Below, in pieces: positions 1 to 64,000 of a DNA stretch of 64,000 nucleotides (positions are counted from its first letter, which is position 1; every line of letters begins with the position of its first letter). Below the pieces are notes generated by a model. The model did no database searches, was not told the origin of the DNA, and was given only the letters and a program-made list of their open reading frames with translations. Source of the stretch: an uncultured bacterium (lineage in GTDB: Bacteria > Cyanobacteriota > Vampirovibrionia > Gastranaerophilales > Gastranaerophilaceae); contig CADCKD010000012.1 in assembly GCA_902801985.1 (NCBI GenBank), positions 1 through 64,000 of the forward strand. The letters are read 5' to 3'. Position numbers and translations under genes: made by a program.

Positions 1-50
1 ATAATGTTTTTACTTCTTTAATAGTTAAATGCCTATATTCACCAGATTTT

Positions 51-74
51 AACCCGCTTAAATATAAGCGGGTT
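51..74 (+). terminator. Rho-independent terminator
   Basis: A 10-bp stem (AACCCGCTTA pairing with TAAGCGGGTT) with a 4-nt loop is followed by TTTATT. It most likely ends a plus-strand gene lying left of the window. No complete gene is visible in bases 1-212. Confidence 0.8.
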
Positions 75-153
75 TTTATTAGGGGTAAATTAAGTGCTGA
101 TAATGGTTAGGGTTTTATACACATTATTGCGTAAAATAATATATTATATTACC

Positions 154-181
154 TTGACTTTTAGGTTTTTACGGGTAATAT
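154..181 (+). promoter_or_regulatory. Sigma-70-type promoter of the SIMPL gene
   Basis: TTGACT (154-159) and TAATAT (176-181) are separated by 16 bp. A ribosome binding site GGGAG lies at 201-205, ahead of the ATG at 213. Confidence 0.6.
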
Positions 182-212
182 TGTACTGTCATTATCACAT
201 GGGAGAAAAGAA

Positions 213-938
213 ATGTTAGAGAAAGTAGAAAAATTTCAGGTTTTATTATTAGGTTTGGTCCTTGCTATCGGCGGAATTTGTGCCACAAAAATTATTTCAT
301 CTTCTATATCAAAAGATGTTATCACCGTAACGGGTTCATATTCTCAAAATGTAGTATCTGACCGCGGTTCATACGAATTTGAGGTTAATGCAAGAGGAAC
401 TTCCAGAGCAGATGCTTATGCTACTTTGAAAAAACAAAGACCACAAGTCATCGCATTTTTAAAATCACAAGGTTTTAAAGAAGAAGACATTGAGGAAAAA
501 TATATTAACGGCTACAACATATATGAAATAACTTACAACGGCGTTTCCACAAACAAAATTGTAGGGTTCAATGCAAGCCAACAGTACGTTGTTAAGTCAG
601 ATGATGTAAATAAAATCAAAAAATTATCAACTGATATCAACTCCTTAACTGAACAAGGAATTGATGTAAGCGGATATGCTCCATCATATTTTTATTCAAA
701 ACTATCTGATTTAAAGGTTGAAATGCTTGAAAAAGCTACAAAAGATGCAAAGCAAAGGGCATCTGCAATGTTAAAAGCAACACACAATCAGGTTGGCAAA
801 ATTCAATCACTTCAAATGGGTGTATTCCAAATTACACCTGAAAATTCTAATGATGTTTCAGATTCAGGTATCAGCGATACAGCTTCTATCAATAAAAAAG
901 TTACATCAGTTGCAAACGTAACATTTAGAATTAAATAA
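213..938 (+). CDS. SIMPL (DUF541) domain protein, membrane anchored
   Basis: This 241-residue protein starts with a hydrophobic segment at about residues 9-26 that can act as an uncleaved signal anchor, followed by a SIMPL/DUF541 domain (about 35-240). The repeated pattern of 'VTG' near the N-terminus, 'A...A...L' helices and a C-terminal 'V.NVTFRI' strand fits the family. SIMPL proteins are periplasmic or outer-membrane-facing oligomers of poorly defined role; the human namesake is a signalling protein. The start is supported by GGGAG 8 nt upstream and a clear promoter. It is a single-gene unit, convergent with the next gene, whose stop codon overlaps its end by a few bases. Family assignment is good; the cellular role is not known. 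Confidence 0.8.
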   Translation: MLEKVEKFQVLLLGLVLAIGGICATKIISSSISKDVITVTGSYSQNVVSDRGSYEFEVNARGTSRADAYATLKKQRPQVIAFLKSQGFKEEDIEEKYINGYNIYEITYNGVSTNKIVGFNASQQYVVKSDDVNKIKKLSTDINSLTEQGIDVSGYAPSYFYSKLSDLKVEMLEKATKDAKQRASAMLKATHNQVGKIQSLQMGVFQITPENSNDVSDSGISDTASINKKVTSVANVTFRIK

Positions 939-1227
939 CAACATCCAGAAGATTACCGTTATTAGATATAAAATCCTGTATAAAAGCTTCTTTTTGAGAT
1001 TTATCCTGCAAAGAACGCAGGTTTTCCAAAATCGGGGCAAGTACAGGATTTTTTAACTCAATTTCCTTAGCAAGAATTGCTGCACGCCCTTGATAACCGT
1101 ACTTACCAGGGAATTTTTTTTCAATAGAAGTACACAATCTCTTAGCTTCAGGATACACTTGAATACATAATGCTGATTTTAGAAATTCTGATGCGGGAAT
1201 TTTTTGGCCAAACGATATATTATTCAT
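931..1227 (-). CDS. Small protein with N-terminal SFGQ motif, unknown function
   Basis: I do not recognise this protein. From the ATG at 1227 it has 98 residues and begins MNNISFGQKIP, one of several proteins in the window with a short Phe-Gly type motif near the N-terminus. The remainder is helical and charged, without membrane segments. Longer reading to 1248 would need a TTG codon. The ATG at 1227 has no ribosome binding site, but TTTAAT (1234-1239 on the minus strand), preceded by an extended -10 TG, lies exactly 6 nt upstream, which predicts a leaderless transcript. The promoter is back to back with that of rnhB. The coding potential is reasonable, but function is open. Confidence 0.6.
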   Translation of the reverse strand: MNNISFGQKIPASEFLKSALCIQVYPEAKRLCTSIEKKFPGKYGYQGRAAILAKEIELKNPVLAPILENLRSLQDKSQKEAFIQDFISNNGNLLDVVI

Positions 1228-1260
1228 ATGCATATTAAAACATAACAAATTTTTTTTTGC

Positions 1261-1272
1261 TAAAATGACTTT
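1261..1272 (+). promoter_or_regulatory. -10 box of rnhB, 6 nt from the start codon
   Basis: TG-C-TAAAAT followed by GACTTT and then the ATG of rnhB. The expected transcription start coincides with the A of the start codon. Confidence 0.5.
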
Positions 1273-1911
1273 ATGAGTTTGCTTTTTGACTATGATAAAT
1301 CGTACAAAACTGTTATCGGAACAGATGAAGCAGGCAGAGGCCCTGCTGCGGGCGGAGTTTTTGCCGCATGCGTATATTTTCCTGAAATAACAGAAGGGCT
1401 GATAAAAGATTTGTCAAAGCTGAACGATTCTAAAAAACTCTCTAAAAAAATACGAGATGAGCTTTTTGATGTAATTAAAAACAACACAATAAACTCAATA
1501 ATATGCACTGAAGTGGAAGAAATTGAAAAAATTAATATACTGAATTCTTCACTCAAAGCAATGAAAATATCTTGTGAAAACGTCATAAAAGAAGCAAAAT
1601 TAACAGATTTTATTACACTTGTTGACGGCAACAAACTCATAAAAAATTATACATACCCCCAAAAATTTGTCATAAAAGGAGATGCAACCTCTGCATCAAT
1701 CGCCGCGGCGAGTATTTTGGCAAAAGTTACCCGTGACAGATATATGGAAGAACTTGCGCAAGAATTCCCGCAATACAAATGGGATAAAAACGCAGGTTAC
1801 TTAACAAAAGAGCACCTTGAAGCTATCGACAAATACGGACTATGCAAATACCACAGACCGTCATTTTTGAAAAAACATTTTGAAAAACAAAAACAATTGA
1901 CACTGTTTTAA
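1273..1911 (+). CDS. rnhB: Ribonuclease HII
   Basis: RNase HII cleaves the RNA strand of RNA-DNA hybrids and starts removal of misincorporated ribonucleotides from DNA. The 212-residue protein has the family signature DEAGRGP with catalytic Asp18 and Glu19, a further acidic residue Asp118 in VDGN, and Asp137 in KGDATS. Length is typical (about 200). The start ATG has no ribosome binding site; instead TAAAAT (1261-1266) with the extended -10 TG sits exactly 6 nt before it, so the mRNA is probably leaderless. It is monocistronic and divergent from the small SFGQ-motif protein. Identification is secure. Confidence 0.96.
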   Translation: MSLLFDYDKSYKTVIGTDEAGRGPAAGGVFAACVYFPEITEGLIKDLSKLNDSKKLSKKIRDELFDVIKNNTINSIICTEVEEIEKINILNSSLKAMKISCENVIKEAKLTDFITLVDGNKLIKNYTYPQKFVIKGDATSASIAAASILAKVTRDRYMEELAQEFPQYKWDKNAGYLTKEHLEAIDKYGLCKYHRPSFLKKHFEKQKQLTLF

Positions 1912-2040
1912 ATTCGCAGAGCTTAATTTTATTTTTCATTAGTTTAACATTTATTTACAAATCATAAATAATTTTTAAAGTTTTGCTCCGAGTCAACCGA
2001 TAACAAATTTGTAATCAGTTAATTATGGAGTAACCCCACA

Positions 2041-2196
2041 ATGATAAAGAAGATAACAACACCATCCACTAATAGATGCGAAAGTGTTGAATTAATATTA
2101 AGAGGAGCTAAAAAACGCAGAACTTTAGCATACGCAAATGCAGCTGAAGTAAATTCCGCATCAGGAATTAAAGCAAATCTGCGTGCTGTGAAGTAA
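2041..2196 (+). CDS. Possible 51-residue basic protein
   Basis: A short reading frame starts at an ATG preceded by GGAG (2025-2028) and encodes a 51-residue peptide, basic and without cysteine or membrane segments, ending in RAVK. I do not recognise it. A terminator hairpin lies about 50 nt after the stop, which fits a small transcribed gene in the otherwise empty space between rnhB and rbgA. It could equally be a chance frame. Confidence 0.4.
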   Translation: MIKKITTPSTNRCESVELILRGAKKRRTLAYANAAEVNSASGIKANLRAVK

Positions 2197-2247
2197 ATAA
2201 TTTACTAAGGAGTATAAAAGCTAATAAGAAGAGAGTTATATTATAAA

Positions 2248-2265
2248 CCGGCCCTAAAAAGCCGG
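2248..2265 (+). terminator. Terminator hairpin
   Basis: CCGGC (2248-2252) pairs with GCCGG (2261-2265), followed by ATTTTTATT. It follows the 51-codon frame. Confidence 0.55.
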
Positions 2266-2274
2266 ATTTTTATT

Positions 2275-2495
2275 GGGGTAAATGTACGCTGCCAAAGGTT
2301 GCGCCATGTTCTTCTATGGTTGCGTACGGGGGTAAATGTTGTTTATGTTTTTGCGTATCTGTTCCTCATGTCATTGCGAGCGGTAGCGAAGCAATCCAGC
2401 CGTTTATTAATTTATTATCATATACCTTATACGTCATCCTGAGCAAAGCGAAGGATCTTCTTTTTATAGATTCTTCGGACTTTGTCCTCTGAATG
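2275..2495 (+). repeat. Intergenic repeat cluster (GGGGTAAAT units plus two dispersed repeats)
   Basis: Two degenerate units start with GGGGTAAATG (2275 and about 2328), each containing GGTTGCG or TTGCGT. They run into a TCATTGCGAGCGGTAGCG element ending near 2400. A second element, TCATCCTGAGCAAAGCGAAG, begins at about 2432 and is followed by an inverted GACTTTGTCC/GAATGACG tail. The same modules recur in inverted orientation at 57340-57628, and the TCATTGCGAG element also at 32677-32710. No gene is visible between 2197 and 2542 apart from this. Confidence 0.8.
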
Positions 2496-2542
2496 ACGGT
2501 GCAACAAATGCTTTGCCAAAAGAATTATAATATAGGCAATAT

Positions 2543-3397
2543 TTAAGCCAATTTATCTAAAATAAACTTACCTATTTTACCTTCTCTAAAATCACGCAAA
2601 ATATAAACGGAAGTTCTTTCTCTGTCGGTGCTGCCGCCTGTTAACAACCAATTACGTTCAATAGAGATATTATCTATATTAAGCTCCAAATCTTCCGGAA
2701 GCTTGTAAAATTCCCTAAAAATCTTCTGTTGATTATCGTCCAAGATATTTAACAATTCTTGTGCGACAATCTCATTTGAATACGCATTTTCGCTTACAGA
2801 ATTAACAAAAGCCAATTTTTTTGCGATTTCTTGATCCTCTTGTTTCATCGGAATAATCCCCGGAGTATCCAAAAGCTCCAATTGCGGGTTAATTCTTACC
2901 CATTGCTGCTGCCTTGTAACACCGGCTTTTGCGCCTACCTTCGTTTTAGACGAGCGAGTAAGTTTATTGATAATACTGGATTTTCCAACATTAGGAAGAC
3001 CGACAACCATTATCCTTGCAGGCCTGCGCAATAACCCTTTTGCCATAAGCGCCTGAATTCTCGGTTCTGAAAGCCGTATTGCTTCTTTTATAATTATATT
3101 TAAGTCCTTGTTACTTTTTGCACTCGTCGGAATAACAGTAACGCCAAGTTCTGAGTGCAAATACTTCACAAACTTATCTAACTCGTTTTTATCAACCAAA
3201 TCCGATTTATTAATCAACAAAAATCTGGGTTTACTGTTAAGTAACCCAGATATATTGTTGTATCTGCTTGATAAAGGTATTCTCGCATCAAGAACTTCTA
3301 TTACGGCATCCACTAAAGAAAGCTGCTCTTTCAGTTTCCTTTCGGCTTTTGCTATATGCCCCGGATACCAGTGAATATGAGTCTTATCTTTTTTCAA
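2543..3397 (-). CDS. rbgA: Ribosome biogenesis GTPase RbgA (YlqF)
   Basis: RbgA is a circularly permuted GTPase that acts late in 50S subunit assembly. The 284-residue protein begins with the typical [10 protein letters not shown] segment. Its G motifs are in permuted order: NKSD (G4, residues 63-66), then GLPNVGKS (G1, 133-140) and DTPG (G3, 177-180), followed by a helical C-terminal RNA-binding domain. The start codon lies inside the end of rplS (14-nt overlap), so the two are co-transcribed and probably translationally coupled. This pairs a ribosomal protein with a factor that assembles the same subunit. Identification is secure. Confidence 0.94.
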
Positions 3398-3740
3398 TTT
3401 TTTCCTTAATACGAGTTGCCTTACCTGAACGTTCTCTTAGGTAATATAATTTAGAACGTCTAACATCACCATGTCTTAGAACTTCAATTCTATCGATTCT
3501 TGGAGAGTTGATTAAGAATACACGTTCTACACCAACACCTTGGAATACTTTTCTTACAGTGATTGTTTTGTTAAGACCTGAACCATGCATTTTGATAATT
3601 GTACCTTCAAATGCCTGAATTCTTTCTTTATTACCTTCTACGATTTTTACGAAAACTTTAACACTGTCACCTGCGCTGAAATTTGGCAAGTCTTTTGTTA
3701 AATATTCTTTTTCTAATGCATCAATAACAGGATTATTCAT
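3384..3740 (-). CDS. rplS: 50S ribosomal protein L19 (bL19)
   Basis: bL19 sits at the interface of the 30S and 50S subunits. The 118 residues match the family in length and pattern, with the conserved [23 protein letters not shown] and GVERVF segments and a basic C-terminus. The start has AAAGGAAAG upstream. It is the first gene of a two-gene unit with rbgA, which overlaps its 3' end; in many other bacteria the neighbour is trmD. Confidence 0.97.
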
Positions 3741-3990
3741 TTTTTGCTTTCCTTTATATTTCTAACTGCTACTTATTTTTTTAATTCCTTAACTTGCGCT
3801 ATACAGACTTTTTCCACATTAAAATCCACGCAAGTGCACGTTTGCATTCTCGATAGTATAATAAAAAATTTTTATTTTCAAGTCGATATTTGCAGGATAT
3901 TACCATTTGTTAATAATTAAAATTTTAATAGCAATTTTTTCTTTTAGAGTTTTTATTTTAATCGAGAATAGTTATAGGAGCCACAAAATA

Positions 3991-4500
3991 ATGAACAATG
4001 TACAAAATACCCCGATCAATTTCACTGCAAAACTTGATGTTAGACAAATCAAATATAACAAAGAGCGTTGGGAAAATATCGCCAAGATTTTTGAAATGAA
4101 CACAAAAAAAATAAATGATGAATTCGAACTTTCCGAACGCAGCAGTTATCCTCTTAATTATCCTCCCTCATTACACTTAGACGCATACACATCTCGAGAA
4201 CAAAAATCAATTAATGAACATTGTGCAGACACTTTTGGCGAACATATGAAAAGTTTTTATGAAAATTCAGACGAAACTATCGCCAAAAAACTTGAAAAAT
4301 TACTAAGAATTTTTAGAAGAGAAGACAAAGATAAAGAAATTGCAAGAAATTTCTTCTCCGAAATTCAAAAAAATGACAAACATAATAATGCAACCGGATT
4401 TAATGAAAAATTTTGGGATGTTATTACAGAAAAACTTGAAGTAGACACAAGATTATCTCTCGATAGAGATTCTGTCCTTAAAAGATTTAATGTTTACTAA
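3991..4500 (+). CDS. Unknown protein with N-terminal INFTAK motif
   Basis: I do not recognise this protein. The best start is the ATG at 3991, which has AGGAG 9 nt upstream; the frame is open further upstream, but that extension looks like untranslated leader. The 169-residue product starts MNNVQNTPINFTAK, matching the Phe-containing N-terminal motif seen in several other proteins here. The rest is strongly charged, lysine- and glutamate-rich and helical, with no membrane segment. A terminator follows directly. It appears monocistronic. Confidence 0.65.
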   Translation: MNNVQNTPINFTAKLDVRQIKYNKERWENIAKIFEMNTKKINDEFELSERSSYPLNYPPSLHLDAYTSREQKSINEHCADTFGEHMKSFYENSDETIAKKLEKLLRIFRREDKDKEIARNFFSEIQKNDKHNNATGFNEKFWDVITEKLEVDTRLSLDRDSVLKRFNVY

Positions 4501-4510
4501 AATATTTACA

Positions 4511-4535
4511 AAATCCCGTACTAAATACGGGATTT
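4511..4535 (+). terminator. Rho-independent terminator
   Basis: A perfect 10-bp stem (AAATCCCGTA with TACGGGATTT), loop CTAAA, followed by TTTTATGG. It ends the 3991-4500 gene. Confidence 0.85.
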
Positions 4536-4554
4536 TTTATGGTATATTTTAATT

Positions 4555-4704
4555 ATGAGCGGCGATTATAAAAAATTATTGAATAAGAAAAAGAAAAAAT
4601 ATTGTGACCCAAAAACAATGGGGGTCAATATTGATAAAAACGAGTATTATGAAATCATTTTGTCAAATTCTGCACATCCTGAACAAATAACGAACAAGAA
4701 ATAG
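4555..4704 (+). CDS. Possible 49-residue lysine-rich protein
   Basis: An ATG frame of 49 codons, lysine-rich at the N-terminus, lies between a terminator and the SLH promoter. There is no convincing ribosome binding site. I do not recognise it and it could be a chance frame; nothing else coding is visible in 4536-4738. Confidence 0.25.
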   Translation: MSGDYKKLLNKKKKKYCDPKTMGVNIDKNEYYEIILSNSAHPEQITNKK

Positions 4705-4738
4705 AATAATATCTTTTGAGAAAATTTTTCATGACCAC

Positions 4739-4767
4739 TTTACATTTTTTTACCGTTATATTATAAT
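4739..4767 (+). promoter_or_regulatory. Strong promoter of the SLH protein gene
   Basis: TTTACA (4739-4744) and TATAAT (4762-4767) are exactly 17 bp apart. The predicted leader is about 45 nt and contains AAGAGGAAG as the ribosome binding site. Confidence 0.7.
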
Positions 4768-4819
4768 GCTACTGATGTTGGTTAACTCGTAGTAAAAAAA
4801 GAAAAGAGGAAGTACAAAA

Positions 4820-6091
4820 ATGAAAAAATTATTAGCTGGCTTATTAGTCGCAGGTATGCTTTCAATTACTACATCTCCTGTATTAGCTTATGCAGGTATC
4901 AACGATGTTGATGCTAACTACTGGGCTCAAACAGAAATTGCTAGTGTTGTAAGCGATTCAGTTATGTTTTTAAACAATGGTAAATTCAACCCTGAACAAA
5001 AAATTTCAAGAGTTGATTTCGTTACAGCTTTATTAAAAGTTTTAGGTCAAAGCAATGCACCTGTAGTATCAGATGTTGCATTCTCTGACGTTGCTAAATC
5101 CGGTGCAGATCACGATGCAATCGTTAGATCTCAACAAATCGGTTTAGTTTATGGTTATCCGGATGGAACTTTCAGACCTCAAGGTAACATCTTGAGAGAT
5201 GAAGCTCAATCAGTTATGAGCCACATCACTATCGATGGTACAGTAAATCCTGATATCGTTGCTAGATACTCAGATGCAGCTAAAGTTCCTGCATGGGCTA
5301 AAAATGTTTACGCTAAAACATTATCTTATGGTATTTACGTAAATCATCCAAATGAAAATGAATTAAGACCAACTGAAGATTTAACTAGAGCTGAAGCTGC
5401 TGTATTATTATACAGATTAAGCAAAAAATTAGATTTAGTTAAAGCTCAATACAAAGGTGCTGAAACTGTTTTAGGTACTGAACACCTTAACGTTACTAAA
5501 AAAGCTCCAAGCAATGAAGTAACAGTTACAAATATGAGAAATATCGTTAGAGAAGGTAACGTATTAGAAATGGAATACACAGATTTATTCAAATCTAAAC
5601 TAGCTTCTGCTGGTGATACAGTTACATTCACTAACCCTGAAGATATCGTAACAGAAGAAGGAACAGTTGTATTCCCAGCTGGAACTACTTTCTACGGTAC
5701 AGTTCTTGATGTTCAAGACCCACAATGGTTCAACAAAAATGCTAGAGTTTATACTCAAATCACAAAAGCTGTTCTTCCTAACGGTGTAACAGCTGATATG
5801 AACGCTAAACCATTCTACAAAGATTATGCTTTGAAAGAAGGTCCTTGGATGACAGCTGGTAAAGTTGCTCTTTACACAGTTGGTGGTTCAGCAGTAGGTA
5901 CCGGTGCAGGTGTTGGATTCTCATTCATTCCTGATCCTGACAAAGTAGGTACTGGTGTTGCTATCGGTACTCCTGTTGGTGCAGGCGTTGGTTTAATCAC
6001 AGGTTTCGTAACTCCTGGTTTGAACTACGTTGCTCACGAAGGTGAAGAAATCCAAGTTATCTTATTAGATGACGCTAGCGTTGCTAAGTAG
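4820..6091 (+). CDS. Secreted SLH-domain protein
   Basis: The 423-residue precursor has a signal peptide (about 1-23, ending VLAYA) and three SLH repeats at about 24-76, 88-140 and 154-210. SLH domains bind peptidoglycan-linked polymers and tether the cell envelope. The remaining part (about 235-423) has a segment reading FPAGTTFYGTV, a 'LPNG' turn, a glycine-rich hydrophobic stretch and a final VILLDD strand. This C-terminal layout resembles the 226-aa protein at 28891-29571. It is not the usual OprB-type porin found after SLH in cyanobacteria. Codon use is very uniform (GCT, GTT, AAA), typical of a highly expressed gene, and fits the strong promoter. The exact role is unknown. Confidence 0.85.
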   Translation: MKKLLAGLLVAGMLSITTSPVLAYAGINDVDANYWAQTEIASVVSDSVMFLNNGKFNPEQKISRVDFVTALLKVLGQSNAPVVSDVAFSDVAKSGADHDAIVRSQQIGLVYGYPDGTFRPQGNILRDEAQSVMSHITIDGTVNPDIVARYSDAAKVPAWAKNVYAKTLSYGIYVNHPNENELRPTEDLTRAEAAVLLYRLSKKLDLVKAQYKGAETVLGTEHLNVTKKAPSNEVTVTNMRNIVREGNVLEMEYTDLFKSKLASAGDTVTFTNPEDIVTEEGTVVFPAGTTFYGTVLDVQDPQWFNKNARVYTQITKAVLPNGVTADMNAKPFYKDYALKEGPWMTAGKVALYTVGGSAVGTGAGVGFSFIPDPDKVGTGVAIGTPVGAGVGLITGFVTPGLNYVAHEGEEIQVILLDDASVAK

Positions 6092-6115
6092 TCTTTAATA
6101 AATAATAGAGATATA

Positions 6116-6148
6116 AAACAGACTTTGAGAATTTCTCAGAGTCTGTTT
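6116..6148 (+). terminator. Rho-independent terminator
   Basis: A 15-bp stem (AAACAGACTTTGAGA with TCTCAGAGTCTGTTT, one G-U pair), 3-nt loop, followed by TTATA. It ends the SLH gene. Confidence 0.85.
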
Positions 6149-6185
6149 TTATATTAATCATAAATAATTAAAATGATACAAAAAT

Positions 6186-6206
6186 GCCGTAATTAAAAAT
6201 TACGGC
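6186..6206 (-). terminator. Rho-independent terminator
   Basis: GCCGTAATT pairs with AATTACGGC around an AAA loop. On the minus strand it is followed by ATTTTTGT, so it ends the sigma factor gene. Confidence 0.7.
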
Positions 6207-6244
6207 GAGTAAAAGGATAAACAAACACGAGAAATTCTGTATAT

Positions 6245-7147
6245 CTATGAAATATAACATGCCAATAATTCTTGGCCGGACTCTTTCATTTTACGCAAAG
6301 CGCGAAGTTCGGTTTGCCTGATGCACTCTTTTGTAACGCCATAAAGATTACCGATTTCTTCAAGAGTATATTTTTCACTGTCTCCAAGCCCGAAACGCAT
6401 TTTAACAACTTCTTGCTCTCTATCTTTTAATGTTGAAATAACATTATTGATATCATTTTTTAATGATTGATACTCAATATTTTCAGATACCAAAGTTTTT
6501 TCATCCGCTAATATATCAGCCACATTTAACTCTTTGCCATCATTTTTTTCGATACCATTTTCAATAGAAACAGTTTTTGTATACGCAGATAAAAACATTT
6601 CTATCTTATCAGGAGAAATTTTCATTTTTTTAGCTACATCTTCCAGTTTTACATTTGAATTCGATTCTTGCTCCATTCCTGATTTTAATTTTGAGTATTT
6701 TGACAATGTTTCCTGAATATATACAGGAATTTTCATGCAGTGTGATTGTTCTGAAATAGCCTTGAACATTGCTTGTTTAATCCACCAGCCTGCATATGTG
6801 GAAAATTTAAATCCAAGTTTGTAATTAAATTTGTCAACCGCAGCCATTAGCCCTAAATTACCCTCTTGAATTAAATCTACAAACGGCAACCCTGACATAT
6901 GAATTGTTTTTCTTGCAATAGTAATTACGAGTCTCAAATTTGCTTGAATAAGCTTTTGTTTTGCTTCCAAATCACCCTGTTCAATTTTTTGTGCAAGCTC
7001 TCTTTCTTCTTCAACTGTCAATTGCGGGTAAGCCATGATTTCACGAAGATAAGTATTTAACTCATCATTCTCATCTCTTGGAACACTTCTTCTTTCTACT
7101 CCGGCATAATTGGTCTTTAATTCTACAATTCTTTCTACATTGCTCAT
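6245..7147 (-). CDS. RNA polymerase sigma-70 factor, RpoD/group 2 type without region 1.1
   Basis: This sigma factor directs RNA polymerase to -35/-10 promoters. The 300 residues contain region 1.2 (about 31-60, YLREI), regions 2.1-2.4 (about 68-130, with [10 protein letters not shown] and [12 protein letters not shown]), region 3, and region 4 with an HTH (about 235-290, [18 protein letters not shown]). The short N-terminus lacks region 1.1, and the size fits either a compact RpoD or a group 2 SigA paralogue of the cyanobacterial kind. No anti-sigma gene is adjacent. The start is the ATG at 7147 with GAGGAG upstream. Family is certain; primary versus alternative status cannot be settled from this window. 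Confidence 0.92.
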
Positions 7148-7371
7148 AATTAAACTCCTCTTATTATCACAGCATAAATCTTGCGGTCTTATCAGTCCGC
7201 ATGGGGAAGGGTAAACACGATTTCTTATGGGGTATATACTTAGTATATACTATCGTATATAATTTTGCAAGTCATGTGTTAAGTTTTGTTAAAACACATA
7301 GAGAAAAATGCCCATTTTACAACATTTGAATATTGTTCATACTATAATGAGTTTGGGGTAAGGAGAAAGAT

Positions 7372-7878
7372 ATGAAATTATTTAAGAATATAAATTTTAC
7401 AAATGTTGTTATTATAACATTATTAATATTGTCTTTGTTGATAAATGTATATTGCGCATACAATACATATAAAGTAGAGCGAATTCTTTCAATCGCAATT
7501 GGAGGACAACCGGCAGCAAAACCTCAAAAAAGACCGTCAGATTATAAAATCGGTATGGATTACGAAAAAGCCGTAAAATCAGAAAAGCCTATGATGCTTC
7601 TATTTTACGCAGATTGGTGTCATTTTTGTATAGATTTTATGCCAAAATATGAGGCGCTATATAAAGAATACAAAAACAAATATAATTTTGTAAAAATTAA
7701 TGTAGAAGATCCACAACATGCTGCAGAAGTTGAAAAATACGCAATTACCGGTTTCCCTTCAGTATTTTTAGTAAACACTCAAAAAGATACACATATCCAA
7801 CTTGATAATAGTACATTTGGGGAAATCAAAAATTTGGAAAAGAATTTAGAAGATTTTTATAAGGAAAATGTCAAATAA
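7372..7878 (+). CDS. Membrane-anchored thioredoxin-like protein
   Basis: The 168-residue protein has one N-terminal membrane segment (about 11-28) followed by a thioredoxin fold. The redox motif is WCHFC (Cys83 and Cys86), with the cis-proline in GFPS at Pro129. Proteins of this kind act outside the cytoplasmic membrane in disulfide exchange or cytochrome and envelope protein maturation; substrates cannot be told from sequence. The start has GGAGAAAG just upstream and TATAAT at 7343-7348. It is a single gene with its own terminator. The WCHFC dipeptide differs from WCGPC of thioredoxin and is closer to DsbD-gamma-like or TlpA-like proteins. Confidence 0.85.
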   Translation: MKLFKNINFTNVVIITLLILSLLINVYCAYNTYKVERILSIAIGGQPAAKPQKRPSDYKIGMDYEKAVKSEKPMMLLFYADWCHFCIDFMPKYEALYKEYKNKYNFVKINVEDPQHAAEVEKYAITGFPSVFLVNTQKDTHIQLDNSTFGEIKNLEKNLEDFYKENVK

Positions 7879-7884
7879 AATTAG

Positions 7885-7914
7885 AGTCATGTATTAACAA
7901 TTTAATACATGACT
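7885..7914 (+). terminator. Rho-independent terminator
   Basis: A 13-bp stem (AGTCATGTATTAA with TTAATACATGACT), loop CAAT, followed by TTTATTT. It ends the thioredoxin-like gene. Confidence 0.85.
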
Positions 7915-8082
7915 TTTATTTAATGAATGATTTGTTATAATGTTAATGTTCTGCATTAGAAAGGGGTAAAATATAGAGAATAACAGGGGTTTAGAATTGT
8001 TAAAATTTGTTTACATTTTAATAAAAAACTAGCAATTTTTTTTCTTTTTAAGACTCTATATATATGGAAGGTGTGTAAGTAT

Positions 8083-9666
8083 ATGAAAGTAGACAACATT
8101 CAGAATTATTATTTAGGGGCTATGAGTTCAACTCCAACAAGGAGTTTAATGAATAATACTGCCAGCACGGTATCATATTCTTCAGCTCCTGCTTTTACAG
8201 GTAGCAAAATTAGCCTTATTGACAAACTTTTCCCTTTGAAAATCAGCAAAACAACAAAGGAATTGCTAGAGTATTTTCCTAAGGGTGAAAGAAAGGCATA
8301 CGAGTGGATGAACCGACTCGGAGATTGGGCAAAAGGCGAAGCTGCAGGTATTGGTATTACCGCAATTGGTACAGGGTTGGTTGCTCCTTGGCCTATCGCA
8401 TTTAACCCAATTGTAAACCACAAGCTCAAAAAAGAGAATGCAACACCTGAACAAATAGAAGAAAAACATAAAACACAAAAATACAGTGCTTGGCGTCAAC
8501 CGGTTTCTGCAGTATTAGCTGTATTTTTCCAATTAGGAGTTCAAAAACCGATTGAAAACGCATTAAAATATATGACTAACAACCCTGATACAAAATTTGA
8601 AGGAGTCTTTAACCAAGCATTTTTAAATGACGAAAAATATCTCGAAAATGTTGTTAAAAAAGAATTAAAAACAAAAGATAAAAATAAAATTAAAGAAGAA
8701 GTTGCAAAACGACTTGATAAACAAATTTCAGATGTAATTAACGCAATTAAAGGGGCTAAAGATACGGATACTGAAATTAAAGTCGGTAAGCACGTTCTTC
8801 CGACAGATGCCCTAGCTCAAGCGTTAAATAACCAAATAGAAAAATATATTACATTTGCTGAAAAGTTAAAGAAAAGTGAAGACAAAAATGTATACAAAAA
8901 TGTTTCATTCTACGTAACAAGAGCAAAAGAATTAGTTGAAAATGAAAGTATTTTGAAATCACTTCTATCCCCTGAGAAATTGGAATCAGGTATCAAAAAA
9001 TATCCAAAAATGGATAGACCAAATGCTATAAGAGCATATATAGCAGATGCGAAAAAGATGTACGAAGGCAAAAATAGCGGTATGGTTCACATTCTTGATC
9101 ACATTTTGAATAAGCAAGATAGTGTAATCGAAAGCAGCTGCGAAAGAAACTTAGATCGTATCAAAAAAGTAAAAGAACTTTGCGGCGGCACATTCGATAT
9201 GGATGAGTATTACAACTATCTAAAAAGAAGAAATCAACTTGTAGATGATAGAATCGTTGAACTTAAAAACTTATTAACAACACCGGAAGAATGGAAAACT
9301 GCAAAACCGATTGATCTTAAAACAAAACTGGGAAAAATTGCAGATATTTGCCATTATGACAGAACTGATAAAGAATTACACAATCTCTTTAAGGATAAAG
9401 GTGTATTCCTTGCAAATAAAACAGACCTGGTTAAGAAAGTTTTTGATGATGTAGTAAGAAAAGGCTACAGAGAAGTTGTTTCTAATCAATATAAGATCTT
9501 CTCACAAATAACTAAAGCAAGTGTCGCTTCATTCATAATGTTGCCAATCACTTGTACAGCACTAAACTGGGTATACCCAAGATTTATGGAAATTGTTTGC
9601 CCAAGTTTGGCCGGAGCAAAAAATAAAGCCCCTCAAGTTGAGCAAAAGGACGGAGGTGATAAATAA
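8083..9666 (+). CDS. Large lineage protein with N-terminal AFTGSK motif, unknown function
   Basis: I do not recognise this protein. From the ATG at 8083 (GGAAGG about 12 nt upstream) it has 527 residues; a GTG at 8071 is an alternative. The N-terminal 40 residues are low-complexity and contain APAFTGSK. Hydrophobic stretches lie at about 80-100 and 135-155, a long charged helical middle follows, and another hydrophobic segment is near residues 480-500. The pattern of hydrophobic patches resembles that of the downstream 245-aa protein and the 670-aa protein at 20244-22256, suggesting one membrane-associated family. Its stop overlaps the next start (TAATG), so the two genes are coupled. Confidence 0.8.
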   Translation: MKVDNIQNYYLGAMSSTPTRSLMNNTASTVSYSSAPAFTGSKISLIDKLFPLKISKTTKELLEYFPKGERKAYEWMNRLGDWAKGEAAGIGITAIGTGLVAPWPIAFNPIVNHKLKKENATPEQIEEKHKTQKYSAWRQPVSAVLAVFFQLGVQKPIENALKYMTNNPDTKFEGVFNQAFLNDEKYLENVVKKELKTKDKNKIKEEVAKRLDKQISDVINAIKGAKDTDTEIKVGKHVLPTDALAQALNNQIEKYITFAEKLKKSEDKNVYKNVSFYVTRAKELVENESILKSLLSPEKLESGIKKYPKMDRPNAIRAYIADAKKMYEGKNSGMVHILDHILNKQDSVIESSCERNLDRIKKVKELCGGTFDMDEYYNYLKRRNQLVDDRIVELKNLLTTPEEWKTAKPIDLKTKLGKIADICHYDRTDKELHNLFKDKGVFLANKTDLVKKVFDDVVRKGYREVVSNQYKIFSQITKASVASFIMLPITCTALNWVYPRFMEIVCPSLAGAKNKAPQVEQKDGGDK

Positions 9667-10403
9667 TGGCAGGATCAATTACAAAAGTAATGGGAAACGC
9701 ATTCTCACGTCCACTTAACTCTTTAGTTAAATCCAAATTTTATGAAAAACGTGTTAAAGATAAAATTAACCTTAAAACATTTGACAATGCAGTAGCACTT
9801 TTAACATTAGGTTCCATCGTTGTAAAAGACGGTCTTGGTTGCATAATGTATGTTGAACAAAGTAAACATAATAAAAGAATTCCTGAAGAAAGAAGAAACT
9901 TCGTATGGAAACTTGATGCTGTCAACGGCGGTTTGATGATTGCATTCCAAATTTTATTCTTCCTCGGAATGAGAAAATTTAACGACAAATTATTTGGTAA
10001 ATTATTCAAATCATTTAAACCTCAACATATAGAATCTGTTAACGAAGCAAGACGTGTCGCAGACAAAGCAGCTAACAAAGTTCCAAGAACAAAAAATGAA
10101 TTAAATGCTGAAGTTTTAACCGCTAAAAGTGCAGGGTTGTCAATCTTCCGCTCAGTATCAGAACTTGTAGCATCCACAATCCTCGCAAAACGTGTTGTAG
10201 TTCCTTTCATTGCAACTTATTTAACAGATAAGTTAGAAAGCAAACACAATAATAAAAATAGTGTTCAACCTGCAATGACCGGTACAAAACCTCAAGAAGA
10301 ATCTAAAGAACAAACTCCTGAAATAGGTTCCAAATTGGATGTAACATCTACGCAGTCAGGAACAACAAACCTACTTGAAAAATACAAACAACAAAATGCA
10401 TAG
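9666..10403 (+). CDS. Putative membrane protein, partner of the 527-aa protein
   Basis: The 245-residue protein is unrecognised. It has hydrophobic segments at about 43-60 and 85-105 and another around 160-190, and a Ser/Thr/Gln-rich tail of about 45 residues. A VKDGLGCIMY stretch resembles IQDGLGFIAP in the 670-aa protein at 20244-22256, so the two may be homologous over this part. It starts inside the stop codon of the preceding gene, a 1-base overlap typical of translational coupling, and is followed by a strong terminator. The two-gene unit probably makes a membrane complex, which is inference only. Confidence 0.78.
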   Translation: MAGSITKVMGNAFSRPLNSLVKSKFYEKRVKDKINLKTFDNAVALLTLGSIVVKDGLGCIMYVEQSKHNKRIPEERRNFVWKLDAVNGGLMIAFQILFFLGMRKFNDKLFGKLFKSFKPQHIESVNEARRVADKAANKVPRTKNELNAEVLTAKSAGLSIFRSVSELVASTILAKRVVVPFIATYLTDKLESKHNNKNSVQPAMTGTKPQEESKEQTPEIGSKLDVTSTQSGTTNLLEKYKQQNA

Positions 10404-10411
10404 ATAGACAA

Positions 10412-10441
10412 AAAAAGGAATCTTTAAAAAGATTCCTTTTT
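10412..10441. terminator. Bidirectional terminator
   Basis: AAAAAGGAATCTTT pairs with AAAGATTCCTTTTT around a 2-nt gap, with A and T runs on both sides. It serves the plus-strand 9666-10403 gene and the minus-strand TPR gene. Confidence 0.8.
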
Positions 10442-11010
10442 TATTGCTTAATTTCTTCAATTAACTTTTTTATATGATTTTTAACCGCTGGCGTAATAAT
10501 TAAATCAGGTTCAGCCATCGCAAAATCATCCAGCACTGTTATAGCTTTCTTTTTGTTGCCTGTTTGTTCCTCCAACAGTGCTACCATCACTTTTAACACA
10601 GGATTCTTTGCAGAATCAATGCGATATTGCGCTAATTTTTCTTGAGTCATTCCGAGCTGCTCATAGCATTTTGCCAAGTTCATATAATATTCAAAATTCA
10701 AACTATACTGAGTTATTGCGTTTTCAAAACAATCAAGAGCGAGCTCCGGATAACCTATTATTAAATAAGTTTTTCCTAAATTATTAAAATAAACAGCTGT
10801 TGCTTGAGTTTTCGGATTTAGGCTTATAGCAATTTTGAATTCCTGAATTGCAGCATAATAACATTTTTCTTCCAAATACATAATCCCTTTATTGTTATGG
10901 TCATACGCATTTTTTTCAGGGTCAATAGTATATGTCACAATAGTCCCGGGTTTTGCAAACACTGGGAGCGACACTGCTGCTAATAAAATTGTTATTAAAA
11001 ACTTTTTCAT
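10441..11010 (-). CDS. Secreted TPR-repeat protein
   Basis: The 189-residue precursor has a signal peptide (about 1-19, ending VFAKP) and then about three to four TPR motifs (roughly 37-160), helix pairs that form a protein-binding scaffold. The first repeat reads YDHNNKGIMYLEEKCYYAAI and the second contains AVYFNNLGKTYLIIG. It is the last gene of a four-gene minus-strand unit (TPR, metallophosphoesterase, metallo-beta-lactamase fold protein, TPR) running from 13883. Its periplasmic location is predicted from the signal peptide. The partner is not known. Confidence 0.8.
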   Translation of the reverse strand: MKKFLITILLAAVSLPVFAKPGTIVTYTIDPEKNAYDHNNKGIMYLEEKCYYAAIQEFKIAISLNPKTQATAVYFNNLGKTYLIIGYPELALDCFENAITQYSLNFEYYMNLAKCYEQLGMTQEKLAQYRIDSAKNPVLKVMVALLEEQTGNKKKAITVLDDFAMAEPDLIITPAVKNHIKKLIEEIKQ

Positions 11011-11048
11011 ATATTTCCTATTTAATAATTATTATAAATTATTCAATA

Positions 11049-11972
11049 TTATATCAGATTTATTTCCATACCTTCGTATGAAAGATGAACATTTGGGTAA
11101 TTTGAATTACTCAATTCCTGTATATCATTTAATTTGTCATCGTCATACCCGGGATCATAATGGAAAAACACCAACTGCTTTGCTTTAGCCATTTTCATTG
11201 ACTCAATCGCCATATCGAACGTTGAATGACCATAACCTTGTTTTGGAGAATGAGAGTTCAAATAATCCTCTGTTGTATATTGAGAATCATGTATTAAAAC
11301 ATCACAATCTTTGGCAAAGTTAACAAAATTCTTATCACCGCCAAAATAGGATTCTTTGTCTGTTGCATAAACAAGCGATTTTCCCTTATAAGATATTTTA
11401 TAAATCATTACACCTTCTTGCGGGTGAACATAAGATTTATAAAAAGTAATTAAAACATCTTCATCCTCGCAAACAATATCTTTTGCTAAGCCAAGCATTG
11501 GTTTTTGGTTAGGTTTCAATAATATTGCACATTCATCATTTATATTATGAATATTACATTCGCAAGCAATATCACCAAGATCTAAAGGAAAAGTCCTGCC
11601 AAAAACTAACGTTTTTAATTCTTCTGACAAATCAGAACCTTCTGCCCCCGGTCCATATATATCTAAAATTGTTGATTTTAAATGCATTGGTTTGAAAAAT
11701 GTTAAACCCAGAAGGTGATCCTGATGAATATGAGAAATCAAAATCAAAGCTTTAATAGGAGTTCTTTCTTCAACTTTAAGTCCGGAAGAAATATATTTCT
11801 CCATTAGCTCATCACCGCATGAAACAATACCCGTTCCTGCATCAAGAATTATCAAATGCCCTCCGACATTTACCTCAACACAAGAAGTATTGCCGCCATA
11901 TTTTAAAAATCTTTTATCTGCGACAGGAAAACTTCCTCTTACACCTCTAAATTTTACTTTAAAATCAGTCAT
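11049..11972 (-). CDS. Metallo-beta-lactamase fold hydrolase
   Basis: The 307-residue protein has the metal-binding motif HIHQDH (residues 81-86) of the metallo-beta-lactamase fold, a second Asp in ATDKES and a late histidine in FFHYDPG. It starts with VKFRGVRGSFPV and KYGGNTSCVE, a pattern common to a subfamily of tRNase Z/cAMP-phosphodiesterase-like cytoplasmic hydrolases. Two dinuclear-metal sites acting on phosphodiester substrates are expected, but the substrate cannot be named. There is no signal peptide, so it is cytoplasmic, unlike its operon neighbours. AAAAGGA lies 7 nt before the ATG. Confidence 0.85.
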   Translation of the reverse strand: MTDFKVKFRGVRGSFPVADKRFLKYGGNTSCVEVNVGGHLIILDAGTGIVSCGDELMEKYISSGLKVEERTPIKALILISHIHQDHLLGLTFFKPMHLKSTILDIYGPGAEGSDLSEELKTLVFGRTFPLDLGDIACECNIHNINDECAILLKPNQKPMLGLAKDIVCEDEDVLITFYKSYVHPQEGVMIYKISYKGKSLVYATDKESYFGGDKNFVNFAKDCDVLIHDSQYTTEDYLNSHSPKQGYGHSTFDMAIESMKMAKAKQLVFFHYDPGYDDDKLNDIQELSNSNYPNVHLSYEGMEINLI

Positions 11973-11989
11973 ATTATATCCTTTTTATA

Positions 11990-12976
11990 TTATTTCACTA
12001 TTTCATAAACTCCGGTTTGATCATGACGTTCTCCGGAATATATTGACGATACCAAAACCAAAAGTTTTGCCATTTTTTGAATTGTTTTTTCTCTTGTTTC
12101 ATGCCAGCCAAATTCAAAAACAACCCTGTCTTTGTAATTTGTGACATTTACACTTCTAAAGGCATCCGGATACGAAACAAGCGCCGGAGTATTTACATAC
12201 AAAACATTGTCTCTTTGAGTAATTTTTGCTGCATGATAATGTCCTTGGAACACCCCGATAGGATTTTTATAACTTTCTATAAGCGACATTATCGCAGTAG
12301 AATTTCTAAGTCTGTGGCTTGGGCTCGGAAATGGTTCAACTAACGGGACATGCATAAATATTAAAACCGTGTCACCCTTCGCCTTATCTAATTCTTTCTT
12401 TAACCATTTATACTGCTCATCATTCACATATCCTTGAGTAGTAACTTCATTAGTAATAATATTATCTAAAACTATTATTCTATAACCTTTTTTAGGTACA
12501 AACGAATAGTATGGTAATTCAAATTTGTAATTCGGATTAGATTTTTTCAACATACTCATAAATAAATCCGTATCCAAATATCCGCCAACACATCTGTCAT
12601 GGTTTCCGAATGCAAAATACCAAGGATAATTGAGTTTTTCCATATATGGCAATACCGCTTTTAATTCTTTTTCGAACGGTTTGTCAATTAAATCTCCTGT
12701 TACCATAACAAAATCAATGTTTTTCATTTCATTAATTTGATTAATTGCGTCATCCAAAAGTTTCGGAGATTCTCCGGTCATTTTATATGTAGTATTTGCA
12801 CCATTTTCGAGAAAATGAACATCACTCAAATGAACAAATTTCAAACTGGCAGAAGTACTGCATGCCTGAAGTCCCCAAAGCATAGCAAAAGTAAGCCCAA
12901 TAGTAATAAAAGTATTGTACAACCCTTTAAAAAATCTGTTTGATTTTTTCTTCTTATTACTCAAATATCGCTTCAT
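11990..12976 (-). CDS. Metallophosphoesterase lipoprotein
   Basis: The 328-residue protein has a basic N-terminus, a hydrophobic core (about 20-35) and a lipobox LQAC with Cys39, so it is predicted to be a lipoprotein. The calcineurin-like phosphoesterase motifs follow in order: LSDVHF (Asp52, His54), TGDLID, GNHD, FMHVPL and QGHYH. Such enzymes hydrolyse phosphomonoesters or phosphodiesters using a two-metal centre. The start overlaps the upstream TPR gene by 20 nt and the gene is followed at 17 nt by the metallo-beta-lactamase fold gene, so the two metal-dependent hydrolases are co-expressed. Substrate is unknown. Confidence 0.88.
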   Translation of the reverse strand: MKRYLSNKKKKSNRFFKGLYNTFITIGLTFAMLWGLQACSTSASLKFVHLSDVHFLENGANTTYKMTGESPKLLDDAINQINEMKNIDFVMVTGDLIDKPFEKELKAVLPYMEKLNYPWYFAFGNHDRCVGGYLDTDLFMSMLKKSNPNYKFELPYYSFVPKKGYRIIVLDNIITNEVTTQGYVNDEQYKWLKKELDKAKGDTVLIFMHVPLVEPFPSPSHRLRNSTAIMSLIESYKNPIGVFQGHYHAAKITQRDNVLYVNTPALVSYPDAFRSVNVTNYKDRVVFEFGWHETREKTIQKMAKLLVLVSSIYSGERHDQTGVYEIVK

Positions 12977-13883
12977 TTTGCCTGTTTTCCAATATTGCCT
13001 TTATTTCATTATATCTTGCTTCAAGATATTCGTCATCATTAGACAGTAGGATAGCTTTATCAAAATCATTTAAAGCTGCAAAATAATCACCGAGTGCATA
13101 ATCGCACAATCCCATATATTCATATATTTTAGAAGTCTGTATATCTTTTAAAACATTCTTAAAAATATCCTTAGCTTCCTGATAGGAACCTTGTTTATAC
13201 AAAATTTTTGCTTTATCGAACTGATATTCAGGTGTATCGTTTATAGTTATTGCAACGGCATTATCACGTTTTGCCTGAGCAATCATACCAAGAGCAAACT
13301 CAGCACGGGATTTAATCGCATAAGCAAGATCGTCATTTGGATTTGAAGTAAGGTATTTATCCAACGGATTTAAAGCCGCCTCATACTTGCCCATTTCATA
13401 TAAAACAATTGCATTACCCAAATATGCAGGAGCAAAATCTGACCTTGCAGAAGACGATGCATTATACGCATCAAGAGCATGCTGAAAATCATTCTTTGTG
13501 CGATAGAAATTACCTAAATAATAATATGCCAAATATGCATTTTGCCCTTTTGTTCCTTCAAATAATGCGTTAATCTCTGCCTGCTCATCACCGACTCTTT
13601 TATATTCCATAGCTTTTTTTATATATGGATTGACATTTTCAACAAAAGAAGACTTATCCCCCGAAAGAACATGCGACAAACCTCTTTTTAGGTCATACGC
13701 TCTTTGGTTATTAGGATTTAGGGATATAATCTTATCCAAATATTCAATAGCAGAATTATAATCACCTACAACACAATAGTTTGCAACAATATCGAAATAA
13801 TCATCCTCAATTTCATTTGAAAATACAGGACTAATATTGCAGATTGCAAGAATTAAGATAGTTGATAAAATAATTTTCTTCAT
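12957..13883 (-). CDS. Secreted TPR-repeat protein
   Basis: From the ATG at 13883 the product is 308 residues with a signal peptide (about 1-22, MKKIILSTILILAICN start, cleavage near VFS) and six to seven TPR motifs. A longer reading from 13907 is open but would need the transcript to begin inside its own -10 element: TG-G-TATAAT lies just 6 nt before the 13883 ATG and no ribosome binding site exists, so a leaderless mRNA is predicted. This is the first gene of the four-gene unit ending at 10441. TPR proteins scaffold complexes; partner unknown. Confidence 0.82.
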   Translation of the reverse strand: MKKIILSTILILAICNISPVFSNEIEDDYFDIVANYCVVGDYNSAIEYLDKIISLNPNNQRAYDLKRGLSHVLSGDKSSFVENVNPYIKKAMEYKRVGDEQAEINALFEGTKGQNAYLAYYYLGNFYRTKNDFQHALDAYNASSSARSDFAPAYLGNAIVLYEMGKYEAALNPLDKYLTSNPNDDLAYAIKSRAEFALGMIAQAKRDNAVAITINDTPEYQFDKAKILYKQGSYQEAKDIFKNVLKDIQTSKIYEYMGLCDYALGDYFAALNDFDKAILLSNDDEYLEARYNEIKAILENRQNEAIFE

Positions 13884-14031
13884 AGCAAAATTATACCATA
13901 AATTCATTATGAAAACAGCAAATAAAAAAAGAGTTGCAGGTTAATTGAAAACTAACAACAACTTTTTATTTTACAAAAAATTATTTTCGAGTAAAATATT
14001 GGTGTGTATTTTACAGAAAGGAGAAAGCTAA

Positions 14032-14856
14032 ATGAAAAAGGTTTTATTATCTTTGTTTATCGCAATAGCTGTTGCAATTCCTGCATCTGCAGCGACAACA
14101 ACGTATTCTTCAGCTGCAAGAGTTCAGGAAGTTGGGGAAAAATTATTAACATCAAACGGTATACCAAAGACAAATGTACAATTCATGGTTGTATCAGATA
14201 CTCCGAACAACTCTGAATTTGTTAACAACAAAGTTATCAATGTATCAAGTGCTGAACTTGCATTTGCAGGTAATGACAATGAAACAGCAGCCGTTGTAGC
14301 AACAGAAATCGGACATATTATTATGGGACACGGTTCAAAAAACAAAGTCATATCAATGTTAACAACACCTACAACAACAGAAGTTCAAACAAATGCAGCT
14401 GTTCAAACATTTGCATCTAACTATAAAACAACAAAACAAGACAAAGAAGCAGACTTGGTTGCAGTTAATTTAATGGTAAATGCAGGCTACAATCCACTTG
14501 CATTGATTGTTGTTTTGACAAAACAAACAGGAACATACTGGGATACATTAGCAGGACGTCCTGCTAACGCAGAAAAAGCTATGAATGTATATGATTACAT
14601 TAGCTATGTATATCCTAACAAATTAAAAGTAGGTTACGGATGTAATGAATACAGAAACTTCTTATTGTACGCAGATAACCAAGTATCTTTAAGAAAAGAA
14701 AACAAAAAACTTACAAAATTGTATAACAAAACATATACAAAAGCTAAGAAGAAAACCGCAAACAATATTACAAAATTCAAAACTCGCGGTGGTATCAGCG
14801 GATGGGACGCAGTATACGGATTATTAAACACTCCGATCCCAACAACAACTAAATAA
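14032..14856 (+). CDS. M48-like protein with a degenerate zinc motif (likely pseudo-peptidase)
   Basis: The 274-residue precursor has a signal peptide (cleavage near ASA, about residue 20). The core resembles M48 metallopeptidases of the secreted, M48 Ste24/BepA-like kind: the helix usually carrying HExxH reads TEIGH (Thr91, Glu92, His95), followed by GH at 99-100, and the third ligand region KEADLVAVNLMVNAGYNP is intact with Glu139. Replacement of the first zinc histidine by threonine should abolish normal zinc binding, so it is probably a catalytically inactive relative, perhaps a chaperone-like envelope protein. The C-terminus is lysine-rich. Strong terminator downstream; monocistronic. 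Start has GAAAGGAG upstream. Confidence 0.8.
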   Translation: MKKVLLSLFIAIAVAIPASAATTTYSSAARVQEVGEKLLTSNGIPKTNVQFMVVSDTPNNSEFVNNKVINVSSAELAFAGNDNETAAVVATEIGHIIMGHGSKNKVISMLTTPTTTEVQTNAAVQTFASNYKTTKQDKEADLVAVNLMVNAGYNPLALIVVLTKQTGTYWDTLAGRPANAEKAMNVYDYISYVYPNKLKVGYGCNEYRNFLLYADNQVSLRKENKKLTKLYNKTYTKAKKKTANNITKFKTRGGISGWDAVYGLLNTPIPTTTK

Positions 14857-14872
14857 GTTTAACACTTATTAT

Positions 14873-14903
14873 AAAAAAGCGGGTCTTAAAGACTCGCTTT
14901 TTT
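14873..14903. terminator. Bidirectional terminator
   Basis: AAAAAAGCGGGTC pairs with GACTCGCTTTTTT (one G-U pair) with loop TTAAA. It lies between convergent genes. Confidence 0.8.
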
Positions 14904-15882
14904 ATTTGATAAATTTTTCTAACTTTGTAAACACAAACGGATAACCCGCAGTAAGAATAAAACCTGTTAAAAATAGAGCAAAGAATGTATAGGAATAATT
15001 ATACATATCAGCAAAAAATATTTGAATAACAGGTAGCAAGATCAATGCCAAAACAACACCTGCAATTGCTCTGATTACACGACATTTATCCGACGCAGCC
15101 TTAGGATCAAAAGGGAAAAACCTCGCACAAATACATATTCCGTTCATAGCTCCTGCAATCCAACCGGAATAAACTATTGTATTGTAAATTCCTCGTGCAG
15201 GATTTACCAACAGTTTACCGTTTAAATAATCTTGCGGATAATTTTTGGTAAATACATATACCATGAATAAAACAATTAAAATATTCACAAAAACTAACAA
15301 ATACAAATATCTATCTCTATTTTCTTCACACCAATTTATTAAAGAGTTTATGACAAACATCAAAACCGCACCAATTAACAACCCTCCGATGATATCCTGC
15401 GGAGTGTGAACACCAAGATAATTCCTTGAAAATCCAACGAAAAGTATAGCAAGTACCAGCAAAATACACAATATTTTGTGTCTTTTTGCGCAAAGAAAAG
15501 CCATACCACCCCAACTTGTCACAGCCATTGAAGTGTGACCGCTTGGGAAAGAATACCCGCCGGCGTTCCCAAATGCAGATCGGACAGGATGAATTTTATC
15601 ACTTAAAACCCAAGGCCTATAAACACAAGCTACCATTTTTAAAAATTGCGAAATTAAAAGCCCGAAAGAATTTAATGAAAATAAATAAACACCGGCCCTA
15701 AAATCAAAACACCAATATATCATGCACATAACAAGCATTGGGATAAACATTTCGCCAAATCTTGTAACCCACATAAAAACCTCATCAAATATCGGACTCA
15801 AATGCATTCTAATATTCTGCAAATAAATCAAATAATCAATTTGAGGATTTAACCAACTTTCATTTGATAAAAATTCCAACAT
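14902..15882 (-). CDS. PAP2-family membrane phosphatase
   Basis: This 326-residue integral membrane protein carries all three PAP2 motifs: Lys82 to Arg89-Pro90 (KMVACVYRP), PSGH (113-116) and SRNYLGVH (Ser152, Arg153, His159) followed by Asp163. PAP2 enzymes remove phosphate from lipid phosphates such as phosphatidate, undecaprenyl diphosphate or phosphatidylglycerol phosphate through a phospho-histidine intermediate. About eight hydrophobic segments are visible, more than the usual six, with an extra C-terminal membrane block after residue 185. The active site would face the periplasm. Single gene, convergent with the M48-like gene. Exact lipid substrate is not clear. Confidence 0.9.
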   Translation of the reverse strand: MLEFLSNESWLNPQIDYLIYLQNIRMHLSPIFDEVFMWVTRFGEMFIPMLVMCMIYWCFDFRAGVYLFSLNSFGLLISQFLKMVACVYRPWVLSDKIHPVRSAFGNAGGYSFPSGHTSMAVTSWGGMAFLCAKRHKILCILLVLAILFVGFSRNYLGVHTPQDIIGGLLIGAVLMFVINSLINWCEENRDRYLYLLVFVNILIVLFMVYVFTKNYPQDYLNGKLLVNPARGIYNTIVYSGWIAGAMNGICICARFFPFDPKAASDKCRVIRAIAGVVLALILLPVIQIFFADMYNYSYTFFALFLTGFILTAGYPFVFTKLEKFIK

Positions 15883-15921
15883 AATATTATTTAATCATTA
15901 ATTCATAATTAAAACAATATT

Positions 15922-16209
15922 TTAAGCTATGTAAGAAATCTTATTATCTTTAATTTCTTGCGCCAACATTTGTGCCGCAGCTTTTTCTTGAGCAGCAGCG
16001 AGTTGATACAACGTCTCATTTTGGATTTTTTGAACAGCAAATTGTTTATCAGCTTCTGCAAGCATTGACATATTTGCCATAGGGTTTCCCATAAATGACG
16101 GAAGATTTCTGCACATATTCATCATGCGCATATTATTTTGCATCATGTTCCACTGAGCATTATGCATTTGAGAAGTTGCATTTAACCGTGCCATAAGCGA
16201 AACTAACAT
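15922..16209 (-). CDS. Small helical protein, Met/Gln/Asn-rich
   Basis: I do not recognise this protein. The ATG at 16209 with GGGGTGAT upstream gives 95 residues; the frame extends to 16254 without a ribosome binding site. The product is rich in methionine, glutamine and asparagine, with a stretch MHNAQWNMMQNNMRMMNMCR, and a helical second half ending in EIKDNKISYIA. There is no signal peptide or Phe-Gly motif. An inverted ACTAC/GTAGT pair lies in the leader around 16233-16246. Function unknown. Confidence 0.65.
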   Translation of the reverse strand: MLVSLMARLNATSQMHNAQWNMMQNNMRMMNMCRNLPSFMGNPMANMSMLAEADKQFAVQKIQNETLYQLAAAQEKAAAQMLAQEIKDNKISYIA

Positions 16210-16326
16210 AATAATCACCCCACTACTTTTCTTACTACTTATGTAGTATAACATATAAATTAATTTCCCGCAAGTTACATAAAATAATTTATTAATATAA
16301 CGTAATAAAAATTCCTCAACCCAGAT

Positions 16327-16382
16327 ATAAAAAGCCTAGGCTAAATGTGTTAGGCTCTTTTATGACAGCGGCAAGGAGAATT
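16327..16382 (-). repeat. Degenerate tRNA-Glu 3'-end copy with hairpin
   Basis: A hairpin (AAAAAGCCTA ... TTAGGCTCTTTT) is followed by GCGGCAAGGAGAATTG (about 16367-16382), which matches the tRNA-Glu 3' portion GCGGTAAGGGGAATTG with two changes. It looks like a third, older copy of the duplicated tRNA tail described next. Confidence 0.5.
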
Positions 16383-16458
16383 GTCCTACTATCATCTCTG
16401 CCAAAATTAAAGGAGCCATAACAGGCTCCTTTAATTTTGGCGGCGGTAAGGGGAATTG
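16383..16458 (-). repeat. Direct repeat copy 1: hairpin plus tRNA-Glu 3' end
   Basis: This 76-bp segment is repeated at 16603-16680 with only a 2-bp insertion. It contains GTCCTACTATCATCTCTG, a 17-bp-arm hairpin (CCAAAATTAAAGGAGCC and its complement) and the 3'-terminal bases of tRNA-Glu (complement of the CCA end and acceptor/T-arm). The two copies are 220 bp apart. Confidence 0.85.
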
Positions 16459-16602
16459 TCTTGCTGCGCTCGCATACGACGTGACTCAGCTTGAGCCTTA
16501 TATGTCCTGCGGACAGCCCATTAATAAGGCTCAAGGCTTCGCACTTGGCTCGCTTGCGTTGAACCTCCTTGACAAGGCTTACGCCTCGTAGGGGTTCTCA
16601 AA
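16459..16602. other. Structured spacer between tRNA-tail repeats
   Basis: The 144-bp spacer is much richer in G+C than its surroundings and holds a long inverted repeat: GCTTGAGCCTTAT pairs with ATAAGGCTCAAGG around an inner TGTCC/GGACA hairpin. CTTGACAAGG and GCTTACGCCTCGTAGG follow. No protein frame is credible. It may be a small inserted repeat or a structured RNA; neither can be decided from the sequence alone. Confidence 0.5.
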
Positions 16603-16680
16603 GTCCTACTATCATCTCTGCCAAAATTAAAGGAGCCATATAACAGGCTCCTTTAATTTTGGCGGCGGTAAGGGGAATTG
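16603..16680 (-). repeat. Direct repeat copy 2: hairpin plus tRNA-Glu 3' end
   Basis: Second copy of the repeat at 16383-16458, here continuous with the intact tRNA-Glu gene. Its hairpin (16621-16662) directly follows the tRNA on the minus strand and could act as the transcription terminator or 3'-processing signal. Confidence 0.85.
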
Positions 16681-16734
16681 AACCCCTGTTTGCAGAATGA
16701 GAATCTGCCGTCCTAACCACTAGACGATACCGCT
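16660..16734 (-). tRNA. tRNA-Glu (anticodon CUC)
   Basis: Read on the minus strand, a complete 75-nt cloverleaf is visible: D-arm GTCTAGTGGTTAGGAC, anticodon stem GCAGA/TCTGC with the 7-nt loop TTCTCAT giving anticodon CTC, T-arm GGGG-TTCAATT-CCCC, and an encoded CCA end. The CUC anticodon reads GAG. The first acceptor pair would be A1-C72, a mismatch, with the other six pairs intact. Bacteria more often use a single UUC glutamate tRNA, so a second isoacceptor is expected elsewhere. The 3' end is duplicated downstream. Confidence 0.9.
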
Positions 16735-16821
16735 ATATTAGTTTGTGTTTACATTATATAACTTGAAAGAACTTTAGCAAGTACAATTTTTCATATATAA
16801 TAAATACAAGAGGGATATATT

Positions 16822-18582
16822 ATGGAAAAGAATAAAAAAGGTTATATAGGTATTGCACAGATAAACCCGACAACAGGCGATATTGAACACAACTCTTTAA
16901 AAATTAAAAATTTTATAGAGCAAGCACAAAAAATGAATCTTGATCTAGTCGTGTTTCCGGAACTTTGTATAGTCGGTCATCCCCTATTGGACATAACAGA
17001 CAGGTACCCTTTTATACTTGAAGAAAGTATGAAATGGCTTGAAGAGCTTGCCAAAATCACCAAATCAACAACCGCAGTTGTAGGTTTTGCTGAACCTGCA
17101 GGAGGGGCAAAATACCACAGTTCAGTTGCGATAATGGCAAATGGTAAAATACAAAAAATTATAAGAAAAATATCTCCTAAACAAACACCTCTATTTAATG
17201 ATATTAAATATTTTGAACCTGCACAAACTAAAGAGGAAAACATAATCGAAATAAACGAAATTAAATACAGTATTTGCATTGGCGAAGACATAAATACCAA
17301 TTTACCTCAAAAAACAGACATAATAATAAACTGTAATGCCTTGTCTTCTCAATCTGACAATGATTTTTCACAAATTGCAACCAAATATAACACCCCGATT
17401 ATAACCGTCAACCAAGTTGGAACAACCGATAATATAACATTTGAAGGTTCTTCTAAAGTTTTTGATAAAAACGGCAAGCTGATTGCAAGAGCAAAATCAT
17501 TTGAAGAACAACTTCTTGTAGTAAATCCACTCCAAGAAATTGGTGAAATATATCCTGAAACACACAATACAAATATTCATCATGAATCCTTTTCACTTGA
17601 TTATGAATTCGACATGGAACGAACATACAAAACAATTATTCAAGGTATAAAAGATTATTTTAATAAAAATGGGTTGAAACGTGCGGTTTTGGGGCTTTCA
17701 GGCGGGTTAGATTCAACTGTTTGTGCTGTTTTATTAACAGATGCACTGGGTGCAGAAAATGTCTACGGCGTGAGCATGCCATCTAAAATCACAAGTAATG
17801 AAAGCAAAAGTGATGCAGAACAACTCGCTAACAATCTAGACATAAATTATACGCAAACACCAATCATAGATATGTTTGAAACCACAAATAACTGTTTCCA
17901 AAAGCTTTTCACAACCGTTGAAAAAAATTGGAAAGACAGATACCAAAAATCTTTTACCCCAGACAATATTCAAGCACGCTCAAGAGCAATGATTCTATGG
18001 GGAATTAGTAATGAATTCCCAAGCACTATACCTATTGCAACTTCCGATAAATCAGAAGCATACATGGGTTATGCAACAATAAACGGCGATATGTCCGGCG
18101 GATTTGCACCAATAGCGGATATAACCAAGACAAAACTCTTTGCGCTTGCAAGATGGTTAAACAAAAATCGCCCAACTAAAAACGCCATCCCTGAAAGTAT
18201 TATACTAAAACGTCCCGGAGCAGAACTTGCAATTGACCCTAAAACGGGAAAACCGCTTATTGCAGAAGATGCCTTGATGCCTTATGAATTCTTAGATGAG
18301 GCCATTTGGAGAATTGAAAATAAAAAAGAAAATTATAAAGATATGATAAATTCAAAATTCCTATATGAAACCACCCATCAAGTATCAAAAGAACAAAAAA
18401 AAGAATGGTTAGACAAATTCTACAAACGTATGGCAGGAGCTCTGTACAAAAAATCAATTATGCCACCGTATGTAATTGTAGATACAACCTCACCATGCAC
18501 AATACCAATATCTTCAAAAATAAATTACAAAGGTCATAGCACAGAAGAAATTCAGAATATAATTAAAACCAATTTAAATTAA
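16822..18582 (+). CDS. nadE: NAD+ synthetase with nitrilase-like N-domain (glutaminase Cys replaced)
   Basis: NadE amidates nicotinic acid adenine dinucleotide to NAD+. The 586-residue protein has the two-domain layout of glutamine-dependent enzymes: a nitrilase-type amidase domain (about 5-255) and an ATP-dependent synthetase domain with the PP-loop SGGLDS (293-298). In the amidase domain Glu47 (FPEL) and Lys116 are present, but the position of the nucleophile, normally Cys in 'CED', reads Gly154 in IGEDI. A cysteine two residues earlier (Cys152) does not align. The enzyme may therefore use free ammonia. The start has GAGGGAT upstream. Its 3' end overlaps the convergent HTH gene by 4 nt. Confidence 0.92.
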   Translation: MEKNKKGYIGIAQINPTTGDIEHNSLKIKNFIEQAQKMNLDLVVFPELCIVGHPLLDITDRYPFILEESMKWLEELAKITKSTTAVVGFAEPAGGAKYHSSVAIMANGKIQKIIRKISPKQTPLFNDIKYFEPAQTKEENIIEINEIKYSICIGEDINTNLPQKTDIIINCNALSSQSDNDFSQIATKYNTPIITVNQVGTTDNITFEGSSKVFDKNGKLIARAKSFEEQLLVVNPLQEIGEIYPETHNTNIHHESFSLDYEFDMERTYKTIIQGIKDYFNKNGLKRAVLGLSGGLDSTVCAVLLTDALGAENVYGVSMPSKITSNESKSDAEQLANNLDINYTQTPIIDMFETTNNCFQKLFTTVEKNWKDRYQKSFTPDNIQARSRAMILWGISNEFPSTIPIATSDKSEAYMGYATINGDMSGGFAPIADITKTKLFALARWLNKNRPTKNAIPESIILKRPGAELAIDPKTGKPLIAEDALMPYEFLDEAIWRIENKKENYKDMINSKFLYETTHQVSKEQKKEWLDKFYKRMAGALYKKSIMPPYVIVDTTSPCTIPISSKINYKGHSTEEIQNIIKTNLN

Positions 18583-18785
18583 TGCCTTTCCTTATATTCA
18601 ATATCGTAACCTATGATATCCAGAATTTCTTTTACTTCACAAAACGGAATTTTTCCGCGAGTAAGTTTATTAGAAAGACTCTTTAATGAGGTTTTTTGAC
18701 CTCGTTCGCTTAAAATTGCCGCAAGTTTTGTCATTGTCATAGCCCTTTTGGCAAGCAGCATTTTTATATCTTCTCTTATACCCAT
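18579..18785 (-). CDS. Small HTH (Cro/XRE-like) DNA-binding protein
   Basis: The 68-residue protein has a helix-turn-helix layout: MTMTKLAAILSERG as first helices, then SLKSLSNKLTRGKIPF, where LSNKLTRGK is the typical recognition-helix region, and a C-terminal helix EVKEILDIIGY. It probably works as a dimeric repressor. The start ATG lacks a ribosome binding site; TTGTCA, 17 bp, TAAAAT and then 6 nt precede it, so the mRNA is likely leaderless. The promoter is back to back with that of the 75-aa gene at 18886, and a 32-bp palindrome covers the other promoter. It likely controls this divergent pair. Confidence 0.75.
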   Translation of the reverse strand: MGIREDIKMLLAKRAMTMTKLAAILSERGQKTSLKSLSNKLTRGKIPFCEVKEILDIIGYDIEYKERH

Positions 18786-18813
18786 AAAAATATTTTATAA
18801 TTATCTATATATA

Positions 18814-18842
18814 TTGACAATTTTCCACTAAAATAATATAAT
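18814..18842 (+). promoter_or_regulatory. Consensus promoter of the 75-aa gene
   Basis: TTGACA (18814-18819) and TATAAT (18837-18842) are exactly 17 bp apart, a full consensus match. The oppositely directed promoter of the HTH gene uses the overlapping TTGTCA (18815-18820, minus) and TAAAAT (18792-18797, minus). Confidence 0.75.
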
Positions 18843-18868
18843 AATCTATGTATACATAGATTATTATA
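18837..18868. promoter_or_regulatory. 32-bp perfect palindrome, probable operator
   Basis: The half-site TATAATAATCTATGTA (18837-18852) is mirrored exactly in 18853-18868. It starts at the -10 box and spans the expected transcription start of the 75-aa gene, an ideal place for repression. A degenerate relative (TTATCTATATATAT) lies near 18801-18814, over the HTH gene promoter. Confidence 0.75.
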
Positions 18869-18885
18869 AATAAACGGAGATAGTT

Positions 18886-19113
18886 ATGAATAATAAAAAT
18901 CTCAAGAAAAAAAATGTTACAGATAAAATTTATGAAATAGAAAATTATATAAATACAGAAAAAATATGGCTGGAAATTGCATTATGCATTTTAGATAATG
19001 AAAATGAAAACTATTTTTCACAACTATGTTTAATACTTAATATCATGAATGAAAATAATCAAAAATTATACAACAACTACGAAGATCTGATTGAAAATAT
19101 AAATTCAGTATAA
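18886..19113 (+). CDS. Small acidic/Asn-rich helical protein, unknown
   Basis: The 75-residue product is unrecognised. It is predicted largely helical (KIYEIENYINTEKIWLEI; NIMNENNQKLYNNYEDLI) with no signal peptide. CGGAGA 6-11 nt upstream supports the start. It is expressed from a consensus promoter covered by a 32-bp palindrome and is divergent from an HTH protein, the layout of an autoregulated repressor and its target. It could be a toxin-like or effector peptide, but nothing in the sequence identifies one. Confidence 0.6.
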   Translation: MNNKNLKKKNVTDKIYEIENYINTEKIWLEIALCILDNENENYFSQLCLILNIMNENNQKLYNNYEDLIENINSV

Positions 19114-19197
19114 ATATTAAGTTTGTAACAAAAAAAATAATATTTGAAAATAGGAAAATTTTTTAAACTTTATATATGTGTCCAAGGAAGATTGATT

Positions 19198-19407
19198 ATG
19201 ATGATGAGCGGTAAGATAGATGCAATTCAACAACAGTATATGTACACGGTACAACCGGTAAAACTGTTTGGCGATGAAAAACAAAATCAGACACGAAAAA
19301 GTTCATTTGATGTATATTCTCAAATGAACTCTAAATCTGATTATAATCCGCTGCATCCAAACGTCAAAAGCCCAACAATGGCTAAAAACCTTGACATTAT
19401 GTGCTAA
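19198..19407 (+). CDS. Small protein with KLFGDEK motif, unknown
   Basis: From the ATG at 19198 (AAGGAAG 8 nt upstream; two further ATG codons follow directly) the product is 69 residues. It contains VQPVKLFGDEK near residues 20-30, similar to the Phe-Gly N-terminal motif in other proteins of this window, and a Gln/Asn/Ser-rich remainder. It has no membrane segment or known domain. It is convergent with the next small gene, with a 1-nt gap. Confidence 0.55.
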   Translation: MMMSGKIDAIQQQYMYTVQPVKLFGDEKQNQTRKSSFDVYSQMNSKSDYNPLHPNVKSPTMAKNLDIMC

Positions 19408-19408
19408 A

Positions 19409-19630
19409 TTAACCTAAGCAATATAATTTTTGACCTAACACGTCGTTACGTGTTTCCGGAGAGCGTTCATAAGGTGCAGCAGCTTCAATTCTTGCAGCTA
19501 AACCTCTTGTATTTTGAATAGGATTTGTGCTGCCGAATGCAGAAGCCTTAGCACGACCGGATTCAACTCCCACAGGTCTTGCTGCCGGTAATTGATTAAA
19601 GCCTAATAATTTTGTTACATTAATTCCCAT
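19409..19630 (-). CDS. Small protein with AFGSTN motif, unknown
   Basis: The 73-residue protein is unrecognised. It has an Ala-rich middle with KASAFGSTNP and a segment AARIEAAAPYERSPETRN. TAGGGAT upstream of the ATG supports the start. It is convergent with the 69-aa gene and 97 nt downstream of the 53-aa gene on the same strand. The Phe-Gly motif lies further from the N-terminus (about residue 33) than in the other proteins. Confidence 0.6.
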   Translation of the reverse strand: MGINVTKLLGFNQLPAARPVGVESGRAKASAFGSTNPIQNTRGLAARIEAAAPYERSPETRNDVLGQKLYCLG

Positions 19631-19727
19631 AATTATCCCTAATTTTTCCCTTTATATATTAATAAAGTAAATTAGTGATAAAAAATTGCCTAAATTATCC
19701 GAAATATTAAGAAATATTAAGCTAGAT

Positions 19728-19889
19728 TTATAAAATAAAGAAATTATTGCTGTAATCGGGTTTGAAATACTGTTTTCTGAACCCAAAAGTTTGATCAAGA
19801 TAATATTCATTTTCTTCTTTTTTATCTCTAAACTTTCTCAAACCTATTGCAGGAACTTCATCTTTAATAAAAAATTTTAATAAATCCAT
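19728..19889 (-). CDS. Small 53-residue protein, unknown
   Basis: An ATG at 19889 with an excellent ribosome binding site (AAGGAGT, 9 nt upstream) begins a 53-codon frame. The peptide is charged and aromatic-rich (KKEENEYYLDQTFGFRKQYF) and ends in NNFFIL. It has no known domain. The strong ribosome binding site is the main support. Confidence 0.5.
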   Translation of the reverse strand: MDLLKFFIKDEVPAIGLRKFRDKKEENEYYLDQTFGFRKQYFKPDYSNNFFIL

Positions 19890-19967
19890 ATATAAACTCC
19901 TTCCTTAATTTTTTTTGTGTATAATGTTCTTAATGACATTAGCGCAAAAGTCAAAAGGAGAAATAAA

Positions 19968-20177
19968 ATGGCAGAATTAGTAACAAAAGATATGAACATC
20001 ATTGAAATCGCACAAAAACACCCTGAAAGTATTGAAATTTTTCACAAATATGGTTTAGGATGCTTAGGTTGTGCAGCTGCAAGATTTGAAAATCTTGAAG
20101 CAGGTGCTAAAGTTCACGGATTTGATGTTGATGCTATGGTAAATGATATCAACGCAGCTATTGAAGCGGCTGAATAG
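19968..20177 (+). CDS. DUF1858 domain protein
   Basis: The ATG at 19968 has AAAAGGAG 7 nt upstream and gives 69 residues. The sequence VTKDMNIIEIAQKHPESIEIFHKYGLGCLGC is the DUF1858/ScdA N-terminal pattern, with the paired cysteines of GCLGC likely binding a metal or sulfur species. Such domains are common in anaerobes beside redox and hybrid-cluster proteins. It is monocistronic with its own extended -10 promoter (TATAAT at about 19919) and terminator. Specific role unknown. Confidence 0.85.
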   Translation: MAELVTKDMNIIEIAQKHPESIEIFHKYGLGCLGCAAARFENLEAGAKVHGFDVDAMVNDINAAIEAAE

Positions 20178-20193
20178 TTAAATTTATAGCAAT

Positions 20194-20230
20194 AAAAAAG
20201 TAGGTTTTCTTTATGAAAACCTACTTTTTT
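20194..20230. terminator. Bidirectional terminator
   Basis: A 16-bp perfect stem (AAAAAAGTAGGTTTTC with its complement) and loop TTTAT, between convergent genes. Confidence 0.9.
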
Positions 20231-20243
20231 TATTAATTATAAT

Positions 20244-22256
20244 TTACACTGCATTATTTAAAAAACCTGCCATTGTTGGTTTGCTTGAAGGTACAAGCGG
20301 AGCTTGTTGAGCCTGTCTTATTGTCATTTCAGATTTATCTTTTGCACGAGCATTTTCTGTCATTTTTTTACAATATTTTGTTAACCAGATGATTAAACTT
20401 GGTACCAAAACTAATGTAGATAAGAAATCAAAGAAACTGTTACATGTTTTTGCTGCTCGCAATAAACCATTTTCACTTTCAAATAACTTATAGAATTTTT
20501 TCATCAAATCTGATTTATTGATATGAGCTTTATTAAGAGCTTGTTTAATCTCATCCGCAGATGCCTGTGCAAATGACTTGCCGTTGAAATCTTTTACAAT
20601 ATCATTTACAACAGATTTAACATTCTTATCTTTTGCCAATGCTTTTTTAACATTACCGCCACTTTGTTCAATAAACTCAACAAAACCGTTTACACCGTTT
20701 TTGTAATTTTCTATATTTGTATATTTTGATTCAAGCTGCTTACTTGATAAAACGCTATGTCTTTTATCTGCAGGATTTAGATAATCTAAAACTTTTTGTG
20801 CGAAGTTACGATTTTCCATATTCTTATGATTTAAAGCTAAACCTGTCATTTTGGTAAAGCCATCAGAGAACAGCCTTGCAAGAGCCTTTGCTCCAAATAA
20901 CAAAGCCGTAAATGATGTCATATCACGAACCAAAATATCCTTATAATCATATTTATCTTGGGCATTGAATAATCTCGGCGGAATACAGAAACCATATAAT
21001 AATACAGGCATTGCTGTTGATGAGAATATACCGCCATTCAATTCAAATATATCTGAAAGAGATTTTGGAACTTTATTATTAAATATTTTTGAACCTGTTT
21101 TTTCTAATAAACCAACAGGATTGCCTGTGAAAGCAACATCTTTACTGTTAGCATCTTTTGTCTTAGCGTCTTGTTTTGCAGGATTTGCTTCTGCATCTTC
21201 ACCAAGAGCAGGATTGCTCTTCAATCCCATATTATACAATTTAGGAATCTGAGTATAGAACAACGCAACAGCAAGGAACAATCCTATGTTAGTCAAAAAT
21301 CTTGAACCCATTTTCTTGTTGGCAAAACGTTTCATTAACTGTTCAATCTCTTCTGATGCACCATTTTTCAAAACTTTTGCAACTGAACTTGAAGCATCAT
21401 CATAAAAATGCTTCATTGAAGAAACTAATTCACCTATACTGCCATCTTTTAATGAGCCATTGGATGAAGTCATTTTTACGCCAATTTCATTGACTACACC
21501 ACCGATTTTACTCTTTCTTAACTGCATGTAATCATTCTCAACAGAACCGATTTCAGCTAATTTTGCAGCCTTTTCTTTTTTATTTAAAGTTTTATCAGCT
21601 TGAACATTTTCAGTATTAATAAGTTTTTGTGCAAATTCTTTTGCTTTGGACGCAACAGATTCTTTGCTCATTTTTTCAGCATCAGGCAAACCTGCATTTA
21701 TGCTATTTTCTATAACTCCGGCAAAAACTTTTTCATAAAAAGCCTGTTTATTAGCTTTACCATCTAATAAAGATTGCATATTTTCTTTTGCAAAATCAGC
21801 AAAAGGAATTTGCAAACTGTCAATATAATTCAACTTAACACGATTTGCCGGACCGAATTTTTTAGAAATAGCTTTTAATGAAAAATACGGTATTAAAAAC
21901 GCACTAGGCCCTGTGATAAGTTCTCTAAGGCCCTCTTTTCTTGCATAAGCCCAATTCAACTCATGTTCAGGCTTTCCGTTCTTGTCAAGAACAGTATTAC
22001 CATTTTCATCTTTTTTCTCTTTACCGCCATTAGTTAATCCATGATGAACACGCGGAGCGATAAATCCTAAACCGTCTTGAATACAAAAAGACGCAGCATA
22101 TCCTCCGGCAGCAATAAAATCCATTAAACCAACAACAGGGTTGAACCCGCCTTGGAATGAAACGTTCTGAGCTCCGGATTGCTGTTGTTTACGGGGCTGT
22201 ATATTATTCACACGATAAGGTGATATTAAATTTTGTCTTACTTGTTCTACCGGCAT
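20244..22256 (-). CDS. Large membrane-associated lineage protein with N-terminal SFQGG motif
   Basis: The 670-residue protein is unrecognised. It starts with a Gln-rich segment and QNVSFQGGFN (about residues 28-38), then hydrophobic stretches at about 42-65, 115-130, 310-335, 395-425 and 620-640, with long Lys-rich helical regions between. IQDGLGFIAP resembles VKDGLGCIMY in the 245-aa protein at 9666-10403, and the general plan resembles the 527-aa protein at 8083. These look like one expanded family of membrane-associated proteins. TAGGGA upstream supports the start. Monocistronic, with a 265-bp leader region upstream that contains two ACTACAYTTGTAAMA repeats (about 22419 and 22452). Confidence 0.8.
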   Translation of the reverse strand: MPVEQVRQNLISPYRVNNIQPRKQQQSGAQNVSFQGGFNPVVGLMDFIAAGGYAASFCIQDGLGFIAPRVHHGLTNGGKEKKDENGNTVLDKNGKPEHELNWAYARKEGLRELITGPSAFLIPYFSLKAISKKFGPANRVKLNYIDSLQIPFADFAKENMQSLLDGKANKQAFYEKVFAGVIENSINAGLPDAEKMSKESVASKAKEFAQKLINTENVQADKTLNKKEKAAKLAEIGSVENDYMQLRKSKIGGVVNEIGVKMTSSNGSLKDGSIGELVSSMKHFYDDASSSVAKVLKNGASEEIEQLMKRFANKKMGSRFLTNIGLFLAVALFYTQIPKLYNMGLKSNPALGEDAEANPAKQDAKTKDANSKDVAFTGNPVGLLEKTGSKIFNNKVPKSLSDIFELNGGIFSSTAMPVLLYGFCIPPRLFNAQDKYDYKDILVRDMTSFTALLFGAKALARLFSDGFTKMTGLALNHKNMENRNFAQKVLDYLNPADKRHSVLSSKQLESKYTNIENYKNGVNGFVEFIEQSGGNVKKALAKDKNVKSVVNDIVKDFNGKSFAQASADEIKQALNKAHINKSDLMKKFYKLFESENGLLRAAKTCNSFFDFLSTLVLVPSLIIWLTKYCKKMTENARAKDKSEMTIRQAQQAPLVPSSKPTMAGFLNNAV

Positions 22257-22486
22257 AATCCCTACAAAAATTACACTACTACATAATTATTAAAAACAAC
22301 AACTACGAAAAAATTGTCCTTTTTATAGCTACATGTTTCAAAAATTTTACATTTTACATGAAAATTTCTGATTAAGTGTACTTATTATACTTAATACAAA
22401 AAATAATTGCAAGTCATATACTACATTTGTAACAGAAAATTTACATAAAACTACTACACTTGTAAACATATTGTATTCAATATTAA

Positions 22487-22521
22487 TTGACATATTATTT
22501 TATCCGAATTAAACTACAGGA
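22487..22521 (+). promoter_or_regulatory. Promoter of trmFO ending 6 nt before the start codon
   Basis: TTGACA (22487-22492), 17 bp, TAAACT (22510-22515), then ACAGGA and the ATG at 22522. Transcription should begin at the start codon itself. Confidence 0.65.
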
Positions 22522-23787
22522 ATGGAAGTTAATGTTATCGGTGCAGGGCTTGCAGGTTCAGAAGCCGCAATACAATTAGCAAATAGAGGATTTCGAGTTA
22601 ATCTTTTTGAGATGAGGCCAAATACACAAACAGGTGCACACTCATACGATATAACAAACGGAAGCGGACTTTTAAAGCACGAAATGGAATTACTTGGCGG
22701 AGAATTAATCAAAATAGCTAAAAATTGTGCTGTTCCGGCAGGAGGTGCACTGGCGATAGATAGAGAAAAATTCTCTCAAACCGTAACAGAAATTATTACC
22801 CAAAATCCAAACATAAACTTTATAAGAGAAGAAGTTGTTGACATTCCACAAACTCCAACAATTATTGCATCAGGGCCGTTGACAAGCGATAAATTTGCAC
22901 AAAGCATTAAAAATTTTACACAAAGCGAATATTTGCACTTTTTTGATGCTATCGCACCAATTGTTGAAAAGGACAGTATAAACTTTGATATAGCTTTCTA
23001 TGCAAGCAGATATGATAAAGGGGAAGCATCTTATATTAATTGTCCTATGAACAAAGAAGAGTATGAAAAATTTTATAATATATTGATTAACGCCCCAAAA
23101 ATAGAACGACACGACTTTGAAAAAGGTGCGAAATTTTTTGAAAGCTGTCTGCCTATCGAGGTTTTGGCTTCACGGGGAGAAGACACATTAAGATTTGGCC
23201 CTATGAAACCTGTAGGTCTTATTGACAAGCGTACAAACGAAAAAAGCTATGCAGTTGTTCAACTAAGGCAGGATAATAGTGCAAAAACTTTGTATAATTT
23301 AGTTGGATTTCAAACAAACTTAAAATGGGGCGCCCAAAAAGAACTACTGCAATCAATTCCAGGGCTTGAAGAATGTAATATTGTTCGTTATGGAGTTATG
23401 CACAGAAATACATTTATAAATTCCCCCAAACTACTAAATCCGACACTTCAAACAAGAGAAAGAAAAGATTTGTTCTTTGCGGGTCAAATAACAGGAACTG
23501 AAGGATATACAGAGTCTATTGCATCAGGACTTTTGGCAGGGATAAATATGGCAAAATTTTTAAAAAATGAAGATTTGCTTGAACTTCCAAAGGATACAAT
23601 GTTAGGGGCTTTGACACATTATATTACAGATCCTCAAAATGATAATTTCCAACCTATAAATTCAAATTGGGGTATAGTTCCTCCTGTTGAATTGCCGAAA
23701 AAAGAACGTAAAAATAAGAAACTTAAAGGTGAAATGATGGCTCAAAGAGCGATACAATCACTAAAATCATATATTGAAACGGAGTAA
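22522..23787 (+). CDS. trmFO: Methylenetetrahydrofolate-tRNA-(uracil-5-)-methyltransferase TrmFO, variant
   Basis: TrmFO is the flavoenzyme that makes ribothymidine 54 in the tRNA T-loop using methylenetetrahydrofolate. The 421-residue protein has the FAD motif GAGLAG (7-12), FEMRP, PAGGALAIDREKFS, FESCLPIEVLA with the conserved cysteine, and GTEGYTESIASG. Length is slightly below the usual 430-440 because the stretch after 'TGAH' is short: the conserved segment that normally contains LVCSNS, including one functional cysteine, is absent and replaced by SYDITNGSG. The gene has a near-consensus promoter and no ribosome binding site. It is followed after 3 nt by an alcohol dehydrogenase gene. 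Confidence 0.92.
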   Translation: MEVNVIGAGLAGSEAAIQLANRGFRVNLFEMRPNTQTGAHSYDITNGSGLLKHEMELLGGELIKIAKNCAVPAGGALAIDREKFSQTVTEIITQNPNINFIREEVVDIPQTPTIIASGPLTSDKFAQSIKNFTQSEYLHFFDAIAPIVEKDSINFDIAFYASRYDKGEASYINCPMNKEEYEKFYNILINAPKIERHDFEKGAKFFESCLPIEVLASRGEDTLRFGPMKPVGLIDKRTNEKSYAVVQLRQDNSAKTLYNLVGFQTNLKWGAQKELLQSIPGLEECNIVRYGVMHRNTFINSPKLLNPTLQTRERKDLFFAGQITGTEGYTESIASGLLAGINMAKFLKNEDLLELPKDTMLGALTHYITDPQNDNFQPINSNWGIVPPVELPKKERKNKKLKGEMMAQRAIQSLKSYIETE

Positions 23788-23790
23788 ACT

Positions 23791-24771
23791 ATGAAAGTTG
23801 CACAGATTGAAAACGGTATTCTGGTTATTAAAGAGAGAGAAAATGAAGCACTCAACAATCGCAAAGGAGCAGTGGTAAAAGTTCTTGGCTGCGGATTATG
23901 CGGCTCGGATATTGTAAAGCTAAAACATAACCTTGCAAAAGAAGGAACTGTTTTAGGACATGAAATTGTCGCACAAATTGTTGATATTGACTCAGATACT
24001 GATTTTAAAAACGGGGATATCATTGTAACATCCCACCATATACCTTGCGGTAAATGCGAATATTGCAAAAACGGTAATGTTTCTATGTGCAGACACTTTA
24101 AAGAAACAAACATTAAACCCGGCGGTTTTAGCGAACTTGTATTTGTTTCAGAAGAACATTTAAAAAATGTTGCATATATAAAACCACAAAATTTAACAGA
24201 TGATGAGGCTGCTTTTTATGAACCTTTAGGATGCTGTATAAGAGCAATCCACAGAGCATATTTAAATCAAAATTCAACTGCACTTGTAATTGGGTTGGGC
24301 TCTATCGGAATACTTATGGCGCAAGCACTTAAAGCTTTAGGAATAAAGGTCGTCGGTTGCGATTTAATTTCATCACGGGTAGAATTACTTAAAAAGCTCG
24401 GTATTGAAGCATTTCATGTCAATGAAATGTGTGAAAGCATAAAAGTTGACGGAGTTTTTATGACATCCGGTTCTGATAAAGCTATCGAAACAGCACTAAA
24501 ATATGTGAGGGACGGAGGAAAAATTCTTGTATTTTCTTCAACTCCGCAAAATTTCGGGTATGCAAATAATGAAATATATTATAGAGAATTAACAGTACTG
24601 GGAAGTTATTCTCCATCTCCAACAGATCTTAAAGAGTCATTAGAACTACTAACCTCTAAACAAGTTAGAGTGGAAAATCTTTCTAATATTTACCCCCTTG
24701 AACAAATACAAAAAGCCATTAATGATACGGTTGAAAATAAAATAATTAAAGCATATATAAAAATAAATTAG
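23791..24771 (+). CDS. Zinc-dependent alcohol dehydrogenase (MDR family)
   Basis: The 326-residue protein is a medium-chain dehydrogenase. The catalytic zinc region GCGLCGSD and GHE are present, the structural zinc loop reads CGKCEYCKNGNVSMC, and the NAD(P)-binding motif is GLGSIG followed by a Rossmann segment ending in VVGCD. This is the pattern of sorbitol/threonine dehydrogenase-like members that oxidise polyols, amino alcohols or similar substrates; the exact substrate cannot be assigned. It is co-transcribed with trmFO (3-nt gap), although no functional link is obvious. The ATG follows GGAG in the end of trmFO. Confidence 0.88.
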   Translation: MKVAQIENGILVIKERENEALNNRKGAVVKVLGCGLCGSDIVKLKHNLAKEGTVLGHEIVAQIVDIDSDTDFKNGDIIVTSHHIPCGKCEYCKNGNVSMCRHFKETNIKPGGFSELVFVSEEHLKNVAYIKPQNLTDDEAAFYEPLGCCIRAIHRAYLNQNSTALVIGLGSIGILMAQALKALGIKVVGCDLISSRVELLKKLGIEAFHVNEMCESIKVDGVFMTSGSDKAIETALKYVRDGGKILVFSSTPQNFGYANNEIYYRELTVLGSYSPSPTDLKESLELLTSKQVRVENLSNIYPLEQIQKAINDTVENKIIKAYIKIN

Positions 24772-24783
24772 AATTATAAAGAC

Positions 24784-24815
24784 AATCGGGGCAAGCCATA
24801 GGGCTTGCCCCGATT
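24784..24815. terminator. GC-rich hairpin between convergent genes
   Basis: AATCGGGGCAAGCC pairs with GGCTTGCCCCGATT around a 4-nt loop. The following T-run is weak in both directions (TTGTCTTTAT on the minus strand), so termination is likely but not ideal. Confidence 0.65.
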
Positions 24816-24819
24816 CGGA

Positions 24820-25191
24820 TTAAAAGGCTCTATGGCAATTAGTACAAGGAGTAGGGGAATAATTTTTGCGAGGATAATTTTGCATATTGTCAATAATAAC
24901 AGGCATAGCATCAATTTGGACAGGTTCCTCCATTATTACAGGAGTATACTCTATCGGAGCAGCGCACCCGCAAGGCTGTCCTCTTTGAATTTTAACCCCA
25001 TGTAATTTTTCACATTTTGACAATTTCGGGCGATGACAACGCTCTACTTTACATCCGCAATCCCCGCCAAAACCTCTGCCAAAATTGGTGAACGGATTTA
25101 AACTGCCTAACCCGTCATAAGTCCACGCAAAAGCACCGTTTGGAATAGCTAAAAATGCCAACAACGCAATTAGTGATAAAGTCTTTTTCAT
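24820..25191 (-). CDS. Secreted cysteine-rich protein, unknown
   Basis: The 123-residue precursor has a clear signal peptide (about 1-22, ending AFAW). The mature part has about nine cysteines, including DCGCKVERC, PCGCAAP and the C-terminal TPCTNCHRAF, with CxxCH at the end. A single CxxCH could bind heme, but the lack of other cytochrome features makes metal binding or disulfides more likely. AGGAGG directly upstream supports the start. Unrecognised family; monocistronic. Confidence 0.7.
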   Translation of the reverse strand: MKKTLSLIALLAFLAIPNGAFAWTYDGLGSLNPFTNFGRGFGGDCGCKVERCHRPKLSKCEKLHGVKIQRGQPCGCAAPIEYTPVIMEEPVQIDAMPVIIDNMQNYPRKNYSPTPCTNCHRAF

Positions 25192-25300
25192 AATACCTCC
25201 TATTCTTACCGAATTATCGGTATTATCATTTTATAAATTTTAACTTCAAATCACATTGATAAAATTGGCAATATTCATCAATAAAAAAGGCTAAGCCCAA

Positions 25301-26776
25301 CTAATTATTTTTTAAAACATCTTTAATTTCAGGGCTTTTACCAACATATTCGGCAAGTTGTTTACTTGCCTGCCTAAAGCCATTAATAGTACTTGATCCG
25401 CCCAAACAACCACCGGGACAAGCCATAACTTCAATTAAATCACCAAATTCACAATTAGCATTTTTAGCAAATTTTTTCAAATCGCGAATTGCAGCTTTAT
25501 CTAAACCATTAATAATATGGGCTTTAGCTTTTTCACTCTCATCAAGCAAAGAATTAACAGCCGCTGCAACTCCGCCTGTTATACCGAAATTACGCCCTTG
25601 AGCAGAAGATTCTTTTGAATATTCGGAATCTTCACAATTTGCAACTTGAAGGCTCAACGCAACAAACCACGCACCCAATTCTTCATAATTCAAAACATAA
25701 TCTATATTAGGATTTTTCATTGCTTCTCGTCTTTTTGCAACACACGGGCTGAAAAATACCGTAATCGCATTTGGTTGTTCTTTTTTTACAATTTCGGCAG
25801 TATAATATGCCGGTGTTTGAGTCGTAGAACGAAACTCTTTTATTTCAGGTATATGTTTTTCTACAAGTTCATTATATGCTGCGCAGCATGATGTGGTCAT
25901 AAACGGTGCTCCGCCCTCTTTGACCCGTTCTTTAAACTCTTTTGCTTCTCTTTCGGTTGTAATATCAGCACCCATAGCGACTTCGACGACATCAGAAAAA
26001 CCGAGTTTCAAAATTGCACTACGCAACTGTTCAGGGGTACAAGGCAATTGCGCCATCATAGAAGGTGCCACCATTGCCACAACATTTTTACCTTCTTTTA
26101 TGTTTCGTAAAATATCTATTATATGACTTTTTTTGTGAACTGCTCCGAAAGGACAAGCATTTACACATTTCCCGCATGAAATACACTTTTCGTGATCAAT
26201 TCTTGTAATTCCGTCTTCATCTTTTGCAATAGCACCAACAGGACAAGCATTTTCGCAAGGCACAATTATTTTTGTTATCGCTTGGAAAGGACAAACCTGA
26301 GCACAAAGCCCGCAGCTTTTACATTTTTCTTGATCAATTCTTGATTTACCGTTTTCTACTTTTATTGCACCAAATCTGCATGCTGACTCGCAAGGTCTTG
26401 CAACACAGCCCTGACACAAATCAGTAACGTGTATACGTGCCGGTACACATTCATTACATGCTGTTTGCAAAAGAGTTAAAGGGTATTCTTCTACTGCAGT
26501 TCTTTCATTTGCCTTTTTGGCAATATTGGACAATAAATCGCTATCTTGTGCTTCTTCAATATCAAATCCCAAACTTGCAATAACCCTATCTCTTAAAATT
26601 GCACGTTCTTTATGAACACAGCATCTGAATGGCACATCACTACCTTGAGGACGCATTTTGTACGGAATTAAACGAACTTCTTCTTCAAAATTGTCACCAA
26701 GATAAGCCCTGATAATTCTTGCAAGTATTTCTCTTTTTAAACGTGATGTTTGCTTATTTGGGGTATTCATTGACAT
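25301..26776 (-). CDS. Monomeric [FeFe] hydrogenase
   Basis: This enzyme reduces protons to H2 or the reverse. The 491-residue protein has an N-terminal region with Cys-rich ferredoxin modules: CQGCVARPCESAC, CKSCGLCAQVCPF, CENACPVGA and CISCGKCVNACPF. The H-cluster domain follows, with the three signatures TSCC (residue region about 277), PCVAKR, and EVMACPGGCLGG. The first signature reads TTSCCAAY rather than the common TSCCP. The layout fits monomeric, ferredoxin-linked enzymes of anaerobes (group B-like), not the NADH-dependent trimer. No maturation genes (hydEFG) lie nearby. The start has GGATAAAG upstream. Confidence 0.93.
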   Translation of the reverse strand: MSMNTPNKQTSRLKREILARIIRAYLGDNFEEEVRLIPYKMRPQGSDVPFRCCVHKERAILRDRVIASLGFDIEEAQDSDLLSNIAKKANERTAVEEYPLTLLQTACNECVPARIHVTDLCQGCVARPCESACRFGAIKVENGKSRIDQEKCKSCGLCAQVCPFQAITKIIVPCENACPVGAIAKDEDGITRIDHEKCISCGKCVNACPFGAVHKKSHIIDILRNIKEGKNVVAMVAPSMMAQLPCTPEQLRSAILKLGFSDVVEVAMGADITTEREAKEFKERVKEGGAPFMTTSCCAAYNELVEKHIPEIKEFRSTTQTPAYYTAEIVKKEQPNAITVFFSPCVAKRREAMKNPNIDYVLNYEELGAWFVALSLQVANCEDSEYSKESSAQGRNFGITGGVAAAVNSLLDESEKAKAHIINGLDKAAIRDLKKFAKNANCEFGDLIEVMACPGGCLGGSSTINGFRQASKQLAEYVGKSPEIKDVLKNN

Positions 26777-26844
26777 AACTACTTTATCCTTTTACTACTC
26801 TACAATTATTTAAATTATCTCATAAAAACAAATTTAAGGCACGA

Positions 26845-27915
26845 TTATTGCGCACTTTTAATAACTCCGCCGCCTAAAACCTTATCTCCATCATAAAATA
26901 CGGCAGATTGACCTATTGCAATTGATTTTTGCATATCTTCAAATATAACTTCCACTTCATTTTCACCGTGAGGAATTAACTCAACCTGAGTCGGCTCTTG
27001 AGTGGAACGTATTTTAGCCTGTGCTTTCATAGAAGTTTTTAAACCATCTATTGCAATCCAATTCAAATCATCTGCGATTAATGATTTTTTGAAAGTTTTA
27101 TCTGCAGGCCCAATCACAACTTCATTTGTATCTTTGCGAAGTTCAAGAACATATAAAGGTTCTGATGCTGAAACACCAATACCTTTTCTTTGTCCTATCG
27201 TATAATTCCATATACCTTTATGAGTTCCCAAAATTTTTCCGTCTAAATCCACAATATTACCGATTTTATCTTCCACGCCCAAAAGTTCATTATAATCTCC
27301 TCCGTAAAAATCTTGGCTATCAGGTTTGTCAGCAGCCTCAAGCCCGTTTTCTTTTGCAATTGCACGGATTTGATCTTTTGTATAATTACCGAGAGGCAAT
27401 ATTATATTCTTTAGTTGTTCTTGTTTTAATCTATATAAAAAATATGATTGATCTTTGTGAGGTGCTACTCCTCTTTTCAAAATATATCTTCCGTTTTCTT
27501 CTTCTACACGTGCATAATGACCGGTCGCAAACTTGTCAAATTCAACACCGTTAAGTCTTGCGACTTCAGGGAGAACACCAAATTTTATCAAAGCATTACA
27601 CCATACACAAGGATTTGGAGTATGACCTTGCAAATATTCTTTTTTAAAATTTTCGATAACGATATCTTCGTATTTTGTTACACAGTCAACAACATGGTAC
27701 GGAATGCCTAATTGAGTTGCTAATTTTTGTGCCAATTCAATATCTTCTTTTTCATCAGGGCCATAACAAGCGTTATGCTTACCTTCTGCCGCAGCAAGGC
27801 CGTGTTTCCCCCATATAGACATAGTTGCGCCGATTACATCATATCCCTGTTGTTTTAATATTAATGCGGCAACAGAAGAATCTACTCCGCCCGATAATCC
27901 TACTAGTACTTTCAT
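26845..27915 (-). CDS. mnmA: tRNA 2-thiouridylase MnmA, variant
   Basis: MnmA puts sulfur on C2 of the wobble uridine of Lys, Glu and Gln tRNAs. The ATG at 27915 has AAAGGA 5 nt upstream, and gives 356 residues with the PP-loop GLSGGVDSS at the N-terminus, NPCVWCN (CxxC, containing the first catalytic Cys), a GHYARV segment and YTIGQRKGIGV. The region that normally reads DSQ-x-ICF with the second catalytic cysteine reads DSQDFYGGDY here and lacks cysteine. Either the extra CxxC cysteine substitutes or this is an iron-sulfur type variant. Own extended -10 promoter (TATAAT near 27945). Confidence 0.92.
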   Translation of the reverse strand: MKVLVGLSGGVDSSVAALILKQQGYDVIGATMSIWGKHGLAAAEGKHNACYGPDEKEDIELAQKLATQLGIPYHVVDCVTKYEDIVIENFKKEYLQGHTPNPCVWCNALIKFGVLPEVARLNGVEFDKFATGHYARVEEENGRYILKRGVAPHKDQSYFLYRLKQEQLKNIILPLGNYTKDQIRAIAKENGLEAADKPDSQDFYGGDYNELLGVEDKIGNIVDLDGKILGTHKGIWNYTIGQRKGIGVSASEPLYVLELRKDTNEVVIGPADKTFKKSLIADDLNWIAIDGLKTSMKAQAKIRSTQEPTQVELIPHGENEVEVIFEDMQKSIAIGQSAVFYDGDKVLGGGVIKSAQ

Positions 27916-27968
27916 AGCATTCCTTTCCAATAACTTTTAGAAAAATTATAGCACAGTTAAAAAAAATA

Positions 27969-28889
27969 TTATAATGATGAAATTATAGCCTGTACCTTAT
28001 CGATTGAAAGAGACAAAGTTTTAGAATTTGCTAAGGCTTTATTGAAATAATTTTTACTTTTTTCAATGTCACCTTGAGTTTTTGTTATTTCACCTGCAAG
28101 ATAATATAAATCACCGGACTCGCCGCAATTATTCATAGCTTGCAAAACCATATTTTCTGCATCAGAATAATAGCCCGTTTTTGCAATTAATTGTGCCAAT
28201 ATTTTGTATGCATCCACATCTGCGGGGTTAAGCTCTATTGTTTTACGTAAATTTTCTTCTGCCTGAGAGTAATTTCCTTCTTCATAATCCAAAACCGCAA
28301 GATTATAATACGCCCAACTATAATCGGGAGATAAAGAAAGAACTTTTTCAAATTCTTCTCTTGCGCCGACATATTCACCCATTTCTTTTAAAACATTACC
28401 TATATAAAAGTGAGCATAAATATCTTCATCATTTATATCTATTGTCCTTTGGAAATAGCGTATTGCATTCGGATAATCTTGCATTTTAAAATACACAAGA
28501 CCCAGATTAAAGTATGAATTTGAATCTTCACTATCCGACTTCAGAACTTTTTTAAAAGATTCTATTGCTTTTTCATAATCTTTTAATTCGATATAAACTA
28601 GCCCCAAATTATATATAGCATCAAGCGCCTCCGGTTCAAGTTCTATTGCTTTTTGATAGGCATCTCTTGCGCTGGAATACTGTTTTAATTTTTCATATAC
28701 AATTCCGAGATTGTAAAAAATCCCGCTATCTTCTTCAAAATTTTTTGATAAATATAAAAGATTTTTCAAAGATTCTTCGTTAAAACCGGCATCCATCAAA
28801 AGAACAGCAAGTTCACGTCTTGCCTGAAAGTTATTAACATCTTCTCTTAATAAGCCTTGAAGTTCTTCTATTTTATCAATATCTGACAT
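27969..28889 (-). CDS. Cytoplasmic TPR-repeat protein
   Basis: The 306-residue protein has no signal peptide and is built almost entirely of TPR motifs, about eight, each with the pattern 'A-Y-N-L-G-L-V-Y-x-x-L-x-x-Y-x-x-A-I'. The repeats from residue 35 to 280 are close to consensus, so the fold is secure. It starts one base after the stop of the 226-aa gene (TAG-T-ATG), so the two are coupled. The role is likely scaffolding of a complex; the partner is not known. Confidence 0.88.
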   Translation of the reverse strand: MSDIDKIEELQGLLREDVNNFQARRELAVLLMDAGFNEESLKNLLYLSKNFEEDSGIFYNLGIVYEKLKQYSSARDAYQKAIELEPEALDAIYNLGLVYIELKDYEKAIESFKKVLKSDSEDSNSYFNLGLVYFKMQDYPNAIRYFQRTIDINDEDIYAHFYIGNVLKEMGEYVGAREEFEKVLSLSPDYSWAYYNLAVLDYEEGNYSQAEENLRKTIELNPADVDAYKILAQLIAKTGYYSDAENMVLQAMNNCGESGDLYYLAGEITKTQGDIEKSKNYFNKALANSKTLSLSIDKVQAIISSL

Positions 28890-28890
28890 A

Positions 28891-29571
28891 CTATATTACC
28901 GGAGCATCAATCGGTTCAACCAATATTACTTCTACAACCTCATCTTTTAAGATTTTAACATCTTTGCCTTTTCTTATTAAATCAGCAATACTGTCATAAA
29001 CAAAATATCCTGCAGTACCGATAGCACCACCCACTGCACTTACCGGAATTAAAACATATTTAAATCCATTATCAGTTACATTTGAGCCCCATTCAACTGA
29101 ATTTCTTGTTATATCTGCTGATTTAGAACAAGTTTGTTTCCACGCATCATAATAACCTTTTGTAGTAGTAATACCGCCATCAAAAGTGGTATCAGTTCTA
29201 CCTGTAACAGACAAACTCAAAGGTATTTGCCTTCCGTTTGGGGTTACAACATGGTCAAAATCTAAATACAGAACCGCACCTTTTGACAAACGTTTTGACG
29301 GAGTAACACTCTTTATAGAACCCCTTATAATAGAACCAACAGGTAAAATTACTTCATCATCATTTTCAGATTTTTGATCTGTAAGTAACATAGCCGTAAA
29401 ATCACTACCGGTTGTATTATATGATGTATCGAGCGAATTTAGCATTTTCAACTTTAACACTGTTCCTGCCGGAATACGTTTAGTTTTCGCATTTCCGCTA
29501 AACGGTGAAGCTGCAAAACTCATCTGCACAGTCAAAATCATCCCTAAAATTATTGCAAAAATTCTTTTCAT
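28891..29571 (-). CDS. Secreted protein with domain shared with the SLH protein
   Basis: The 226-residue precursor has a signal peptide (about 1-20, ending SFA). The mature part carries PAGTVLKLKMLNSLDTS, LPVGSIIRGSI, TPNGRQIPLSLSV and a final glycine-rich hydrophobic segment before VVEVILVEP. The order of PAGT, G-x-V turns, 'PNG' and C-terminal 'VIL' matches the C-terminal region of the SLH protein at 4820-6091, and the general pattern resembles the beta-barrel of VirB10/TrbI-type proteins; I treat the second resemblance as tentative. It precedes and is coupled to the TPR gene. AAGGAGAG upstream supports the start. Confidence 0.7.
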   Translation of the reverse strand: MKRIFAIILGMILTVQMSFAASPFSGNAKTKRIPAGTVLKLKMLNSLDTSYNTTGSDFTAMLLTDQKSENDDEVILPVGSIIRGSIKSVTPSKRLSKGAVLYLDFDHVVTPNGRQIPLSLSVTGRTDTTFDGGITTTKGYYDAWKQTCSKSADITRNSVEWGSNVTDNGFKYVLIPVSAVGGAIGTAGYFVYDSIADLIRKGKDVKILKDEVVEVILVEPIDAPVI

Positions 29572-29655
29572 AATGTTTTTCTCTCCTTAGTTAAGAATAT
29601 ATTAGCACATATTCACTATTTTGTTAATAGATTAGATTTTTATAGACTGTTGAGC

Positions 29656-29667
29656 TATAATCCTTTT
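29656..29667 (+). promoter_or_regulatory. -10 box 6 nt before the DUF4127 start
   Basis: TATAAT (29656-29661) is followed by CCTTTT and the ATG at 29668, with no ribosome binding site. Confidence 0.55.
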
Positions 29668-30999
29668 ATGAAGATTGCGTTTTTACCTATTGATAACAGA
29701 CCGGTATGTTATACTCTGGCACAAACAATTGCCGGAATAAATTCAGATATAGAATTTTTTATACCTGAAAGAAAATATTTAGGGGACTTGAAAACTATTG
29801 CAAATATTGAAGCGCTGATAAATTGGCTAAAAAATTTGCCCCCTGTTGATGCAATAGTTCTATCCCTTGATACAATTGCGTATGGCGGTTTGATACCTTC
29901 GCGCAGAAGCAATGATTCTTTTAAACAAATTAAAGACCGAATAGAAAATGTAAAGCAAATTCTTCTGTCAAAAAATGCAAAAATATATGCCTTTTCGAGC
30001 ATAATGAGAATTTCAAACAACAATTACAACGAAGAAGAAAAAGAATACTGGTCCCAATATGGAGAAAAAATATTCAAGTACTCATATAACTTGCATAAAA
30101 CCGGGAATTCTCAAACAGACGTACCGCAAGATATTATTGAAGATTACCTTAATACACGAAAACGTAATTCTGAAATAAATAAAATTTATCTTGAATGGCA
30201 AAAAGAAGGACTTTTTGAAACCCTTGTATTTTCAAAAGATGATTGTGCACAGTACGGATTAAACGTAAAAGAAGCACAAGAATTGGAAGCTCTTGGAGGG
30301 TTTACAAAAACCGGTGCGGACGAAATCCCTTTGAGCTTGCTATCAAGAGCATTAAATAAAGAAGTAAAAATATGCCCAATATTTTTAGAGCCGGAATATA
30401 AAAATTTGATTTCGAACTATGAAGATGTTTCCGTTGAGAAATCAGTTAATGGACAAATTGAGCTTGCTGGCTGCACAATAACAGATTATGAAAATGCCGA
30501 TATCATTTTATACATAAATAATTTTAAAGATACTCAAGGCGAAATTGTTATGAGGGTTGATACTAAAAATTTTGACGGAGAATTTAAAACACCGGAAAAA
30601 CCTTATATGATTGCGGACGTACGTTTTGCCAACGGAGCGGACAATAGTTTTGTTAATGCATTTTTTAAAAATATAATTGATGACAAATATTTTTACGGTT
30701 ATTCTGCATGGAACACAACAGCAAATACTCTTGGAAGTTTGATTTGCGGGGGAAAATATAAATTCCTATCTCAGAAATACAACAAAGAAAGTTTTAAAAA
30801 GCTTCAAATTACAAGATTTTTAGACGATTGGGCATATCAGGCAAATGTAAGACAACAACTGGAAAGACCTGATGGGCAAATAAAACCTCTTATAAAGCCA
30901 TTTGAAGAAAAAATTAAAAATATTTTTGACTACAATGGGAATATAAACTATATTTACCCATGGAACAGATTATTTGAGGTAGAAATTGAGTTTAATTGA
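29668..30999 (+). CDS. DUF4127 family protein
   Basis: The 443-residue protein starts MKIAFLPIDNRPVCY, the hallmark opening of DUF4127 proteins, with later segments YGGLIPSR, RISNNNYNEEE, ANGADNSF and YSAWNTTANTLGSL. The family is found in anaerobes and Firmicutes; its function is not established. The frame extends to a TTG at 29650, but this would lie upstream of the -10 box, so the ATG at 29668 is the start of a probable leaderless mRNA. The last 14 nt overlap the start of mntP, implying co-translation. Confidence 0.85.
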   Translation: MKIAFLPIDNRPVCYTLAQTIAGINSDIEFFIPERKYLGDLKTIANIEALINWLKNLPPVDAIVLSLDTIAYGGLIPSRRSNDSFKQIKDRIENVKQILLSKNAKIYAFSSIMRISNNNYNEEEKEYWSQYGEKIFKYSYNLHKTGNSQTDVPQDIIEDYLNTRKRNSEINKIYLEWQKEGLFETLVFSKDDCAQYGLNVKEAQELEALGGFTKTGADEIPLSLLSRALNKEVKICPIFLEPEYKNLISNYEDVSVEKSVNGQIELAGCTITDYENADIILYINNFKDTQGEIVMRVDTKNFDGEFKTPEKPYMIADVRFANGADNSFVNAFFKNIIDDKYFYGYSAWNTTANTLGSLICGGKYKFLSQKYNKESFKKLQITRFLDDWAYQANVRQQLERPDGQIKPLIKPFEEKIKNIFDYNGNINYIYPWNRLFEVEIEFN

Positions 31000-31528
31000 T
31001 ATCATATTACTGTCAATAGCACTCGGGATAGATTGTTTAATTGTATCCTTTTCACAGGGGCTCATATTTAAAGCTCAAAGGACGAAAAATTCTTTAAGAC
31101 TTGCTTTAAGTATGGGTTTATTTCAAGGTATAATGCCTATTATCGGTTATATTGCAACAGATAAAATATACAACCTTATAAATCAATATAGCAGATGGAT
31201 TGTTTTTGGAGTATTTTTCATACTCGGTTTGAATTTTATTTTACAAGCATTTTCAAAAATTGAAAAAGAAAAAATCCAATGTATCGGGATAAAATGCCTA
31301 ATTTCACTCTCTGTTGCAACAAGCATTGATGCCTTAATTTCCGGTACAACAATAAAATTAACATCCACAAATTTGTATATCGCTTCCATAGTGATAGGAT
31401 TAGCGTCATTTATAATGTCATTATCAGGATTTTGGGGCGGAAATTATATAAAAAATATACGAGAAAAATTCCTCCACATTTTAGGAGGGATAATACTTCT
31501 AATCTTAGCTATAAAATCAATTATTTAA
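30986..31528 (+). CDS. MntP/YtaF-type manganese efflux family membrane protein
   Basis: The 180-residue protein has six hydrophobic segments and the two inverted halves typical of MntP: LLSIALGIDCLIVSFSQGL in the first and LISLSVATSIDALISG in the second, each with the intramembrane acidic residue (Asp). MntP exports Mn2+; the related YtaF is a sporulation-associated protein of unknown substrate, so a cation exporter is the safest call. It starts at a TTG with GAGG 8 nt upstream, inside the end of the DUF4127 gene. It is convergent with the ABC ATPase gene, overlapping it by 12 nt. Confidence 0.82.
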   Translation: MSLIDIILLSIALGIDCLIVSFSQGLIFKAQRTKNSLRLALSMGLFQGIMPIIGYIATDKIYNLINQYSRWIVFGVFFILGLNFILQAFSKIEKEKIQCIGIKCLISLSVATSIDALISGTTIKLTSTNLYIASIVIGLASFIMSLSGFWGGNYIKNIREKFLHILGGIILLILAIKSII

Positions 31529-32476
31529 GAAGCATGCACTTTGATGATTTTGAGCAATAACAGCAAGTTCCGGCACTTCTTGCATACATTTATCCATACA
31601 AAAATTACATCTTGGATGAAATTTACATCCGTTTATAATTTGATTGAGTGCGGGAGGCTGACCTTTGATTGTATCAAGCATATCTGATTTATTTGAAGGC
31701 AATGATTTTAATAATGCTTTAGAATACGGATGATTTGTATTTGAGAAAAACATTGCAACAGGAGCTTTTTCAACTATGTGTCCTGAATACATAACTGCAA
31801 CTTCATCCGCATTTTCGCTAACAAGAGCCAAATCATGCGTGATTAGCAATATTGAAGTATGATTATTTTCTTTAATTTCCTTTAACAACTTCATTATTTG
31901 CGCCTGAATAGTTACATCCAGAGCAGTCGTAGGCTCATCGGCAATAATAATTTCAGCATTACATGCAAGTGCCATGGCAATAATTGCTCTTTGCTTCATA
32001 CCACCCGAAAATTCGTGAGGATAATTTTTTAATCTTGCTTTTGCATCAGGAATTTGAACTTGTTCAAAGGCTTCAATAGCTTTACTCCACGCTTCATCTC
32101 CATACAAGTTTTGATGAATATTAATAACTTCTAACAATTGATCGCCAACAGTATATAGCGGATTTAAAGATGTCATAGGGTCTTGAGGAATTAAAGCAAT
32201 TTTACCCCCTCTTATATGCGACATTTCTTTTCGATTTTTATTTAGTATATTTTCTCCGTGAAAAACAACTTCACCACTTATTATTTTGGCACTTTTGGGT
32301 ATCAAATTCAAAATACTCATCGCACTCATAGTCTTGCCGCAGCCGGATTCTCCCACAAGCGCAAGTGTTTTCCCTTTTGAGAGAGAAAACGAAACATCAT
32401 ACAATGCTTGATAAAAATTATCTTCAGACTGAAATCCCAAATTTATATTTTTAACTTCTAATATATTTTCAACCAT
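31517..32476 (-). CDS. Oligopeptide/dipeptide ABC transporter ATPase (OppD/DppD type)
   Basis: The ATG at 32476 gives 319 residues with the Walker A GESGCGKT, Q-loop, signature SGGMKQR and Walker B IIIADEPTTALD, plus the C-terminal oligopeptide transporter extension with a Cys-rich CKFHPRCNFCMDKC that binds an iron-sulfur cluster or metal in this subfamily. It normally forms a five-gene ABC system with a second ATPase, two permeases and a binding protein, none of which are here. A possible -10 (TATACA) lies 8 nt upstream of the start with no ribosome binding site. Partners must be encoded elsewhere. Confidence 0.9.
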   Translation of the reverse strand: MVENILEVKNINLGFQSEDNFYQALYDVSFSLSKGKTLALVGESGCGKTMSAMSILNLIPKSAKIISGEVVFHGENILNKNRKEMSHIRGGKIALIPQDPMTSLNPLYTVGDQLLEVINIHQNLYGDEAWSKAIEAFEQVQIPDAKARLKNYPHEFSGGMKQRAIIAMALACNAEIIIADEPTTALDVTIQAQIMKLLKEIKENNHTSILLITHDLALVSENADEVAVMYSGHIVEKAPVAMFFSNTNHPYSKALLKSLPSNKSDMLDTIKGQPPALNQIINGCKFHPRCNFCMDKCMQEVPELAVIAQNHQSACFLNN

Positions 32477-32532
32477 AAACAAAGTGTATATTATTTTAGA
32501 GCTAAAATCAATTCTTTATCAGTATAAAAAAA

Positions 32533-32548
32533 GAGGACAAATGTCCTC
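32533..32548 (-). terminator. Minus-strand terminator hairpin
   Basis: GAGGACA pairs with TGTCCTC around a 2-nt loop; on the minus strand it is followed by seven T residues. It lies 5' of the ABC ATPase gene, so it should end a transcript from further right, possibly the remnant frame at 32594-32660. Confidence 0.7.
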
Positions 32549-32593
32549 ATATTAATTAAGAATAGCTGGAAGTATGAAAAAGATTATCTATAT

Positions 32594-32660
32594 TTAATCC
32601 AATAAATAATCTAATTCATATACAACATATGGATATTCTTTTTGTAGCCCAATTTGGCTA
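32594..32660 (-). pseudogene. Possible 3' remnant of a lost gene
   Basis: On the minus strand a frame reads QIGLQKEYPYVVYELDYLLD and stops at 32594-32596, 46 nt before a terminator. It runs upstream into the TCATTGCGAG dispersed repeat with no start codon. It may be the end of a gene disrupted by the repeat. Too short to identify. Confidence 0.25.
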
Positions 32661-32676
32661 AGACAAGGGTAAATAA

Positions 32677-32966
32677 TGGGCTGGATTGCTTCGCTACCGC
32701 TCGCAATGACATGGTTATTGCTCCTCCCCTGCGGGGGAGGCTGGGTGTGGAATTATGTCATCACTTTGGGGAAGAAAAAAGTGAGGGACTATACGCGAAC
32801 TGTTATTTAGGTTCGCCCGTTATTTTTGCCTTACAGGCAAAAACATATGAGCAAATTAAACTGATACCTTATAAGCGAAGCGGTGCCGCAGGCGACGCGA
32901 TAATGAGCGTGTTTTTCTTTTCGGTTCACTTTTCTTTTTACGTCGCAATTAAAAAGAAAAGTGAAC
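32677..32966 (+). repeat. Composite repeat, including copy 1 of the four-hairpin element
   Basis: A dispersed GGATTGCTTCGCTACCGCTC element (32683-32710) is followed by a CCTCCCC/GGGGAGG hairpin (32723-32740) and then four hairpins: GCGAAC/GTTCGC (32795-32816), TTTTTGCC/GGCAAAAA (32823-32843), GCG-G-TGCC/GGCG-A-CGC (32880-32898) and a 17-bp stem (32924-32940 with 32950-32966, loop CGTCGCAAT). The same series occurs at 51198-51411. No credible gene lies in 32483-33010. Confidence 0.85.
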
Positions 32967-33010
32967 TATTAGTCAAAAATTATAGAAACTTCCAATAATA
33001 TTATTTATGC

Positions 33011-33039
33011 AAAAGACCGAACTTAATGTTCGGTCTTTT
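33011..33039 (-). terminator. Rho-independent terminator of gyrB
   Basis: AAAAGACCGAAC pairs with GTTCGGTCTTTT around TTAAT. On the minus strand it lies just after the gyrB stop codon at 33045. Confidence 0.9.
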
Positions 33040-33044
33040 GTGTA

Positions 33045-35687
<2,643 letters not shown>

Positions 35688-35801
35688 TTACCTAAAGTTA
35701 AGAAAAACTTAACACTGAAAGCCAATAAAAATTTTATATTTTAAAAATAATTGCATTTATTTTTTGTTGGTGGAAAATAAAATATATAGGAGTTAATTAA
35801 A

Positions 35802-36056
35802 ATGGCTAAGGTAAATGTAAAAGTATGTTTAGGCACTACATGTTTTGTTATGGGGTCTTCAAATTTGCAGGAATTAATGAGTATTGTCCCACACAAATAC
35901 GGTAAAGAGGTACATGTTGAGGGATCTCCGTGTCTTGGAATGTGCTCATCCGAATATGAGTTTTCTAAAGCTCCTTATGTAAAAGTTAATAACGAATTTA
36001 TAAAAGAAGCAACAGTTGAAAAAGTTCTTGCTGCAATAGATAAAGAATTAAAATAA
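35802..36056 (+). CDS. Thioredoxin-like [2Fe-2S] protein (NuoE-C type)
   Basis: The 84-residue protein matches the stand-alone 2Fe-2S thioredoxin-like fold: VKVCLGTTC (CxxxxC) and, later, SPCLGMC (CxxxC), the four ligands of the NuoE/HydC cluster, spaced as usual. Such small proteins serve as electron carriers or subunits in hydrogenase and NADH-linked complexes. The [FeFe] hydrogenase at 25301-26776 is a possible partner but is not adjacent. TAGGAG upstream supports the start. Single gene, divergent from gyrB. Confidence 0.85.
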   Translation: MAKVNVKVCLGTTCFVMGSSNLQELMSIVPHKYGKEVHVEGSPCLGMCSSEYEFSKAPYVKVNNEFIKEATVEKVLAAIDKELK

Positions 36057-36057
36057 T

Positions 36058-38352
36058 CTACAATATATCAAGCGGGTCAACATCAACAGTCATCTTTATA
36101 TCTTTTGGAGCATTAATTTTTGATAAGAAACTTGAAACAAACTGATGGCCTTTATCTTCAAGTTTATTTTTAATTATTATCTGGAAACGCCACAGGCTAT
36201 TTATTCTTTCAATAACACAAGGCGTCGGGCCCAGGACTTCAAGCCTTTCACCAAAGCCGAATTTTTCAATCATTGTACATAATCTGAGTGCAACTTCTTG
36301 AGCTGATTTTTCGGCTCTGTATTTATTTTCAGAGCTCATTATTATTCTTATAATTTGACTGAACGGTGGATAGTCAAATTCTTCACGTGATTTTATTTCT
36401 TTGTCATAAAATTCCCTGTAATTTTGAGATTTCGCACTTTCAAGGGCGTAATATTCAGGGTTATAAGTTTGGAAATAGACTCTGCCATTAAATTCTCCGC
36501 GTCCTGCACGACCTGCCACCTGAGTTAAGAGCTGAAATCCGCGTTCTGAAGCACGATAATCAGGCAGATTGAAACTTGCATCAGCAGAAATTACCCCAAC
36601 GAGGGTAACATTCGGGTTATCAAGACCTTTTGCAATCATTTGTGTTCCCACAAGAATATCAATTTCACCTTTTTGAAATTTGTCCAAAAGCCGTATATGT
36701 TCTCCTTTGCGAACAAGCACATCACTGTCAATCCTTGCAATATTATATCCTTGGAAAATTTCTTCAATGTACTGTTCAATTTTTTGAGTACCTGTACCGG
36801 AATTTTTTAAAATATCACAACCGCAATTTGGGCACACATCTGGGAAATACTCAGCATGGTTGCAATAATGGCACTTTAGCATATTATCTTTTGAATGCCA
36901 TATCATTGGAATTGCGCAATTCGGGCATTCAATTACATGCCCGCAGCCTTGGCACTGAGTATAAGTTGAATATCCGCGGCGATTGATGAGCAATATAACT
37001 TGTTGCTTTTTATCAAGAGTTTCTTTTATTGCATTTTGCAGGGGTAAAGAAATCAAATGTTTATATGCAGCTTGCCCGTATTCTTGCATATTTATAACAG
37101 TAACAGGTGCCACTTTCGCATTATTATAGCGATGGAGCATCTGATAAAGATGATTTGAATTCACCGCGTAGTAATAACTTGAAATATCCGGCGTTGCAGA
37201 ACCCAAAATTAACGGACAAGCATTAAACTCTGCAAGTTTTTGAGCAACCAATCTTGCATCATAACGAGGGGCAGGAGTCGTTTGCTTATAAGCTCCTTCG
37301 TGTTCCTCATCAATTATAATAAGCCCGATATTTTGCAACGGTGCAAAAACTGCACTTCTTGCACCTGCAAGAATTTTTATCTCATTTTTATAAAGTTTTT
37401 GCCATACATCATATCTTTCGCCTTCGGAAATACTTGAATGCCAAATCGCTACATCTTTTGTACCGAATTTTTTAGCCAACCTTTTAGTTAATTGGGATGC
37501 CAAAGCAATTTCGGGTGCTAAGAATAAAACATTCTTACCCGATTTAATTGTGTCATTTATAAGTTTGAAATAAACTTCCGTTTTCCCGCTCGCAGTAACT
37601 CCGTGAAGAAGAATTCTCGAGCTTTTTTCTTTTTTAATCTGCTTAGAAATACCTTCGTAAACTTCCTGTTGAGATGAAGACAGTTCGTTTAAAGGTTCAA
37701 TTTTATCAATATTCAATATATCTAAAGGATTACGGTAAATTTCTTCTTCACAAATACGCACGCACCCCAGAGCCTCAAGTTTTTTAACCGTTGCACGAGT
37801 TGTTTTGGCTAATTTTTCGAAAGAAACTAAAGGCATTTTGCCTTTATTCTTTAAGATTTCCAATACTTGTAATTGTCTTTTTGTAGCACCAAAATCTCTT
37901 ACATACTCTATTGATAACTCTGTTTTTAAAGATTTTTCAATAAGTTTCAGCGGAATTGCGGCATTTAACACCGTGATTAAATCCGTACAATAATAGTTCG
38001 CAACCCACTCTAAAAGTTTTAAATAGTCTGATGAAAATAACGGAGTTTCGTCTAAAATCTTTGTAACAGGCTTTGCTTTGATTTCAGGAGGCAAATAGTT
38101 GCTAAACCCAACACAAAATGCGTTAATCATTCCCTGCCGGCCAAAAGGAACTAAAAGCGCTTGACCTATTTTTATTTTATTTTGAAAATGCAGCGGAATT
38201 TCATAGCTGAACGTACGTACACCCATAGCCTTGATATTGACAAGACAGACTGCATACTTGTTATATTCCGTATTCTCAGCAACACTATCATTAACACGCT
38301 TTTTAAGCGCCAATTTTTGCTCAAATAATTTGTTTTGAATAACATCCGACAT
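36058..38352 (-). CDS. priA: Primosomal replication restart helicase PriA
   Basis: PriA binds stalled forks and reloads the replicative helicase. The 764-residue protein has a 3'BD DNA-binding N-terminus, Walker A GVTASGKTE (about residue 250), DEEH box, helicase motifs, and the zinc-binding insert CQGCGHVIECPNC ... CHYCNH ... CPNCGC with paired CxxC ligands. C-terminal motifs GTQMIAKGLD and QVAGRAGR are intact. The start codon has TATAAT-6-nt-ATG and no ribosome binding site, predicting a leaderless mRNA. It is divergent from the FCG-motif gene and ends 2 nt from the convergent 2Fe-2S gene. Confidence 0.95.
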   Translation of the reverse strand: MSDVIQNKLFEQKLALKKRVNDSVAENTEYNKYAVCLVNIKAMGVRTFSYEIPLHFQNKIKIGQALLVPFGRQGMINAFCVGFSNYLPPEIKAKPVTKILDETPLFSSDYLKLLEWVANYYCTDLITVLNAAIPLKLIEKSLKTELSIEYVRDFGATKRQLQVLEILKNKGKMPLVSFEKLAKTTRATVKKLEALGCVRICEEEIYRNPLDILNIDKIEPLNELSSSQQEVYEGISKQIKKEKSSRILLHGVTASGKTEVYFKLINDTIKSGKNVLFLAPEIALASQLTKRLAKKFGTKDVAIWHSSISEGERYDVWQKLYKNEIKILAGARSAVFAPLQNIGLIIIDEEHEGAYKQTTPAPRYDARLVAQKLAEFNACPLILGSATPDISSYYYAVNSNHLYQMLHRYNNAKVAPVTVINMQEYGQAAYKHLISLPLQNAIKETLDKKQQVILLINRRGYSTYTQCQGCGHVIECPNCAIPMIWHSKDNMLKCHYCNHAEYFPDVCPNCGCDILKNSGTGTQKIEQYIEEIFQGYNIARIDSDVLVRKGEHIRLLDKFQKGEIDILVGTQMIAKGLDNPNVTLVGVISADASFNLPDYRASERGFQLLTQVAGRAGRGEFNGRVYFQTYNPEYYALESAKSQNYREFYDKEIKSREEFDYPPFSQIIRIIMSSENKYRAEKSAQEVALRLCTMIEKFGFGERLEVLGPTPCVIERINSLWRFQIIIKNKLEDKGHQFVSSFLSKINAPKDIKMTVDVDPLDIL

Positions 38353-38465
38353 AATTTTATTATATCTAATCCAGCAAGGTTGGTACAGATTAAGAATTGT
38401 AAAAATTTTATAAAATACAACAAGAAAAATTTTTACATACTTTATTATTAAAAAGAGGTATTCAT

Positions 38466-39188
38466 ATGAAAATTATATCAAATTATTTTGTTAGCAATAA
38501 CAGCTACAGTACAAATTTTAATAGATTAAACAGTAACAAAAATAAAATAAATTTTTGCGGAATTGATGAAAATTCTAATAAAGATAGTTTTGTAAAAACA
38601 GATAATTCATACATAGCAGACAAAATCATGTCAGAGAATGACCAACTTGATTTATTCACAAATAGCGATGAAGATATAAAAATAATTGACTGCAAAAAAG
38701 ATGAAGATGGCAGGGATATTATTGAAATAATGTCCGACGACGAAATATACAAATTCAAAGGGGCATATTCTGATATTCAAGATGCCAAAAATAATGCTTC
38801 AGAAATGATTGAAAATATTAATATGTCACTTCACGGGAAATTTATTCAAGACGGGAAAAAAGAAGTATTTATCCCATACATCTTAGGAAGAACTCCCGAT
38901 ATAAAAAGAGATCAAACACTTATCTTGAATGGAAATAGTGAAAACGGGCAAGAAATTGATTTTGTAAGAGAAAAATTAGAAGATCTTTTAGATACAGATA
39001 TTGACGATAGTGAAATAAAAACAATCAAATATTTAATTAGACATAAAAGAGGATATGATAACAATATAGTTAAAAAGGCATACGGATATTATGATAAAGA
39101 TGAAGACGTCGCTTATCTGTATATCCCCGGTAAAGAAAAATTACAACAATTGTTGGACAACGGATACGTTAAATCATATTATATATAA
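38466..39188 (+). CDS. Unknown acidic protein with N-terminal NFCGID motif
   Basis: I do not recognise this 240-residue protein. It begins with an Asn/Ser-rich segment and KINFCGID at residues 27-34, comparable to the FTG/FQG motifs in other proteins here. The remainder is acidic and lysine-rich, with repeated DxD/DDE stretches, and has no membrane segment. Start has AGAGG upstream. Own terminator; monocistronic. Confidence 0.65.
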   Translation: MKIISNYFVSNNSYSTNFNRLNSNKNKINFCGIDENSNKDSFVKTDNSYIADKIMSENDQLDLFTNSDEDIKIIDCKKDEDGRDIIEIMSDDEIYKFKGAYSDIQDAKNNASEMIENINMSLHGKFIQDGKKEVFIPYILGRTPDIKRDQTLILNGNSENGQEIDFVREKLEDLLDTDIDDSEIKTIKYLIRHKRGYDNNIVKKAYGYYDKDEDVAYLYIPGKEKLQQLLDNGYVKSYYI

Positions 39189-39191
39189 TAC

Positions 39192-39218
39192 AAAAAGCGG
39201 GACAAAATCCCGCTTTTT
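39192..39218. terminator. Bidirectional terminator
   Basis: AAAAAGCGGGA pairs with TCCCGCTTTTT around CAAAA. It lies between the convergent 38466-39188 gene and the PC4-like gene. Confidence 0.85.
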
Positions 39219-39235
39219 TGTTTATTGACTTTTTC

Positions 39236-39472
39236 TTACTCAGCTTCAGCCATAAATTCTTGCTTTGCTTCTTCTATAGCTTCTGTTAAGATATCCAATT
39301 GATCGGCAGTAAAAGTTACACCCTTTTTAGTCGGAATCCAACTTGCACCACCATCATTGGTAAAAAATATTCTCATATTAAGGTAACTTGTACCTTTGTA
39401 TTCACTTAAAGAAATCTGTAATTGTTCTGTATCAGAACGTTCAATTGTTGCTAAAATTTTTGCATCTGCCAT
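39236..39472 (-). CDS. PC4/YdbC-like ssDNA-binding protein
   Basis: The 78-residue protein matches the transcriptional coactivator p15 (PC4) domain: LQISLSEYKGTSYLNMRIFF, then ASWIPTKKGVTF and a C-terminal helix DQLDILTEAIEEAKQEF. Bacterial homologues such as YdbC bind single-stranded DNA or RNA without sequence specificity. It follows gyrA by 17 nt and is probably its co-transcribed last gene, a sensible pairing with topology control. GGAGAG upstream supports the start. Confidence 0.85.
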   Translation of the reverse strand: MADAKILATIERSDTEQLQISLSEYKGTSYLNMRIFFTNDGGASWIPTKKGVTFTADQLDILTEAIEEAKQEFMAEAE

Positions 39473-39489
39473 TTTATTTTCTCTCCTTT

Positions 39490-42069
39490 TTATAAATCTT
39501 CCTCAGTTGTAATATCTTCTGAAGTTTCTTCAAGTAAACTTGTTTGTTGTGTTTCAGGTTCTGTTGCAACTTCTGCCGGAACAGATGATTTTATTGTAAC
39601 ATCATCCTCATCCGGATTCAAAATCTTGTTAACAGAAACAACGCTATCACCATCATTCAAGTTTTGAGCCCTTACACCTGTTGCAGGACGACCTTGACGT
39701 GATATTGAGCCCGCATTTATACGAGTTACAACACCGTTTGCAGTAACAAGCATAATATCATCACTATCTTCCACAATCGTTAATGCAACCAAACGAGATG
39801 CTGAAGTCTTGAATTTTGTTGCAATCAAACCGATACCGCCTCTGTTTTGAGAACGGAATTCCGAAAGTTTTGTACGTTTGCCAAAACCGTCAGATGTTAC
39901 TACAAGTAAATCCGCATCATAATCACGAGGAACGATATCACATCCTACAATTTCATCTCCTGAACGTAATTTCATAGAAATTACACCTTTTGCGCTTCGT
40001 CCAAGAGGTCTTAAGTCTTTAATCGGGAATCTTATTGCCATACCACAAGATGTACCGATAATGATTTCATCCATAGATTTAGCAAGTTTAACCCAATTCA
40101 AGCTGTCGCCTTCATCAAGACCGATTGCTATAATACCGTTACGTCTTATATTAGAGAAATTATCTAATTCAATACGTTTGATATTGCCTTTTTTAGTCAG
40201 CATAATCAGATTTAATTCATGTGAGAAGTTACTTACCGGAACAACTGCAGTAATCTTTTCATCCTGTTCTATCGGTAATACATTAATTATCGGTAAACCT
40301 TTTGATTGTCTTCCGCCTTCAGGGAAATCATATACATTCAAGCTGTATACGGTACCCTTAGAAGAGAAGAACAATACTTTATCATGCATCATAGCAGTAA
40401 AGAAATGTTGAATATCATCATCCTCTTTTGTTTTGATACCTGACTTGCCGCGAGTTGCACGGTTTTGGCGCTCAAATGTATCAAGAGGAATACGTTTCAA
40501 ATACCCTTGATGAGTAATAAACACTGCCATCGGAGTATTTGGAGTTAAATCTTCAATTGTAACTTCTCCGCGCTCAGGAACAATTTGAGTTTTTCTTTCA
40601 TCACCATATTTTTCCTTATCTTCAAGAAGTTCTGCTTTGATAATATCCAAAATCTTTTGACGGCTTGCAAGAATTGATTCATATTCATCAATTTTCTTTA
40701 ACAATTCATCATACTCAGCTTTAACTTTATCCTGTTCTAAACCGGTCAAACGGCGTAATTGCATTTCTAGAATTGCATTCGCTTGGTCTGTATCGAGTCC
40801 GAAACGACTCATCAAACCTTCGCGAGCAGTATCAGTTGTTTTAGACTTTTTAATAAGTTCAATTACTTCATCAATTGAACCCAAAGCAATAATTAAACCT
40901 GCTAAAATATGCGCTCTTACTTTTGCTTTCTTCAAGAAGAAAATTGTTCTTCTTGTTACAATTTCAATTCTGTGTTCAACAAATTCATTTAATACTTCGT
41001 ATAAATTCATCAAACGAGGCTGCTGGCCGCACAGAGCAACCATATTTACACCAAATGTTGTTTCAAGTTGAGTAAATTTATATAAATTGTTTCTTACAAC
41101 ATCAGGTTTTGCATCACGTTTAAGTTCAATTACGATTCTCATACCGTCACGGTCTGATTCATCACGGATATCGGAAATGCCTTTGATTTTTTCATCTTTA
41201 ACAAGATCAGCAATCTTTTCAATAAGTAATGCTTTATTGACCTGATAAGGAATTTCCGTAACAACAATCGCAGTCCTTGATTGACGTCCTGCTCCGCCTG
41301 AAATTTCCTCAAATCCTGAAACAGCAGACATTGTAATAGATCCTCTGCCTGTTTCATAAGCTTGTTTAATATCATTTGTTCCTACAATTGTTGCCGCAGT
41401 CGGGAAGTCAGGACCTTTTATATAACCCATAAGTTCAGGGATAGTAATATTAGGATTTTCAATCAACGCAATAGTACCATCAACAACCTCACAAAGGTTA
41501 TGCGGCGGAATATTCGTTGCCATACCGACTGCGATACCTGAAACTCCGTTCAATAACAACATCGGAAGTCTAACAGGAAGCACTACCGGTTCTTGCAACG
41601 AACCGTCAAAGTTTGGTTGGAATTCAACTGTTTCACAATCAATATCCGCAAGCATAGATTGAGTAATCTTATGCATACGCGCTTCTGTATACCTCATTGC
41701 AGCTGCGCCGTCGCCGTCAACAGAACCGAAATTCCCATGCCCGTCAACCATTAGATATCTTGTTGAAAAGTCTTGAGCCATACGAACTAATGCTTCATAT
41801 ACAGAGCTGTCACCGTGCGGGTGATATTTACCAAGAACTTCACCAACAATTCTGGCACATTTTCTAAACGGTTTATCAGGATACATTCCAAGTTCATTCA
41901 TAGAGTATAAAATACGTCTGTGAACAGGTTTTAAACCGTCTCTTACATCAGGAAGCGCACGCCCTACAATTACACTCATCGCATAATCTATATATGAACG
42001 TTTCATTTCCTCTCTTATATTAACCGGAACTATTTTTCCGTCTCCAAACATGTTCTGTTGAGTAGTCAT
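39490..42069 (-). CDS. gyrA: DNA gyrase subunit A
   Basis: GyrA breaks and rejoins DNA in gyrase. The 859-residue protein has the winged-helix region, with the drug-interaction loop [10 protein letters not shown] (Ser88 and Glu92 at the positions of E. coli Ser83 and Asp87), catalytic Tyr127 in [10 protein letters not shown], and six beta-pinwheel repeats in the C-terminal domain. A GyrA-box-like [10 protein letters not shown] motif marks gyrase rather than topoisomerase IV. An acidic, Glu/Thr-rich tail ends the protein. AGGGA upstream is the ribosome binding site. PC4 follows. Confidence 0.96.
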
Positions 42070-42170
42070 GTATTCCCTCCAAGTCTATCCTTATAACAAA
42101 AGTATAGCACAAACAAGCTCTATAGGGCTAATATCTTTACAAACGGGTAAATATTTTTTACAAAAATTGA

Positions 42171-43169
42171 TTATATTGAATATTTTTCTTTCAAATTAAT
42201 TATTTTTTCATAAGAATTTTCTATTTTAGATTTAATTTCATTATCATCTAATGCAATCTGATATATTTTCTCTATTATATCAATTATTGTTGAATTTGAA
42301 TTTCTGTATATAAAAAGATTTATACCTGCTCTTATACCCATAATAAAAGCCTCAACATCGCCAAAATCTGCCACGCCCTTCATTACCATATCATCAGAAA
42401 TAATTACTCCGCTAAATCCTAATTCTTTCCTTAAATATGAAAGAGCATTTTTGCTAAGCGATGCGGGGATGACATCTTTATCAAAACAAGTACAATGAAG
42501 ATGGGCAGCCATGACCATATCAGCACCGTTTTTTACAGCTTCTTTGAATGGTTTTATGTGAATATTTTTCATCTCATCCATTGATAAATCAATTTCAGGC
42601 AGAGTCAAATGACTATCAGCATTCGCATCACCATGTCCGGGGTAATGTTTTACGCAAGGAATAATCCCGTTTTTTCTGTATATGCTTGACACAATATTCT
42701 CCGCAATGATAACTTCTTCAGCCTTTGAAGAATACGCCCTTTCTCCAATTATAGGGTTATTAGGGTTTGTATTTGTATCAATGCATGGTGCAAAATTCAA
42801 ATTTATTCCGTATTCTTTCAATTCTTTTGCCATTGCATCAGTCTGAGCGGCAAGAAAATTTTCCCCTTTTTCAAAAGCGTATTTAGCCGATAAATATTTT
42901 TTACCCTTGTGAATATTTTCTGTTCTTTCTACTCTGCCTCCTTCCTGATCAATAGATAGGAACGGGGAAATCAAACTAACAGTTTTAATTTTAGAAATAA
43001 GTGATTTAAACTGCTCAACATTTTGAATATCCTTAGTAAAAAATATCACACCGCCAAGCCCGTTTTTTAAAGCGTCGCAGCAAAAAGAGGACACCCCTTC
43101 TGTGCAAGCGTCAAAATCGTTTACCCCAAGTATAAACATTTGATATAACTTTGTTTTTAAATCTGCCAT
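42171..43169 (-). CDS. nagZ: Beta-N-acetylhexosaminidase NagZ (GH3)
   Basis: NagZ removes N-acetylglucosamine from cytoplasmic muropeptides during peptidoglycan recycling. The ATG at 43169, with AAAGGA overlapping the preceding stop, gives 332 residues. The GH3 signatures are present: FAPCIDTN, GERAYSS, KHYPGHGDANADSH with the His of the catalytic dyad loop, and SDDMVMKGV with the Asp nucleophile. There is no signal peptide, as expected for a cytosolic NagZ. It is coupled to the 198-aa gene upstream (1-nt gap). Confidence 0.93.
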   Translation of the reverse strand: MADLKTKLYQMFILGVNDFDACTEGVSSFCCDALKNGLGGVIFFTKDIQNVEQFKSLISKIKTVSLISPFLSIDQEGGRVERTENIHKGKKYLSAKYAFEKGENFLAAQTDAMAKELKEYGINLNFAPCIDTNTNPNNPIIGERAYSSKAEEVIIAENIVSSIYRKNGIIPCVKHYPGHGDANADSHLTLPEIDLSMDEMKNIHIKPFKEAVKNGADMVMAAHLHCTCFDKDVIPASLSKNALSYLRKELGFSGVIISDDMVMKGVADFGDVEAFIMGIRAGINLFIYRNSNSTIIDIIEKIYQIALDDNEIKSKIENSYEKIINLKEKYSI

Positions 43170-43170
43170 A

Positions 43171-43767
43171 TTATCCTTTATAAACAAGATTAAAAACTTC
43201 AACCAAATCAAGAAGATTACCCGACTGAATAACCTCTTCTATTTTTGAATGAATTTTAGAAAGTCCCTCTTTTGAAGGGGTCTTAAAATTTTGAGGAAGT
43301 TTTATATCATCAGTTGTTTTTGTATTTACAAAATTCATATTTTCAATAAGAAATTCTCTGTACAAATTCAATATTGTAATATGCAAAGGATTTATATCAT
43401 AATTTTGACCAAGATAATATTTCGCATCTTTTTTTAATTGCTCATAATATTCAATCGAAAAATCAACTTCGGAACAAGTTTCATTTTTGTCATAAGTATC
43501 ACCAAAACAAGGATTACCCTCTATCTTTAAATCTCCCAATGATTTGATATATACAGCCCACAAAAGACTTCCTAAACAAAAACCAACATTATTGTCTACC
43601 ATTCTCAAAATTTGAGGATATGACATTTTAAATTTCATTTTCTTTTGTCCAAAATTTTTAAACGAATTTATTGAAGAATACAGATATTCTAAACTTATAG
43701 ATAATATAGTTGTATGCTGAGCATACCCAGGATCAAATTTTACTGATTGCATTTGTGTTGTTGTCAT
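43171..43767 (-). CDS. Unknown protein upstream of nagZ
   Basis: This 198-residue protein is unrecognised. It has no signal peptide or clear membrane segment; the fold appears mainly helical. A central part (LLWAVYIKSLGDLKIEGNPCFGDTY) contains Cys/Gly and aromatic residues. The stop codon overlaps the ribosome binding site of nagZ, so the two are coupled and the protein may be related to muropeptide or envelope handling; that is only guilt by association. GGGAG upstream supports the start. Confidence 0.65.
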   Translation of the reverse strand: MTTTQMQSVKFDPGYAQHTTILSISLEYLYSSINSFKNFGQKKMKFKMSYPQILRMVDNNVGFCLGSLLWAVYIKSLGDLKIEGNPCFGDTYDKNETCSEVDFSIEYYEQLKKDAKYYLGQNYDINPLHITILNLYREFLIENMNFVNTKTTDDIKLPQNFKTPSKEGLSKIHSKIEEVIQSGNLLDLVEVFNLVYKG

Positions 43768-43816
43768 TTTTCCACTCCCATTTAATCAAGATACTACCAT
43801 AAAACTTCATAGAGGG

Positions 43817-44341
43817 CTAATTTTCTTTATAACCTATATAAGGTAAGTTTCTGTAATACCCGTCATAATCAAGTCCATAGCCGACAACAAATTTATCATC
43901 CACTTCAAAACCATAAAAATCAGGCTCAATATCGATTTTTCGCGTTATTTTTTTATCCAATAAAGAACAAAATTTTAATGATTTTACATGAAAATTCATA
44001 TGCATAAAATCAACTAAAAACTTTGCGGTTAACCCTGTATCTACAATATCTTCCACTATTAAAACATTTTTATTATTCAAATCAGGAAGTTTAATATCCA
44101 CCGCATTAACTTTTCCTGATGTTGTTAATGATGAACCATAACTTGAAAGCCTAATAAATTCCATTTGTATAGGCATATTAAGATACTTTACCAAATCAGT
44201 CGCAAACATTACAGCCCCTTTTAATACGCATATAACAGTAACTTCTTCACCGTTATATAAAGCATTCATTTTAGAGGCAAGCTCTTTAATTTTTTCCTGA
44301 ATTTGATTTTCACTATACAATACTTTCAAGTCCATGCTCAT
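43817..44341 (-). CDS. hpt: Hypoxanthine-guanine phosphoribosyltransferase
   Basis: Hpt converts hypoxanthine or guanine plus PRPP to IMP or GMP. The 174 residues match the usual length, with the PRPP-binding motif VEDIVDTGLT and the flexible-loop region SSYGSS and the late DDKFVVGYGLDYDGYYRNLPY typical of the family. It starts immediately after tilS (TAA followed by ATG), a very common pairing in bacteria (tilS-hpt, often with ftsH). GAAGGTG in the tilS end is its ribosome binding site. Confidence 0.95.
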   Translation of the reverse strand: MSMDLKVLYSENQIQEKIKELASKMNALYNGEEVTVICVLKGAVMFATDLVKYLNMPIQMEFIRLSSYGSSLTTSGKVNAVDIKLPDLNNKNVLIVEDIVDTGLTAKFLVDFMHMNFHVKSLKFCSLLDKKITRKIDIEPDFYGFEVDDKFVVGYGLDYDGYYRNLPYIGYKEN

Positions 44342-45691
44342 TTATACACCTTCTTTCTTTAATACAAGTTTATGAGTCGGTTTGGTTTTTACTCTTATTT
44401 TTTCGCTGATACCAATTCCGACAGCCCACAATATTTCTTTTCCCTTTGCCAAAAATAACAACTCGTCTTTTTGGTGATTTGGTATTTTTTTTGAATTTAG
44501 ATATTTTTTTAATTTTTGATGTCCTGACATACCGAAGGGCTGAATGATATCCCCATCCTGTCTTGTTCTTAACTCAAAATCAATATCTACATCGGACAAA
44601 TCCACGAAAACAGACTCGCCAGAAATGCCATAACATTCATCAATGTTTGAATTACATTCGAAAATATTGAAAATAATTCCTCCATATTTATATTCTCCTG
44701 TTTGATTTATTTTTATATTTATATCGCTTTTTTTAGATGCTGTGATAATTTGAAAATATTTATCGTTTACAAAAAGCCAATAATCCGTTGTTATAGAAAT
44801 AGTTTTACCCGATTTGGAATTTTGATTATCTTTAATAAAATTCCACAAAATCAATAGACGTTCTCTATCATAATTTTCATAAATTAACGGAGTTATGATT
44901 TCATAGATAAAACGTTTTTGAATATTTTCTGACAAATTCAAAAACTCATATGTCTTATATTTGTTATCTCCAAAACAAATTTGTTCTTTTATTTTTGAGA
45001 TATATTCTTTGACTATTTCAGTTTCTTCTGTTGCCACAACAGATAAGGAATTTAATGCTTCATAAATATTTTCGTTTAATTCTTTTTTTATTAAAGGCAA
45101 AATCTCAGAACGGATTAAATTCCTTTTATGAACATTGTCATCATTTGATGAATCGTAATTTGGAGATAAATTATTCTTCATACAATATTCTTCAATATCT
45201 TTTCTTTCAACATTTAACAGAGGTCTATAAAAAATATCTCTTTTTGGTGCAATTCCCTGAAGCCCTGTTATTCCGGTACCATGACAAATTCTAAAAATTA
45301 AAGTTTCAGCATTATCATTTTTATTATGAGCTGTAAAAATTATATTTGAATTGAATTTTTTTGCACATTTTTCAAAAAATTTATACCTCTCTTCACGAGC
45401 TGTAGTCTCAGTTTTAGGGATATTTGAAGCCAATTTTTCACAATAAAACTCTACATCAATATTCTTACAAAAATCGGCACAATTTTGTTCTTCTCTGTCA
45501 CTTTCTTCCCCGCGCCAATTATGATTTAGATGAAGTGCAACAATTTTATTATATGGACAAACTTTCCTCAAAGAATCCAAAAGGCACATTGAATCATACC
45601 CGCCGGAAAACGCAACAAGATATGTAAGCTCATTAGCTATTATCTCATACCTACATAAAAAATCTTTTATTACTTGATGAATTTCATTCAT
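44342..45691 (-). CDS. tilS: tRNA(Ile)-lysidine synthetase
   Basis: TilS adds lysine to the wobble cytidine of tRNA-Ile, changing its decoding from Met to Ile. The 449-residue protein has the PP-loop SGGYDSMCLL at about residue 28, the HNKNDNAETL motif, and a C-terminal domain with SLKKYLNSKKIPNHQKDELL-like signature (KKYLNSKKIPNHQKDELLFL). An extended -10 (TGCTAAAAT) lies 10 nt before the ATG without a ribosome binding site, so a 3-4-nt leader is predicted. It begins the tilS-hpt pair and follows the Clp-N gene by 37 nt. Confidence 0.94.
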   Translation of the reverse strand: MNEIHQVIKDFLCRYEIIANELTYLVAFSGGYDSMCLLDSLRKVCPYNKIVALHLNHNWRGEESDREEQNCADFCKNIDVEFYCEKLASNIPKTETTAREERYKFFEKCAKKFNSNIIFTAHNKNDNAETLIFRICHGTGITGLQGIAPKRDIFYRPLLNVERKDIEEYCMKNNLSPNYDSSNDDNVHKRNLIRSEILPLIKKELNENIYEALNSLSVVATEETEIVKEYISKIKEQICFGDNKYKTYEFLNLSENIQKRFIYEIITPLIYENYDRERLLILWNFIKDNQNSKSGKTISITTDYWLFVNDKYFQIITASKKSDINIKINQTGEYKYGGIIFNIFECNSNIDECYGISGESVFVDLSDVDIDFELRTRQDGDIIQPFGMSGHQKLKKYLNSKKIPNHQKDELLFLAKGKEILWAVGIGISEKIRVKTKPTHKLVLKKEGV

Positions 45692-45728
45692 ATATAAAAC
45701 GATTTTAGCATAAAATCATATTGTACAT

Positions 45729-47084
45729 TTAAATATTTTTAGCCCGAATACCTTCACGAATTTCCAACACATCAGTACCGAGTTGTTCCAAAACCTGCAT
45801 AGCTGTTGAATCAGGTTCGGTTGTAATAGCCCATAACAAATCAGATGAACTAATTTTGGTCTTGTTCGCTTTTTTGGCATAATCCCAAGCTGTTTCCAAA
45901 ACTCGTTTTGCACGTTTTGTAAACGACATTTCACTATCAAAATAATCATTACCGAAACCAATCATTTGCTCAACAATTATACGGGCATCTTTTATATTTA
46001 TCTCCAGCCCTTTTAAAACTTGAGCTCCCACTCCGGTAGCTTCCCCTATTATGCCAAGTAAAAACATTTCGGTACCAACAACACTTTTGCCCATTCTGCG
46101 GGCTTCTTGTTTTGCAAGGCGAAGAACTGTCAAAGTTTCAGGCATTTCTTTTTCGATCGGTTTTATAATTGTATGAGCCAAATCATCATCATTAATTTTG
46201 AATTCTTTCAAAATATTATAAGCTACACCCTTTTTAGATTTTAGAAGGCCTAAAATCATATGTTCAGGCAAAACTTCCGATGAACCAAGTTCTTTCGCGG
46301 TTTGCTGCGCAAGGCTCATTGCAATAAAAGCATTCGGAGTGAAAACAATTTGTCTTCCTTCGTATTCTGCGCTTCTTGATTGAACTTTTGAAAGTTTTTC
46401 ATCAAATCCTTCTTCAGTAATCCCAAATTGCGCAAGTATCTTAGATAAAGAAGATTCCTTATCCTCCAATATTGAAGATATAATTTGCTCCGTTCCCAAA
46501 ATTTCATAATCTGAGGTGGAAAGTTTTGAAACTGCTCGCTCAAAAACCTTTGACGATTCAGGATTATCAAATAAAGAATCTGTTTCTTGGGTCAAATCAA
46601 TTTCTGTATCCTTATTATCATCATTTTCAGGATGGAAATCGTTTTTAACCTTTCTTTGAACAAGTTTCTCTATTAAAGGACGTGATTTATCAATATCAAA
46701 ACCTAAATTTTCAAGATATTGAGATATTCTTGAATGTTTATCATTAATCGCAGCGAGTACAAGATGTTCATAATGCACCGTAGAATTGCCGGATTCATCA
46801 ACCAAATCCATTGTCCTTTTTAAAATACGCTTAAAATCATCACTGAAAGGAATAGAAGAGTTCATATCGGATTCTTCAATATCCAACGTCATATAAATTT
46901 CTTTTGCCAAAGCATCATAAGTGACATTATAAGAATTAAATATCTTTGCACAAAAACCTTTTGTCTCTTTTACCAATGCAAGCAGTAAATGCTCAGACAA
47001 AACTTTGTCACTATGGTCATAAATAGCTATATTCTGAGCTTCCAAAATTACATTTAACGCTTTTTCAGTGAATTTTTCAAACAA
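45729..47084 (-). CDS. Stand-alone triple Clp-N domain protein (no AAA+ motor)
   Basis: The 451-residue protein aligns with ClpC from its first residue (MFEKFTEKALNVILEA), which fixes the start at a TTG (47084) preceded by AGAGGA. It is made of six half-repeats, that is three Clp-N domains: about 1-150, 185-310 and 315-451. Each half has the typical 'LGTEHLLLALL...G.A..IL' pattern. The last domain (LAKQEARRMGKSVVGTEM) is closest to ClpC. No Walker A/B or AAA+ motif follows. Clp-N domains bind adaptors and substrates, so it may be an adaptor or competitor of ClpC. Flanked by DUF1292 and tilS. Confidence 0.88.
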   Translation of the reverse strand: MFEKFTEKALNVILEAQNIAIYDHSDKVLSEHLLLALVKETKGFCAKIFNSYNVTYDALAKEIYMTLDIEESDMNSSIPFSDDFKRILKRTMDLVDESGNSTVHYEHLVLAAINDKHSRISQYLENLGFDIDKSRPLIEKLVQRKVKNDFHPENDDNKDTEIDLTQETDSLFDNPESSKVFERAVSKLSTSDYEILGTEQIISSILEDKESSLSKILAQFGITEEGFDEKLSKVQSRSAEYEGRQIVFTPNAFIAMSLAQQTAKELGSSEVLPEHMILGLLKSKKGVAYNILKEFKINDDDLAHTIIKPIEKEMPETLTVLRLAKQEARRMGKSVVGTEMFLLGIIGEATGVGAQVLKGLEINIKDARIIVEQMIGFGNDYFDSEMSFTKRAKRVLETAWDYAKKANKTKISSSDLLWAITTEPDSTAMQVLEQLGTDVLEIREGIRAKNI

Positions 47085-47088
47085 GATA

Positions 47089-47361
47089 TTATTCCTCTTC
47101 TATTTCGTCTTCTAAATTTTCAATATATTCTGAAACTCTTTCAAATTCATCATCATCTTCTATTGTTTCAAAATAACTTTCACCATCTTCTTCAGTATAT
47201 CTCATCAAAACCATCTCAGGGTTTTCTTCATCTGTATCAACATCAAGCAATACCGCATATTGATTATTTTCGAATTCAATTATATCATATAATTCGCATT
47301 TAATAGTATTGCCTTCATCATCAGTAATTTCAATAATATTATTTTCTTCTTCTGCCATCAT
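47089..47361 (-). CDS. DUF1292 protein (YrzB-like)
   Basis: The 90-residue, very acidic protein begins with EEENNIIEITDDEGN and has YAVLLDV and YFETIEDDDEFERVSE segments, characteristic of DUF1292. In Firmicutes it is usually next to ruvX (yrrK) in a yrzL-yrrK-yrzB operon, and the same adjacency is seen here, 6 nt after ruvX. Function is unknown. TAGGAGG before the double ATG supports the start (the second ATG is at 47358). Confidence 0.85.
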   Translation of the reverse strand: MMAEEENNIIEITDDEGNTIKCELYDIIEFENNQYAVLLDVDTDEENPEMVLMRYTEEDGESYFETIEDDDEFERVSEYIENLEDEIEEE

Positions 47362-47367
47362 AACCTC

Positions 47368-47772
47368 CTATTTTTTTCGTGACATATATTGTTCCAGTAT
47401 AATACAAGCACTCTCAATATCAACTAAACCTTTATCTTTTTTAAAATCTATTTTCTTTGCTCGCAAGTTTTCTTCTGCAGTGTCTGAAGTCAAACGTTCA
47501 TCTTCGAAAATAACTTCATAACCTTTTATTTTTGATGCAAAATCTTCACAATCCTGAGCCTGAAATCCTTTTGTACCATCCATATTTAACGGCAAACCGA
47601 CAACAATTTTTTCAACATGATTTTCTTTTGCTATTTTGTATATAGCCTCTAACGCTTTGTCCTCAGGTTTTCTTTGAATATATGAATGACCTTGAGCAAG
47701 CATTAATAAAAAATCGCTTAAAGCAATTCCAATCCTTTTTGTTCCGACATCCAGCGCCATTACTTTATACAT
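47368..47772 (-). CDS. ruvX: RuvX/YqgF pre-16S rRNA nuclease family
   Basis: YqgF-family nucleases process the 5' end of 16S rRNA and resemble RuvC resolvases. The 134 residues start MYKVMALDVGTKRIGIALSD, with Asp in the first strand, followed by VVGLPLNMDGTKG, FEDERLTS and the C-terminal DIESACIILEQYM with the last acidic residue. The start ATG at 47772 shares bases with the stop of the HEAT-like gene (TAATG). An upstream TTG start is less likely. Neighbour DUF1292 fits the classical order. Confidence 0.92.
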   Translation of the reverse strand: MYKVMALDVGTKRIGIALSDFLLMLAQGHSYIQRKPEDKALEAIYKIAKENHVEKIVVGLPLNMDGTKGFQAQDCEDFASKIKGYEVIFEDERLTSDTAEENLRAKKIDFKKDKGLVDIESACIILEQYMSRKK

Positions 47773-49364
47773 TATTTCACCCAATTCTTTTCTATATAAT
47801 CAATTTTTGAAATAATTTCATCATCTGAATATCCAAAAACATTCATATCTTTATTGTATTTTATTGTCATAAAATATTCATAAATACTACGTTTTAACAA
47901 ATTATCAAAAAATTGTTCCAATAGTTTTGAATTAAAAATCAGACTATATATCTGTTCTGCTTCATCTTTTTTATCCAAAACCAGCTTTATATAAGCAGAC
48001 ATACAAAGCTTTTTAATCCAAGAGTCTTTTTCTTCTTTATAAAATATTTTATCAGCATAGAAATTTATAACAGAATTTAAATCTTCATTGCCTTTCGAAT
48101 TTTTCAACAATTCATCAAACTCATCACTATAATCCCCATCCAAAAACCAATGTGAAGATACTTTCATTTCTTCTAATTTAGCAAAGATTTTTTCATCAAT
48201 ATCAACCATTTTTAATTCTGATTTTAATATTTCATCAATATTTTTATCTTCAGAATCAATATCTATTAACAAATTTTTCCAGCATACATATTCATATGGA
48301 AGTTCCCAATTATCATTATGAGAAGTAACAGTTTGAATTTCGCTGTTATACAAGATATTTTTAAACGCTTCAGCAGGAAGTGCTGCAACTTTTTCATCTT
48401 TCAAAAATCTTTCTAAAATTTTGTCACATTCAAATTGCGAAATATCAAAAAATCCAAAGCAATCTTTAATTCCACTCTCGATATTTATAACAATAGAAAT
48501 AAATCTTATCCTTTTATCCTCTGTAACTCTGGTGCATATCATTGCCATATCACCATGCCCGTCAGGATATGTAACATAAAATTTATCAGGTTTACTATTT
48601 GAAAGTATTTTCTTATAAAATTCCTTTGTATTATCGACCCTCATGCCGGACATTTTCAGTGTTGCCAAACTCTTACGAATAGCTTGATTAAGTTCGCCAT
48701 GAGTTAAACTTTGCATTTTTTCAAGTACATTCAAAGCAAGTTGAGATTTTGTTTCACCAAGTATTCTCAATGCTTCTTTGCCAACAGGACTGGAAGGATT
48801 TGATTCAAACACCGGAATAAGTATATTTGCCAAAGCATCATCACTAAAATCTTTTTCAAAAGAATTTATCAATGTTATTTTATCTTCCACTTTTATTGAT
48901 GCCATAAAGTCCATAAAATCAATCTGAACTTCAGGATTTATAATTGCATTATTTAAAAGTTGACGGGTATTTTCATCCAAAATTTCTTCTGCATCAGCCA
49001 AATATTCGCCATAATCTTCAAATGACCAATCAGAATCAAGTTCTCTTAACAAATTTAAAATAGTAATTTTGGACTCACTTTTAAGAGATTTATTATTTAG
49101 CGTTTCCCAAAGTCCGCTTATTAAATCTTCTTTTTTTACAAAATGTTCAAGCAAAAAGCAAATAACCGGTATTTTTGCATTTTCAGCACTTACAAGCTCT
49201 TTAAATAAAAGTTTAGACAGAACAGTTTTATCTTCTTGACCGTCAAGAAGTTCGATATCTGAAATACAATTTTGTAAATCATTTACAGAATTTATATCTG
49301 CCAACAACTTGATTAATCTGGTTTTTAATTCAAACGGATTTAATTGTTTAGTTTTTATACTCAA
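47772..49364 (-). CDS. HEAT-like repeat protein, unknown function
   Basis: The 530-residue protein has no signal peptide or membrane segment. The N-terminal 220 residues are made of paired helices (for example, ANILIPVFESNPSSPVGKEALRILGETKSQLALNVLEKM) typical of HEAT/armadillo repeats; the C-terminal part contains VTYPDGHGDMAMICTRV and is unrecognised. It starts at a TTG (49364), 3 nt after the stop of the zinc-finger gene, with a weak ribosome binding site (AAAGG, 12 nt). The stop overlaps ruvX. The context suggests a role in the same ruvX-Clp neighbourhood; partners are not known. Confidence 0.75.
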   Translation of the reverse strand: MSIKTKQLNPFELKTRLIKLLADINSVNDLQNCISDIELLDGQEDKTVLSKLLFKELVSAENAKIPVICFLLEHFVKKEDLISGLWETLNNKSLKSESKITILNLLRELDSDWSFEDYGEYLADAEEILDENTRQLLNNAIINPEVQIDFMDFMASIKVEDKITLINSFEKDFSDDALANILIPVFESNPSSPVGKEALRILGETKSQLALNVLEKMQSLTHGELNQAIRKSLATLKMSGMRVDNTKEFYKKILSNSKPDKFYVTYPDGHGDMAMICTRVTEDKRIRFISIVINIESGIKDCFGFFDISQFECDKILERFLKDEKVAALPAEAFKNILYNSEIQTVTSHNDNWELPYEYVCWKNLLIDIDSEDKNIDEILKSELKMVDIDEKIFAKLEEMKVSSHWFLDGDYSDEFDELLKNSKGNEDLNSVINFYADKIFYKEEKDSWIKKLCMSAYIKLVLDKKDEAEQIYSLIFNSKLLEQFFDNLLKRSIYEYFMTIKYNKDMNVFGYSDDEIISKIDYIEKNWVK

Positions 49365-49367
49365 ATT

Positions 49368-49631
49368 TTATCTTGCCTTTCCCCAAAATGCATCTAATAT
49401 ATGCTGAGCTTCAGCAGACGGCATACGATCTTGTAATATCAAATACTGCACTGCAATCATTGTACATTCGGAACATATATTCACTCCCGGGCCTTTAATC
49501 ATTTTAATAACCTGAGTGTTTGGTCTGCCACAAAAACTGCAACATACAACATCTTGATTTATACTTTCTTCCTCATGTTTTGAAGATCTTTTCTTTTTAG
49601 AACCAAGACTTACTACTTTATCCTCTGACAT
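49368..49631 (-). CDS. Stand-alone ClpX-type C4 zinc finger protein
   Basis: The 87-residue protein is a free-standing ClpX zinc-binding domain: CCSFCGRPNTQVIKMIKGPG then CSEC, giving C-x2-C-x18-C-x2-C at residues about 31-58, followed by a short helix. In ClpX this domain dimerises and binds adaptors and substrates such as SspB. No AAA+ part follows. Together with the Clp-N protein in the same gene string it is a second Clp docking domain without a motor. AAAAGGAG upstream supports the start. It opens the minus-strand run reaching gyrA and PC4. Confidence 0.9.
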   Translation of the reverse strand: MSEDKVVSLGSKKKRSSKHEEESINQDVVCCSFCGRPNTQVIKMIKGPGVNICSECTMIAVQYLILQDRMPSAEAQHILDAFWGKAR

Positions 49632-49738
49632 ATACTTCTCCTTTTACAAATTTTATTGTAACTTAAATTAATTAAATTTGCCATATTTTTATGATTTAAT
49701 TATAATTAATTAACACGTTTGATTATAAGAGGGATGGT

Positions 49739-50317
49739 ATGAAAAAAGTTCTATTAATTGTAAGCATATTAACTGTGGCAGTAATTTCCACTGCTTGTAT
49801 TAATAATTTTGCGGTACAAGATTTAAATAATAAAGCACAAACATACATGCAAAAAGGAGATTACACTCAGGCTATTGAAAGACTAAAGTCAAGTATCGAT
49901 TTAGATCCTACAATATTTGAAACTCATTATAATCTTGCGGTTGCATATACCCAGTCAGAAGATTATATCAATGCTGTTGAGGAATACAAAAAGGCAATTG
50001 AAATAAAATCTGATGTAGCTGATGTGTATTATTCACTTGCTACTGCTCAAAATAACTTGGTTATAGACCTTGAACAGGGCAGAGTGAGGATGAATGTAGA
50101 CGATAGCTTATATACCCCGAAAGCAGAAGATTTAAATTTTGATGAAAAATACGAAATGTCAGAAAAAGAATTATCTTTAAGTGAAGAATTAAGAGCTTCT
50201 GCTTTACAAAATTATGCAAAATATTTAGAATTAAATCCTAATGCAAAAAACAAATCCGAAGTAGAAAAACAAATGGAATATCTTTCAGGTGCAAATAAAA
50301 CTTCTGATGAGGAGTAG
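49739..50317 (+). CDS. TPR-repeat putative lipoprotein
   Basis: The 192-residue protein has a signal sequence ending ISTAC, with Cys20 as a possible lipid-attachment residue; the -3 position is Ser, which is not ideal for a lipobox. Two to three TPR motifs follow (about 33-105, with NLAVAYTQSEDYINAV and YSLATAQNNL), then a charged tail. It is 3 nt upstream of lgt, the enzyme that lipidates such cysteines, a fitting neighbour. GAGGGAT upstream supports the start. Partner unknown. Confidence 0.8.
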   Translation: MKKVLLIVSILTVAVISTACINNFAVQDLNNKAQTYMQKGDYTQAIERLKSSIDLDPTIFETHYNLAVAYTQSEDYINAVEEYKKAIEIKSDVADVYYSLATAQNNLVIDLEQGRVRMNVDDSLYTPKAEDLNFDEKYEMSEKELSLSEELRASALQNYAKYLELNPNAKNKSEVEKQMEYLSGANKTSDEE

Positions 50318-50320
50318 CAA

Positions 50321-51106
50321 ATGATAATACCTGCTGCATCTGATGTTGCATTCAATATCGGTTCTGTTTCCATATATTGGTATGGGATATTGATGGCCTG
50401 TGCAATTTTAATTGCGTTTCTTGTCGCAAATAAGTTAGGACAAAATTTATTTGCAAAAAAAGATTTCATTATAGAATATGCACCAATAATCATAATTTCC
50501 GGAATATTAGGAGCAAGGTTATATTTTTGTTTGCTAAATTGTGGTCATTATTTTTATCATCCACTTGAGATACTCGATATCAGAGAAGGCGGGTTATCTA
50601 TTCATGGCGCACTTATCGGAGGGATATGCGCACTTTTATATACGGCAAAAAGAAATAACATTCCTTTTTTAAGTTTACTTGATACTTTCTCTTGCGGGAC
50701 AATTTTAGGGCAAGCAATAGGACGTTGGGGAAATTATTTTAATTCGGAAGCATACGGATTGCCAATTGCCAATCAAAATTGGGGTCTATATATTCCTGAA
50801 GGCAGAAGAATTTCTCAATACGCAAATTTTTCACTATACCATCCGACTTTTTTATATGAAAGCGTACTGAATTTAATCTCTTTTGGAGTTTTATTGTTTA
50901 TATTTAAAAAATGTTCAAATAAATACAGAGGCGTTACATTTTTCTCATATTTAACAATATATGCAGTAATACGTTTTTTTATAGAACAAATAAGAATAGA
51001 TAGCGCACTGAATATAGGTACAATCCCAATTGCTGTAATTGTTTCTATTATATTATTTATAACCGGACTAATAGGAATAATATTCTGTTTAAAAACACAT
51101 GAATAG
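50321..51106 (+). CDS. lgt: Prolipoprotein diacylglyceryl transferase
   Basis: Lgt transfers diacylglyceryl from phosphatidylglycerol to the lipobox cysteine of prolipoproteins. The 261-residue integral membrane protein has seven hydrophobic segments, the signature GRWGNYFNSEAYG, GGLSIHGALIGG and HPTFLYES near the C-terminal third, and the conserved arginine in FFIEQIR. Length is typical (260-290). It is co-transcribed with the TPR lipoprotein (3-nt gap; GATGAGGAG is its ribosome binding site). Confidence 0.95.
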   Translation: MIIPAASDVAFNIGSVSIYWYGILMACAILIAFLVANKLGQNLFAKKDFIIEYAPIIIISGILGARLYFCLLNCGHYFYHPLEILDIREGGLSIHGALIGGICALLYTAKRNNIPFLSLLDTFSCGTILGQAIGRWGNYFNSEAYGLPIANQNWGLYIPEGRRISQYANFSLYHPTFLYESVLNLISFGVLLFIFKKCSNKYRGVTFFSYLTIYAVIRFFIEQIRIDSALNIGTIPIAVIVSIILFITGLIGIIFCLKTHE

Positions 51107-51197
51107 TATTATCAGTAGTTTTTTTTACAAAAGGTAAATGTAGTTTAACAGTGTAGCACATTTTGCATTAAAAGTCGAAAAAGTGGGGGAAATAATT

Positions 51198-51411
51198 CCC
51201 TCTCCAAGGGGGAGGGTTAGGGTGGGGGTTATAATGCGCAGCGTTGTTTTAGCTGCGCATAGAGATTTTTGTCCGTAGGACAAAAACGTATGAGTATTTT
51301 ATGTCTACATATTCCGAGCGGAACGATGCCGTCAGGCAGCGTTGTTGTTTGGCGTGCTTTCTTTTTCGGTTCACTTTTTCTTTCCCGTTGCAATGGAAAG
51401 AAAAAGTGAAC
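51198..51411 (+). repeat. Composite repeat, copy 2 of the four-hairpin element
   Basis: A G-rich CCCTCTCC/GGGGGAGGG hairpin (about 51198-51216) is followed by four hairpins: ATGCGCAGC/GCTGCGCAT (51234-51260), TTTTTGTCC/GGACAAAAA (51266-51286), AACG-A-TGCC/GGCA-G-CGTT (51322-51343) and a 17-bp stem (51369-51385 with 51395-51411, loop CGTTGCAAT). The order, the spacing and the loops match copy 1 at 32677-32966, while stem bases differ in compensating pairs. No gene is visible in 51107-51515. Confidence 0.85.
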
Positions 51412-51482
51412 ATAAGTGGAAAATTGTGCTAGTTCCGATAATACTATTTATTACTTTTTTTATTTTAATCTTTATTATATAA

Positions 51483-52925
<1,443 letters not shown>

Positions 52926-52927
52926 TT

Positions 52928-53326
52928 ATGAATTTGAAAATAATTACACAAGAAAAAATAGTTTTTGACGGGGAAGTCGATGAAATCTATACCAGAGGCG
53001 TTGACGGAGAGTTTGGCATCTTAAAAGACCACGTTGCAATGATGTCTGCGCTTGATATTGGTGTTACAAGGATTAAAATAGGTAACACTCACAAATCCTT
53101 CACAACTATGGGCGGGATTTTACAATTTAAAGATAATGAATGTACTATCCTCACAACCCTTGCAGAACCGGGAGATGAAATCGACGAAATGCGTGCAAAA
53201 GAATCTCTTGAAAAAGGTAGAAGGCTTTTAAGAGAAGCCAACGCCAGAATTGATTCTAAAAAAGTTTCTGCTTCAATTGCCCGAGCAAAAGCAAGACTTA
53301 AGGCTAAACTTAATGAAGGGAATTAA
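52928..53326 (+). CDS. atpC: F1 ATP synthase subunit epsilon
   Basis: Epsilon couples F1 rotation and inhibits ATP hydrolysis. The 132-residue protein has the beta-sandwich N-domain (LKIITQEKIVFDGEVDEIYTRGVDGEFGILKDHV) and the C-terminal helical hairpin (EKGRRLLREANARIDSKKVSASIARAKARL). It completes the two-gene atpD-atpC unit and its stop overlaps the convergent FTG-motif gene by 4 nt. Confidence 0.95.
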   Translation: MNLKIITQEKIVFDGEVDEIYTRGVDGEFGILKDHVAMMSALDIGVTRIKIGNTHKSFTTMGGILQFKDNECTILTTLAEPGDEIDEMRAKESLEKGRRLLREANARIDSKKVSASIARAKARLKAKLNEGN

Positions 53327-53862
53327 GCTGCCGCAGCATTACTGTTGCCAAAGAATTTTTCTGCTAATGCGGCTACTGCAACACCTGCGACTGCCATTAT
53401 CGGACATTTAACAAGAAGTTCTTTATTAAATACTTTTGAAGCAGCAGCACCTTTCATAACTTTATATGCTCCCATTGCAAGTGGTGCAAGGAAACCTGCA
53501 ACAGCGCCTTTTTTCTTCAAAGGTGTAAATTGGAACAGATTAGAAGTTGTACCTTGAGCTTGAGTTTCATCGCCGGCAGCTTGCGCATCTTGAGCCTGTG
53601 CATTTTGGGAACTTACAAATTGATCTCCAACCTGCGGAGCATTACCTGGCATACTTCCATTTAAACAATTTGCAATTTTTAACTCTTGAGGCATCAAAAA
53701 ATCGTTATCATAATTCGTTGGTAATTGAGCCCCATTAACATTTATATAACCTGATGCAGAACATGTTGTCATCGGATTTGCATACGCAGAAGTTAAAATA
53801 TCATTTGTACCCGTAAAACTTGTTTGTCCTACCCCATAATAATTCATTCCAGTGTTTAACAT
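53323..53862 (-). CDS. Unknown protein with N-terminal SFTGTN motif
   Basis: The 179-residue protein is unrecognised. It starts MLNTGMNYYGVGQTSFTGTND, with the Phe-Gly-type motif, then Asn/Gln/Ala-rich sequence. The C-terminal third is hydrophobic (about 120-165: GFLAPLAMGAYKVMKGAAASKVF and LLVKCPIMAVAGVAVAALAEKFFG), suggesting two membrane-associated helices. AAAGGTT upstream supports the start. Monocistronic. Confidence 0.68.
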   Translation of the reverse strand: MLNTGMNYYGVGQTSFTGTNDILTSAYANPMTTCSASGYINVNGAQLPTNYDNDFLMPQELKIANCLNGSMPGNAPQVGDQFVSSQNAQAQDAQAAGDETQAQGTTSNLFQFTPLKKKGAVAGFLAPLAMGAYKVMKGAAASKVFNKELLVKCPIMAVAGVAVAALAEKFFGNSNAAAA

Positions 53863-53959
53863 AAAAATAACCTTTCTAAAATAACTAACCTTAACCCTTA
53901 CATTTATAAAGTATTTTATTTTAGAAAAATTGCTTGTTTATGGGGAATATTAAGAAATA

Positions 53960-56446
53960 TTACAAGCTGGTTCTTTCGATTTCTTCAGTTGTTGATACCT
54001 GAATAATATCGCCTTCTTGAAGATCATTGAACTTACCGAAAGATATACCGCATTCAAAGCCTTGAGCAACTTCTTTAACATCATCTTTGAATCGTTTAAG
54101 CTGTTCGATAGGTCCTTTGAATATTTCAACACCGTCACGAATAATAACAGCATCTTTGTATCTTGCAATTTTACCTTCAAGAACATAACATCCGGCAATC
54201 TTACCGGTTTTCCCGATATTAAATACTTGTCTGACTTCAGCTTTACCAAGTTCAACTTCTTTAATTTCAGGTTGAAGAAGTGATAATAAAGTTTTTTCAA
54301 TATCTTCAAGCAATTGGTAAATAATATCATACTTGCGGATTGTAACACCTTCTTTTTCTGCTGCTGCGAGGGCTTTTGAATCTTCTTTTACGGTAAATCC
54401 TAATATCAAGGCGCCTGAAGCTGCAGCAAGCATAACATCCGCCTCTGAAATGTCACCAACACCAACGTGAATAATTTTTGTTGCAATTTCTTTTGATTCA
54501 ACTTGAGCAATAGCCTGAGCAACAGCTTCAGCAGAACCGTTTGTATTAGCTTTGATAATTAAATTCAATTGAGGAATATTATCATCTCCCGCAACTGCTT
54601 CACGTCTTATATGAGCAGGAAGCATAGCCTCTAAACGTTTATCCCTTGCTTTTTCTTGACGTTCAGCTGTAATAGCTTTCATTTCTTTTTCATTTTTAAC
54701 GACTTTGAAATTATCTCCGGCCTGAGGAACTTCTGATAAACCTAAAATCTCAACAGGAGTAGATGGTTCAGCTTTTTGAATTCTTTCACCGCTATCGGAT
54801 AATAACGCACGAACTCTACCGCAAGCAGTACCTACAACTATACAATTTCCTGCACGAAGAGTACCGTTTTGAACCAATAATGTAGCAACAGGGCCTTTTC
54901 CTTTATCTAAGTTTGCTTCAATTACAACACCTGACGCTTCAGCTTTCGGATTAGCTTTCAAATCTTGGACATCAGCCACAAGCAAAATGTATTCCAAAAG
55001 TTCATCAATACCGGTACCTTGAAGTGCTGAAACTTTTACTACAATAGTATCTCCGCCCCAATCTTCCGGAACCAGACCATGTTCTGTTAATTGCTGTAAT
55101 ACTTTATCAGGATTTGCACCCGGTTTATCAATTTTGTTAACCGCAACAATAATAGGGATTTCAGCAGCTTTTGCATGGTTGATTGCTTCTATTGTTTGAG
55201 GCATTATACCATCGTCCGCCGCAACTACCAAAATCGCAATATCTGTTGCTTGAGCACCACGAGCTCTCATTTCAGTAAACGCTTCGTGCCCCGGAGTATC
55301 TAAGAATACAATCTTTTTATCATTTTTATCCCCGACATAAACCGTATAAGCACCGATAGACTGAGTTATACCGCCGACTTCTGTTGCAACAATTTTATGT
55401 TTTGAAGCACGAATACTGTCAAGTAAAGTTGTTTTACCATGGTCAACGTGACCCATAATACTTATGACAGGAGCACGCTTTTTGAGCAATTTTTTATCTA
55501 CATTTGAAAGAGCCTTTTGTTCTTCTTCTTTTGCAAGTTCCTCTTCCATAAATGCATCTAAATCTTCTTCCAAAACTTCTAAGCCATACTCAGCACAAAC
55601 TTTTTTAATTACATCGACATCAATTAATTGGTTTACAGTTGCCATTATTCCGTTCATCATAAGGAATTTGACAATATCGGCAGGAGTTTTTTTAATTTTT
55701 TCAGACAACTCAGCAATTGTCATAGCATTTGTTACAACAATTTGTGTAACTTCTTCAACTTCTTCAGCTTTTTGAACTTTTTTCTTATGGTGTTGAGCAG
55801 CAGCTTTTTCTAAAGAAATCATTTCTTGTTCTTCTTTTTTAGAATTGAAATCTTTATCCTTTTTCTTTCCGGAATTTTTACTTCCGCCAAATTTACCTGT
55901 GCCGCCCCCTTTATTTTCATAAATATCTTGAGGAATTATACGACGTTCAATCGGCTTTTTAGGGCCAAAACTTTTTGGTGCAGCACCATCAGGTCTTTTT
56001 GATTTGTCAAAACTTTTTGCCCCTTCTTCACCTTTTTGAGGACGTTTTGGACGATCAGGTCTTTCAACAGGCGCTGCCGGCTTTTTAGGAGCACGCCTTA
56101 CAATTTCTATTCTTGAAGGAACAGGACGTTCTATTTTTGGCTTTTCTAGAGTCTTTTTAGGTTCAGATTTAACTTCTGATTTTATTTCTTCTTCTTTTAC
56201 TTCTTCTTTTGCAGGTTCAGGCTCTGCAACTTTTGCTTTTTTTACAACAAAAGCCTTTGGCTTGGCAGTCTTCTTTACACCGCCATCAGCGATAAACTCT
56301 TTTAGTCTTTTTATCTGATCTTGAGTAACAGTACTTGAATGAGTTTTGTTTGTAACTCCAATCTTCTCAAACTTCTCAACAACTTCTTTGCTTTGAAGTC
56401 CAAGCTCTTTTGCTAATTCACTTATCCTAACTGTTTCGTAACTCAT
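53960..56446 (-). CDS. infB: Translation initiation factor IF-2
   Basis: IF-2 delivers initiator tRNA to the 30S subunit. The 828-residue protein has the IF2-N motif at the start (VRISELAKELGLQSKEVVEKF), a Lys/Pro/Glu-rich linker, a second IF2-N segment, then the GTPase with GHVDHGKT (about 331-338), DTPGHEAF and NKIDKP, and the C1/C2 domains ending in CGISFGKFNDLQEGDIIQ. The start overlaps ylxR by 20 nt. Unlike the usual nusA-ylxR-infB order, no nusA is adjacent; an RHH protein precedes ylxR instead. Confidence 0.96.
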   Translation of the reverse strand: MSYETVRISELAKELGLQSKEVVEKFEKIGVTNKTHSSTVTQDQIKRLKEFIADGGVKKTAKPKAFVVKKAKVAEPEPAKEEVKEEEIKSEVKSEPKKTLEKPKIERPVPSRIEIVRRAPKKPAAPVERPDRPKRPQKGEEGAKSFDKSKRPDGAAPKSFGPKKPIERRIIPQDIYENKGGGTGKFGGSKNSGKKKDKDFNSKKEEQEMISLEKAAAQHHKKKVQKAEEVEEVTQIVVTNAMTIAELSEKIKKTPADIVKFLMMNGIMATVNQLIDVDVIKKVCAEYGLEVLEEDLDAFMEEELAKEEEQKALSNVDKKLLKKRAPVISIMGHVDHGKTTLLDSIRASKHKIVATEVGGITQSIGAYTVYVGDKNDKKIVFLDTPGHEAFTEMRARGAQATDIAILVVAADDGIMPQTIEAINHAKAAEIPIIVAVNKIDKPGANPDKVLQQLTEHGLVPEDWGGDTIVVKVSALQGTGIDELLEYILLVADVQDLKANPKAEASGVVIEANLDKGKGPVATLLVQNGTLRAGNCIVVGTACGRVRALLSDSGERIQKAEPSTPVEILGLSEVPQAGDNFKVVKNEKEMKAITAERQEKARDKRLEAMLPAHIRREAVAGDDNIPQLNLIIKANTNGSAEAVAQAIAQVESKEIATKIIHVGVGDISEADVMLAAASGALILGFTVKEDSKALAAAEKEGVTIRKYDIIYQLLEDIEKTLLSLLQPEIKEVELGKAEVRQVFNIGKTGKIAGCYVLEGKIARYKDAVIIRDGVEIFKGPIEQLKRFKDDVKEVAQGFECGISFGKFNDLQEGDIIQVSTTEEIERTSL

Positions 56447-56675
56447 CTAATAACTGTCCTTTCAATTCACTAGGTACAGAAGTTTTTAAAAATTTTTCTA
56501 TCTTATTCTTTTTAAAAGCTGCTTCTATACAAGATTTATTATAGCAAAGATATGCAGATCTGCCAAATGTGGTCGAATTCGGGTTAATGACGGGGGTTCC
56601 TCCCGCATTAGTTATCTTTATTAAATCTTTTCGGTCTTTGATTTGCCAACATCCGGCACAACGTCGCTCTGTCAT
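56427..56675 (-). CDS. ylxR: YlxR (DUF448) RNA-binding protein
   Basis: YlxR is a small RNA-binding regulator usually between nusA and infB. The 82 residues carry the signature RRCAGCWQIKDRKDLIKI, RSAYLCYNKSC and KKNKIEKFLKT. It starts 1 nt after the stop of the RHH gene (TAA-C-ATG) with no strong ribosome binding site, so translation probably depends on the upstream gene, and it overlaps infB by 20 nt. Confidence 0.9.
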   Translation of the reverse strand: MTERRCAGCWQIKDRKDLIKITNAGGTPVINPNSTTFGRSAYLCYNKSCIEAAFKKNKIEKFLKTSVPSELKGQLLDELRNS

Positions 56676-56676
56676 G

Positions 56677-56829
56677 TTATCTATCTTTGTAGTTCTCTTT
56701 TACATAATCCTTTAAAAGTTTTGTTCCCAAATTGCCCGCAGTACGATTTTGCTCTTGGGCAAGTTTTTTGAACTTCTCAAAAACATCATAATCTACGAGT
56801 AAAACAAACCTTTTCTTCTCTTCTGCCAT
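56677..56829 (-). CDS. Ribbon-helix-helix (Arc/CopG-type) DNA-binding protein
   Basis: This 50-residue protein matches the RHH fold: a short beta strand (KRFVLLVDYD), helix A (VFEKFKKLAQEQ), the turn NRTAGN and helix B (LGTKLLKDYVKEN). RHH proteins dimerise and insert the paired strand in the DNA major groove. AAGG 7 nt before the ATG supports the start. The gene is directly upstream of ylxR-infB and divergent from a 66-aa gene; the shared 125-bp region contains five 11-bp direct repeats that are its likely binding site. It may therefore regulate itself, and with it infB. Confidence 0.82.
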   Translation of the reverse strand: MAEEKKRFVLLVDYDVFEKFKKLAQEQNRTAGNLGTKLLKDYVKENYKDR

Positions 56830-56882
56830 TTTAGTACCTTATAATATATTTGTAACTTTATGTGTATTTTATTACAACTTTA

Positions 56883-56912
56883 TTGACACATCAATTGCAA
56901 TTGAATTACAAT
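56883..56912 (+). promoter_or_regulatory. Promoter of the 66-aa gene
   Basis: TTGACA (56883-56888) and TACAAT (56907-56912) are 18 bp apart. The -10 box overlaps the second operator repeat. Confidence 0.6.
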
Positions 56913-56947
56913 CATGTTGCAACTAAATTGCAATATAATTACAAGGA
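56893..56947 (+). promoter_or_regulatory. Operator array: five 11-bp direct repeats
   Basis: Five tandem units with the pattern AATTRCAAnnn start at 56893, 56904, 56915, 56926 and 56937 (TTGCAA or TTACAA at each). The period of 11 bp is one helical turn, so all sites lie on one face of DNA. They cover the -10 region, start site and ribosome binding site of the 66-aa gene. One further TTACAA lies at 56872 and its complement TTGTAA at 56850, spaced 22 bp. Confidence 0.85.
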
Positions 56948-56954
56948 GGTAAAT

Positions 56955-57155
56955 ATGGAAGATTATATAGAGATTGCACATAAAAGTAAAAATATCTCAG
57001 CTACGCTGGTAAAAACTTTATACTTATTGGATGTTTTAGATATACTGGCAGACGGCGAAGGCAAAACCGTTACACTTCTGAATTTAATCAAAGAAAATAT
57101 AGAATACTCGTTCAATGAAATAGAAACGTGCAGAAAAATTCTTAACTCGCAATAA
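56955..57155 (+). CDS. Small helical protein under RHH operator control
   Basis: The ATG at 56955 follows a perfect ribosome binding site (AAGGAGGT) and gives 66 residues. The frame is open upstream only because the operator repeats lack stop codons. The product is helical (EIAHKSKNISATLVKTLYLLDVLDILADGEGK) and acidic in its C-terminal half; no domain is recognised. It is divergent from the RHH gene with the operator between them. It could be the effector of a small regulatory module; toxin activity is not indicated by sequence. Confidence 0.65.
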   Translation: MEDYIEIAHKSKNISATLVKTLYLLDVLDILADGEGKTVTLLNLIKENIEYSFNEIETCRKILNSQ

Positions 57156-57164
57156 CATTGTATC

Positions 57165-57246
57165 TGCTCCTCCCCTAAGGGGGAGGCTGGGTAGGGGAGG
57201 ATTTATCCCCGCCCCTTGCGGGAGGGGGTAGGGGGTGGGGTAGGAT
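57165..57246 (+). repeat. G-rich tandem hairpin repeats, potential G-quadruplex
   Basis: CTCCTCCCCTAAGGGGGAGG and CCCCGCCCCTTGCGGGAGGG are two versions of the same hairpin, followed by GGGGGTAGGGGGTGGGG. Four G-runs with 1-2-base loops can form a G-quadruplex. Related hairpins lie at the start of both four-hairpin elements. Confidence 0.75.
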
Positions 57247-57335
57247 TTGTTTTATAGAACAGATTCTGAATCAAGTTCTGGATGACATAAACACATCACT
57301 CAGAAGACAAGCCCCGAAAAACCCAATAAAGAGAA

Positions 57336-57424
57336 GATCCTTCGCTACGCTCAGGATGACGTGCCAAGTATTGGTAATGTAGTAATAAACAGCTGGATTG
57401 CTTCGCTACCGCTCGCAATGACAG
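57336..57424 (+). repeat. Dispersed repeats in inverted orientation
   Basis: GAAGATCCTTCGCTACGCTC (57342 onward) and GCTGGATTGCTTCGCTACCG (57392 onward) are the reverse complements of the two elements at 2370-2465. Over about 40 bp the second pair differs by one base. The element at 32677 is a third copy. Confidence 0.85.
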
Positions 57425-57628
57425 GGAAAAGTAGCGTAATTATTGGTAGCAATATTTACCCCCGCTCGCAATGACAGGGGAAAAATACGCAAGATTGATA
57501 ACAACATTTACCCCACACACGCAAACATGATGAAAACTCCACGCAACCATTGGTAACAACATTTACCCCCCCGCTCACAATTAGATGGGTACTTGGCGCA
57601 ACCGTTTGGATATATATTTACCCCCCCC
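57411..57628 (-). repeat. Tandem array of four 51-58-bp repeats
   Basis: Four units at about 57411-57463, 57464-57514, 57515-57572 and 57573-57628 each end in ATTTACCCC on the plus strand. On the minus strand the unit starts GGGGTAAATGTTG, contains CAATGGTTGCGT and ends with TCATTGCGAGCG. Units differ at many positions. The last one touches the prfA stop codon. Two units of the same family lie at 2275-2384. No gene is visible in 57156-57627. Confidence 0.85.
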
Positions 57629-58710
57629 TACCCTTGTTGGGCAAGTTTTTCTAATTTTAATTTTTGGTCATATTCAATCAAAAGCCCGATGAGCTCTTCT
57701 AAATCACCGTCAATTACCGTCCAAACATTCAAATTATGCCCTATACGATGGTCTGTCAAACGACCTTGAGGGAAGTTATATGTTCTTATACGTTCAGATC
57801 TGTCACCTGTACCAACCTGAGAACGTCTTAAGTCCGTAACTTCCTGCATTTGTTTTTGAACTTCCAAATCATATAGTTTTGAACGCAAAATTTCCATCGC
57901 GCGTTCTTTGTTTTGGAGCTGTGAACGTTCTTCTGTACAGAAAATCATAATTCCTGTCGGTTTGTGGAACAGTCTTGCTGCGGTTTCAACCTTGTTAACA
58001 TTCTGACCGCCTGCGCCGCCTGAACGAGCAGTAGACATTTCGATATCTTCAGGTCTAATTTCGATTTCAACATCATCAACCTCCGGCATAACAGCAACTG
58101 TTGCAGTTGAAGTGTGAACACGTCCCTGTGATTCAGTTTCCGGAACCCTTTGAACACGGTGAACTCCGGATTCATATTTTAATTGAGAATATACGGAATC
58201 TCCTTTTATAGAAATAATAATTTCCGAGTATCCGCCTGCTTCACATTCTGTTTTAGAAAGAATTTGAGTTTGCCAGCCTTTTTTATCCGCAAACTTTAAG
58301 TACATTCTCGCCAAATCACCAGCGAAAATATTGGCTTCATCTCCGCCTGCACCACCGCGGATTTCAAGCATAATATCTTTATCATCCATAGGGTCTTTAG
58401 GAAGTAAAAGTCTTTTCATTCTTTCTTCAAAATCAGGAAGTTTTGCCTCATTCTCTTCGATATCAGCCTTCAACATGGCACGCATATCTTCATCTTTTTC
58501 GCCTTGCAAAAGTTCTTTATCATCCTCTATTGCATCTGTTGCCTTTTTCCAAGCATAATAAAGTTCAACTGTTTCTTCCATTGATTTTCTTTGCTTTGAC
58601 AGGTCTCTAAACTTATTATAATCCTGTATTACCGCAGGATCAGAAAGAGTTTCTCCCAACTCTTTGTATTTTGCTTCTATTTGAAGTATTTGTTCTAACA
58701 TATCTTTCAT
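57628..58710 (-). CDS. prfA: Peptide chain release factor 1
   Basis: RF1 ends translation at UAA and UAG. The 360 residues match in length. GGQ is present in [15 protein letters not shown], and the codon-recognition region is of the RF1 type ([27 protein letters not shown]; PxT-like motif further on). [18 protein letters not shown] and the [17 protein letters not shown] segments are diagnostic. The start ATG has no ribosome binding site: TTGAAA, 16 bp, TG-A-TATGAT and 6 nt precede it, predicting a leaderless mRNA. The hemK/prmC gene is not adjacent. Confidence 0.96.
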
Positions 58711-58722
58711 ACTTCAATCATA
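58711..58722 (-). promoter_or_regulatory. -10 box of prfA, 6 nt from the start codon
   Basis: On the minus strand the extended -10 TGATATGAT is followed by TGAAGT and the ATG. TTGAAA 16 bp upstream is a -35 candidate. Confidence 0.6.
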
Positions 58723-58766
58723 TCAAGAAAATATTTTTTTTCAAATTTAAAAACCTACTATAAAAA

Positions 58767-59453
58767 CTATTTCGTATTTTTATAATCCCAAGTAATATTA
58801 TTTTTAACAATTCTTGCGGGATTTCCTGCAATAATACAATTTGTTTCACTAAATTCTTTGGTAACATTACTCCCCGCACCCACAATACAATCATCAGGTA
58901 TTGTTACATTTTTCATTATTCGAACATCTCTTGCAATCCATACATGATTTCCGATATTGATACCTTTTCTTGGGATATTAAGGCATTTATTTGTCTTTAA
59001 GTCCAATACAGAATGATAATCACCAAGCATAAATTTTGTATCCTGACCAAACATACAATTATCACCAATAACTATATTCGAATTATCCAACAGCCCAAAA
59101 TCAAAGAAACAAAATCCGTTCTGATACCAATTTTTACCGATAATAAGTTTATTATTAGACCCAAAAGCTTTTGCCTGGATATTATGAATAGAGCGACAAG
59201 AAGAAAATATACAAATATAATTATTATCACCTTCTACTTTTATATGTGACCTGTTAACCAATAACCTTCTTTGAAATTTAATCGGTTCATAAATTTCTAT
59301 TATAGAGTTTTTACCTTTTAATCTGACACTCAATCCAAAATAATTGAAACATTCTACTACTTTACCATCTTTTTTATGTACTATTATTCTGTTTCCGTTT
59401 CTATACCACCTACATAAACAAAATAACAATAATCGTTTAATACTACTAAGCAA
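58767..59453 (-). CDS. Hexapeptide-repeat (left-handed beta-helix) acyltransferase
   Basis: The protein ends with the hexapeptide-repeat acetyltransferase module, with the GINIGNHVWIARDVRIMKN segment, IPDDCIVGAGSNVTKEF and IIAGNPARIVKNN, as in the CysE/LacA/NodL and colanic-acid families; these acylate sugars of surface polysaccharides using acyl-CoA. I prefer the TTG at 59453 (AAGGGTG 5-7 nt upstream; 228 residues) over the ATG at 59483, which lacks a ribosome binding site and lies inside an inverted repeat. A -35 TTGACA (59527-59532) and -10 TATATT (59504-59509), 17 bp apart, lie upstream. Divergent from the MazE-like gene. Confidence 0.82.
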   Translation of the reverse strand: MLSSIKRLLLFCLCRWYRNGNRIIVHKKDGKVVECFNYFGLSVRLKGKNSIIEIYEPIKFQRRLLVNRSHIKVEGDNNYICIFSSCRSIHNIQAKAFGSNNKLIIGKNWYQNGFCFFDFGLLDNSNIVIGDNCMFGQDTKFMLGDYHSVLDLKTNKCLNIPRKGINIGNHVWIARDVRIMKNVTIPDDCIVGAGSNVTKEFSETNCIIAGNPARIVKNNITWDYKNTK

Positions 59454-59475
59454 TTTATCACCCTTGTACTTACAG

Positions 59476-59498
59476 ATAACCATACATAGTATGGTTAT
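59476..59498. promoter_or_regulatory. Inverted repeat, probable operator
   Basis: ATAACCATAC (59476-59485) and GTATGGTTAT (59489-59498) form perfect 10-bp arms with a 3-bp spacer, just downstream of the -10 box of the acyltransferase gene, over its start site. It also lies about 20-40 bp upstream of the MazE-like gene's -10 (TATAAT, 59519-59524). Confidence 0.7.
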
Positions 59499-59553
59499 AA
59501 ATAAATATATACAATGGGTATAATATTGTCAAGTAAAATGTAAGGGTATATGT

Positions 59554-59736
59554 ATGTCTTTTGAACGAAAATTAATGAGAAATGGTAATGGTTGGGCTCT
59601 TAGTATAAATTCAACAATTTTAGGGTTATTGGACGTTAATCCGGAAATAAATATGGTCAAATACAGTATCGAAAATAATAAACTAATTATTACTAAAAGC
59701 GATAAAAAAATTGATACTAAGAATTTAAAAGTTTAA
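59554..59736 (+). CDS. AbrB/MazE-like (SpoVT-AbrB) DNA-binding protein
   Basis: The 60-residue protein has the swapped-hairpin beta-barrel pattern of AbrB/MazE: MSFERKLMRNGNGWALSIN, then TILGLLDVNPEINMVKYSI and NNKLIITKS. Such proteins are antitoxins or transition-state repressors that bind DNA as dimers. No mazF-like toxin frame follows, so it may be a solitary regulator. AAGGG 7 nt upstream supports the start. The inverted repeat between it and the acyltransferase gene is its likely site. Confidence 0.85.
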   Translation: MSFERKLMRNGNGWALSINSTILGLLDVNPEINMVKYSIENNKLIITKSDKKIDTKNLKV

Positions 59737-59743
59737 TATATTA

Positions 59744-59774
59744 AAAAAGAGCACAGTAAACCTATGCTCTTTTT
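59744..59774. terminator. Bidirectional terminator
   Basis: AAAAAGAGCA pairs with TGCTCTTTTT, with an 11-nt loop in which AG/CT may extend the stem. It ends both the MazE-like gene and, on the minus strand, the ribosomal protein operon after rpsN. Confidence 0.8.
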
Positions 59775-59804
59775 ATATATTACGCCGGTTATATTACTAT
59801 GTAA

Positions 59805-60011
59805 TTACCAACTTGCTTTTGTAACGCCAGGAAGCAAACCTTCGTGAGCCATTTTTCTCAAACAGATTCTGCAAAGACCGAAATCTCTGTGGTAACCGTG
59901 AGGTCTGCCACATATACTGCATCTGTTGTGAAGTCTAACTGCCGGATATTTGCCTGCAGCCACTAACTTTTCACGTTTTGCTTCTTTGTCCATCATCGCT
60001 TTCTTAGCCAT
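59805..60011 (-). CDS. rpsN: 30S ribosomal protein S14 (uS14), zinc type
   Basis: uS14 binds the 3' major domain of 16S rRNA. The 68-residue protein is the short zinc-containing form with [20 protein letters not shown], giving the C-x2-C ... C-x2-C zinc ribbon. It is the last ribosomal gene in this operon; the usual followers rpsH and rplF are absent, since a terminator lies about 30 nt after the stop. GGAGAAA precedes the start. Confidence 0.95.
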
Positions 60012-60046
60012 GAATTTCTCCTTTATGATTTATTTATATTACTGTC

Positions 60047-60604
60047 TTATTTATTCATACCTTTGAATGGCATTCCGAGAAGTTTTAATAATTCTCTTGC
60101 TTCTTCATCAGTTTTTGCTGTTGTGATAACTGAAACGTTCATACCTTTTACTAAATCAACTTCTTCGTATGAAATTTCAGGAAATAATGCTTGTTCTTTC
60201 AAGCCTAATGTATAATTTCCTCTACCATCAAAACTCTTTGCACTTACACCGCGGAAGTCACGAATTCTTGGTAATACTACGCAAATTAATTTTTGCATAA
60301 AATCATACATTCTTTCACCACGCAATGTTGCCATTGCACCAACAGGCATACCTTCTCTTAACTTGTAAGATGCTATAGATTTTTTTGCTTTTGTTACTAC
60401 AGCTTTTTGGCCTGCGATTTTTGTTAATTGATTTTCAATTGCTTCTGCAATTTTTGAGTTGTGAGATGCTTCACCTACACCCATGTTTAAAACGATTTTA
60501 ACCATTTTTGGTACTTGATGAGCATTTTTGTATCCGAATTTTTCCTTTAATGCAGGAACTACATCTTCAACATATCTTGTTTTTAAGTCTTTTGTTTTTG
60601 TCAT
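60047..60604 (-). CDS. rplE: 50S ribosomal protein L5 (uL5)
   Basis: uL5 binds 5S rRNA in the central protuberance. The 185 residues contain [38 protein letters not shown] and the [30 protein letters not shown]-terminal signature. Standard length. The gene is separated from rplX by 58 nt and from rpsN by 35 nt. Confidence 0.97.
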
Positions 60605-60662
60605 TTTTCCATTTCCTTTACTATTGGTATTAATGTCGTACCGAGTAAATACTCACTACACA

Positions 60663-61001
60663 TTAAGCATCTAGCTGTTCACCGCATTTTTTACAAACGC
60701 GTACTTTTTTACCGTCAACTACTTTCATTGTCGGTCTTGTTGCTTTTTCACAAGCAGGACATACTATCATAACGTTTGAAGAATCCATTGGAGCTTCAAG
60801 TTTGATAAGTCCACCTTGAATTCCGGCAGCAGGTTGAGGCTTTTGAGCTTTAGTAACCATATTCAATCCTTCAACAGTTACTTTGCCGTCAACACGATCA
60901 ACTTTTTTGATGTTGCCGATTTTTCCTTTGTCTTTACCTGCAATAACGACAACTCTGTCACCGTTTTTTACATGTAAATCTTTCTTATCTTTGTTTGTCA
61001 T
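60663..61001 (-). CDS. rplX: 50S ribosomal protein L24 (uL24), zinc-ribbon form
   Basis: uL24 starts 50S assembly. The 112 residues have the KOW motif GDRVVVIAGKDKGKIGNI, EGLNMVTKAQKPQPAAGIQGGLI and a C-terminal zinc ribbon with CPAC and CKKC. The ribbon is present in some lineages and absent in others. The gap to rplN is unusually long (99 nt) and contains a small hairpin. Confidence 0.96.
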   Translation of the reverse strand: MTNKDKKDLHVKNGDRVVVIAGKDKGKIGNIKKVDRVDGKVTVEGLNMVTKAQKPQPAAGIQGGLIKLEAPMDSSNVMIVCPACEKATRPTMKVVDGKKVRVCKKCGEQLDA

Positions 61002-61044
61002 CTTTCTTTCCTTTTTTCTTATTTACTGTTCCCTTTTGTATGGG

Positions 61045-61065
61045 ATCCCGAAACAAGTTCGGGAT
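61045..61065. repeat. Small hairpin repeat between rplN and rplX
   Basis: ATCCCGAA pairs with TTCGGGAT around ACAAG. It resembles the hairpin at 61554-61574 (pattern TCCYGAAAYAARTTCRGGA) and has no T-run, so it is more likely a dispersed repeat than a terminator. Confidence 0.65.
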
Positions 61066-61100
61066 TATTTATTCCTATACTCACATACGTTCGTCAAGGA

Positions 61101-61469
61101 CTAAATAACTTCCGGTGCAAGAGAAACAATCTTCATATAACCTTTATCACGCAATTCACGTGCTACAGGTCCGAATACACGAGTTCCTCTTGGGTTGCCA
61201 TCTTTAGCGATAATAACTGCAGCATTTTCATCAAATCTGATAACAGATCCGTCTTGACGTTTGATGTCTGCCTTAGTTCTTACGATAACTGCACGAACAA
61301 CTTCACCTTTTTTTACAGTCATATTAGGAGTTGCATCTTTTACAGAAGCTACGATTTCGTCTCCTACTGCTGCAAATTTCTTATTTGAGCTGCCCATAAC
61401 ACGAATACACAAAAGTTGTTTTGCGCCTGTGTTATCTGCAACTACTAGTCTTGTTTCTTGTTGTATCAT
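61101..61469 (-). CDS. rplN: 50S ribosomal protein L14 (uL14)
   Basis: uL14 is at the subunit interface. The 122-residue protein is strongly conserved, beginning [17 protein letters not shown], with [22 protein letters not shown] and the FGPVARELR signature. Exactly the usual length. It follows rpsQ after a 140-nt gap holding a small hairpin. Confidence 0.97.
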
Positions 61470-61553
61470 TTTTCTTTCCTTTTCTTTATCGGTATAACCG
61501 ATTTTTCTGTTTGCCTCTCATTACTCAATGGTAATGTTGCTTGTTTGTTTAAG

Positions 61554-61574
61554 GTCCTGAAATAAATTCAGGAC
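61554..61574. repeat. Small hairpin repeat between rpsQ and rplN
   Basis: GTCCTGAA pairs with TTCAGGAC around ATAAA. Relative of the hairpin at 61045-61065 with changed, still complementary stem bases. Confidence 0.65.
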
Positions 61575-61609
61575 AAGATACTTGTACGCTTCGCTAAGCG
61601 AAACTACAA

Positions 61610-61855
61610 TTATCTCGCTTTTTCAACTACTTCTGCAACTGTCCAGCGTTTACCTTTTGACATCGGTTTTGATTCGATTATTCTTACGATATCGCCTTCG
61701 TTGCAAACATTCTCAGCATCATGTGCTTTGTAATGTTTATTTGATTCCATAATCTTTTTGTATCTAGGATGTGGTTCGTAATCAGCAACTTTTACAACTA
61801 CTGTTTTATCCATTTTATTGCTTATTACCATTCCTTGTTTTTCTTTTTTAGGCAT
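61610..61855 (-). CDS. rpsQ: 30S ribosomal protein S17 (uS17)
   Basis: uS17 is a primary 16S rRNA-binding protein. The 81 residues start MPKKEKQGMVISNKMDKTVVVKVADYEPHPRYKK, with the typical OB-fold sequence and HDAENVCNEGDIVRI. The start overlaps rpmC by 8 nt, so the pair is translationally coupled. Confidence 0.95.
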   Translation of the reverse strand: MPKKEKQGMVISNKMDKTVVVKVADYEPHPRYKKIMESNKHYKAHDAENVCNEGDIVRIIESKPMSKGKRWTVAEVVEKAR

Positions 61856-62045
61856 TTTCCTTACCTTTCTCTGTTATTATTGTTTTTGCTTGAGCGATAA
61901 GTCTCTTTGTCTTTGAAATTGTTGCTGTGTCTTGCAATTTGTTAGTAGCAAGCTGCATTCTTGATTCTAATAATTGCTTTTTCCAATCAACAATAGCATT
62001 TTGTAACTCATCAACTGTTTTTTCACGCATTTCACTTAATTTCAT
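61848..62045 (-). CDS. rpmC: 50S ribosomal protein L29 (uL29)
   Basis: uL29 sits near the peptide exit tunnel. The 65-residue helical protein starts MKLSEMREKTVDELQNAIVDWKK and ends with a lysine-rich segment. It overlaps rpsQ by 8 nt and follows rplP after 70 nt. Confidence 0.94.
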   Translation of the reverse strand: MKLSEMREKTVDELQNAIVDWKKQLLESRMQLATNKLQDTATISKTKRLIAQAKTIITEKGKENA

Positions 62046-62115
62046 TGTTATATTTCCTTTATATTGCTTACCTTAAATATTTCGACCTTTTGAATATCTT
62101 ATCAGGTAAGTTTAA

Positions 62116-62535
62116 TTATGCTTCTTCTGTAGGTTTTACTACAATCTTTGTTTTGATAGGTAACTTCTGAGCCGCTAATTCTAAAGCGTGAACAGCTACA
62201 CCTTTATCAAAATATTCTAACTCAAACATAATTCTGTTTGGTTTTACTACTGATACCCAGTATTCAACGTTACCTTTTCCTGAACCCATACGAGTTTCTG
62301 CAGGTTTTGCAGTAATCGGTTTATCCGGGAATATCTTAATCCAAACGTTACCGCCACGTTTGATTTCACGAGTCATTGCACGACGTGCTGCCTCGATTTG
62401 ACGGCTGGTAATCCAACCAGGTTCTACTGCTTGTAAACCGTAATGACCGAATTCAAGCTTTGTACCTCTGGTTTCTGTACCTTTCATTCTGCCTTTCATC
62501 ATTTTGCGGTATTTTGTCTTTTTAGGCTGTAACAT
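62116..62535 (-). CDS. rplP: 50S ribosomal protein L16 (uL16)
   Basis: uL16 organises the A-site region of the 50S subunit. The 139 residues include [67 protein letters not shown] and [22 protein letters not shown], all canonical. Slightly longer than typical at the C-terminus ([12 protein letters not shown]). Confidence 0.97.
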
Positions 62536-62566
62536 TTTATATTGCTCCTATTTATTTATACCTTAA

Positions 62567-63304
62567 TTACGCTTCTTCAGATGCTGCAGCTTTTGCTCTT
62601 CTTGGGCGTCTGCCTGCTCTTTCTGAATTGTTTTCTCTGCTGGATTTTACCTTGATGTTTTGGTCTGCTTTTTCTCCAGGCATTAAGTTGCCTTTGAAGA
62701 TCCATACCTTAACACCAATTTTACCCATGATTGTATCTGCTTCTGCAAATCCGAAATCTACATCCGCTCTCAATGTTTGAAGAGGAATTCTTCCTTCTTT
62801 TGCCCATTCAGAACGCGCAATTTCTGCACCACCCAAACGTCCTGATACCATAACTTTGATACCTTGAACGCCTGAACGCATTGTTCTTTGCATTGCTTGT
62901 TTCATAGCTCTGCGGAATGCTATACGTTTTTCAAGTTGTTGTGCAATATTTTCTGCTACTAATTGTGCATCTGCATCTATTCTTGCAACTTCTACTACAT
63001 TGATTAAAACGTCCTTGCCAAGATATTTTGATACATCTTTGCGAAGATCATCAATACCTTGTCCGCCACGGCCAACTACTATACCAGGTTTTGCTGTTAC
63101 AACTGTGATTGTAATCTTGTCACCTTTTCTGGCAATCCATATTTTTGAAATACCAGCTGCATATAGTTTTTTCTTTACGAATTTTCTTATTTTAGCATCT
63201 TCTGCTACAAATGTTCCGTAGTCTCTAACTTTGGCATACCATTGGCTTGCCCAGTTTTGAATGATTCCTACTCTAAATCCGGTTGGATGTGTTTTTTGTC
63301 CCAT
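62567..63304 (-). CDS. rpsC: 30S ribosomal protein S3 (uS3)
   Basis: uS3 lies at the mRNA entrance of the 30S subunit. The 245 residues have [16 protein letters not shown], the KH domain [12 protein letters not shown] region and the conserved KLYAAGI segment and [17 protein letters not shown] basic, Ala/Arg-rich C-terminus ([17 protein letters not shown]) extends the protein. It is 4 nt downstream of rplV. Confidence 0.97.
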
Positions 63305-63308
63305 TTTA

Positions 63309-63653
63309 TTACTTTCCTATTTTTGTATCACTTACTACTAAAGTTAGGTGTGATGTACGTTTTGTTCTAGCGTACATACGACCTTGTGCTCTTGTTCTTG
63401 CACGTTTATATGTAGTACTTTCATCTGCAAAGATCTGTGAAATCTTTAATGATTCAGCACTTGCACCATATTGTTCTCTAGCATTTGCAACAGCAGCTTT
63501 TAAGTTCTTTTCTACTACTCTTGCTGCAAAATATGGCATAAAACGTAACATATCTAGAGCTTCAATAACAGATTTCCCGCGAACTTCGTTGATTACTCTG
63601 CGAAGTTTACGTACTGTCATTTTTATGTCTGTTTGTTTTGCTTTTGCTTCCAT
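63309..63653 (-). CDS. rplV: 50S ribosomal protein L22 (uL22)
   Basis: uL22 lines the peptide exit tunnel. The 114 residues contain [26 protein letters not shown] and the hairpin tip [21 protein letters not shown], characteristic of the family. It follows rpsS after 42 nt and precedes rpsC by 4 nt. Confidence 0.96.
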
Positions 63654-63695
63654 TGTTTTTATCCTTTTATTTAATAAATATTACTGTGGATTTTA

Positions 63696-63977
63696 CTAAC
63701 CTCTTTTTGCTGTTTTATCAGAACCTGCATGACCTTTGAATAGTCTTGTAGGAGCAAATTCACCTAATTTGTGTCCTACCATTTCTTCAGTAATATAAAC
63801 AGGTACGTGAGTTTTACCGTTATGTACTGCTATTGTATGGTTTAACATATCAGGTACTACCATTGATGCTCTTGACCAAGTTTTGATAACTTTCTTTTCA
63901 GAGTTAGCATTCATTTTTTCGATTTTCTTTTGTAGAGATTCTTCTACATATGCACCTTTTTTTAACGAACGTGCCAT
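63696..63977 (-). CDS. rpsS: 30S ribosomal protein S19 (uS19)
   Basis: uS19 sits in the head of the 30S subunit near the subunit interface. The 93 residues start [21 protein letters not shown] and contain [44 protein letters not shown], standard. It is the first ribosomal gene visible; rplB, rplW, rplD, rplC and rpsJ would lie beyond the right edge. Confidence 0.97.
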
Positions 63978-64000
63978 TTATTTCTCCTTTATCTACTTGA

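Follow-up and report, generated by a model that had tools for sequence, protein, structure and literature searches.

Intergenic hairpin arrays in a Gastranaerophilaceae genome are halves of dispersed non-coding elements with dif-like ends and a predicted intrastrand triple helix

The two hairpin arrays found in the window, the 64,000-nucleotide stretch of a Gastranaerophilaceae genome that was analyzed, each form the right half of a dispersed non-coding element. The last hairpin of each half is preceded by a pyrimidine tract, and comparison of many copies gives good support to the view that the hairpin and tract are kept by selection as a pyrimidine-motif intrastrand triple helix. We consider it rather probable that the feature in the window is half of a "C"-type dif module devoid of genes, which would be moved by Xer recombinases and whose triplex-forming ends would act in single-stranded form. 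The first-pass annotation of this DNA had described four hairpins in the same order in both copies, a purine-purine mismatch retained in the third of them (H3) and a G/C-rich hairpin ahead of each copy; all of these are present where they had been placed (Table 1), the H3 mismatch being G/A in copy 1 and A/G in copy 2. It had missed the mirror tract and the dif-like site on the 3' side, and had not recognized the copies as halves of larger elements. Its view of a folded element therefore holds but was incomplete, in that the array appears not to be a static intergenic RNA but to belong to a mobile element that can invert and is bounded by dif-like sites. As had been stated, no gene accounts for copy 1; an open reading frame of 114 aa overlaps it mechanically, and no support was found for its being a gene.

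Table 1. Features of the two element copies in the window
Feature	Position	Strand	Basis
Copy 1, probable left end: degenerate site GGGTAAATAATGG, then hairpin GGATTGCTTCGC..GCTCGCAATGAC	32667-32709	+	own-genome comparison, weak
Copy 1, G/C-rich hairpin and G-run, PIT/BoxC/TM_ECO-like, not a strict match	32721-32749	+	consensus from PMC4666352
Copy 1, H1: GCGAAC/GTTCGC, conserved loop of CGTTATTTAG type	32795-32816	+	sequence, 29-copy alignment
Copy 1, H2: TTTTTGCC/GGCAAAAA	32823-32843	+	sequence, 29-copy alignment
Copy 1, H3: GCG-G-TGCC/GGCG-A-CGC	32880-32898	+	sequence, 29-copy alignment
Copy 1, third-strand (Hoogsteen) tract TTTTTCTTTTC, exact mirror of the 5' arm	32912-32922	+	sequence, unbiased scan
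Copy 1, end hairpin: basal stem GTTCA/TGAAC, pyrimidine arm CTTTTCTTTTT, loop ACGTCGCAATT, purine arm AAAAAGAAAAG	32924-32966	+	sequence, scan
Copy 1, dif-like terminal site TTCCAATAA-TATTAT-TTATGCAA, adjoins gyrB terminator	32990-33012	+	sequence
Copy 2, left dif-like site TACTGATAA-TACTAT-TCATGTGT, overlaps lgt end	51095-51117	-	sequence read directly
Copy 2, G/C-rich hairpin CCCTCTCC..GGGGGAGGG with GGGTTAGGGTGGGGG, PIT/BoxC-like	51198-51228	+	sequence
Copy 2, H1	51234-51260	+	sequence
Copy 2, H2	51266-51286	+	sequence
Copy 2, H3	51322-51343	+	sequence
Copy 2, third-strand tract CTTTCTTTTTC, mirror of its own arm	51357-51367	+	sequence, scan
Copy 2, end hairpin: GTTCA CTTTTTCTTTC .. GAAAGAAAAAG TGAAC	51369-51411	+	sequence
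Copy 2, right dif-like site TTCCGATAA-TACTAT-TTATTACT	51433-51455	+	sequence

The structure of H1-H3 was fixed beforehand and examined in an alignment of 29 distinct right or left halves that share the same architecture and come from many species. Over the 29 copies, 98.6% of the H1-H3 cells are paired, as against 37-48% when the partners are slid by 1-3 columns; changes on both sides occur in 10 of the 22 pairs (85 cells), and the covariation score is 0.397 compared with 0.173 after shuffling, neither the percentage paired nor the score being reached by any shuffle. H1 occurs as GCGAAC/GTTCGC, GCGCGG/CCGCGC, GCGCAC/GTGCGC, AGGCGC/GCGCCT, and GCGGGG/CCCCGC with a similar loop throughout, and the loops of H1 and of the end hairpin are both conserved among the aligned copies. 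Further copies and covariation, on which the earlier claim had been made to depend, were thus both found, in the window's own genome and in the 29-copy alignment. The additional sequences uphold the proposal that selection acts on a fold of RNA or of single-stranded DNA, to which the covariation of the mirror tract adds a third strand. None of the Rfam families attains its gathering score here, the sub-threshold matches being scattered, and a known RNA family was rejected on this ground.

The pyrimidine tract directly 5' of the last hairpin mirrors its 5' arm (TTTTTCTTTTC and CTTTTCTTTTT in copy 1, CTTTCTTTTTC and CTTTTTCTTTC in copy 2) and therefore runs in the same direction as the purine arm, each T facing an A and each C a G. 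Strands are matched in this way in a pyrimidine-motif triple helix, in which T.A-T and C+.G-C triads would form, the latter requiring protonation. It should be noted that the sequences were gathered in part with a pattern containing GGTTCAC and that the mirror test was not conditioned on the tract: in an unbiased scan, every hairpin with a pyrimidine arm of at least 10 was taken regardless of what lay upstream, and the upstream DNA was then inspected. A perfect mirror is present in 117 of the 143 hairpin strands that have an upstream pyrimidine run, and the exact mirror is the majority form in all 24 tract classes, whereas swapping tracts between classes gives a mean of 1.2 and a maximum of 7. 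Antiparallel pairing of the upstream tract was rejected, as perfect direct repeats are found in only 10 of the 143 hairpins and 1 of the 24 classes. The tracts of the scanned hairpins are 11-14 nt in length and many classes are asymmetric (TTTTCTTTCTCT, CTTCTTTCTCTT, and TTTCTTTTCCTT), while the basal stem varies (GGTTCA/TGAAC, GCCAGCG/TGCTG, GTCTAGAA/TTCTAG, and CGTCTA/TAGAC); on the outer side of these hairpins a mirror tract was looked for and is absent. The complementary strand of the same sequence fits a purine-motif triplex, and either strand could therefore be the working strand.

A complete element of ~300-950 bp consists of two halves arranged head to head, with inverted 23-bp sites at its ends. 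Each half contains three or more hairpins followed by the end hairpin with its triplex-capable tract, and the end hairpins often lie in head-to-head pairs 95-736 bp apart. Outside each end hairpin is a site of the form TTCCKATAA-N6-TTATGTAA. In searches that tolerated mismatches in AT-rich DNA, this pattern gave 16, 58, 39, 28, 32, and 3 matches in six genomes and the reversed pattern 11, 9, 7, 2, 7, and 2, the counts for the window's genome being close to those of the reversed pattern, so that this genome stands barely above background. Among the site places listed, all 28 adjacent pairs are inverted with the XerC-like (TTCC) arms inward, and the 6-bp spacers are identical in 25 of the 28, compared with 9.3 (maximum 17) by within-genome shuffling; the same end arrangement is seen in 20 of 23 two-ended composites. 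The elements thus have the parts of a dif module, namely an inverted pair of sites whose conserved arms enclose a 6-bp spacer, with spacers that match, and conserved arms with a variable yet agreeing spacer are, as judged from sequence, the anatomy of a tyrosine-recombinase site. In ten element intervals there is no open reading frame above 139 aa and none that is supported as a gene.

Both sites are present in copy 2, with the spacer TACTAT in each; copy 1 has a clear right site and a degenerate left one. The hairpin GGATTGCTTCGC..GCTCGCAATGAC at 32682-32709 is also the left end of two other copies (L002 and L008) and may represent another end type of these elements; copies in the window's genome are mostly without the left triplex. 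In genomes of another genus, without GGTTCA hairpins, the sites are arranged likewise about tract hairpins of other kinds, some of which are shorter. A second end type, a hairpin CTGCCT..GGCAG beside a dif-like site, was observed in the flanks of L221 (G112:C1) and at L061, L088, and L230, apparently outside or around the triplex element. Separately, two inverted dif-like sites with the shared spacer TAGGGA lie 21 bp apart at G027:C10:26498-26563 and are possibly an emptied module.

From BLAST and pattern searches, copy 1 has 29 BLAST matches in its own genome, corresponding to about 12-15 distinct copies, several of which are at contig ends; the genomes are draft metagenome assemblies. End hairpins were found in 33 of 292 genomes of the phylum, all in the same family, whose members are gut bacteria, with zero matches for a reversed control pattern. 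The named matches with relatives are to Candidatus Gastranaerophilales of this family, and relatives are absent from all of the ~155 genomes outside it. Of 2.9 million viral contigs, a single one matched the end-hairpin pattern; its flanks were unrelated, and a viral origin was rejected. In Clostridia and Opitutales, hairpins CGGTTCACTTTT..AAAAGTGAAC were observed at L076, L105, L107, and L038, with a short upstream mirror tract in the first three and not in L038. A different dispersed repeat (AAAAAGAGGACAAATGTCCTC...) lies beside copy 1 at 32523-32610; it is found at 84-95% identity in many genomes of the same genus, including some without triplex hairpins.

Mobility of the element is well supported by comparison of related genomes. 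At one locus in genus g6 the element is absent from G054, G156, and G158, which have empty sites, and present in the others, and G112 carries the same ~362 bp, at 93-96% identity, in several further places. Three loci (L222, L224, and L225; genomes G154, G057, and G157) share flanks and differ in content, that of L225 and of G157 being partly inverted, at 92-93% identity. At the point downstream of gyrB that is occupied by copy 1, other species of the genus hold other elements or only half a site. No autonomous element was found. Relative to its two flanking genes, gyrB and an oligopeptide-transporter ATPase, copy 1 is antisense, and copy 2 lies in sense between lgt and atpD; this variable orientation to the neighbors favors, without proving, an element that works at the DNA level over a cis-regulatory RNA.

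Xer recombinases are probably tied to these elements. Relatives have two Xer-like proteins (~285-306 aa) and the window's genome one clear Xer-like protein; a clear partner of the XerD type was not seen in it. Against the NCBIfam XerC/XerD models, the Xer-like recombinases (285-306 aa) reach 320-329 bits, just under the cut-offs. A chromosomal dif was looked for in these genomes and none was identified, so that the sites are called "dif-like" for their architecture and for their likeness to known dif sites. One candidate, a TATATA site identical to Bacillus subtilis dif at 21 of 23 positions, is recurrent and was withdrawn because it is inside a conserved ORF of ~455 aa; the 21-mer near-identical to B. 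subtilis dif was observed within this ORF (FLHNIYYRYIS) at L260-L266 in several genera. Short tyrosine recombinases of 181 aa were also considered as the mover and set aside, the one examined (L278) having no link to the element; it lies at L278 1456-2001 adjoining a 335-aa gene, and every genome searched has short recombinases like it.

An ordinary miniature inverted-repeat element moved by a DDE-type transposase, with the dif resemblance a coincidence and the hairpins passengers, would also be short, non-coding, and dispersed, with inverted ends and recent near-identical copies. This is unlikely, however, because the 6-nt stretch varies between elements and matches within one, which suits the core of a recombinase site better than the end of a transposase substrate; in addition, no direct target-site duplication is evident at the sites compared, and the two end tracts of one element are identical in 0 of 42 pairs, where shuffling expects 3.5 (P 0.016). 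That structure is under no selection at all, the arms being kept complementary in a decaying repeat by template switching (palindrome correction), appears very improbable. Template switching does create paired changes in inverted repeats, but the upstream tract is a mirror, neither an inverted nor a direct repeat, and cannot be copied in this way, yet it is exact in 24 of 24 classes; it is because template switching keeps arms complementary and cannot copy a mirror that selection for the triplex is favored.

Another explanation, in which the working form would be the transcript, a structured RNA that contains a major-groove triple helix, serves in the protection or termination of RNA and has spread as a mobile module, seems to us quite unlikely. 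RNA major-groove triple helices are present in telomerase RNA and in viral stability elements, U.A-U triads fit RNA, the constant link of 1-2 nt over a basal stem of 4-6 bp would fit the deep A-form groove, and the loops of H1 and the end hairpin are conserved. These points are opposed by the occurrence of copies in either orientation to their neighbors, by the two-sided form of complete elements, both strands of which would fold alike, and by the lack of an Rfam match.

In the reading that we prefer, that of a gene-free dif module, XerC/XerD-type tyrosine recombinases would act at the dif-like sites, and inversion and exchange would require a matching 6-bp spacer. The hairpins and end triplexes would fold in single-stranded DNA, in the lagging strand or during transformation or repair; by analogy with CTX phage, folding would join the two inverted sites as one double-stranded site, which could then insert elsewhere. 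CTX phage attP and integron attC are folded single-strand substrates of tyrosine recombinases and, similarly, one strand of the present elements, with its inverted sites or hairpins, could fold into a recombination site; these elements differ in having no phage or cassette genes, and the single-stranded reaction is in their case a proposal. For the triplex itself we infer a role in the element. It is a tentative and somewhat doubtful suggestion that these are gene-free mobile elements with conserved triple-helix ends that move as folded single strands via the host Xer machinery, the triplex holding the folded recombination site together or shielding the site from pairing with its complement.

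The closest parallels to the end hairpins are the PIT/BoxC/TM_ECO sequences (Holder et al. 2015, PMC4666352), which are likewise dispersed intergenic hairpins with a third tract that could form an intrastrand triplex, are sometimes in inverted pairs, and are tied to genome instability. The G/C-rich hairpins at 32721 and 51198 are directly similar to them. The strict PIT consensus CCCTCNCCCN3-6GGGNGAGGGN3GGGNGAGGG has no match in the window, where sequences similar to it are found only at 51198 and 57167, the latter being a further G/C-rich PIT/BoxC-like sequence, CTCCTCCCCTAAGGGGGAGGCTGGGTAGGG. In contrast, the end hairpins are A/T-rich and fit class IV (5'-Hoogsteen/Y/R), having three consecutive tracts of the right order and polarity and stems within the 6-15 nt that the definition allows, and dozens of tract sequences covary on three strands within a defined element with dif-like ends. 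The ITxF survey restricts both loops to 1-6 nt (PMC4666352), whereas the first link here is 6 nt and the hairpin loop 11 nt; as the latter exceeds this range, the published search would miss these hairpins. It should also be recognized that footprinting of the PIT motif in Escherichia coli gave no stable triplex in vivo (PMC4666352).

The ends of the elements resemble those of the dif (pdif) modules of Acinetobacter plasmids and chromosomes (PMC13141974, PMC12907356, PMC6449649), which also have two inverted sites, each with a XerC-like arm, a 6-bp spacer, and a XerD-like arm, and in which segments are inverted or replaced between sites whose spacers match, these processes requiring spacers that are the same or nearly so (PMC13141974). 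Most known plasmid dif modules contain genes, whereas the elements described here carry none, although one published D module is also without ORFs (PMC13141974). The present elements differ further in being a few hundred bp in length, in having triplex hairpins, in belonging to a different phylum, and in occurring as single C-type modules scattered in the chromosome, not as alternating C and D modules. The REP/BIME sequences with RAYT (Y1) are also dispersed intergenic palindromes but have different ends, and this system was rejected, as there is no match to the Y1 transposase (PF01797) in the window's genome (G000). No dif-bounded miniature element and no mobile repeats of this order were found in the open-licence literature.

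The function of bacterial triplex-forming repeats has been an open question since the PIT/BoxC work in E. coli, in which no role was found beyond an association with instability (PMC4666352). Hairpins at fixed places in a mobile element, together with covariation on three strands, make function testable. We know of no precedent for a bacterial repeat in which a third strand covaries with a hairpin over two dozen sequence classes. If the preferred reading is true, the range of dif modules would come to include chromosomal examples from an unrelated phylum as well as units without genes, and the combination of Xer-like outer ends with a triplex end hairpin would make these an unusual, testable mobile element.
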